DNA of 36,021 bases. Origin: Bacteroidota bacterium (GTDB lineage: Bacteria; Bacteroidota; Ignavibacteria; UBA10030; UBA8401). This document shows positions 1 through 36,021 of this stretch, piece after piece. Numbering within the stretch: the stretch's first letter is position 1; each line of letters starts with the position of its first letter. Position numbers and translations under genes: made by a program. The notes under the pieces are model-generated. The model was given only the letters and a program-made list of their open reading frames with translations. It was not told where the DNA came from and ran no database searches. The stretch lies in the NCBI GenBank assembly GCA_013361065.1, contig JABWAK010000018.1, positions 1-36,021 on the forward strand, written 5' to 3'.

Positions 1-483
1 ATCCTGGACGGGAAGAACACCTTTCCGTTCATTGTCGTCTCACCGCAATGCCCTTCCACGACGGAATGGTACTACAATGGCGGTATCCAGCAGAAGATGA
101 ACATCCTGATCGATAGTCTCATCGCTCGGTACCCGGTCGATACGAACCGCATCTATCTGACCGGACTGAGCATGGGCGGTATCGGCACGATCGATCTGGC
201 CATCCGCTATCCCAAACGGTTCGCGGCGATCGTTCCCATTGCATTCAGGATAGAGGACGGCTGGGATGTGTGCAAACTGAAGGATATCCCGATGTGGGCG
301 TTTCATGGCGAAAAGGATGATATTATCCCGTTTTCAAAGGCACAGACCGTGATAAATATGCTGACAGTCTGCGGAGGAAATCCTATCTTTACATCATATC
401 CTGACCTGTACCACGATGCCTGGACCCGCACATATAACAATCCTGCGGTCTATGATTGGCTCCTGAGCAAATCGAAGAATTGA
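1..483 (+). CDS. Alpha/beta-hydrolase, predicted peptidase/esterase (COG4099-like), 5' partial
   Basis: The open frame runs in from the left edge, so the N-terminus is missing and 160 residues remain. It shows the C-terminal half of a serine alpha/beta-hydrolase: a nucleophile elbow GLSMGG (Ser about residue 57 of the fragment), the acid in HGEKDD (about 106-107), and the base in YHDAW (about 138). The order and surrounding text (PFIVVSPQCP, YPVDTNRIYLTG, YNNPAVYDWLL) resemble COG4099 'predicted peptidases', related to PHB-depolymerase-like esterases. Substrate cannot be read from sequence; an exported esterase or peptidase is likely, but the signal region lies outside the window. Its TGA (481-483) overlaps the TTG start of the next gene, so it is probably the upstream part of the same operon. 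Confidence 0.85.
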   Translation: MLDGKNTFPFIVVSPQCPSTTEWYYNGGIQQKMNILIDSLIARYPVDTNRIYLTGLSMGGIGTIDLAIRYPKRFAAIVPIAFRIEDGWDVCKLKDIPMWAFHGEKDDIIPFSKAQTVINMLTVCGGNPIFTSYPDLYHDAWTRTYNNPAVYDWLLSKSKN

Positions 484-2927
484 ATCACTGCACCTCCACA
501 TATCGACGTCCGACCATCATTGCGTATCTGCTGTTCCTGAGTACCATGAACAGCGCCGTACTCACTGCGCAGCCGGTGATCGAAGCGGTTGCCCGTCTTC
601 ACGCACAGGTCGCCGCGGAGCCATCCCGCTGGATCGAAGGATTCCATTCCATCATAAGCGGCTCGCACTCTCCGTATGAATCGCACCGCAGCGGTGCGAA
701 GCGGGATCCGGCCTATGTCGCCCGTACCGCCGGCGGGGAGGAGGAGTTCGTCTGGAAAACGGCAGCAGTTCCGCAAAAATGGAACGGCGATTCACTCCAT
801 GTCATCTGGACGTGCGGGTTCGGGAACAATCTCGGCAAGGAATGGTTCGAGCTGACGGTGAACGATTCCATCATCATCCCGTTCTCGACTGTCAATGATG
901 GATACTGGAGTATTGGTACTGCGGGAGGGATGCGACTGTCGTTCACAGCAGTCGGAACGCATCATTATGGAGCGAATCTTGGATACATGGTATTGACCGT
1001 CCCGAGGCCGCTGTTGAAACACGGGAGTCCGCTCACACTCCGGATCCGTGGACGTCAAGTGAAGGATGAGATCTGGTACCGTCTGTACGCCTATACGGAT
1101 GTGATCTCTCAGATCACGACCAAGGAACGGAAGCAGTTCTATACATCGGTGGACTTCATCCATATGGGTGATGCGCGGATCTCCATCATTGCAGGGACGA
1201 AGCAGCATGGTACCGTAGTTCGCGTCATGAATGGCGGATCATCGATAGCCCAATCGGTCCTCAACAGTGATGGCGCCGTCTCACGGACGGTCCTTGCTCT
1301 TGCGCGCAGCGAACAACCATCCGGAGCAGCGTTCTCCATCGTGATAGCAGGGAAGATTGTAATCGATACGATCGATTGGAGTGAGATCAACGGCCGGCGC
1401 ATTCGTGCATTCATGGAAGAGGAATTAACGTGCAACGCGTATGTCTTCCCGCCCGGCGTTTTCCCGGAGTTCCGTTGGAAGAATGCGTTGCTGGTGGAGA
1501 ATCTGATCGGCTATGTCCCATTGCGTGTCCGCTTTTTGAATGCACAGTTTCAGGAGGTGCAGAGTGCGGTGACTCCGGGCCGTTATGGCGCGGTGATCGA
1601 AGGGACGACAACGGACGGATTCCGCATCCGCCGGTTTGTGACACTCTATTGTGCGCCGGCGGAATTCGATGATTACAGCAAGGACGTGCCGGTCTCGATG
1701 GAGATGCTGCAGCAATACGGAATATCGAAGGATCGTTGGTTCCTGTATACCGCACAAAAAGAACGCTTCTCGTTCGGAAGTCTGAAACTCTTTCCAGCAC
1801 AAGATCCTGATGCGGCGGTCTTTCTGGCCGGACTTGCCGAAGTGGACCTTGAACAGTATAGCTTCGATACTCCGCGCATCCGGGACCGTCAATGGTGGAT
1901 CACGGCAAAGCGTACACTGGACGGTGATGCTGAGCCGTTGAAGCAATTACCTCCGATCGCAGTGTCCCGTTCATCCACCGGCATCGCCTCTTCATCCCAA
2001 GAGGTCATTCGTCCCCGCTACGATTCTGCATCCTTACAGCGACTCCGTTCCATCAGTAGGGAATGGGCGGACAAGAGCGGAGTGCCGCATGTCGTTGTGA
2101 TCTGGCATAAGGGGAACATCATCGAATATCGAGCGTTCGGTAGCAATGGGTCCGGTACTCCCATCACCATTCGTTCCGTTCAATGGATGGCCTCCATCAC
2201 CAAACTGCTCACCGGTGTGTTGATGATGCAATTCGTCGATCAGGGGATCGTTGCGTTGGATTCTCCTGTCTCCGCATATCTGCCGGAATTGAAACAACAT
2301 GACCGCAAGGAGATGACCATCCGCAATCTCTTCGATCATACGACCGGACTTCAGTTCGCGAAGGATTGGGCCTCGGACTGGAACAATGCGCTGGAGAATC
2401 AGATAGCGCAGGTATTGCCGTATTCGAGGGTGGAAAGTGCCTTCTCCTACAATCGTGTCGGCTATGCGATCGCCGGAAAAGTGATCGAACGGCTGACGGG
2501 GAAACCGGTTCCGTATCTCTTCCAGGAACGGATCTTCGGTCCGTTGGGGATGAAGAGCGCCTATGCAGATAATACCTACGGCGGACTTTATTGCGAGGCG
2601 ATACACCTGGCCGCGCTCGGACATATGCTTTTATATGGCGGTGAATACGACGGCGTCCGGATCCTGAGCAGCGAGGCGGTCGCTGCGATGCAGCCGCAGA
2701 GATTACCGGTCGGCGACCGGCAATGGGGAATCGGAACATCCTCCTATAACGAGTACGGACTCAGTCCATCGGCGTATGGTCATGGTGCGGCATCCGGGAC
2801 GGTCTTCCGCATCGATCCGGCGAACGAGCTCATCATCATCTCCGCCAGGAGCAGGACCGGTGCACAGCATCATGAATACGAGAAGGCCTTCATCCAGCAG
2901 TGTATGGCATTGATCAACAGGAAATGA
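480..2927 (+). CDS. Secreted serine hydrolase, beta-lactamase/PBP-like C-terminal domain with long novel N-terminal region
   Basis: About 815 residues. I chose TTG at 480 because it gives a TTGA overlap with the previous stop, like the other junctions of this operon, and keeps a signal peptide (Arg-Arg, then IIAYLLFLSTMNSAVL). An ATG at 546 would lose the signal. Residues about 540-815 are a class C beta-lactamase-family domain: SITK nucleophile motif (Ser 572, Lys 575), a Tyr motif YNR in YNRVGY (about 657), and HGAASG (about 768) replacing KTG. The family includes esterases and D-aminopeptidases as well as beta-lactamases, so the reaction is open. Residues 30-530 match nothing I recognise; they look beta-rich and may bind substrate. 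The stop overlaps the permease start as ATGA. Confidence 0.85.
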   Translation: MNHCTSTYRRPTIIAYLLFLSTMNSAVLTAQPVIEAVARLHAQVAAEPSRWIEGFHSIISGSHSPYESHRSGAKRDPAYVARTAGGEEEFVWKTAAVPQKWNGDSLHVIWTCGFGNNLGKEWFELTVNDSIIIPFSTVNDGYWSIGTAGGMRLSFTAVGTHHYGANLGYMVLTVPRPLLKHGSPLTLRIRGRQVKDEIWYRLYAYTDVISQITTKERKQFYTSVDFIHMGDARISIIAGTKQHGTVVRVMNGGSSIAQSVLNSDGAVSRTVLALARSEQPSGAAFSIVIAGKIVIDTIDWSEINGRRIRAFMEEELTCNAYVFPPGVFPEFRWKNALLVENLIGYVPLRVRFLNAQFQEVQSAVTPGRYGAVIEGTTTDGFRIRRFVTLYCAPAEFDDYSKDVPVSMEMLQQYGISKDRWFLYTAQKERFSFGSLKLFPAQDPDAAVFLAGLAEVDLEQYSFDTPRIRDRQWWITAKRTLDGDAEPLKQLPPIAVSRSSTGIASSSQEVIRPRYDSASLQRLRSISREWADKSGVPHVVVIWHKGNIIEYRAFGSNGSGTPITIRSVQWMASITKLLTGVLMMQFVDQGIVALDSPVSAYLPELKQHDRKEMTIRNLFDHTTGLQFAKDWASDWNNALENQIAQVLPYSRVESAFSYNRVGYAIAGKVIERLTGKPVPYLFQERIFGPLGMKSAYADNTYGGLYCEAIHLAALGHMLLYGGEYDGVRILSSEAVAAMQPQRLPVGDRQWGIGTSSYNEYGLSPSAYGHGAASGTVFRIDPANELIIISARSRTGAQHHEYEKAFIQQCMALINRK

Positions 2928-3835
2928 TGAAGGGAATGAGTACGAAAAGGGCGCATTCATTATACTCCAGGAAAGAGCTCGGACAATTCCAGCTGCTGCT
3001 GCCGGTGGTTCTGCTGATCTCGGTCTTCTCCGCGTATCCGCTGCTTCGGGGCATCTATCTCGGCTTTACGGATTACCGTCTCGGCGATCCGATCGTCTTC
3101 AACGGCATCGAGAATTACCTGCAGCTGTTCGAGGATGAATTCTTTTGGGAATCGTTCCGTATCGGCATGCTTTGGACCTTTGTTGTCACCGCACTCCAGG
3201 TCGGTCTCGGACTGGGACTCGCACTGCTGCTGAATACCAAGGTCCGGTTCGCATCGTTCTATACGATCCTCATCCTGCTTCCGTGGGCTACGCCGCCCAT
3301 CATCCGCGGCATCCTCTGGCGGCAGATGTACGAACCGAACTCCGGTGCGGTGAACATCATGCTGCTGAATGCCGGATTCATTGATGCACCGGTCAACTGG
3401 CTCTCCAGTTTCGAGTATGTCATCCCGTCGGTCATCATCGCCGGCGTTTGGGGTGAGATCTCGAAGGCAGCGATCTTCCTGCTGGCAGGACTGCAGACCA
3501 TCTCTCACGATCTGTATGAAGCAGGGACCATTGACGGTGCCGGTGCTTGGCAGCGGTTCCGCCACATCACATTGCCGGTGCTGAAGCCGGTCCTCGCCGC
3601 CATCATCTCGCTCACATTCATGTGGAACTTCAATACCTTCGGCATCATCTGGGTGCTGACGCAGGGAGGACCGGGAGGGATGACGCGACTGCCGATGCTG
3701 GCGGCGTACGAGGAAGGATTCCGTTACGGCTATATCGGTTATGCAGCAGCCATTGGTAATGTTATGATCATCATCCTTTCGGTGATGCTTTTCTTCTACA
3801 TCCGTGTACAGCTCAAGGAGCGGACCGAACGATGA
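2924..3835 (+). CDS. Carbohydrate ABC transporter permease, MalF/UgpA type
   Basis: 303 residues with six apparent membrane segments, the first at about residues 22-42 and the last close to the C-terminus. The EAA loop that contacts the ATPase is clear (YEAGTIDGAGAWQRFRHITLP). It is typical of the CUT1 group of sugar importers, inner membrane. The start ATG at 2924 overlaps the upstream TGA (ATGA); an in-frame ATG at 2936 is an alternative, and a GTG at 2900 is less likely. It should pair with the permease that follows and the binding protein after that. No ATPase gene is present in the window, so the importer must use one encoded elsewhere or upstream of base 1. Confidence 0.95.
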   Translation: MMKGMSTKRAHSLYSRKELGQFQLLLPVVLLISVFSAYPLLRGIYLGFTDYRLGDPIVFNGIENYLQLFEDEFFWESFRIGMLWTFVVTALQVGLGLGLALLLNTKVRFASFYTILILLPWATPPIIRGILWRQMYEPNSGAVNIMLLNAGFIDAPVNWLSSFEYVIPSVIIAGVWGEISKAAIFLLAGLQTISHDLYEAGTIDGAGAWQRFRHITLPVLKPVLAAIISLTFMWNFNTFGIIWVLTQGGPGGMTRLPMLAAYEEGFRYGYIGYAAAIGNVMIIILSVMLFFYIRVQLKERTER

Positions 3836-4668
3836 CTGGAAGGAAACATATCTCCGCGCTGCTCATTCACGGCGCCATCATCCTGTATGTGGTCTTCCTG
3901 CTCTTCCCGCTCCTCTGGGTCGTGGCGACTTCGTTCAAACCGACAGCGGAGATCTATTCCGGCGAACTGACCATCTTGCCGGATGACGGGACGCTCGACC
4001 ATTATCGCTCCGTCATCAACGGACAACAGGTCCTCCGCAGTATGGGGAACAGCTTCATCGTCGGCGTCGTCTCCACGGTGCTCGTCATCCTTCTTGCTGT
4101 CCCTTCTGCGTACGCTATGGTCCGCTACACTTCCGTCATCAATAATGCTATCCTTGGATGGATCCTCGTCTCGCAGATCTTCCCGGTGATCCTGGTGATG
4201 ATACCGCTCTATGTGATGCTCAGGCACATGGGGCTCACCGATACCCTGACCGGACTGACCCTCGTCTACGTTGTCTGGTCACTGCCGTTCGTCCTGTGGA
4301 TGATGCACGGCTATGTGAAAAGCATCCCGCTGGAACTGGAGGAGGCCGCGGTGATCGACGGTGCCAGCAGGATACAGGTGATCTTTCAGGTGCTGATGCC
4401 GCTGCTGCTCCCGGCGATCGGTGCCTCCGCACTCTTCTCGTTCATTTCGGCGTGGAATGAGTTCTTTTTCGCCCTCGTCCTGATGAAGAGTCCCGCTCTC
4501 GCCACGCTCCAGGTGGAGCTGGCGCGGTATACGGGAATGGAAGGGCAGGCACGGACCGGTCCTCTTGCCGCCGCCAGTGTGATCGCGACCATTCCTTCGG
4601 TCCTTCTCTTCATTCTCATGCGGAAATGGTTCACGACCGGACTGGTCTCGGGAGCATTGAAAGGATGA
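3832..4668 (+). CDS. Carbohydrate ABC transporter permease, MalG/UgpE type
   Basis: 278 residues, six membrane segments, and an EAA motif (EEAAVIDGASRIQVIFQVLMP) near residue 175-195, as expected of the second CUT1 permease. The length is normal for MalG-type proteins. The ATG overlaps the stop of the first permease by four bases, and its own TGA overlaps the start of the solute-binding protein, so the three transport genes are translationally coupled. The substrate is not shown by the permease; context (ADP-ribosylglycohydrolases, citrate lyase) suggests something other than a plain malto-oligosaccharide, but that is inference. Confidence 0.95.
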   Translation: MTGRKHISALLIHGAIILYVVFLLFPLLWVVATSFKPTAEIYSGELTILPDDGTLDHYRSVINGQQVLRSMGNSFIVGVVSTVLVILLAVPSAYAMVRYTSVINNAILGWILVSQIFPVILVMIPLYVMLRHMGLTDTLTGLTLVYVVWSLPFVLWMMHGYVKSIPLELEEAAVIDGASRIQVIFQVLMPLLLPAIGASALFSFISAWNEFFFALVLMKSPALATLQVELARYTGMEGQARTGPLAAASVIATIPSVLLFILMRKWFTTGLVSGALKG

Positions 4669-5987
4669 AGCGGTCCTTGACCATAGTGATCCTCTGTGCT
4701 GCATTCGGTATCGGCGGATACTGGTGGATGCAGCGCGATACCGGTCTCCCGGTCAAGCAGCCGCTCCGCTTCGTCAGTCTAGCGTGGCAGGAACGTTCCA
4801 TTGCCGCGAACAAAGAGATCGTGGCGGAATGGAATGCCGCGCATCCGGAGATGCAAGTGGAGTATATCCAGGGTACATGGAACTCCGCGCACGATTATCT
4901 GGTGACGGCGTTCGAGACCGGCGATGTACCGGATATCTTCCATTATGAATCATCCATCATCGTCGATTATGCGATGCGGGGCTATCTGACCGACCTGTCG
5001 CCCTATATCTCACCTTCCATGAAGGCCGATATCCTCGATGTCGCCTGGGCGACGGTCACACGGCCGAACGGGGAGATCGGCGGCGTGCCGTTCCTGATCG
5101 AATCGCTCGTCGTACTCTACAATGCGTCTCTGTTCGAACAGGAAGGGATCGTTCCGCCGACGCTGGAGCATCCGTGGTCATGGGATGACCTGCGGGCCGC
5201 CGCACGGAGACTGACGAAGGACCTGAACAATGACGGTGTCACCGACCAGTATGGTGCAGCCTTCGGACTGCGGAGCTCGGCGAACATCGTAATGAACACT
5301 TCCATCAGCTTCGGCGGATCGTTCTTTGTGAACAAGGGGGACCACTTCGCGGTCGAAGTGCATGATGAGGAGAAGCAATTACTGCAGACCATCGTCGACA
5401 TGTTGTATACGGAGAAGAGTGCCGCACCTGCCAGCATCGGCGAGTCCGGAGCCGGGATGATCCCCGCGCTCTTCAGCGGACGCTGTGCGATGCTCATCGG
5501 TATCGGTGCCTGGGGACGCCAACAGCTCATGGAGAATGCACCCAAGGATTTTCGTTGGGGAGTGATGCCGGCATTGAAGGCGAAAACTCAGATGTATGGA
5601 GCCAGTACGCAGACGCTCAGTGTACCGAAACGCTCGCCGCGGCCGAAGGAAGCGATGCAGTTCATTGAATTCATGCTCAACACGCAGAACATGGCACGCC
5701 TTGCACTGAACGATTGGATGATCCCCGCACGGCGTTCGTGTCTAACCATGCCGGAGTTCCGCGACAGCATCGGCGGGTGGGACATCACCACCGCTGCCGT
5801 TGCAACGCTCGGTGTCGGCTCCTGGCTCGGCGCTCCGGGCTATGTGGAATGGAAGAGCCGTGTCGCGAATCCGGTGCTGCAGGAACTGTTCGCAGGCAGG
5901 ATGAATGTGGAGGCGGCCGCTCAACGTATCGAACGCGAAAGCAACATCGTACTGTCACGCTACAGGAAACGGGGGGATGTCTGGTGA
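4665..5987 (+). CDS. ABC transporter extracellular solute-binding protein, sugar type
   Basis: 440 residues. It begins with a short basic N-terminus and a hydrophobic segment (MKRSLTIVILCAAFGIGGYWW). There is no good lipobox, so it is either signal-cleaved or anchored by this helix. The body is a family 1 (SBP_bac_1) periplasmic binding protein: early text on EWNAAHPEMQVEYIQG, a DVPDIFHYESSII hinge region, GIGAWG, and the SVPKRSPRPKEAMQFIEFMLN segment typical of sugar-binding members. The ATG at 4665 overlaps the permease stop (ATGA). The ligand is unknown. The gene ends in a GTGA overlap with the first ADP-ribosylglycohydrolase, which ties uptake to that enzyme set. Confidence 0.93.
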   Translation: MKRSLTIVILCAAFGIGGYWWMQRDTGLPVKQPLRFVSLAWQERSIAANKEIVAEWNAAHPEMQVEYIQGTWNSAHDYLVTAFETGDVPDIFHYESSIIVDYAMRGYLTDLSPYISPSMKADILDVAWATVTRPNGEIGGVPFLIESLVVLYNASLFEQEGIVPPTLEHPWSWDDLRAAARRLTKDLNNDGVTDQYGAAFGLRSSANIVMNTSISFGGSFFVNKGDHFAVEVHDEEKQLLQTIVDMLYTEKSAAPASIGESGAGMIPALFSGRCAMLIGIGAWGRQQLMENAPKDFRWGVMPALKAKTQMYGASTQTLSVPKRSPRPKEAMQFIEFMLNTQNMARLALNDWMIPARRSCLTMPEFRDSIGGWDITTAAVATLGVGSWLGAPGYVEWKSRVANPVLQELFAGRMNVEAAAQRIERESNIVLSRYRKRGDVW

Positions 5988-6979
5988 TCACACTGCAGGA
6001 ACGTGCACGCGGTGCCTTCCTTGGACTCGCCGTCGGCGATGCGCTGGGTGGTCCGACCGAAGGGAAGACGCCGGAAGCGATCGCGGCACAGTGGGGACGC
6101 GTGACCGATTTCCTTTCGCCGGAGCAGGGAGGAAGCGACGATACGGAGTACGCACTCTTCGGAGCACGGCTGCTGCTGGAGAAACGGCGGATGCTGACAT
6201 CGGCAGATATGGAGGAGGCATACCGTTCCTCCATCATCAATGCAACCAATGCATACAAGGGAGCCGGGTTCAGCGAAGTGATCGCCATCAATCAGCTGAT
6301 CGACGGCAGACACGCTCCGCACTCGGGACAGCACGTCCACAGCTGGAGCGACGGACTGGCGATGCGTGTGGCTCCGTACGGTATCGTTGCGACGGGAAGA
6401 CCGGGGATCGCTGCGAAACTTGCAGCGGCGGACGGTGCGGTGACGAATGCCGGCGAGGGGATCTACAGCGGACAGGCCGTTGCTGCGGCAGTTGCCGTGG
6501 CAATGTCCGGCGGTTCATTGGAGGAGTGTTTCCGGACTGCGTTGCAGTCCGTACCGGGTGATTCCTGGACCTATGCTGCTCTCGAACGGGGGATACGGAT
6601 CGGTTCTGCATCATCGGAAGTGTGGAGTGCGTTGCCGCTGTTGCATCGGTCCATTGCCTGTTCGTATTATCATTGGACCGATGTCGCTCCCGAAGCAGCC
6701 GGACTCGCGTTCGGTATCCTGGCAGCATCCCGCGGCGTGTACAAGGATGCCGTCCTGGGGGCGGTCAATATCGGCAGGGATACCGATACCATTGCTGCGG
6801 TCTGCGGTGCTGTATGCGGAGCGATGCATGGTTCGGGCGTCATTCCTTCCGCATGGTCTGAACGGATCACCACTTCCCGCGGGATCTGCATCCGTTCCGT
6901 ACAGGGAATGAACATCAGAGAGACCGCGGACAGATTAGCAGTGTTATCCGGAGAGATCGATTGGAGTTCTTCGACATGA
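5984..6979 (+). CDS. ADP-ribosylglycohydrolase (ARH/DraG) family protein, copy 1
   Basis: 331 residues, the usual size for the all-helical, dimetal ARH/DraG fold. Both metal-binding signatures are present: SDDTE with Asp 52 and Asp 53, and GRDTDT with Asp 266, Asp 268 and Thr 269. The N-terminal GLAVGDALGGPTEG also fits. Family members remove ADP-ribose from arginine or serine, or split ribosyl bonds in ADP-ribose polymers and related molecules. No signal peptide is present, so it acts in the cytoplasm. The GTG start at 5984 overlaps the stop of the binding-protein gene; the frame stays open far upstream, but that part is a shadow of the binding protein. This copy should be catalytically competent. 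Its substrate is unknown. Confidence 0.9.
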   Translation: MITLQERARGAFLGLAVGDALGGPTEGKTPEAIAAQWGRVTDFLSPEQGGSDDTEYALFGARLLLEKRRMLTSADMEEAYRSSIINATNAYKGAGFSEVIAINQLIDGRHAPHSGQHVHSWSDGLAMRVAPYGIVATGRPGIAAKLAAADGAVTNAGEGIYSGQAVAAAVAVAMSGGSLEECFRTALQSVPGDSWTYAALERGIRIGSASSEVWSALPLLHRSIACSYYHWTDVAPEAAGLAFGILAASRGVYKDAVLGAVNIGRDTDTIAAVCGAVCGAMHGSGVIPSAWSERITTSRGICIRSVQGMNIRETADRLAVLSGEIDWSSST

Positions 6980-8028
6980 GCAGCAACCAGCAACGGGGAC
7001 GCAATGCATTGCTTGGTCTGGCGATGGGGGATTCCCTCAGCTGGACCTCCATGTTCCATCGGAGCGTTCTTCTGCCGCCCTGGACTCGGCGTATCCGCCG
7101 GGAGATGGATGCTGCTTCCGAGTCGAACAATGTCATCGTTACACCAATGCCGTTCTCACTGAACCAGCCTGCGGAGCATTTCGACCTTTCTCCCGCACTC
7201 TGCACGGAATGGTCTGCATTCACAGCAGAGACATTGCTCCATTCCGGTCCGGAACGTTTTGCCGAGGAATTGCTGATTCAATGGAGGGAACTCGCAGATT
7301 CACCGAACCCTGTCCGCGGTTATGTGAGCACTCAGGGAGCATTGCAGAATATCCGGAACGGCATCCTTCCACCGCAGTCCGGCAGACAGCATCCCCATTA
7401 TTTCGACGATAGTGCATTGCTGCGGGCCGTCCCGATCGGCGTCTACTGCGGAAGTGACGGCACATTGGCCGCCCGTCTTGCCGGTCTCGATGCAGCAGTG
7501 ACGAACAGTGAGGATGGGATCTGGGGCGCACAGTCTGTGGCGGTCACCGTCGGTCAATTGACCGCAGGCAGTACCATTGATGCCGCCATGCGACAGGGCA
7601 TCGCTGTGCTGCCGGAAGGTTCATGGATACGGAGATCTGTGGATGAAGCATTCCGTATCACTGCCGGAGCGTCAGCGGTCGTTCCGTTGATACCGGAGCT
7701 CCAGCGGAAGATCGTCAACCGGGAATATTCCTATGGAAACGTTGCTGCGGAGACTCTTGCACTGGCGTTCGCAATCGTCAAACTGCACGGGAGTGAGTTC
7801 AACAGCGCATTGTCGGATGCAACGGCATTCCCAAAAAGCGCGGAGTCGCTTCCGTCCCTCGTTGGCGCACTTGCCGGTGCACACAGCAACGTACCGGTCG
7901 CCGGCAGAGCGTGGACCGATTCCATCACGACACTGAAAGGGATCGCGCTCCCTGCATTCGTCGGGAAGAACTACTTGTCTATCATTGAAGAAGTGCTGCA
8001 GCACGCAGAGAATCGCAGAACATCATGA
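6976..8028 (+). CDS. Degenerate ADP-ribosylglycohydrolase paralogue, probable pseudoenzyme, copy 2
   Basis: 350 residues, alignable along its length with copies 1 and 4: GLAMGDSLSW at the start, the central HYFDDSALLRAVPIGVY and GLDAAVTNSEDGIWGAQSVAV, and the C-terminal GALAGAHSNVPVAGRAW. The metal sites are gone. Where active members have DDTE it reads LCTE, and where they have GRDTDT it reads FPKSAES, so no ligand Asp is left at either place. The frame is intact with ATGA overlaps on both sides, which argues against a decaying pseudogene. Likely roles are a structural or regulatory partner of the neighbouring active copies, or a ligand-binding protein; this is inference. Confidence 0.85.
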   Translation: MSSNQQRGRNALLGLAMGDSLSWTSMFHRSVLLPPWTRRIRREMDAASESNNVIVTPMPFSLNQPAEHFDLSPALCTEWSAFTAETLLHSGPERFAEELLIQWRELADSPNPVRGYVSTQGALQNIRNGILPPQSGRQHPHYFDDSALLRAVPIGVYCGSDGTLAARLAGLDAAVTNSEDGIWGAQSVAVTVGQLTAGSTIDAAMRQGIAVLPEGSWIRRSVDEAFRITAGASAVVPLIPELQRKIVNREYSYGNVAAETLALAFAIVKLHGSEFNSALSDATAFPKSAESLPSLVGALAGAHSNVPVAGRAWTDSITTLKGIALPAFVGKNYLSIIEEVLQHAENRRTS

Positions 8029-9347
8029 CCATCTCCTGGCTGAACATACCGGACCGTATCAAACATGAATTGCGTCAGCGCGAGGAGGAAGGGATCGATG
8101 TCCGCCCGCTGAGCGGGGAGTGGGAACGGATCATTGCATCGGGACTTCCGGAGCAGGAGTTCATTGCGCGCGCTGTGGCGTTCTATCGTCAACTGGAGTC
8201 TCTGCCTGTAACCGTTGCGAATGTTGTGAACGAGCCGTCGGACTGGGAGAGCATCGCTGCTCTTTGTTCCATGCCGGCGGAGTCGAAGCCGTCCCTCACC
8301 GAACCCGAATTGAATGACCGGCTGCTCGGCGGCTGGTTAGGACGCAGTGCAGGATGTCTGCTCGGCAAACCGATCGAGAAGATGACGCGTGAGACGGCGA
8401 AAGAACTCCTCTCGTCCAACGGTACATGGCCCATCTCGGACTACATCAGCGGGAAAGGGATCCCGGAGGACCTCCTGAAGAAGTATCCCTGGAACCGTCA
8501 CTACGGCAAGGAAAGTCTGAAAGAGAACATCGTCTGTATGACGGAGGACGATGACATGAACTATCCGATGCTGAACCTTTCCGTATTCGAACAGTATGGT
8601 CCGCAGTTCACTGCCGGGGATGTTGTGAAGACATGGATGGAGATGGCACCGGTGCTGACCACCTTTACGGCGGAACGGGTTGCATATCACAATGCATTGG
8701 GCGGACTCCAACCGCCCGCCACGGCAACATCCGGAAATCCATACCGGGAATGGATCGGTGCGCAGATCCGAGCGGACCTGTGGGGCTGGATCTCTCCGGG
8801 GCAGCCTGCCAGAGCCGCAGAATTCGCCTGGCGTGATGCCTCTGTCAGCCATGTTCGGAACGGAATGTATGGGGAGATCTTTTTTGCTGCAGTGATCGCC
8901 TCTGCATTCACCATAAAGGATCTCCGCACTTTGTTCACTCAGGGACTCAACTACATTCCTGTGAAATCCCGTTTGGCCGAAGCGCTCCGGTTCGTCCTGT
9001 CGCTTCCGCTCGAATCCCAACCATGGGAGACCACGGTGGATGCTCTGTATGCCAAATTCGGTCGATACCACTGGGTCCACACGATCAATAATGCCGCTCT
9101 GGTCGTTGCCGCGGTGATTTCATCCAAGGGCAATTATGAACAGGCTATATGCAACGTGGTGATGGGAGGATGGGATACGGACAGTAACGGCGCTACGGTC
9201 GGTTCTATTATGGGGACGATGTTCGGTGCCGAGGCATTACCCGAAAAGTGGACCGGTCCGCTCAACGGTACCATCCGCAGCAGTCTGAAAGGATTCGATC
9301 ATTCTTTGTTCGCAACATTGGCTCGACGAACAAAGGCATGTATTTAA
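8025..9347 (+). CDS. ADP-ribosylglycohydrolase family protein, long form, copy 3
   Basis: 440 residues. About 95 residues precede the catalytic domain, including a charged helical stretch (RIKHELRQREEEG) that the other copies lack. The ARH domain starts near DRLLGGWLGRSAGCLLGKPIE. Its metal signatures are TEDDD (Asp 175-177) and GGWDTDSNG (Asp 384, Asp 386, Ser 387), both intact. It belongs to a different branch of the family from copies 1, 2 and 4, with a large insert between the two motifs and an extra conserved-looking segment HTINNAALVVAAV. ATGA overlap with copy 2. Cytoplasmic. The substrate is not known; long-form members are often found in sugar or nucleoside catabolic loci. Confidence 0.9.
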   Translation: MTISWLNIPDRIKHELRQREEEGIDVRPLSGEWERIIASGLPEQEFIARAVAFYRQLESLPVTVANVVNEPSDWESIAALCSMPAESKPSLTEPELNDRLLGGWLGRSAGCLLGKPIEKMTRETAKELLSSNGTWPISDYISGKGIPEDLLKKYPWNRHYGKESLKENIVCMTEDDDMNYPMLNLSVFEQYGPQFTAGDVVKTWMEMAPVLTTFTAERVAYHNALGGLQPPATATSGNPYREWIGAQIRADLWGWISPGQPARAAEFAWRDASVSHVRNGMYGEIFFAAVIASAFTIKDLRTLFTQGLNYIPVKSRLAEALRFVLSLPLESQPWETTVDALYAKFGRYHWVHTINNAALVVAAVISSKGNYEQAICNVVMGGWDTDSNGATVGSIMGTMFGAEALPEKWTGPLNGTIRSSLKGFDHSLFATLARRTKACI

Positions 9348-9381
9348 TAGAGAGATATTGTACTTAATGAAAAGGGATATT

Positions 9382-10374
9382 ATGTTGAAACTGAATGAGT
9401 TAAAAGGTAATGCTAAACTGCTGCATGACCGTGCCTGTGCGAGTCTGGTAGGACATGCCATCGGGGATTCATTCGGGGATATCGCCCGTTCACCCGATTA
9501 TCATCTGCAATACGGTATTACAATGGATTTCACGTCCAAGCCGGCTCCCGGCACAGATGACACGGAATTCGCTCTACTAACCGCTCAGACCCTGATCAAA
9601 GGGAAAGGTGTTCTGACCGATGCACTGGTCCTGGATGCCTGGAAAACCCATGTGCTTCCCCTGTCCGAACTGAAAAGAGGCGGTGCCAGTGAACGGGAAG
9701 CGGCGGCCAACATACGGCGGGGAGTGCTGCCTCCGCTTTCAGGCATTTATAATTCCCATTACATGAGCGATGGCGCCGCAATGAGGGTAACTCCCATCGG
9801 TATCGCCTGTGCCGGGGATCCGGCCAGGGCGGCCGCGCTGGCGAATGTGGATGCCAGGATCAGCCATTCACGGGACGGGCTCTGGTCCGCGCAGTCCGTT
9901 GCCGTTGCTGTTGCCGTGGCCATGGCGGGCGGAACTGTGGATGAGATCTGCACCGAAGCCATCAACATCACGCCAGCCGATTCGTGGATGCGGTTCACGT
10001 TCAACCGTGCATTCGATGTCATCAAAGAGAAGAAGACGCTGGAAGATTGCTGGAAACCGCTGCATGATGTGCTCTGGACGGAGTACAAATCGGTCTCCCC
10101 GGAAGCGGTCGCATCCGCACTCGCCATCTTCAAACTGACGGAGGGCGATTTCAAGCGCGGGATCATCTACAGCGGCAATTTCGGACGGGATGCCGATACG
10201 ATCTCAGCGATCGTCGGCGCGATGAGCGGTGCGATGAACGGAATGAGCGCCATCCCCCCGGAATGGGTGGAAAAGGTCCGGCTGACGACCGGTGTCTGTC
10301 TGCCCTTCACGAAAGGGATGGACCTCTTCGATGTTGCGGACCAACTCTCACAACTGATCGGACTGGAATCGTGA
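9382..10374 (+). CDS. ADP-ribosylglycohydrolase family protein, copy 4
   Basis: 330 residues, close in plan to copy 1. Metal signatures are TDDTE (Asp 59, Asp 60) and GRDADT (Asp 270, Asp 272, Thr 273). The central YMSDGAAMRVTPIGIA and RISHSRDGLWSAQSVAVAVAVAMAGG are well kept. I start it at ATG 9382 because AAAAGGG lies five bases upstream; ATG 9367 and TTG 9358 are in frame but lack as good a site. A 34-base, AT-rich gap separates it from copy 3, the first break in the coupling chain, so it may have its own translation rate. Its stop overlaps the GTG of the citrate lyase gamma-beta gene, tying ARH and citrate lyase expression together. Confidence 0.9.
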   Translation: MLKLNELKGNAKLLHDRACASLVGHAIGDSFGDIARSPDYHLQYGITMDFTSKPAPGTDDTEFALLTAQTLIKGKGVLTDALVLDAWKTHVLPLSELKRGGASEREAAANIRRGVLPPLSGIYNSHYMSDGAAMRVTPIGIACAGDPARAAALANVDARISHSRDGLWSAQSVAVAVAVAMAGGTVDEICTEAINITPADSWMRFTFNRAFDVIKEKKTLEDCWKPLHDVLWTEYKSVSPEAVASALAIFKLTEGDFKRGIIYSGNFGRDADTISAIVGAMSGAMNGMSAIPPEWVEKVRLTTGVCLPFTKGMDLFDVADQLSQLIGLES

Positions 10375-11567
10375 CCACAACCGTTCGTCAAATATCGGGT
10401 GCGGCCGGAAGGAATGGCGCCGATGTCCGTTCGGATTGCCATGTGATGGTCTCACTGACGACCAGAGGCGGTATCCGCATCGGTCTGAAGAGTAAAGTGG
10501 AAGCATTGTACGGTGCTTCCATCCGCGGACAGGTTATCGGGATGCTGGAACACTTCGGCATCCGGAATGCCGAAGTGACGGTGACGGACCAGGGGGCAGT
10601 TCCCTTCGTCATCGCTGCGCGGTTGGAGACGGCGCTGCTCCGGTGCGGCATCGAACGTTCCGAACAAACGGCTGAAGGGATATCAAAGAAAGTTCCTGTG
10701 AGTAAGAAGGAACGTTTCCGTCGTACCAGACTCTATCTGCCGGGGAATGAACCGCATTATTTTCTGAATGCCGGACTTCACAAGCCGGACGGCATCATTC
10801 TGGACCTGGAGGACAGTGTTGCTCCCTCCGAGAAAGAGGCGGCACGGATGCTTGTCCGCAACGCATTGCTGAACGTAGACTTCGGCGCTGCGGAACGGAT
10901 GGTCCGTATCAACCAGCTGCCGCTCGGGATCGACGATCTGCAGGCGGTCATACCGGCCGGTGTGCAGACGATCCTCGTTCCGAAATGCGAATCAGCGGAT
11001 CAGCTCCGTGCTATCGATGCAGAGATCGACCGGATCTGTCAGCAGTACTCTATGAAGCGGACCGTGCTGCTGCTCCCCATCATTGAAAGTGCGCTGGGAG
11101 TGGTCCGGGCATTCGAGATCGCGGCAGCAAGTCCGTGGAACTGCGCTCTGGCGATCGGTCTCGAGGATTATACGGCCGATATCGGTGCGGAACGGACGGC
11201 GGAAGGCCGTGAGAGTCTTTTTGCCCGCAGCACGGTCATCAATGCTGCCAAAGCGGCCGGCATCCAGGCGCTCGATTCAGTCTATTCGAACGTAAGTGAT
11301 GATGCTGGGCTTCGCGCAAGCGTGACGGAAGCGAAAGCGCTCGGCTTTGAAGGGAAAGGATGCATCCATCCGCGGCAGATCGCTATCGTCCACGAAGCGT
11401 TGGCGCCGACGGAGAAGGAGATCGAATATGCGCGCAAGGTCGTCGATGCATTCCATGAAGCGAAGAAGAACGGCTCCGGCGTGGTCGCACTCGGGTCGAA
11501 GATGATCGATGCTCCGGTGGTGAAACGCGCCGAACGGATCCTTGCACAGGTGAACGGACGCCGGTGA
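10371..11567 (+). CDS. citDE: Citrate lyase gamma-beta fusion (acyl carrier CitD fused to CitE)
   Basis: 398 residues with a GTG start overlapping the previous stop (GTGA). Residues 1 to about 105 are a CitD-like acyl carrier: GADVRSDCHVMVSL aligns with the region where the phosphoribosyl-dephospho-CoA group is attached to Ser in known CitD, and GAVPFVIAARLETALLR matches its C-terminal helix. A Lys-rich linker follows. Residues about 115-398 are the beta subunit CitE, the citryl-ACP lyase (FRRTRLYLPGNEPHYF, DGIILDLEDSVAPSEK, VLLLPIIESALGVVRAFEIA, GFEGKGCIHPRQI). CitE splits citryl-thioester to oxaloacetate and acetyl-thioester. CitD and CitE are normally separate chains, so the fusion is notable. 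CitC, CitX and CitG are not in the window. Confidence 0.9.
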   Translation: MTTTVRQISGAAGRNGADVRSDCHVMVSLTTRGGIRIGLKSKVEALYGASIRGQVIGMLEHFGIRNAEVTVTDQGAVPFVIAARLETALLRCGIERSEQTAEGISKKVPVSKKERFRRTRLYLPGNEPHYFLNAGLHKPDGIILDLEDSVAPSEKEAARMLVRNALLNVDFGAAERMVRINQLPLGIDDLQAVIPAGVQTILVPKCESADQLRAIDAEIDRICQQYSMKRTVLLLPIIESALGVVRAFEIAAASPWNCALAIGLEDYTADIGAERTAEGRESLFARSTVINAAKAAGIQALDSVYSNVSDDAGLRASVTEAKALGFEGKGCIHPRQIAIVHEALAPTEKEIEYARKVVDAFHEAKKNGSGVVALGSKMIDAPVVKRAERILAQVNGRR

Positions 11568-11615
11568 TCACCGAATTTTTATCAGGACAGTCAGTATCAG
11601 ATCGAGAGTGAACGC

Positions 11616-13184
11616 ATGGCAACGAAAGCAGTAAAGATGGTGAAGAATGCAGCAGGACGACTCGTGCCGACCGTCGTGAACGATGTTCCGTTCGCTCCGT
11701 TCAGCGGGGTCGGTGCAAAGGAACCGAAACGCGTGATGGCCGCTCCGCCGGTCCGCAGCTGCACCGAGTTCCCGGCGGACGGGAACAAGCTCGTGAAGGA
11801 TCTGAAAACGGCACTGCAGAACGCCGGACTCAGGAACGGCATGACCATCTCTACCCACCACCATCTGCGCAACGGCGACGCACTGACGAACATGCTGTTC
11901 GACACCATCCACGCCATGGGGATCACAGGGATCCGCTGGTATCCCAGCGCATCGTTCCCGTGCCATGAATACCTCATCAAGTATTTGCAGGACGGTACCA
12001 TTCACCACATTGAAGGGAGCATGAACGGACCGCTCGGACGTTTCGCTTCCGAAGGGAAGATGAAAGGGACCGGTGTGCTCCGTTCCCACGGAGGACGATA
12101 CCGCGCCATTCAGGACGGGGAAGTGCATATCGATATCGCTGTGATCGCCGCACCGACCGCAGATCCGTTCGGCAATGCGAACGGCGTCACCGGCCGCTCC
12201 GCCTGTGGTCCGCTCGGCTTCGCTCTCGGCGATTCCGAATATGCTGATTCCGTCATAGTCGTGACCGACAATCTTGTTCCGTTCCCGTGCGTTCCATGGC
12301 ACATCCAGGGGAACAATGTGGACCATGTTGTAGCCGTCGATTCGCTCGGGGATCCCTCAAAGATCGTCTCCGGCAAAACGCAGGTCACGAAGAGTCCGGA
12401 CCGGATCCTGATCGCGCAGTATATCGCACAGTTCGTGGAGGAGGCCGGCATCATGCAGAACGGCTTCTCGTTCCAGGCCGGCGCTGGCGGGATCAATCTC
12501 GCGTTCCTGCTGCAGTTGAAGGAGCGGATGAAGAAGAACGGCGTCAAAGCGCGGTTCATCCGCGGCGGCAGCACGCAGTATCTTACCGAGATGCTGCAGG
12601 AAGGTCTGACCGATTACATTTTGGACGGACAAGCATTCGACATGGAAGGGGTCCGCTCACTGCGCGACAATCCCAACCATGTCAGCACCAGTCCCTTCAC
12701 CAGCTACAGCCACCACAGCAAAGGGAATTTCGCATCGATGCTGGATGTCGTCGTGCTCGGAGCGACGGAGGTCGATCTGCAGTTCAACGCCAATGTGGTC
12801 ACGCACTCGGATGGCCTTCTGCTCCATGGCATCGGCGGCTGGCAGGATTGTCTCGCCGGGAAATGCGTCATCCTCGCCGTTCCGTCCTTCCGCGACCGTG
12901 TTCCGATCATCGTGGACCGTGTGACAACCCTCTGCGGTCCCGGTGAGCTGATCGACGTGGTGGTCACCGAACGCGGTATCGCGATCAACCCGCGCCGCAA
13001 GGACCTGATCAGGAAGCTTTCCGGCAGCGCATTGCCGATCCGCACGATCGCAGAGATCCAGAAGGAAGTGGAAGGGATCTGCGGAGGGAAACCGCAGCGT
13101 CCGGAACTCTCCGTATCGGAGGTGGTGGCGGTCGTGCAATGGGTCGACGGGACGATCATCGATTCCATTTATAAGGTGAAATAG
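11616..13184 (+). CDS. citF: Citrate lyase alpha subunit (citrate:acetyl-ACP transferase)
   Basis: 522 residues, the usual CitF length. It exchanges the acetyl group on the carrier protein for citrate, making citryl-ACP, and belongs to the CoA-transferase-like fold. Recognisable text includes RNGMTISTHHHLRNGD near the start, HIEGSMNGPLG, VTGRSACGPLGFALGDSEYAD, NGFSFQAGAGGINLAFL, and FNANVVTHSDGLLLHGIGGWQDCLAGK. A GAGAG sequence about nine bases before the ATG is the likely ribosome site; the gap to the upstream gene is 48 bases. With the gamma-beta fusion it would form a complete cytoplasmic citrate lyase. It is the last gene of the long operon and is followed by palindromes and a terminator. 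Confidence 0.94.
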   Translation: MATKAVKMVKNAAGRLVPTVVNDVPFAPFSGVGAKEPKRVMAAPPVRSCTEFPADGNKLVKDLKTALQNAGLRNGMTISTHHHLRNGDALTNMLFDTIHAMGITGIRWYPSASFPCHEYLIKYLQDGTIHHIEGSMNGPLGRFASEGKMKGTGVLRSHGGRYRAIQDGEVHIDIAVIAAPTADPFGNANGVTGRSACGPLGFALGDSEYADSVIVVTDNLVPFPCVPWHIQGNNVDHVVAVDSLGDPSKIVSGKTQVTKSPDRILIAQYIAQFVEEAGIMQNGFSFQAGAGGINLAFLLQLKERMKKNGVKARFIRGGSTQYLTEMLQEGLTDYILDGQAFDMEGVRSLRDNPNHVSTSPFTSYSHHSKGNFASMLDVVVLGATEVDLQFNANVVTHSDGLLLHGIGGWQDCLAGKCVILAVPSFRDRVPIIVDRVTTLCGPGELIDVVVTERGIAINPRRKDLIRKLSGSALPIRTIAEIQKEVEGICGGKPQRPELSVSEVVAVVQWVDGTIIDSIYKVK

Positions 13185-13223
13185 CAAAAATCCCTCACGC
13201 AAAACTGTAAGGATCTGAATGTT

Positions 13224-13245
13224 GATCGACTCTCCAGAGTCGATC
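13224..13245. repeat. Perfect 10-bp-arm palindrome
   Basis: GATCGACTCT, two bases, then AGAGTCGATC, a perfect inverted repeat starting 39 bases after the citF stop. There is no T-run after it, so it is not a standard terminator by itself. It is followed by two more short palindromes and then a terminator. It could be part of a REP-like element or a processing site. Confidence 0.75.
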
Positions 13246-13252
13246 TATGAAA

Positions 13253-13300
13253 ACCCTGCGAAGGGTGAAAGAAAAATGGTGTAGCAACCTTCGCAAGGTT
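13253..13300. repeat. Two related short hairpins (ACCCT-GCGA-AGGGT and AACCTT-CGC-AAGGTT)
   Basis: The first covers 13253-13266 and the second 13286-13300, separated by a purine-rich stretch. Their centres are near reverse complements of each other (TGCGAAGG and CCTTCGCA), so the pair could also fold as one longer imperfect stem. This layout, with the preceding palindrome, is what bacterial REP/BIME-type repeats look like. Whether they recur in the genome cannot be seen here. Confidence 0.6.
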
Positions 13301-13329
13301 CCCCCAACCTGGTACCCGATTGGTTCATC

Positions 13330-13359
13330 AAGACACCCATACTACAGTATGTGTCTTTT
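13330..13359 (+). terminator. Rho-independent terminator of the long operon
   Basis: AAGACAC-CC-ATAC pairs with GTAT-GTGTCTT around a short loop (a stem with a two-base bulge), followed by TTTTG. It lies 146 bases after the citF stop and before the exonuclease gene on the same strand. This is the most likely end of the transcript that starts left of the window. Confidence 0.7.
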
Positions 13360-13431
13360 GTGATGACATATAGTTCGCTATGTTTTCTCAGAGATTCTGT
13401 ATCCCAGTGTTAAAAAACCGAAAGCGCGTTC

Positions 13432-13454
13432 CCTGAATTTGTCGTACATTCAGG
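13432..13454 (+). promoter_or_regulatory. 7-bp inverted repeat immediately before an exonuclease start codon
   Basis: CCTGAAT, nine bases, ATTCAGG; the right arm ends one base before ATG 13456. The only purine-rich element near the start codon (CAGG) is inside the right arm, so the stem would hide the ribosome site in mRNA, or the DNA palindrome could be an operator. No other Shine-Dalgarno sequence is visible. Confidence 0.45.
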
Positions 13455-13455
13455 C

Positions 13456-13959
13456 ATGAACTTTCTCGCCATCGACTTCGAGACCGCCAACCGATACCCC
13501 AACAGCGCCTGTTCCGTCGGACTCGTCCGGGTTACGGACGGCACCATCAGCAAAAAGAAGACCTTCCTGATCAAACCGCCGTACGAATACTTCGAGTTCA
13601 CCCATATCCACAACATCTCCTGGAGTGATGTGAAGAAGAAGCCGACGTTCAAGGAACTCTGGCCGAAGTTGGAGGCATTCTTTGCCGGTGTCGATTTCGT
13701 AGTGGCACATAATGCGCCCTTCGACAGGAGGGTGCTGGAGAATTGTTGTTCCACCTACGGCATCGCAGCGCCGGATGTGGAATTCCGTTGCACCGTACGG
13801 CTGTCACGGTCTGTTTTAAAGATCAAACCGGCGAATCTGGCGAATGTCTGCAGGGAGTTGTTCATCCCGCTGGAACATCATGAAGCGGGGTCGGATGCGG
13901 AAGCGTGTGCAAGGATCATGATCGAGGTACTGCAGCGGCAGAGCGGAAGGGAAACATAG
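13456..13959 (+). CDS. DEDDh 3'-5' exonuclease, DnaQ/RNase T superfamily
   Basis: 167 residues, a single exonuclease domain with no polymerase or other fused part. The four catalytic acids and the general base are visible: DFE (Asp 7, Glu 9), the Asp of HNAPFD (about residue 93), and HHEAGSDAEA (His and Asp about 144-150). It should trim DNA or RNA 3' ends in the cytoplasm. The domain resembles stand-alone DnaQ-like proteins rather than the epsilon subunit proper. The ATG is kept because MNFLAIDFETAN is the canonical start of this group. It is a lone gene between a terminator and a convergent lipoprotein gene. Confidence 0.92.
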   Translation: MNFLAIDFETANRYPNSACSVGLVRVTDGTISKKKTFLIKPPYEYFEFTHIHNISWSDVKKKPTFKELWPKLEAFFAGVDFVVAHNAPFDRRVLENCCSTYGIAAPDVEFRCTVRLSRSVLKIKPANLANVCRELFIPLEHHEAGSDAEACARIMIEVLQRQSGRET

Positions 13960-13969
13960 GGTAAAACGG

Positions 13970-13999
13970 CGAACGCCATACAACACTGTATGGCGTTCG
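13970..13999. terminator. Bidirectional terminator between convergent genes
   Basis: A perfect 13-bp stem, CGAACGCCATACA pairing with TGTATGGCGTTCG around the loop ACAC, lying between the stop of the exonuclease gene (13959) and the stop of the minus-strand lipoprotein gene (14027). The stem is strong but the flanking T-runs are short, so it is called from position and stem strength. Confidence 0.8.
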
Positions 14000-14026
14000 T
14001 GTGTTACAGGGATGGATGTCGAACCG

Positions 14027-14755
14027 TCAGAACGTTCCCTGTTCCGTCACGACACCTGCTTCGTTGTAGATCTTGTAGGAACCGGTGCCGTCAGGATTCC
14101 ACAACAATTCCATGCGTTTATAGAGGGCGGTTGTGCCTTTTTCGAAGGTGGTGAGACTGCCGGAGCCGTTCGGATTGTTCACGATATCCACCTGGGAAAT
14201 GATCGTTCCCTTTTCATAGAACGACATGCTGCCGGATTCAACACCTGCAGCATTCGTCGCCCAGTTCATATCCAGGATCGGCGTCGAAGAGTTGTAATCA
14301 TGCATCCGCCACGTGCCGGTCTTACCGTCTGCACTGGAGGTCCCTTCGAATGCTTTCCAATTGTTCACTGTTACTGTCGTATCGTCGTCCACATACTGGC
14401 CGTTCATCACGATGCTCCAGGTGTAGGACCCGTCGCTGAGCAGCGTGGTGGTGACCGTCACCGTGAGGCCGTTCGAGGTCTCGGAATAGGTCCAGACATT
14501 GCCGTTCTGCGTACCGGGAAGTGTTGCGAATGACTTGAACATCTCGCCATACACATTGAAGAACGATGAACTGAACTTCGCCTGCTGGACGAATTCGTTG
14601 TTGGAGGTGGTGTTCGGACCTGAGAACGATGCCTGCGGCACGGTCGGTTTCTTCGGGGTGCTGGACGTAGGGGAATCCTCTTCCGAACAGCCGGCGAGAC
14701 CGAGGGCCAGGATGACGACCGCGGCGGTGAGAAAACGGTAGATGGAATGTTTCAT
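14027..14755 (-). CDS. Lipoprotein of unknown function
   Basis: 242 residues. A classic lipoprotein signal is visible: a basic start, a hydrophobic stretch, and the lipobox LAGC with Cys 23, followed by SEEDSPTSSTPKKP, a flexible acidic and Ser/Thr/Pro linker. The mature part is rich in Thr, Ser, Asn, Gly and aromatic residues and probably all-beta. Its last 70 residues carry two similar units (NNPNGSGSLTTFEKG and WNPDGTGSYKIYNEAG) that resemble MORN-type or 'toxin-antitoxin MORN-like' strands. No enzyme motif is seen. It should sit on the periplasmic face of the inner or outer membrane. An AAGGAG sequence lies eight bases before the ATG. It stands alone, divergent from the phosphatase gene. 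Confidence 0.85.
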   Translation of the reverse strand: MKHSIYRFLTAAVVILALGLAGCSEEDSPTSSTPKKPTVPQASFSGPNTTSNNEFVQQAKFSSSFFNVYGEMFKSFATLPGTQNGNVWTYSETSNGLTVTVTTTLLSDGSYTWSIVMNGQYVDDDTTVTVNNWKAFEGTSSADGKTGTWRMHDYNSSTPILDMNWATNAAGVESGSMSFYEKGTIISQVDIVNNPNGSGSLTTFEKGTTALYKRMELLWNPDGTGSYKIYNEAGVVTEQGTF

Positions 14756-14918
14756 GGGTTGTGCTCCTTGTTAGATAAGGGAAGGTGATGCTGTATTCGG
14801 CAGCCAACATACAGAACAACGCAGAAAGAAACAATGCACTGTATCACAACTGCGGAACAATCTTACGCAAGTTTTCCGTATATTGTTGCAGATAACTCAC
14901 TCCGGATTAAGGGCCCCT

Positions 14919-16148
14919 ATGAATCAGCGCTCACTCTATAAAACGATCGAAAGTTTCGACAGCAAGAAATTCGCCTCCACCGAGGAGATGCTCACGCATG
15001 TACTCCATCAGATCGTGGCGAACGACCGGATCGAGATCAAAGGGGGAAGGGTCTGGAAGCTGGATGCCGTGAAGATGAGTTACGAGGTGATCGCGCAGCA
15101 GGGCGAGGTGGAGAAGATCAAGCCGCATTTCACCCTGAAGGTGGATGAATACAAGATGTTCCGCCAGATCGCTGTCCACCGGACGGTGGTCGCGAAGGAG
15201 ACCAACGAGTACCTGAAAAGCAAAGGGATCCTGAAATACTCGGCGACCGGCGTCGGGGAACTGGTGACGGTGAAAGGGACGCAGCTCTATCCGTACATCC
15301 TCTCCTTCAACACCGATGTGCAGCATGACCATGTGGCGCCGACGCTGAATATCATCAGTCTGGCGGTCTCCTCCATGGTAAAGAACCGGAGGATCGAACG
15401 GAGCACGTCGCAGCTGCAGAAGGACCTGGACAAGGCGCGCGAGATCCAGCGGAGCATCCTGCCGGCGCATGAACTGCAGTTCCATAATTACGAGATGTTC
15501 GGCATCTCCATCGCGGACAGGATCGTGGGAGGGGATTTCTTCGATTATATCGTCAGTGAGGATAAGGACCGCGTCGGTATCGTCATCGGCGATGCGGCGA
15601 GCAAGGGGATCTCCGCTGCCGTGCAGGCGCTTTACGTCTCCGGCGCACTGCGGATGGGAGCGAGCTATCAGACGAAGATCAGCAACCTGATCCACAACAT
15701 CAACGACCTGGTCCACCATACGTTCACGGATGACCGGTTCCTGACCCTCTTCTATGCGGAACTGACGAACGACACCAAGGGACTCTGCGTCTATGTGAAC
15801 GCCGGACATGCAAGCCCCATCATCTTCCGCGCTGCCACCCGCACCACGGAGCTGCTCGAAGCGACCGGGAACATCATCGGTCCTTTCCCGAACCAGCTCT
15901 ACCGGAGCGAGGGGATCATGCTGGCGAAGGGGGATATCATGTTATTGTATACGGACGGTGTGTCGGAGGCGATGGACAATCTCGGCATCCAGTATTCCGA
16001 GAAACGGCTTGCCGCGAAACTGAACGAGTTCCGGAACGAGAAAGCGCAGAACATCGCCCGGCTGATCATCGAGGATGTGCAGATCCACAGCACGAAGGGG
16101 AAGTATTCGGACGATCAAACGATCGTGGTAGTGAAGCGAATTAAATAA
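14919..16148 (+). CDS. PP2C-type serine/threonine phosphatase, RsbU/SpoIIE family
   Basis: 409 residues. The ATG at 14919 has AAGGG seven bases upstream; an in-frame TTG at 14883 has none. Residues about 200-409 are the SpoIIE/RsbU phosphatase domain, opening with the helix DLDKAREIQRSILPAHE, then GGDFFDY and IGDAASKGISAA (metal-binding Asp), NAGHASPIIF, LLYTDGVSEAMD, and SDDQTIVVVKRI. The N-terminal 190 residues are soluble and not a sensor domain I can name. Such enzymes dephosphorylate anti-sigma-factor antagonists in partner-switch signalling. No STAS-domain or anti-sigma kinase gene is adjacent, so the partner is elsewhere. Confidence 0.92.
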   Translation: MNQRSLYKTIESFDSKKFASTEEMLTHVLHQIVANDRIEIKGGRVWKLDAVKMSYEVIAQQGEVEKIKPHFTLKVDEYKMFRQIAVHRTVVAKETNEYLKSKGILKYSATGVGELVTVKGTQLYPYILSFNTDVQHDHVAPTLNIISLAVSSMVKNRRIERSTSQLQKDLDKAREIQRSILPAHELQFHNYEMFGISIADRIVGGDFFDYIVSEDKDRVGIVIGDAASKGISAAVQALYVSGALRMGASYQTKISNLIHNINDLVHHTFTDDRFLTLFYAELTNDTKGLCVYVNAGHASPIIFRAATRTTELLEATGNIIGPFPNQLYRSEGIMLAKGDIMLLYTDGVSEAMDNLGIQYSEKRLAAKLNEFRNEKAQNIARLIIEDVQIHSTKGKYSDDQTIVVVKRIK

Positions 16149-16223
16149 CGAGAAGGAGATTGGAAAGTCAAAAGTAAAAAGTTAAAAGTGAGGGTGATGC
16201 ATCTGTGGTCAGTTTTTTGCTGT

Positions 16224-16230
16224 CAGTATT
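16224..16230. repeat. Target-site duplication, left copy (CAGTATT)
   Basis: CAGTATT directly abuts the left end of the insertion sequence and is repeated exactly at 17392-17398 after the right end. A perfect 7-bp duplication shows transposition to this site and suggests it is fairly recent. Confidence 0.92.
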
Positions 16231-16256
16231 TGTAATAGTTAGAATATCATCTGACA
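16231..16256 (+). repeat. Left terminal inverted repeat of the IS
   Basis: 26 bases starting TGTAATAGTT and ending ATCATCTGACA. The inner eleven bases match the right end exactly; the mismatches are in the outer half. Part of this end (TCATCTGACAC, 16247-16257) is also complementary to the transposase start region. Confidence 0.92.
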
Positions 16257-16295
16257 CATTACTAAATTCCTAAAACAAGGAGAGGTGTCAGATGA
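16247..16295 (+). promoter_or_regulatory. Internal 11-bp inverted repeat that covers the transposase start codon
   Basis: TCATCTGACAC (16247-16257) pairs perfectly with GTGTCAGATGA (16285-16295). The right arm includes the start ATG (16292-16294), and the 27-base loop includes the ribosome site AAGGAG (16277-16282). Only transcripts entering from outside the element would contain both arms, so read-through mRNA would be poorly translated. The same motif is the inner part of the terminal repeats and may also bind transposase. Confidence 0.6.
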
Positions 16296-17356
16296 CCCAA
16301 GAACAGAAGATCATTAAGAACAAAATCGGGCTGCTGAACTTAGCCCAAACCCTGGGAAGCGTCTCCGAAGCCTGTAAGATCTTCGGATATTCCAGAGACA
16401 GCTTCTACCGGTTCAAAGAGCTGTATGAAAATGGAGGCGAACAAGCTCTCCTGGAGATCTCGCGGAAGAAGCCGAACCTAAAGAACCGAGTCGAATCAGA
16501 GATCGAACAGGCCGTTCTGGCGTTCGCCGTTGATCAACCGGCCTACGGTCAAGTTCGGGTCTGTAACGAATTAAAAAAGCGTGCACTGATCGTATCAGCA
16601 ACGACCGTGCGTAATATCTGGATCCGCCACGGTTTAGAGACCTTTAACAAGCGTCTCTCGGCATTGGAAGCAAAAATGGCTAAAGAGAACCTCGTCTTGA
16701 CCGAGGACCAACTCAAAGCTATGGAGCGCAAGCGCGAGGAGAAGGAGGCCCACGGAGAGATCGAGACCGAACATCCGGGGTATCTCGGTGCACAAGACAC
16801 ATATTACGTCGGCACGATCAAGGGTGTGGGCAGGATCTACCAGCAGACCTTCATCGATACCTACTCCAAAGTGGCGTTCGCCAAGCTGTATGACCGCAAG
16901 AACGCTCTGGTGGCAGCCGAGATGCTCAACGACCGGGTGTTACCGTTCTTCGAGGAGCATCAGATACCGCTGCTGCGTGTGCTGACCGATCGCGGAACGG
17001 AGTATTGCGGCGCGCGAGAATCGCACGAATATCAGCTCTATCTGGCGCTGGAAGACATCGATCACTCACGCACCAAAGCACGGCATCCGCAAACCAATGG
17101 CATCTGTGAGCGGTTCCATAAGACCATCCAGCAAGAGTTCTACCAAACAGCGTTCCGGAAGAAGATCTACAGCACGCTGGAACAACTGCAGGCCGATCTG
17201 GACTCGTGGATTATGCATTACAACAATGAACGGCCTCACTCTGGAAAGATGTGTTGCGGCAGAACACCGATGCAGACGTTCAACGATACTCTGGATATGG
17301 CAAAGAACAAGATGTTAAGCGAACAACATCAAACTGACATTACCACGGCGGCTTAA
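16292..17356 (+). CDS. IS481-family DDE transposase
   Basis: 354 residues, full length and without frameshift. The N-terminal 110 residues are a helix-turn-helix region ([25 protein letters not shown]) and a second helical unit ([28 protein letters not shown]). The integrase-like core begins at about 165 with [11 protein letters not shown]; the catalytic triad is likely Asp in QDTYY, Asp in TDRGTEY (about 231), and Glu in CERFHKT (about 270), with the IS481/IS3-type HPQTNG just before. It catalyses cut-and-insert of the element. AAGGAG lies nine bases before the ATG, but the start codon is in a potential hairpin. Confidence 0.95.
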
Positions 17357-17365
17357 ATTAAAAAA

Positions 17366-17391
17366 TGTCAGATGATGTCTTGACTACTACA
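17366..17391 (-). repeat. Right terminal inverted repeat of the IS
   Basis: 26 bases, TGTCAGATGATG through CTACTACA, inverse of the left end with five mismatches (21 of 26). Confidence 0.92.
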
Positions 17392-17398
17392 CAGTATT
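17392..17398. repeat. Target-site duplication, right copy (CAGTATT)
   Basis: Identical to 16224-16230 and directly adjacent to the right end of the insertion sequence. Confidence 0.92.
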
Positions 17399-17525
17399 CG
17401 ACAGCTTCTGTTGATAGGGAATTGAATATTTCCTCTCTGACAATTGTTCCATTGATCATTGTTCATTGATAATTGTTATTCATCTTCCACTACCTAGTAC
17501 CTAACACCTCCATCATCCTTCCTAC

Positions 17526-19406
17526 TCACTCTCCGTTCTTCATCCTCTCCAGCTCATTCCATCGCGCGTAGAGCTGTTCTACTTTTGTCTTTCCAGCATT
17601 CAGTTCTGCTGTGAGCCGGTCGATCTCATTGCCGTGCTTCTCGTAGAAATCGGATGAGGCGAAGAGCGATTCGAGTTTGTGGACCTCATCTTCCGCATTC
17701 AGGATATCCTGTTCGATCGTCTCGAGTTCCTTCTCTTCCTTCCATTTCAGTTTCTTCGGTGCCGGTTTCGCTGCCGCTTCTGCTTTCTTCTGTTTCTCGC
17801 TCTCGACCTGTGCTGCCAGCCGTGCTGCGCGTTTCTCCAGATAGTAGTCGTAGTTCCCTTCGCTGAAGTGGACCTGTCCGTTCCCTTCGAATGCCAGGAT
17901 GCCGTTACAGACACGGTTCAGGAAATACCGGTCATGGCTCACGGCGATGACGCATCCTTCGAAATCGACAAGCGCTTCCTCCAGCACGCGGAGTGTCGGC
18001 AGGTCGAGATCGTTCGTCGGTTCGTCCAGGATGAGGAAGTTGCCGCCATTCTTGAGGATCTTCGCTAGCAGCAGCCGGCTCCGCTCGCCGCCGGAGAGTT
18101 TCTCCACCTTCGTGTTGATCCGGTCGTCCGCGAAGAGGAACCGGCGCAGATAGGACCAGACCGTGAGACGCTGTTCGCCGAACATGATCCAATCATTCCC
18201 TTCGCCGATCTCCTTCACGACCGTGTTCTCGTCGTTCAGGGCGATGCGTGACTGGTCGATATAATTGATGACCGTCCGCTCGCCGATCTCGATGCTCCCT
18301 TCGGTCGGCGGCATCTCCTGGAGGATCAGCTTCAGCAGCGTCGTCTTCCCCAATCCGTTCCGTCCAACGATGCCGAGTTTCCGCTTCTTGTCGAACAGCA
18401 GGTCGATGTGAGAGAAGAGTTTCCGTCCTCCCAGTTCCATGCCGACATGCTTCAGATTGAGGATGGTGTTGCCGAGACCGCCCGGCGGCGGGAGCAGGAG
18501 GGAGACCTCGCGCTCGACCTGCAGTCCTTCCTTGTCCGCGATCTCGAAATAGTTCTTCAGCCGGCTCTTCGATTTGGTCGTCCGTGCTTTCGGCCCACGG
18601 CGGACCCATTCCAGTTCGCGGCGGAGGAAGTTGTTCCGCTTCTTCTCCTCGGCGGCGAGCTGTTCCTGCCGTTCCGCTTTGTTGATGAGGAAATCGGTGT
18701 AGTTGCCGGTGTGCGGGTAGCAGAGTCCGTTGGAGAGTTCCACGATGCGGTTGGCGATGGAATCGAGGAAATACCGGTCGTGGGTGACGAACAGACAGGC
18801 ACCGTCATAATCGTCCAGGAATTCCTCCATCCATTCGATCGACTGGGTGTCCAGATGGTTCGTCGGTTCGTCCAGGATGAGCAGATCGGGTCGGGAGATG
18901 ATGGCACGGCAGAGTGCCACGCGGCGCTTTTCGCCGCCGGAGAGGGTGGTGATGTCCCGGTCCTTTGCCGGAACGTTGAGCGAGTGCATCGCTGCTTCCA
19001 CGCGGTTCTCCAGGTTCCACCCATCCAGCAAGTGGATATGCTCTTCCAGCACGTGTCGGCGTTCGGAATCATAGGGGAGTGATTCGTACTCGCGCAGGAT
19101 GTCGATCACATCATGCGCACCGTCCATGATATTCTCGAACACGTTCTTCGATTCATCCAGCGTGAAATCCTGCGAGAGGTAGCCGGTGATGAGTTCGCGT
19201 TTGCGGGAGATGGTGCCGCTGTCGGGCGGGATGAGTCCGGCCACGATCTTGATGAGCGTCGACTTGCCGGAACCGTTCGTTCCGATCAGACCGATCCGGT
19301 CCCCCTGGTGGATGTTGAGCGATGCGTCTTTCAGCACGACCTGTTCGCCGAAGCGGATGGAGATATCCTGCGCGGCGATCAGTACTTGTCCTATCGGTTT
19401 TGCCAT
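17526..19406 (-). CDS. uup: ABC-F family ATPase, Uup type
   Basis: 626 residues, two ABC domains in one soluble chain. Domain 1 has Walker A GTNGSGKST (about 42-50), signature LSGGEKRR (about 155) and Walker B LLILDEPTNHLD. Domain 2 has GRNGLGKTT (about 348), LSGGERSR (about 440) and FLILDEPTNDLDL. A charged linker between them (about 240-290: ERQEQLAAEEKKRNNFLRREL) is the P-site-tRNA-interacting arm of ABC-F proteins. The last 90 residues form a Lys/Glu-rich coiled coil, the Uup hallmark. ABC-F proteins act on ribosomes; Uup is also linked to precise excision of transposons in E. coli, a curious neighbour for the IS. AGGA precedes the ATG. Confidence 0.93.
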   Translation of the reverse strand: MAKPIGQVLIAAQDISIRFGEQVVLKDASLNIHQGDRIGLIGTNGSGKSTLIKIVAGLIPPDSGTISRKRELITGYLSQDFTLDESKNVFENIMDGAHDVIDILREYESLPYDSERRHVLEEHIHLLDGWNLENRVEAAMHSLNVPAKDRDITTLSGGEKRRVALCRAIISRPDLLILDEPTNHLDTQSIEWMEEFLDDYDGACLFVTHDRYFLDSIANRIVELSNGLCYPHTGNYTDFLINKAERQEQLAAEEKKRNNFLRRELEWVRRGPKARTTKSKSRLKNYFEIADKEGLQVEREVSLLLPPPGGLGNTILNLKHVGMELGGRKLFSHIDLLFDKKRKLGIVGRNGLGKTTLLKLILQEMPPTEGSIEIGERTVINYIDQSRIALNDENTVVKEIGEGNDWIMFGEQRLTVWSYLRRFLFADDRINTKVEKLSGGERSRLLLAKILKNGGNFLILDEPTNDLDLPTLRVLEEALVDFEGCVIAVSHDRYFLNRVCNGILAFEGNGQVHFSEGNYDYYLEKRAARLAAQVESEKQKKAEAAAKPAPKKLKWKEEKELETIEQDILNAEDEVHKLESLFASSDFYEKHGNEIDRLTAELNAGKTKVEQLYARWNELERMKNGE

Positions 19407-19550
19407 GTGTCCTGTCGTTCGATGATGGGTCCTTGAAACAACAACATACGAAAATATCCTCCCGCCTCAGAGGAATATTTGCGCTTTTCTCCGATTGCAG
19501 GAGCATCAGAAAACCGTTACATTGCATCACAAAAGGAACAGGGAACGACG

Positions 19551-19715
19551 ATGGCAAAACACGAAGAACGTCCTCTCATGGTGAAATGCCCCAACTGCAA
19601 GCAGACCCGTGAGCCGGACCTGAATGAAACGACGAACCGGTATGTCTGCTCCATCTGCAACGAACCGGTCGATGTGCAGGTGATCATCGAGAAGAAGAAG
19701 CGGGGTCTGAAGTGA
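19551..19715 (+). CDS. Tiny zinc-ribbon protein
   Basis: 54 residues. Two Cys pairs, CPNC (about 12-15) and CSIC (about 33-36), frame a short Thr/Asn-rich segment, the plan of a single zinc ribbon. A basic tail EKKKRG ends it. AGGAACAGGGA lies 7-10 bases upstream of the ATG; an in-frame ATG further up (19479) has no such site and would add an unrelated-looking stretch. Its stop overlaps the GTG of the deacetylase gene (GTGA), which supports it being a real translated gene. Function unknown; zinc ribbons of this size may bind RNA, DNA or a protein partner. Confidence 0.75.
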   Translation: MAKHEERPLMVKCPNCKQTREPDLNETTNRYVCSICNEPVDVQVIIEKKKRGLK

Positions 19716-20596
19716 ACCGGGACTTCCGTGCTGCACTCCTGTTGATCATGGCGGTGACCGGTACGCTCGGCGCGCAAACAAAAGAACGGATCCCGATACT
19801 GCTCCGGTTTGATGACTGGGGAATGTCGCATAGTGTGAATGTTGCGGCTAAAAAGGTTGTGGAAGCGGGATACCCGGTCTCGGCATCGATCATGTTCGCC
19901 TGTCCGTGGTATCAGGAGGCAGTGGAGATCGTGAAAGGAGAGCCGCATGTGTCGGTCGGCGTCCATCTGACATTGAATGCCGAATGGAAGCACTACCGAT
20001 GGGGTCCGGTGGCAGGCCGCAGTGCCGTTCCGTCACTGGTCGACAGCCTCGGATTCTTCTTCCCGTCCCGTGCGGCATTGTTCGGCAACAATCCGTCGCT
20101 TTCAGAGATCGAGACCGAACTTCGTGCTCAGATCGACCGGGCGGTCCGGTCCGGTGTGCGAATCGATTATCTTGATTATCATATGGGTGCCGCAGTGCAG
20201 ACACCGGAAACCCGCTCCATCGTGGAACGGCTCGCCGCAGAATATGGTCTGGCCGTATCGCGCTACTTCGATGAGGTGGACGTGGAATCAGGATATGCCG
20301 TCCCGGTTACGAATAAGCTCGATTCCATGGTGAGCAGGACCAAACGGTTGAAGCCGGGCGGAACGAAACTGTATGTGATCCATGTCGGAATGGATGATGC
20401 GGAGTTGGGCGCGATGGAGGACCTGAACGTGTTCGGTCCGAAGGGGATGAGCAAACACCGTCAGTCGGAGCTTGATGCGGTTCTCTCGCCGCAGTTCCTC
20501 TCCGTCATCCGTGATCCGCGGTTCCGGCTGGTGAATTACCGCACCATGATCGATGAGCGCAGTCTCCAATCCATGAAACGTCCGGCCATCGAGTGA
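19712..20596 (+). CDS. ChbG/HpnK (YdjC-like) family carbohydrate deacetylase, exported
   Basis: 294 residues, GTG start in a GTGA overlap. A signal peptide is visible (MNRDFRAALLLIMAVTGTLGAQ). The family signatures follow: LLRFDDWGMS near residue 30-40, where the DD pair belongs to the metal site, GVHLTLNAEW (about 85-94) with a metal His, and YLDYHMG (about 153-159) with the second His. ChbG-type enzymes remove acetyl groups from chito-oligosaccharides or other N-acetyl sugars. The exported location suggests action on cell-envelope or external glycans. The next gene starts four bases after its stop. Confidence 0.87.
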   Translation: MNRDFRAALLLIMAVTGTLGAQTKERIPILLRFDDWGMSHSVNVAAKKVVEAGYPVSASIMFACPWYQEAVEIVKGEPHVSVGVHLTLNAEWKHYRWGPVAGRSAVPSLVDSLGFFFPSRAALFGNNPSLSEIETELRAQIDRAVRSGVRIDYLDYHMGAAVQTPETRSIVERLAAEYGLAVSRYFDEVDVESGYAVPVTNKLDSMVSRTKRLKPGGTKLYVIHVGMDDAELGAMEDLNVFGPKGMSKHRQSELDAVLSPQFLSVIRDPRFRLVNYRTMIDERSLQSMKRPAIE

Positions 20597-20600
20597 ACCT

Positions 20601-22439
20601 ATGCCAGTGAGAATCCTTCCGCTGTTCATCCTTGTCACCTTCCTTTCCTCCGCGCAGCCGACCACCGGTTTCTCGTTCGCCCATATCTCGGATACGCACA
20701 TCGGCAACGCAACTGCGGCGGAGGATCTTCGCCGGACCGTGGCGGATATCAATAGTATGGATTCTCTTGCATTTGCCGTCATCTCCGGCGACATCACCGA
20801 ATACGGTTCGGACGAGCAGCTGCGGCTGGCGAAGCAGATCCTGGACAGTCTGACCATCCCATGGTATATCGTCCCGGGCAATCATGATATGAAATGGTCC
20901 GCATCGGGCGGACGGTCGTTCTCCGTGGTCTTCGGTTCGGAGAATTTCGCGTTCCGGCACGGCGGTTATCAGTTCATCGGTATGCATCAGGGACCTCGCA
21001 TGCGGATGGGGGATGCATATTGGGCACCGGAGGATCTCCGCTGGTTCGATTCTGTCGCCGCAGCGTCACGGCTCGGCGAGGAACGGACGCCGCTGATCTT
21101 CGTGACACACTATCCGGCCGATTCCGGCATCGCAAATTGGCGGGCGATGACCGAACGCTTGCGGAAGTTCAACACACAGCTGCTGCTGAACGGACACTGG
21201 CACACGAATAAGTTCGATCATTTCGACGGACTGCCGAGTTTCGTCGGCCGCTCCAACCTCCGTGCACGGGAAGAATTCGGCGGGTACAACATCATCACCG
21301 TCCGCACTGATTCCATCACGGCATCCACGCGCATACCGGGAAGGAGGACGCGACCGCAGTGGGCATCCGTTGCTGTTGGTGAACGGAGTTTCACTCCGTT
21401 GTCACCTGTCGATCACGAAGCGATAGATATCGGCAACGCTACGCTGCGTTGGAAGCACGTCGCACCGGTATCGATGACGTCGGCTCCGGCTGTGTATGGA
21501 GATAAGATCGCGGCAGGATATTCCGACGGCAGTGTCGTTGTTCGCCGGTTGAAGGATGGTAAGGAATTGCTGCGGTTCAAGGTCCCCGGCGGGGTCTACT
21601 CGTCTCCGGCAATGGACGACCGCTCCATCATCATCACCTCATCGGACAGCACGATCGCATCGTATGCACTGAAGAACGCCAAGCGTCAGTGGAGTCTCAG
21701 GACGAGTGCGGCAATAGTGGCATCACCGGTCATCCATAACGGGACGGTCTATACCGGCGCCAGTGACCATGTATTCCGCGCCATCGATCTGAAGAGCGGA
21801 ACGGTCCGTTGGTCGTTCGATTCGCTGCAGGGATTCGTCGAGGCGCGTCCGACCATCGTCGGCGGAAAGGTCCTCATCGGCGCGTGGGATGAACATCTCT
21901 ATTGTCTGGATGAAGGGACCGGTGCTTTGCTCTGGAAATGGAAAGGGGAGAAACGTGGGACGCTGCTTTCACCGGCTGTCTGTGAACCGGTGGTCGCTCA
22001 CGGGAAGGTCTTCATCGTCGCTCCGGACCGCTTCATGACCGCGCTGGATGTTGAGACCGGAACGGTGGTGTGGCGGACAAACCGGTTCCAGGTCCGGGAA
22101 ACGATCGGCATCTCTGAGGACGGCGAACGGGTCTATGTCAGAACGATGAATGATTCCCTCTACGCGTTGTCCGCCCGGTCCGCGCAGCCGGAAGCGGTGT
22201 GGAGCCTCCATGCAGGAATCGGCTATGATATCAATTCCGCACAGATCCGTGAGAAGGAGGGAATCGTCTTCTTTGCATCGGACAACGGTATGCTGGTGGT
22301 TGCGGATGGCAAGAGCGGCGCACTCCTGCGCACGATGAAGATCGGATCCGTTATCGCGCACACTCCGGTACCGTTATCGAAGAATAGGGTCATCTTTTCC
22401 AATATCACCGGGACGATGATGGATATCCAATGGAAGTAA
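20601..22439 (+). CDS. Secreted metallophosphoesterase fused to a PQQ-like beta-propeller
   Basis: 612 residues with a signal peptide (ILPLFILVTFLSSAQP). Residues about 25-260 are a calcineurin-like phosphoesterase with the five usual blocks: DTH (Asp 31, His 33), GD in SGDITE, GNHD (about 94-97), THYP, and GHWH (about 200). Residues about 285-612 are a series of strand repeats of the type YTGASDHVFRAIDLKSGTVRW, i.e. a PQQ-like or BamB-like propeller of roughly seven blades. The enzyme would cleave a phosphomonoester or diester outside the cytoplasm; the propeller probably binds substrate or the envelope. It is coupled to the deacetylase gene (four-base gap). Confidence 0.92.
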   Translation: MPVRILPLFILVTFLSSAQPTTGFSFAHISDTHIGNATAAEDLRRTVADINSMDSLAFAVISGDITEYGSDEQLRLAKQILDSLTIPWYIVPGNHDMKWSASGGRSFSVVFGSENFAFRHGGYQFIGMHQGPRMRMGDAYWAPEDLRWFDSVAAASRLGEERTPLIFVTHYPADSGIANWRAMTERLRKFNTQLLLNGHWHTNKFDHFDGLPSFVGRSNLRAREEFGGYNIITVRTDSITASTRIPGRRTRPQWASVAVGERSFTPLSPVDHEAIDIGNATLRWKHVAPVSMTSAPAVYGDKIAAGYSDGSVVVRRLKDGKELLRFKVPGGVYSSPAMDDRSIIITSSDSTIASYALKNAKRQWSLRTSAAIVASPVIHNGTVYTGASDHVFRAIDLKSGTVRWSFDSLQGFVEARPTIVGGKVLIGAWDEHLYCLDEGTGALLWKWKGEKRGTLLSPAVCEPVVAHGKVFIVAPDRFMTALDVETGTVVWRTNRFQVRETIGISEDGERVYVRTMNDSLYALSARSAQPEAVWSLHAGIGYDINSAQIREKEGIVFFASDNGMLVVADGKSGALLRTMKIGSVIAHTPVPLSKNRVIFSNITGTMMDIQWK

Positions 22440-22500
22440 CTTCACCAGAAAACAGATATTGATGTTCAATTTGCACACTCATTCAAGAAGAAGGAATCAT

Positions 22501-24042
22501 ATGAAACGCGCATTGATCGTTCTGTTGATGTTCTGCACAGTGTCTGTCCATTCCCAACCTCTTCCCAAGGATTTCGATGCGTATGTGGAGAAGGTCCTGA
22601 AAGCATTCAATGTTCCCGGAGCAGCGGTGGCGGTGGTGAAGGACGGGAAGGTGATCCTGGCAAAAGGATACGGCGTGAAGACCGTCGGGACGAACGATAA
22701 GGTCGACGGCAGGACGAATTTCAGCATCGCTTCCAACACCAAGGCATTCGTTGGTACGGCACTCGGTATGCTGGTGGATGATGGCAAATTGAAATGGAAT
22801 GACCGGGTGGTGGATGTGCTTCCGTGGTTCCAGCTCAGCGATCCGTATGTGACCAAAGAGATGCGCATCATCGATCTGCTGGTGCACAGGAGCGGGCTTG
22901 GACTGGGAGCAGGTGACCTGCTCATCTGGCCGACCAACACGTACGATCAGAAGGATGTGGTCCGCCGGTTCAAGCATGTCCCGCTGGCGACCAGCTTCCG
23001 AAGCACCTATGCGTATGACAACATCCTCTATCTTATCGCCGGAGAGGTGATCGAAGCGGTGAGCGGCATGCCGTGGGATCAGTTCGTGCAGAAACGGATC
23101 TATGACAAGCTCGGCATGAAGAACAGCACGCTCACCTTTGCCGATGCCGTGAAGAAGGGGAATGCTGCAACACCGCATGCCGAGATCAACGGTGTCGTCC
23201 GTCCGGTGGCAGCATCGGACAGCGCCAAGACCAATCCTGCCGCCACAGTGAACTCCAATGCAGAGGATATCGCGAAATGGATGATCTGCCAGCTCGATTC
23301 CGGCAGGGTGAAAGGTGGAACACCGCTGTTCACTCCCGCAACTGCGCGGAATCTTTGGTCCGTCGTCACTCCGCTGCCGGTACCGAAGGTCGCGAAAGAG
23401 GTCGCACCGCTCCAGGCGAACTTCATCGGCTATGGTGCCGGTTTCAATCTGCGGGATTACCGCGGCAAGAAACTGGTCTGGCATACCGGTGCACTGAGCG
23501 GCATGCTCTCCTATGTGGCAATGATCCCGGAACTGAATGTCGGCGTGGCGGTCTTCACCAATCAGGAGATCGCCGGGTCGTTCTATTCCATCGGCTGGCG
23601 GGTGCTGGACCATTACATCGGCGCACAGCATGACTGGCTGACGGCCTATACGACGCTGAAAGCGCGGGCCGATTCCATCAACGCTGCAGCGGATGCGAAG
23701 ACCGCCGCCGTCCGTGATTCGCTTTCCACGCCGTCCCTGCCGCTGGAGAAGTATGCAGGGAAGTACAACGACGCCTGGTACGGCGACATCACCATCGAAC
23801 AGAGGAACGGCCGGCTCTTCATGCAGTTCGTTCCGACGCCGTCATTGGGCGGATATCTCGAACATTATCAGTATAACACCTTCATTGCTCGGTGGAGCGA
23901 TCCGGAGATGCGTGCCGATGCGTTCGTCACCTTTTCGCTCCATCCGGACGGCAGTATCGAGCATGCAAAGATGAAAGCGGTATCCCCGGCGACCGATTTC
24001 AGTTTCGATTTCCACGACCTGCTGCTGAAGCCGGTGAAATGA
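22501..24042 (+). CDS. Secreted serine hydrolase (beta-lactamase class C / PBP-like) with DUF3471-like C-terminus
   Basis: 513 residues. ATG 22501 has AAGAAGGA six bases upstream; the in-frame ATG at 22459 lacks a site. The signal peptide is MKRALIVLLMFCTVSVHSQ. Catalytic motifs are SNTK (nucleophile Ser about residue 77), YDN (about 178) and HTGALSG (about 333). Residues about 415-513 look like the small beta-barrel DUF3471 domain often found after this hydrolase (LEKYAGKYNDAWYGDITIEQRNG). Related proteins are esterases, D-aminopeptidases or beta-lactamases. It differs from the larger serine hydrolase at 480-2927 in domain order, so the two are not recent duplicates. Confidence 0.92.
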   Translation: MKRALIVLLMFCTVSVHSQPLPKDFDAYVEKVLKAFNVPGAAVAVVKDGKVILAKGYGVKTVGTNDKVDGRTNFSIASNTKAFVGTALGMLVDDGKLKWNDRVVDVLPWFQLSDPYVTKEMRIIDLLVHRSGLGLGAGDLLIWPTNTYDQKDVVRRFKHVPLATSFRSTYAYDNILYLIAGEVIEAVSGMPWDQFVQKRIYDKLGMKNSTLTFADAVKKGNAATPHAEINGVVRPVAASDSAKTNPAATVNSNAEDIAKWMICQLDSGRVKGGTPLFTPATARNLWSVVTPLPVPKVAKEVAPLQANFIGYGAGFNLRDYRGKKLVWHTGALSGMLSYVAMIPELNVGVAVFTNQEIAGSFYSIGWRVLDHYIGAQHDWLTAYTTLKARADSINAAADAKTAAVRDSLSTPSLPLEKYAGKYNDAWYGDITIEQRNGRLFMQFVPTPSLGGYLEHYQYNTFIARWSDPEMRADAFVTFSLHPDGSIEHAKMKAVSPATDFSFDFHDLLLKPVK

Positions 24043-24063
24043 CCATCGAAAGGATCCGTCTCT

Positions 24064-24513
24064 ATGCTGCCGCAGCACATCAATGATATCGCCACCGCCA
24101 TCCAGCTGGCACTCGCGCCGGTCTTTCTGCTCACCGCCATCGCCGGCATGCTGAGCGTGATGACCGGCCGACTCAGCCGCATCATCGACCGAGGACGCTT
24201 CCTGACGGAGGGGGGACACACAGCGACGCTGCCGCAGCAGGAGGAAGTGGAGGAGGAACTGCACATCCTGGAGAAGCGGCGTCATTACACCAGCGTTGCC
24301 ATCACCGCCTTCACCATCGCGGCGCTGCTCGTCTGCCTGGTCATCACCACGCTCTTCCTGGAAGTGATGTTCTCCGCACCGCTTCACTGGGTGATCGGCG
24401 TGCTGTTCTCGTTCGGCACGCTCGTTCTGGTGATCGGACTGATGTTCTTCCTGCGGGAGGTGCATCTGGCGACCACGACCATCCGGATCCATAAACCACA
24501 GACCAAAGCATGA
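24064..24513 (+). CDS. DUF2721-type small membrane protein
   Basis: 149 residues. Three hydrophobic helices are visible: about 15-35 ([19 protein letters not shown]), about 76-98 and about 103-127. A charged loop [16 protein letters not shown] and an acidic stretch [14 protein letters not shown] lie between helices 1 and 2. This plan, with the RLSRIIDR text, is that of the DUF2721 family, whose function is unknown. It should be in the inner membrane. The stop overlaps the next start as ATGA. Confidence 0.82.
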
Positions 24514-24749
24514 GCTCACAGCCGAACAATCCGCTGCACGGCATCACACTGGAAGCGATCGTGAATCACTTGGTGGAACATCTGGGGTGGGAGGAGCTGG
24601 GGAAATGTATCAGGATCCGATGTTTCAATGAGAATCCGAGCGTCAAATCGAGCCTGACGTTCCTGCGGAAGACTCCGTGGGCGCGGAAGAAAGTGGAAGA
24701 ACTCTATCTGGAGGTCCTGCGGGAACAGCAGGACCCTTCGCATCGTTGA
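24510..24749 (+). CDS. VF530 family (DUF2132) small protein
   Basis: 79 residues, coupled to the gene before by ATGA. The text [60 protein letters not shown] is characteristic of the VF530/DUF2132 family, a small helical DNA-binding-like fold of unknown role. It is soluble. Its stop is 21 bases from the stop of the convergent GH16 gene. Confidence 0.93.
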
Positions 24750-24770
24750 CGACCCGCCGTCCGCAGCCGC

Positions 24771-25841
24771 TCATTTGAGCAGCTGCATCTTCATCACCTC
24801 TGTGGAACCATTCGCCGTCAGCCGGCAGAGATACATCCCGCTCGGAAGCGCGGAGGCATCGAACGTCCGTTCATATGCTCCGGCAGACTGCCGTTCACTC
24901 ACCAGTGTCTGCACCGTACGGCCGAGCAGGTCGGTCACGGTGAGCGTAACGAAACTCTCCGCTGCGATGGAATACCGGATCGCCGTGGAAGGATTGAAGG
25001 GATTAGGATAGTTCTGTTCCAGCGAAAAGCGGTGCGGAACAGCATCCGTACCGGTCACACCGGTGGTGCTCTTCTGATAGACGCGGACGTAATCGATCTC
25101 GAACAGCTGCGGGAAGGTGGTCGTGGCATCGGGTGAACCGGGCCAGTTGCCGCCGACGGCAAGGTTCAGGATGATGAAGTGCGGTGCACGGAATGCATTC
25201 AGTGCGGTCGGCTGTGTGTTGATCACACAGTACTGCACGCCGTCCAGATACCAGATGATCTGTTTGTCGTCCCACAGGATGGAATAGGTGTGGAACTCAT
25301 CCGCTAACCGGCCGGAAGCGAGTGCTTTGCTCAGACCGTACTGAGCATGTCCGTTCTGATACCAATGCGCGGTGCCGAAGACACGTCCGTCCCCGCCGGT
25401 GGAGGTCGTCGGTCCGCCGATCATCTCCATGATGTCGATCTCCCCGCACGCCGGCCAGCCGACGGTGCCGATGTTCGCGCCGAGCATCCAGAAGGCCGGC
25501 CAGATCCCTTTCCCGTACGGCAGTTTCATCCTCGCTTCGATCTTACCGTAGAGCCATGACTTCTTGGTGTGCAGCCGTGCTGAGGTATACAATTTTCCCA
25601 GGTACGATTCCTTCAGCGCCATGATCTTGAAGACACCGCCGCTCAGAAAGCTGTTCTGCATCCGGCTGGTGTAATACTGCAGTTCGTTGTTCCCGCCGCC
25701 GTTCCCATTCACCTCATATTCCCACTCATTGGTGTTCACGGCTGTGGAGTCGAATTCATCCGACCAGACGAGCGTATACGTCTGAGAAACGGCAGGAATG
25801 GAGATGATGAACAGGAGAAGCAACATTGATACGGCGCGCAT
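24771..25841 (-). CDS. Secreted glycoside hydrolase family 16 with type IX secretion sorting domain
   Basis: 356 residues from the ATG at 25841, which begins a clear signal peptide (MRAVSMLLLLFIISIPAVSQ); the frame stays open further up but adds a non-signal leader. The GH16 catalytic site is GEIDIMEMIG (E-x-D-x-x-E), with WSDEFD at the front and WPAFWMLG and WYLDGVQY as further landmarks. These enzymes cut beta-1,3(-1,4)-glucans such as laminarin. The last 85 residues, SLEQNYPNPFNPST through GMYLCRLTANG, are a Por-type sorting domain that directs export by the type IX system, seen mainly in FCB-group bacteria. A single gene on its strand with no polysaccharide-utilisation partners next to it. 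Confidence 0.93.
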   Translation of the reverse strand: MRAVSMLLLLFIISIPAVSQTYTLVWSDEFDSTAVNTNEWEYEVNGNGGGNNELQYYTSRMQNSFLSGGVFKIMALKESYLGKLYTSARLHTKKSWLYGKIEARMKLPYGKGIWPAFWMLGANIGTVGWPACGEIDIMEMIGGPTTSTGGDGRVFGTAHWYQNGHAQYGLSKALASGRLADEFHTYSILWDDKQIIWYLDGVQYCVINTQPTALNAFRAPHFIILNLAVGGNWPGSPDATTTFPQLFEIDYVRVYQKSTTGVTGTDAVPHRFSLEQNYPNPFNPSTAIRYSIAAESFVTLTVTDLLGRTVQTLVSERQSAGAYERTFDASALPSGMYLCRLTANGSTEVMKMQLLK

Positions 25842-25947
25842 ACGGTTACTCGGTCGGCTGATGGATAAAAGAGTGCAATGCTCCATTAATGTAGAGCACA
25901 ATTGGAGCAATAGCAATGGGAATCAGGGAAGGGTGGAAGGGAGGAAT

Positions 25948-25982
25948 GGAGAGGATGCCCGGCGGTACCGGACATCCTCTCC
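25948..25982 (-). terminator. Terminator-like hairpin after the molybdoenzyme operon
   Basis: GGAGAGGATG pairs with CATCCTCTCC (10 bp), and the stem continues inward as CCGG/CCGG after one mismatch, with loop CGGTA. It lies just past the stop of the GcvH-like gene (25989) in the direction of transcription. The following bases on that strand are not T-rich, so it may be a weak terminator or an mRNA 3'-end stabiliser. Confidence 0.6.
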
Positions 25983-25988
25983 TGATGG

Positions 25989-26816
25989 TCATGCCTGCAG
26001 GAACATCTGACCGAGCACGCCGTCCCAGTCCGCCTTCGGGAAGTGACGGTGGAAGTTCGGCGCCAGTTCTCCGCCGTCCGCGAGTGTCACGCCGACGCCG
26101 GCGGTGGCGAAGGAGGCCTGTAGCCGTTCCATTTCGCGCAGGATCCAGTTCGGCACTTCATCCGCCGTCAGAAGATGTGTGGTCGCCGTCTCATCCTGTT
26201 CCGCCCGCACTTTCAGCAGCCAGTCATCCTCTTCTGTTCCGTGCGCCACCACTTCACCATCAAGAGGTGACAGGACGCGGACCGCTGCATCGTCGCTCCG
26301 CACGAGCATCCCGCTGCCGTTCACATAAAGCCTGCTGCCGACCGGCGGAAGCTCAACGCTGCGTACCGTACCGAGGATCCTCTTCCCGAAGTCGTCGATA
26401 CCGACGGTGTACGTGCCGTCCTTCTCCTGCTGCACCCATGTGTGGCCGCGGTGATAGAGCCGGTACGGAGACATTGAGAAGCCGTAGACCTGGAAGCCCT
26501 GCATGCCGGGTCTGTGCCGGACACGGGCGTTGATCTGTGCGTGCACAGTGCAGGTGCGGCAGTCGAATCCGTTCGGGCAGGTGCGGTGTTTCACATCCCC
26601 CCGCAGTTCGTGACGGCACGCTTTCAATGCCGCCGGCAGGTCCTCGAAATCGGTATGCCACCGCACATGTTCGATCTGCTCGGGTGTATCCTTTGCCGCC
26701 GTGCGCCGCAGCGCGAGCACCAGCGTTGCCGCCACCATGCTGAAGAGTGTGAAGAAGACCAGAAGGAAGGTGACATGGAACGGTGTCCAATGGAATTCAT
26801 AGACGAAGGGAAGCAT
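25989..26816 (-). CDS. Membrane-anchored glycine-cleavage H-like protein lacking the lipoyl lysine
   Basis: 275 residues. One membrane helix lies at about 14-36. A Cys-rich stretch follows: Cys 67, then Cys 80, Cys 86 and Cys 89 (CPNGFDCRTC), which could bind a metal or an iron-sulfur cluster. Residues about 121-192 are a GcvH-type barrel (HRGHTWV, GTYTVGIDDFGKRILG, VELPPVG, SPLDGEVV). In true H proteins the motif ESVKA carries lipoate on Lys; here the equivalent residues read RSDDA, with Asp 176 in place of Lys, so it cannot carry lipoate there. It is the last gene of a MopB-ferredoxin-NrfD operon and is likely a structural or electron-transfer subunit of that complex. GGAG precedes the ATG. 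Confidence 0.82.
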   Translation of the reverse strand: MLPFVYEFHWTPFHVTFLLVFFTLFSMVAATLVLALRRTAAKDTPEQIEHVRWHTDFEDLPAALKACRHELRGDVKHRTCPNGFDCRTCTVHAQINARVRHRPGMQGFQVYGFSMSPYRLYHRGHTWVQQEKDGTYTVGIDDFGKRILGTVRSVELPPVGSRLYVNGSGMLVRSDDAAVRVLSPLDGEVVAHGTEEDDWLLKVRAEQDETATTHLLTADEVPNWILREMERLQASFATAGVGVTLADGGELAPNFHRHFPKADWDGVLGQMFLQA

Positions 26817-26839
26817 ACGATCTCCGTTCTTTCAGTGAT

Positions 26840-28168
26840 TCAGAATAATGAGACAAATTTCTGTATAAGCTGCACGGCGAAGCGGGGACGCAGCCTGCTG
26901 AGCAGTGATTGTTTCGCCGGAACACTCTCCGGTCCGGCGGCGAGGTTCAGTTCACGTTCCTGCGGGAAGACGACCGCATACCGGTAAGTGACGGAATAGA
27001 GGATCACCCCGTACGCGATGACGAAAGCGAATGCGGCCACTTCCTGCCAGCTGGGCAGATAGGTGAGGAACGCATCGAACGGCAGTGTCGGCAGTGCAAG
27101 CGTCTGGATCGTCATCACGAACCGGTTGAGCATGATGCCGCAGCAGACCATGAATGCGGCGCCGAAGAGCAGCCGTCGGTCGGACCGGAGTCTGCTGCTG
27201 AGCAGCACCAGTGCCGGCAGCAGTCCGAACAGGACGATCTCCGTGAAGAGGATCCAGGTGCCGAACGACTGCGTGGCATAATATTCGAATGCCGGGAATC
27301 CCGTTCCGGGCGACGTGCTGTTGATCCAGATGAGCGTATCGATAGATTTCAGAAGAACATAGGCGACCAGCATCAGTCCGGAGACCTTCCCGAGCAGCTG
27401 ATAGACATTCTCGCGGACGAGGCGCTTCCGGGTGATCTTCTCTACCAGCCGTGTGGTGAGCATGATGAAACTCGGTCCTGCCGCCGCCGCAGAGATGACA
27501 AAGAGAAAGAACGTGGAGGGCCAGATGCCGAGCTCTTCACGGAATGCGAAGGGACGACCCCGCAGCACACCGAACAGACCGCCGAGCGATCCCTGATGGA
27601 AGAACGAGAGGAACGTGCCGATCCCGGCGAACACCGGCATCAGTTTATGCAGCTCGAACTCGAAGACGAGGAACTTCGGGATCTGCCGGAGCTGCCGGTT
27701 CTTGATGACGATCGGCAGGTACTCGATCAGCAGCACGACGAGATAGCAGGTGAGGCAGAAGGTCACTTCCGTGAGCATGGAGTGCGTGTTGGGATGCCAG
27801 AAGGTGAACCAGGCGCGGAGCGGCTGACCGACATCGACCATCAGGACGAGCACGGCGCCGCTGTAGCAGATCAGTCCGATGATGACCGCACTGTTGATGA
27901 CGGCGGCGAGTTCCTTCCGCCGAACGATATAGAGCAGGAAACCGGTGAAGAACGCGCCGGCGCCGAGTGCGATCACCGTCAGATCCAGGAAGATCCAGAT
28001 GCCGAACGCGAACCGGTTATCCATGTTCGTGTGGAACAGTCCTTCGGCCAGACAGAGATAGATCGCGTACAGTCCGACGGAGAGCATCGCGAACCACGGA
28101 AGGAGCCAGAGCAGGAACGAGCCGAACGATGTCCGCCGTACGCCGCGGGGGATGAGCAGATTATCCAT
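26840..28168 (-). CDS. NrfD/PsrC-like integral membrane subunit
   Basis: 442 residues with about ten hydrophobic helices across its length. The text LMVDVGQPLRAWFTFWHPNTHSMLTEVTFCLTCYL, FHQGSLGGLFGV and LIWINSTSPGTGFPAFEYYATQSFGTWILFTEI fits the NrfD/PsrC/ActC group. These subunits exchange electrons with the quinone pool and anchor the iron-sulfur and molybdopterin subunits, in some cases contributing to proton movement. The start overlaps the end of the ferredoxin gene by eight bases, showing tight coupling. The direction (quinol oxidation or quinone reduction) is not evident. Confidence 0.93.
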   Translation of the reverse strand: MDNLLIPRGVRRTSFGSFLLWLLPWFAMLSVGLYAIYLCLAEGLFHTNMDNRFAFGIWIFLDLTVIALGAGAFFTGFLLYIVRRKELAAVINSAVIIGLICYSGAVLVLMVDVGQPLRAWFTFWHPNTHSMLTEVTFCLTCYLVVLLIEYLPIVIKNRQLRQIPKFLVFEFELHKLMPVFAGIGTFLSFFHQGSLGGLFGVLRGRPFAFREELGIWPSTFFLFVISAAAAGPSFIMLTTRLVEKITRKRLVRENVYQLLGKVSGLMLVAYVLLKSIDTLIWINSTSPGTGFPAFEYYATQSFGTWILFTEIVLFGLLPALVLLSSRLRSDRRLLFGAAFMVCCGIMLNRFVMTIQTLALPTLPFDAFLTYLPSWQEVAAFAFVIAYGVILYSVTYRYAVVFPQERELNLAAGPESVPAKQSLLSRLRPRFAVQLIQKFVSLF

Positions 28169-28934
28169 GGAAGGCCTCCTGTTGCGTACGGGTCTTGGAC
28201 CGTTCTGCCATCTCCCGGACCCATTGTTTGCTGGAATGATAATGCACTTTCGGTTCCGTGCCGAGACGTGCCAGGAACCGGAACGAGTTCTTGTCCGCCG
28301 CTAGGATGGCGACCGGAGAGGAAGGATTGTTCAGGTCACCGAAGGTGATGGCGGACGCAGGACAGGATTCGACACAGGCCGGAACGTAATCCGCCGGATC
28401 GATCTCCCGGCTGCCATTCGCCGCTGCCTTCTGCCGTGCCGCATGCAGACGTGCATGACAGAAGTTGCATTTCTCTACTACACCGCGCATCCGCGGAGCG
28501 ACATCAGGATTGAGCTGCTGTGTCATGCCGTCGGTCCATTCCGGATCGCGCCAGTTGAAGTACCGGGCATGGTACGGACAGGCGGTCATGCAGTACCGGC
28601 ATCCCAGGCACCGTTGCGGGACCTGCCCGACGATGCCGGTGACCGGATCGATGTCCACTGCATTCTGCGGACAGACGGTGAGACACGGCGTTTCATTTTC
28701 GCACTGCTGACATGACATCGGGACGAAGACCGTCTCGCAGTCCGGATACGCTGCTCCGGAGTGCACGGCGGTCACGTTCATCCAGGTGAGTCCGTTGCGG
28801 GTGGTGGTGGACGGAACAGCCGGGGCGACATTGTTCTCCACTGCGCACGCGACCGTACAGGCACCGCAGCCGCTGCATTTGTCCAGATCGATCACCATCC
28901 CGAATCTATACTGTTTGCGTTCGTTCGTTTCCAT
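28161..28934 (-). CDS. Four-cluster [4Fe-4S] ferredoxin-type subunit of a molybdoenzyme
   Basis: 257 residues. Cys groups for four clusters are visible: CSGCGACTVAC (about 20-30), CQQCENETPCLTVCP (about 75-89), CLGCRYCMTACP (about 108-119) and CNFC with CVESCP further on. This is the DmsB/PsrB/PhsB plan, an electron wire between the catalytic molybdopterin subunit and NrfD. No Tat signal is needed, because such subunits travel with the catalytic chain. It begins three bases after the molybdoenzyme stop and overlaps the NrfD start. The order catalytic, ferredoxin, NrfD is typical of complex iron-sulfur molybdoenzymes. Confidence 0.95.
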   Translation of the reverse strand: METNERKQYRFGMVIDLDKCSGCGACTVACAVENNVAPAVPSTTTRNGLTWMNVTAVHSGAAYPDCETVFVPMSCQQCENETPCLTVCPQNAVDIDPVTGIVGQVPQRCLGCRYCMTACPYHARYFNWRDPEWTDGMTQQLNPDVAPRMRGVVEKCNFCHARLHAARQKAAANGSREIDPADYVPACVESCPASAITFGDLNNPSSPVAILAADKNSFRFLARLGTEPKVHYHSSKQWVREMAERSKTRTQQEAFHG

Positions 28935-28937
28935 GCA

Positions 28938-30680
28938 TCATACCTTTTGTAGTGTCACCGTGGTCGTTCTCCAGTACCCGTCAGCGGAGACGGGGAACAG
29001 GCGGAGAAGGGAAGGGGCGGAAGGATGCCCGGGAGTTTCCGTCCCATTGGGGGAAGGTCCGATGGACGCTTCCAGCACACCGGGACGGACGGCAGGACTG
29101 ATCTTCGTCCGCACCTGTTGAGTACCGGCCGTTGTCGTGATCACTGCCTGGCCGTCGTGCTGGATCCCCACCTGTTGAGCTGTGACCGGGGAGAGCAGTA
29201 TCGTGTTGTTCACCGGACGAAGGTCGGTCTCCTGGAACATCTTGCTCATCACCGGCGAGAGCTGCGCGGCATGAAGGGCTCCATGATATCCGGAGGCGAT
29301 CATCACCAGTCCGTCGTGCTGCTGTTGCTTGTCAGGACGAACAGCGGCGACCGTGACCGGATGCAGACGGTTCTGTTTCTTCTCCTCGCCGGTCCAGAGA
29401 CCGCCGGACGCCAGCGCATTCCAGAGATCGTCGGAGGATGAGAATTCCTTCACCGGTGTGACAGCACCATCTGCCGGGGATTGGACAGAACCGCGTTTCG
29501 AGTCATGGATCCGCTGCACCGCTGCTTTCAGTGAAGCTTCATTCTCCGGGATCTCAGTTCCATTTCCGGTCTTCTCGGCAAGCATACGCAGGACCGTCTG
29601 TGTCTCCACGGCATTCTCATTGAGCGGAAGGATCGGAACAGAGAGCGCAAAGGACGGAACTGCAGAATGGGATGTCACGTGCACATCGCGGAGTACTTCA
29701 AACGGTGCAGGTGCTGGGATGAGGATATCCGCCTCTGCTGTGAGAGGATCGAGCACGGAAGAGAAGGAGACGACGAGTGATGCATCAGTGCTGAGTTTCT
29801 TCCGGATGAGAATCCAGGGAATTGCATAACCGGAGTCTGCTCCGTCGATGAACAAGGTTCCGACGGACCCGTCCGGTATCTCCTGCAGCCGTGTATGTTC
29901 GACTGATTCCATTCCGGGGAGATATTCCCGCACCATGATCCCACCGCGACGGCCGACGCTTCCTAGCAGGATGTTCAGCACGGCGATCACTTTCTCCGTC
30001 TCAGCATCCATCGGTCCACCGCCGGGATCCGCGCCGCACAGGACGATCGGCGCCGCTGCTCTCGTCAGCTGCTGAGCCAGCGTGCGAAGTGTTTCGGGGG
30101 TGATGCCGGTCGTGCCGGCGGTCATCTCCGGTGTGAAATCCCGCGTCAGTGCTGTGAACTGTTCATGGTCTTTGATACTCGTGCGCATCCGTTCCCGGAT
30201 CGTACGCTCCTCCAGCAGGATGGACGCGAGGCTCAGTGCTGCCAGCCGTTCCGTTCCCGGCGCGATAGCGATCCACTGATCGGACTGCCGGGCGGTGCGA
30301 GAATAGCGGGGATCGATCTGTGTGACCGTGAACGTTCTGGCCGAATGCAAAGCATTCATCGTTCCCGGGTTACCCCAACCATCGAACATCGGAGCACCGA
30401 ACGAGAGCAGCATTGTTGCGTTCTGCAGATCGAATCCTAACGATGAGGACGGGATACCGGTCAGCCGGCCCACTGCGCTCAGCGTCTCATCATCACCGGC
30501 TGGATCGGAAACGAGGATGCCCCGTCCCGTTCCGCGCAGGAATGCATGGTACTGTGCAGAGATTGTTCGGCCCGGCTGACGGTCCAGCACCACGATGGAA
30601 CCGGTCGAAGCGTTCATGTGCGCAGCGATCCGTTCCACTGCACGTTCGAGCGGGACGGCGGAGAGCACCGCATCGGCACG
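28938..30680 (-). CDS. Molybdopterin oxidoreductase catalytic subunit, 5' truncated at a contig junction
   Basis: About 581 C-terminal residues remain. Landmarks of the MopB family are present: NATMLLSFGAPMFDGWGNPG, RYSRTARQSDQWIAIAPGTE, IVLCGADPGGGPMDAETEKVI, TAEADILIPAPAPFE, and a C-terminal cofactor-cap domain with RPVNNTILLSPVTAQQVGI. The N-terminal [4Fe-4S] and pterin-binding part is missing because the sequence changes to a different genome at about 30,680; the frame stays open beyond that only because the GC-rich antisense strand has no stops. The separate ferredoxin and NrfD genes downstream put it with Psr/Qrc/ActB-like respiratory enzymes. Substrate unknown. Exact 5' edge uncertain by about 20 bases. 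Confidence 0.85.
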   Translation of the reverse strand, partial: RADAVLSAVPLERAVERIAAHMNASTGSIVVLDRQPGRTISAQYHAFLRGTGRGILVSDPAGDDETLSAVGRLTGIPSSSLGFDLQNATMLLSFGAPMFDGWGNPGTMNALHSARTFTVTQIDPRYSRTARQSDQWIAIAPGTERLAALSLASILLEERTIRERMRTSIKDHEQFTALTRDFTPEMTAGTTGITPETLRTLAQQLTRAAAPIVLCGADPGGGPMDAETEKVIAVLNILLGSVGRRGGIMVREYLPGMESVEHTRLQEIPDGSVGTLFIDGADSGYAIPWILIRKKLSTDASLVVSFSSVLDPLTAEADILIPAPAPFEVLRDVHVTSHSAVPSFALSVPILPLNENAVETQTVLRMLAEKTGNGTEIPENEASLKAAVQRIHDSKRGSVQSPADGAVTPVKEFSSSDDLWNALASGGLWTGEEKKQNRLHPVTVAAVRPDKQQQHDGLVMIASGYHGALHAAQLSPVMSKMFQETDLRPVNNTILLSPVTAQQVGIQHDGQAVITTTAGTQQVRTKISPAVRPGVLEASIGPSPNGTETPGHPSAPSLLRLFPVSADGYWRTTTVTLQKV

Positions 30681-30700
30681 ACGGCCGGCGCATTGTTCTC
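30660..30700. other. Probable chimeric contig junction
   Basis: Left of here the minus-strand molybdoenzyme frame reads as a normal protein in a moderately GC-rich genome. Right of here a plus-strand frame with strongly G/C third positions begins in the middle of a Wzz-like domain. Both genes are cut at the same place, and gene content changes from an FCB-type to a planctomycete-type set. No mobile element or repeat marks the point. Confidence 0.8.
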
Positions 30701-32216
30701 GCGCGTCGCGGCGGGCGAGGTGAAATCCGAAGTCGATCGCAACGACCGCACGCTGCGCCTGATCGTGCCGGTCGAATCGTCGGAAACCGACGCCGCCGGC
30801 CGGCTGGCCACGGCCTGGGCCGAGGCCTTCCTGGTCCGATGCACGGAACTGGCCCGCGGACCGTCCCCCGAAGAACTGGACGCCATGCGCGCGCGTCGCG
30901 ACGAACTGGCCTCCGCGGCCGAAAAGCTGGACAAGGCCGTCCGAGAGGCACAGGCTGAACTCGATGCCGACGCATCGGACGCTGAGTTGCGCCGCCTGAT
31001 CGCAACTCAGGAAGACGCCGCCGGATTGTTCCGCCGCCGTCAGGCCGAGGCCCGCCTGGCCGCCCGTGAATTGGAATCGCTCAATCTGCAAACCGAAGAG
31101 GACGCCGTGCGCGTCATGGATGCGGCCCGCCTCGAAGCGGCGCGCCAAGCCGACGGCTTGCTTCAGACCGATATCGAGCAGCTCGCCCACGAGACCGATC
31201 AGGCCGCCGCGGAACTCGATCGCGTCGTCGCGCGCGTGGCGCCGCTGGCCGCCAACCACGTCGCGCGCATCGAAACGGCCGACCGCAAGACCGAAGAGCT
31301 GCTTCGCAAAGCCGACGAGTCCGACGCCGCGGCGCGCCTCGACCGCATCCGCCGAACGCTGGCGGCTCATTGCGCATCGGTCGAGCGATTCGCATCCGAC
31401 TGGCAGGCGGCCTGGGCGAGCGTGTCCGCCGCGCGCGGCCCCGACCGTGCCGCGACACTGATTCGACAGCAACAGCGCCTCGTGCAGTTGCTCGGCGCTG
31501 CCTCGTCCGCCGCCGCCGAACGGCTTGCCGCCCTTCAAGGCGAATGCGAGGCCATCGCCGGCGGCGGCGTCGAAGACCTGACGCGCCGCATGGTTCTGCA
31601 AGCCGCCCTCAATCAGGTGATCAACCCGCTGCACACAAGCTGGCGCGAAGTCGCCCAGGCCGCGGCAAACGCGGATGGCGCCGTCAACGCCGCACTCGAT
31701 TCGCTGGCGTCGACTATTCGCACGCTGTCCGCCCGCGTGACCGATCGAACCGCCGACATCGCCCTCATCGTCGCCGACGAAATGCGCGCCGAATGGCGGG
31801 CCACGCGCGGCGCCCGACTGGCCGCCGCTCGCAATGCGCTGGAACTGGCCGTTCGCCGCCGCGAAGAAGCCGCCGACGCCTGGTCCGTCGTGCAGGAACA
31901 AGTCAACGACCTCATGAGCCGCATCAAGCGGCTCGACGCCCAGAGAGAGGAATTGCGCCTGCGTCGCGAAGAATCGCAGCGCATCGCCGGCGAAATAGCC
32001 GCCATCGACCGGCGCATCGCCGAGGGCGGACGGCCGGACCGCGCGATGTTCGCTTCCGTCGCGTGTTCGCCCACGTACATCGACGGACCGCCGTTCACGC
32101 TTCGTGCGTGGCGCGCCCTTCAGGGCGGCGGGGCTGCCGCCGCCCTGTGCGTCATCGGACTCTGGATCGCCCCGGCCGTCGATCGACGGCGAACCGCACG
32201 GAAATCCGCCGCGTGA
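30681..32216 (+). CDS. Coiled-coil, Wzz-like chain-length or exopolysaccharide transport protein, 5' partial
   Basis: About 511 residues remain. The start of the fragment (LFSRVAAGEVKSEVDRNDRTLRLIVPV, then AGRLATAWAEAFL) resembles the periplasmic alpha/beta domain of polysaccharide co-polymerases, in which residual sliding-pair text of this kind precedes long coiled coils. Residues about 60-480 are Ala/Arg/Glu/Leu-rich coiled coil. A single hydrophobic helix near the C-terminus (AAALCVIGLWIAPAV) matches the second membrane anchor of Wzz-type proteins; the first would be in the missing part. The next gene is a glycosyltransferase joined by a GTGA overlap, supporting a role in surface polysaccharide assembly. 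Call is tentative. Confidence 0.6.
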   Translation, partial: TAGALFSRVAAGEVKSEVDRNDRTLRLIVPVESSETDAAGRLATAWAEAFLVRCTELARGPSPEELDAMRARRDELASAAEKLDKAVREAQAELDADASDAELRRLIATQEDAAGLFRRRQAEARLAARELESLNLQTEEDAVRVMDAARLEAARQADGLLQTDIEQLAHETDQAAAELDRVVARVAPLAANHVARIETADRKTEELLRKADESDAAARLDRIRRTLAAHCASVERFASDWQAAWASVSAARGPDRAATLIRQQQRLVQLLGAASSAAAERLAALQGECEAIAGGGVEDLTRRMVLQAALNQVINPLHTSWREVAQAAANADGAVNAALDSLASTIRTLSARVTDRTADIALIVADEMRAEWRATRGARLAAARNALELAVRRREEAADAWSVVQEQVNDLMSRIKRLDAQREELRLRREESQRIAGEIAAIDRRIAEGGRPDRAMFASVACSPTYIDGPPFTLRAWRALQGGGAAAALCVIGLWIAPAVDRRRTARKSAA

Positions 32217-33349
32217 CCCGCGCAATGCTGCTGGTGACGGACCTGCAACGCGGCGGCACGCCAATGCGCGTCGTTCGTTGGGCATCGTGGCTGCCTCGCA
32301 TCGGTGTGACGCCCATCGTCGGCTGCCTGGCGCCGCGCGGCCCGTTGAACGACGAGCTTGATCGATGCGGCATCGAGAACTTCCACTGCGACGCTGCAGG
32401 TCCCTTCGATCTGCGTGTCTTCCCGCGCCTGACCGTACAGATCATGCGAAGACGACCGGACCTCGTCCACGCCTTCCTGTTTCACGCCAACGTCGCCGCC
32501 CGCCTGGTCGGCCGAGCGCTGGGACGGCCGGTCATCACCGGCACGGCCACCGTCGAAATCGAGCGCATCTGGCACCGCCGCGTCGAGACATTGACGGGCA
32601 GAATGTCCCAACTGCACGTCGTTAACTCTCACGCCGTCGCACGACACGTCGTGAACGACCTTCATTTCCCGGTCAACCGCGTCGTCGTCGTTCCCAGCGG
32701 CATTGACCTGGCGCACGTCGACGCCACGCCCCCGATCGACCGGAAAGCCTGGAACCTGCCGGATCACGTGCCGCTCGTCATCTGGTGCGGTCGGATGGAT
32801 CCGATCAAGCGCCTGGATACATGGATCGAAGTCTTCGTTCGGGTACGCAGCCAAATGAACCTGTGCGGGGTACTGGTGGGAGACGGTCCCACTCGAGGAC
32901 CGCTTGAGATGGCGTTGCGCGGCCGGGGACTGCTGTTGGAAGCGGGCGGCGGCGCACCGGATCACGCGGTCAATCGGGTCCGAATGATCGGTTGGACCGA
33001 TCAGGTCATCGCCTGGCTGAAAGCCGCCGACGCGTTACTGTTGACCTCCGGTACCGAAGGAAATCCAAATATAGTCCTTGAAGCGATGGCCGCCGGATGC
33101 GCCGTTATTTCATCTGCCGTCGGAGGTTGCGTCGATTTGATTGAGCCGGGACGATCCGGCTGGCTGGTGTCGCCCACCGATATTGCCGGATTCGTTACAT
33201 CCTTGGAAGCAGCATGCGCAAATCCCGCGCTCCGCCGGCGGTATGCGTCTGTCGCCCGTTCCCACGTCGAGCAATGCGAGTCGCCCGATTCGGTTCTGGC
33301 CATGCTGGATAGGGTGTATCAGCGAGTTCTGCGCGATTCGCGTCGCTAA
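32213..33349 (+). CDS. Family 4-type (GT-B) glycosyltransferase
   Basis: 378 residues from GTG 32213 (GTGA overlap); an ATG at 32225 is an alternative. The N-terminal half opens with MLLVTDLQRGGTPMRVV, the Rossmann-like acceptor domain, and includes HAFLFHANVAARLVGRALG. The C-terminal donor domain shows VVVVPSGIDL, VIWCGRMDPIKRLD, GDGPTRGPLE and the E-x7-E region SGTEGNPNIVLEAMAAGCAVISSAVGG, all usual for GT4 enzymes using nucleotide sugars. It should act at the cytoplasmic face on a lipid-linked or surface glycan. The frame is open far upstream only as a shadow of the coiled-coil gene. The 198-base gap that follows holds a hairpin and a promoter. Confidence 0.92.
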   Translation: MTRAMLLVTDLQRGGTPMRVVRWASWLPRIGVTPIVGCLAPRGPLNDELDRCGIENFHCDAAGPFDLRVFPRLTVQIMRRRPDLVHAFLFHANVAARLVGRALGRPVITGTATVEIERIWHRRVETLTGRMSQLHVVNSHAVARHVVNDLHFPVNRVVVVPSGIDLAHVDATPPIDRKAWNLPDHVPLVIWCGRMDPIKRLDTWIEVFVRVRSQMNLCGVLVGDGPTRGPLEMALRGRGLLLEAGGGAPDHAVNRVRMIGWTDQVIAWLKAADALLLTSGTEGNPNIVLEAMAAGCAVISSAVGGCVDLIEPGRSGWLVSPTDIAGFVTSLEAACANPALRRRYASVARSHVEQCESPDSVLAMLDRVYQRVLRDSRR

Positions 33350-33420
33350 GAAAATTCTTGTGCGTCCAATCCGACGCTAGCTTTCCATTTGACAAAAGCT
33401 TGTGAATTCAGCGCGAGATT

Positions 33421-33447
33421 GCCGAAAAATATTCGCATATTTTCGGC
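33421..33447. terminator. Hairpin after the glycosyltransferase gene
   Basis: GCCGAAAAATA pairs with TATTTTCGGC around a short loop, one bulged A. It lies 72 bases past the glycosyltransferase stop and just before the mraZ promoter. Without a following T-run it is a possible rather than certain terminator. Confidence 0.5.
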
Positions 33448-33457
33448 GGATTCAGTC

Positions 33458-33486
33458 TTGCACCTTGTGTCATAAAGTGGTATGCT
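33458..33486 (+). promoter_or_regulatory. Sigma70-like promoter for mraZ
   Basis: TTGCAC (33458-33463), a 17-base spacer, then TATGCT (33481-33486), 62 bases before the mraZ start. AAAGTGG (33474-33480) lies inside the spacer and recalls the repeated AAAGTG-type sites that MraZ binds in Mollicutes, but only one copy is obvious, so autoregulation is speculative. Confidence 0.55.
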
Positions 33487-33547
33487 TTCCCATACAGAGC
33501 CAAGGCGTGGCAGAAAGCACTGAAGCTATCCATGATCGCCGGATGTC

Positions 33548-34057
33548 ATGTTCTTTACCGGAACCTCTGAGCACACGATCGACGACAAGAACCGGGTCAG
33601 CATTCCGGCCGTGCATCGAAACCAACTGAAGGACGCTCCCGAGGGCAACCTCTGGTTCGTCGTACCGGGAAACGCCGCTCGCTCGTTACGACTATACCCG
33701 GCGAGCTGCTTCAAGGAAATGTCTCGCGCCATCGAAGGCGGCTGGTTCGCGCCGGAAGAAGTGCAGGAGTTTGAGGACACGCTGATGGCCTTCGCCGAGC
33801 GCGCCGAAGTCGATTCGGCCGGTCGAATCGTCCTTCCGGCCGGTCACGTTCGTCGCGCGAACTTGGGACGGGAAGTGACGATCGCCGGTTCGCGAGATCA
33901 CTTGACGATCCACGACCGCGAGGCGTTCGCCACGCAGAGCGACGAAAAATGGCGTGATTACCCGGACACCGTGCGCAAGGCTCGACAGGCGGCGAAATCC
34001 AGATGGCGGCAACCCGGGCGCGAAGCCGGCGGCGGCAACGGCCCGGTAGAAACCTGA
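33548..34057 (+). CDS. mraZ: MraZ transcriptional regulator of the division and cell-wall cluster
   Basis: 169 residues, slightly longer than the usual 140-150 because of a basic, Gly-rich tail (ARQAAKSRWRQPGREAGGGNG). MraZ has two AbrB/SpoVT-like half-domains; the first is MFFTGTSEHTIDDKNRVSIPAVHR and the second is centred on EVDSAGRIVLPAGHVRRANLGREVTIAG (about 95-122). The protein forms a ring that binds DNA upstream of its own operon and represses or tunes dcw expression. It is followed, after a structured 320-base leader, by rsmH, the standard order at the start of the dcw cluster. The ribosome site is weak (CCGGATGTC). Confidence 0.95.
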   Translation: MFFTGTSEHTIDDKNRVSIPAVHRNQLKDAPEGNLWFVVPGNAARSLRLYPASCFKEMSRAIEGGWFAPEEVQEFEDTLMAFAERAEVDSAGRIVLPAGHVRRANLGREVTIAGSRDHLTIHDREAFATQSDEKWRDYPDTVRKARQAAKSRWRQPGREAGGGNGPVET

Positions 34058-34358
34058 TCACGCGTTGCGTTTGGGCATGCGTGATGAGGACGTGTTTGAG
34101 TCCGGGATTCCGGGGAGGTTCGTTCGCGCGGGCCTCCCCGGCTCCCATCCCGGCCGGCGGGCGGAAGTACTCTCGATCGTTCGACACAGTGCGATTCGGG
34201 CGGAGGTCCCGGAGCAGCCGCAGGGTGGAACCCGATCGGCCTCGGAGAGGCCGCTAAGCATCGTCTTCATACGATTCGCGCTTGTCGATTGGTGATTCCA
34301 ACCCTTGTGTTGGGCCGACCTGTTCCGTCACGGAGGGTGGACAGGTCGGGCTTTTCTT
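34057..34358 (+). promoter_or_regulatory. Structured leader between mraZ and rsmH with a terminator-like final hairpin
   Basis: This 320-base gene-free stretch has four perfect stems: ATCACGC/GCGTGAT (34057-34063 with 34079-34085), CCGGGGAGG/CCTCCCCGG (34110-34118 with 34133-34141), CGGCCTC/GAGGCCG with loop GGA (34237-34253), and CCGACCTGT/ACAGGTCGG (34315-34323 with 34341-34349). The last is followed by GCTTTTCTT, the form of an intrinsic terminator, and ends about 20 bases before the rsmH start. High GC makes some stems likely by chance, but the last looks functional. I see no coding sequence I believe in here. Confidence 0.55.
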
Positions 34359-34377
34359 GCCCCCCGGGGGCGCTCCC

Positions 34378-35307
34378 GTGAACCAGCCGACCGGCGGTCA
34401 TTGGCCCGTGCTGGTCCGCGACGTCGAGACCTGGCTGACGCCGGTCATCGAACGCCGCTGGATCGACTGCACGATCGGCCTGGGCGGCCACGCCCGCGCC
34501 TTGTTCGAGCGGGCGCCCGCCGTAGTACGCCTGCTGGCCCTCGATGTCGACGAAGAAAACCTGGCCGCGGCCATCAGTAACCTGGACGCTTATCGCGACC
34601 GCGTCGACGCCGTATGTGGCAACTTTCGCGACCTCGGCGACATCCTGTCGCGGCACGGCATCGAACCGGCGGACGCAATCCTCGCGGACCTGGGCTTCAG
34701 CAGCAATCAGGTCGCCGACCCCGGCCGCGGCCTCAGTTTCGAGCTGGACGGCCCGCTCGACATGCGCCTGGATCGGACGCTGCGAACAACCGCGGCCGAC
34801 CTGGTCAACCGGCTGGGCGAAAAGCAGCTCGCCGATCTACTTTACTTCGAGAGTCAGGAACCGTTCAGCCGAAGAATCTCGAAGCTCATCTGCCGCGCGC
34901 GGCGCGACGCGCGCATCACGACCACGTCCCAACTGGCGGCGATCGTGACGCGTGCCGTCGGCGGACGGCGAGGCCGGCTGCACCCGGCCACTCGCACCTT
35001 TCTCGCGCTCCGGGCGGCGGTCAATCGCGAGGGCGAAGCCCTGGACGAACTGCTGGCCGCGGCGCCGGCGGCCCTGCGGCCCGGCGGACGCATCGCGATC
35101 ATCAGCTTTCACAGCGGCGAGGACCGCCGCGTGAAAGAGAGCTTCCGGCGAAACGCCAGGCTGGGCGTTTACCGGCTGTTGACGCGTTCGCCGGTGACGG
35201 CCGACGACGAGGAGGCGTCCGCAAATCCGCGGTCGCGCTCGGCCAAGTTGCGTGTGGCGGAGCGGACGGACGTCCCGCTTTCAGAAGTGTCGGCCGAAAC
35301 GCGTTGA
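34378..35307 (+). CDS. rsmH: 16S rRNA (cytosine(1402)-N(4))-methyltransferase RsmH (MraW)
   Basis: 309 residues from GTG 34378, where GGGGG precedes it and the canonical GHWPVLVRDVETWL opening follows; a TTG at 34282 would add 32 unrelated residues overlapping the hairpins. SAM-binding and family text: IDCTIGLGGHARAL, LALDVDEENL, DAILADLGFSSNQVADPGRGLSFELDGPLDMRLD, HPATRTFLALRAAVNREGEALDELLAAAP and GRIAIISFHSGEDRRVKESFR. It methylates N4 of C1402 in 16S rRNA using S-adenosylmethionine. It follows mraZ as usual in the dcw cluster. The usual downstream ftsL is not recognisable by sequence; a 225-base gap follows, in which I see no convincing gene. Confidence 0.95.
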   Translation: MNQPTGGHWPVLVRDVETWLTPVIERRWIDCTIGLGGHARALFERAPAVVRLLALDVDEENLAAAISNLDAYRDRVDAVCGNFRDLGDILSRHGIEPADAILADLGFSSNQVADPGRGLSFELDGPLDMRLDRTLRTTAADLVNRLGEKQLADLLYFESQEPFSRRISKLICRARRDARITTTSQLAAIVTRAVGGRRGRLHPATRTFLALRAAVNREGEALDELLAAAPAALRPGGRIAIISFHSGEDRRVKESFRRNARLGVYRLLTRSPVTADDEEASANPRSRSAKLRVAERTDVPLSEVSAETR

Positions 35308-35532
35308 CCGCCGGCCGCCTCGCGATCATGGTGGATGTGCGGACGTATCGGGACTCATCGCGCATAGCGCGGAACCGCGGTACGGGCATGCATCAGGCGG
35401 CGCCGCGCGGCGGACCCGCAAGTGACGTTCGCGAAATTGAATCTGATACTTGAAAAGCGCGTGCATTCGCGCGACGACCGGATAACATTCAGCGCCGTAT
35501 GTTGACTCGTTCCGACGACAGGGAGGTTTCGG

Positions 35533-36021
35533 GTGTCTACTGAGAGCAGGCTGGGACTTTTCATCGGGTTTGTCTTCATCGTTCTTTTCGCCGTCGTGAT
35601 GTTCGGACCCGCCTCGTCGAACCAGCGGAACCAGCCCGCGATGTTCGGCGCTTCGGAGTCCGTCAAACCCAACGAGCCGCTGGCCGCCGGCGCGCAGGGC
35701 GATCCGTCGTCGAACGGCGCCGGTCGCCTCAACGTCACGCGCAATCTGCCCGCGCCGCGCACCGTCGGCACGCAGACGCCCCAGCCGACGCCGCCCGCCG
35801 CTCAAGCGGAAGAAGACGACACGTCGCTGATCAGCGACCGCATGATGGTGCACGCCGAGCCGCGAGAGACCGGCCTGCCCGTCGTTCCGACCTCAGTCGA
35901 ACGCAACGCCCCCCACGAGCAATTGGCGGACGCGTCGCGCGCCGCCGGTCACGACGACGCGACGCGACCGCCGACAGGCGTCGATTCCCCGGCCGCATCG
36001 GCGGCCGCCGCCGCTGCACCG
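35533..36021 (+). CDS. N-terminally membrane-anchored, low-complexity protein, 3' partial
   Basis: The frame runs off the right edge; 163 codons are present. GTG at 35533 has GGGAGG seven bases upstream. A single membrane helix (LGLFIGFVFIVLFAVVMFG) begins after seven residues, with a short cytoplasmic head, type II topology. The rest is a periplasmic Pro/Ala/Thr/Asp-rich region (about residues 30-163) ending in an Ala run, as in linkers leading to a folded domain. Its place after rsmH suggests a division or peptidoglycan-associated protein, possibly with a LysM-type domain beyond the window; that is a guess from position. Confidence 0.7.
   Translation, partial: MSTESRLGLFIGFVFIVLFAVVMFGPASSNQRNQPAMFGASESVKPNEPLAAGAQGDPSSNGAGRLNVTRNLPAPRTVGTQTPQPTPPAAQAEEDDTSLISDRMMVHAEPRETGLPVVPTSVERNAPHEQLADASRAAGHDDATRPPTGVDSPAASAAAAAAP

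Follow-up and report, generated by a model that had tools for sequence, protein, structure and literature searches.

A planctomycete segment joined in mid-gene to FCB-type DNA in a contig of a bacterial draft genome

The window, that is, the whole stretch of DNA analysed here, comprises the entire contig C2 (36,021 bp) of the draft genome G000. This genome spans 3.81 Mb in 288 contigs, with a completeness of 97.6% and a contamination of 1.75%; its fragmentation and these quality figures suggest that it is metagenome-assembled. The left part of the contig (1-30,664) is native to an FCB-type organism, with a GC content of about 0.57 and a uniformly native composition. A Por_Secre_tail domain is encoded at 24,789-25,010, and type IX sorting domains are found at about 145 other places in G000, which fits the FCB label that a preliminary description had given to this side for such a domain. 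At 6,000-10,374, four consecutive genes resemble, by eye, those of ADP-ribosylglycohydrolase-type proteins; they are preceded by sugar ABC transporter-like genes and followed by citrate lyase-like genes, one of which matches CitF alpha with 491.5 bits, slightly below the cut-off. An IS481 family transposase is encoded at 16,292-17,356, 13-14 kb from the join described below.

The left part ends in a cluster of genes on the minus strand. The qrcD gene (26,840-28,168) encodes an NrfD-like membrane subunit and exceeds the NCBIfam QrcD cut-off (577.7 bits against 570). The qrcC-like gene (28,161-28,934) encodes an iron-sulphur subunit with matches to Pfam 4Fe-4S families and adjoins both qrcD and a molybdopterin-family gene (28,938-30,683), of which only the 3' portion, about 83%, is present. 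On homology, this cut gene is qrcB-like and would belong to a Qrc-type menaquinone reductase, matching NCBIfam QrcB with an E value of 1.9e-44, below the curated cut-off. The qrc genes are common to G000 and the genomes of the same genus, and intact QrcB homologues are present in relatives. These homologues are 704-718 aa long and the fragment in the window about 582 aa, so that QrcB has lost about 118 aa or more, about 17%. The N-terminal loss described earlier for a minus-strand molybdoenzyme is thus real, but it does not amount to half of the protein. Two proteins flank the qrc genes (window 25,989-26,816 and L025:5,633-6,643): PF01597, the glycine-cleavage H-protein family, is matched by one of them, and the other, similar by eye, recurs beside qrcA in the relatives G006 and G010.

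The start of qrcB has been found on a second G000 contig, C19. Its final bases (7,245-7,373 of 7,373) encode 43 aa of the QrcB N-terminus, which are 83-90% identical to the same-genus relatives. Upstream, C19 carries a qrcA-like cytochrome gene, whose product of 193 aa contains 5 CxxCH motifs. Seven relatives, including G006, G010 and G003, have the cytochrome gene, then the qrcB start and then the remainder of qrcB, and the gap between the two qrcB pieces is a constant 225 bp or so. This spacing indicates that the native qrcB was broken in assembly and its loose end joined to foreign DNA. The adjacency of C19 and C2 rests on synteny in relatives, because the two contigs do not overlap. Treated as neighbours, as they should be, they provide a nearly complete qrc gene set, in which the QrcA cytochrome, QrcB, the iron-sulphur protein QrcC and QrcD are encoded together at the level of genes. 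This qrcABCD-like set (window 26,840-30,683 and C19 5,633-7,373) occurs in an FCB-type genus without a dsrA match. Blakebacterota, of the FCB superphylum, have been reported to carry Qrc but not Dsr (PMC9727166).

The right part of the window (30,674-36,021) is identical to WYBU01000034.1, a contig of Planctomycetaceae bacterium PLA4, over 5,348 of 5,348 bases (100%). This contig, which encodes an identical RsmH, was found by searching one genome per species, among the matches listed. It runs on past both ends of the common segment, and its locus is referred to as L029. The suggestion that this side is planctomycete-like has therefore been borne out by full identity to a named planctomycete genome. 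The segment begins on the plus strand with the 3' part of a membrane coiled-coil gene (30,674-32,216), which is followed by a group 1 glycosyltransferase gene (32,213-33,349; Pfam PF13692/PF00534), mraZ (33,548-34,057; Pfam PF02381, with the NCBIfam MraZ match below cut-off) and rsmH, also known as mraW (34,378-35,307; TIGR00006 above cut-off), all on the plus strand. The last two are the markers expected from the dcw genes announced for this side. Homologues of the glycosyltransferase lie upstream of rsmH in the planctomycete loci L032 and L033; the arrangement is therefore native to planctomycetes. Further near-identical PLA4 DNA was not detected in G000, where the best matches reached only 69-74%. 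DNA of the left part was not found in PLA4, in a search run without a positive control, and a literature search on the PLA4 record or its study returned nothing.

In PLA4, the coiled-coil gene is intact as an unbroken ORF of 802 aa (L029:5,443-7,851) that runs across the join point. The window retains residues 289-802, and 288 of the 802 aa are lost at the start, as had been noticed for a plus-strand gene without its beginning. The protein has a charged coiled-coil-like region between two hydrophobic stretches. Its earlier designation as Wzz-like is a guess, because Pfam gave no match and NCBIfam only an SMC-related family below cut-off. No homologues were detected in other planctomycete loci at E<1e-5.

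The transition between the two parts was located by base-by-base comparison with L029, in which the window reads GCACCGCATCGGCACGACGGCC and PLA4 reads GCACCGCACCGGCACGACGGCC. Left of 30,665, identity to the PLA4 contig falls to 32-36%, which is background. At 30,665-30,686 both share the stretch GCACCGCA-[T/C]-CGGCACGACGGCC, and at 30,673 the window has a T that differs from the PLA4 base. QrcB homology to the closest relative, G006, extends to the codon at 30,681-30,683. Together with the T at 30,673, this places the switch inside the short common stretch. The clearly native sequence probably ends with that T, and the alignment would be explained most simply by a switch point just after it. 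The interval of 30,660-30,700 proposed at the outset is thereby narrowed to 30,665-30,686, most likely 30,673/30,674. Two genomes do meet here in mid-gene, as first described, with a minus-strand and a plus-strand gene both interrupted at one position. Each side derives from a source genome of its own, the right identical to PLA4 and the left native to the genus of G000, and the true neighbours of both have been found elsewhere: the end of C19 for the left, and L029 upstream of 6,309 for the right.

Composition changes at the same place. GC content steps from about 0.59 to about 0.69 at the join, in agreement with the shift originally noted. A second-order Markov model was trained on 22 other G000 contigs (207 kb) against 15 kb of PLA4 sequence flanking the common segment, with the window and that segment kept out of training. 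The maximum-likelihood change point lies at about 30,672. Scores below zero were obtained for five of the six pieces right of the join but for none of the 197 native 1-kb pieces; the single right-hand piece scoring native, around 32,700-33,700, is AT-richer.

These data indicate, with near certainty, that C2 is a chimera of FCB DNA and PLA4 DNA, formed in silico or through a chimeric library molecule. Assembler error and a chimeric library molecule are both compatible with the evidence. Very recent cross-phylum transfer, in which a planctomycete cell-wall-cluster segment of at least 5.3 kb would have been inserted into the FCB qrcB with C19 on the far side, is very unlikely. C19, with the qrcB start, and C2, with the remainder, could in principle flank such an insert, but C19 terminates in native qrcB rather than in planctomycete DNA. 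As to a second boundary leading back into host DNA, C2 stops within the planctomycete segment and C19 within native qrcB. Transfer would also have to account for 100% identity to the core cell-wall-cluster genes of another phylum, and would have destroyed qrcB and cost 225 bp. The recipient, moreover, already has rsmH: the native gene lies on contig C143 (9,012-9,923) and is 39% identical to the planctomycete copy, giving G000 two copies, whereas 20 relatives have a single locus apiece, which in two of them, both fragmented assemblies, is split over two pieces. An integration gene, a tRNA target and att repeats were sought at the boundary and none was found, nor were any convincing repeats at the join; the absence of an integrase, repeat or att-like site had already been remarked, and a tRNA can be added to it. 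Transfer with att-like sites was accordingly rejected. The PLA4 identity, the continuation on C19 and the native rsmH, all independent of composition, make an assembly join far likelier than transfer, as the preliminary description had held. The converse, a chimeric PLA4 contig and a right part that derives from the FCB organism, is hardly conceivable. Both are metagenome assemblies, but no support for this was found: the ORF in PLA4 runs through the point unbroken, both PLA4 flanks match the segment and not G000 in composition, the order of glycosyltransferase and rsmH recurs in other planctomycetes, and G000 has its own rsmH.

Formation of the chimera may be envisaged as follows. The FCB bacterium and the planctomycete PLA4 would have been present in one sample or in related samples; the assembly of the FCB chromosome would have broken within qrcB, leaving about 225 bp unassembled; and the loose qrcB end would then have been joined to PLA4 DNA at the short common stretch, which, being GC-rich and near-identical, could have guided a false overlap.

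The finding is an ordinary one, a misjoin of a known kind and not a real biological feature. C2 is an artefact misjoined in mid-gene, and therefore nothing across the join counts as biology. G000 should be cleared of the 5.3 kb to the right of 30,674, which contributes a false rsmH, mraZ, glycosyltransferase and gene context. Even where marker scores are good, a genome can contain a cross-phylum contig. Misassembly is a known, relatively rare source of chimeric contigs (PMC8201837). Like the chimeric contigs defined in the GUNC paper (PMC8201837), C2 unites fragments from two sources, in a genome whose completeness and contamination (97.6% and 1.75%) still look good. It differs from them in nothing of note; for C2, the source DNA of the right side can be named, and the left side can be traced to a sister contig.
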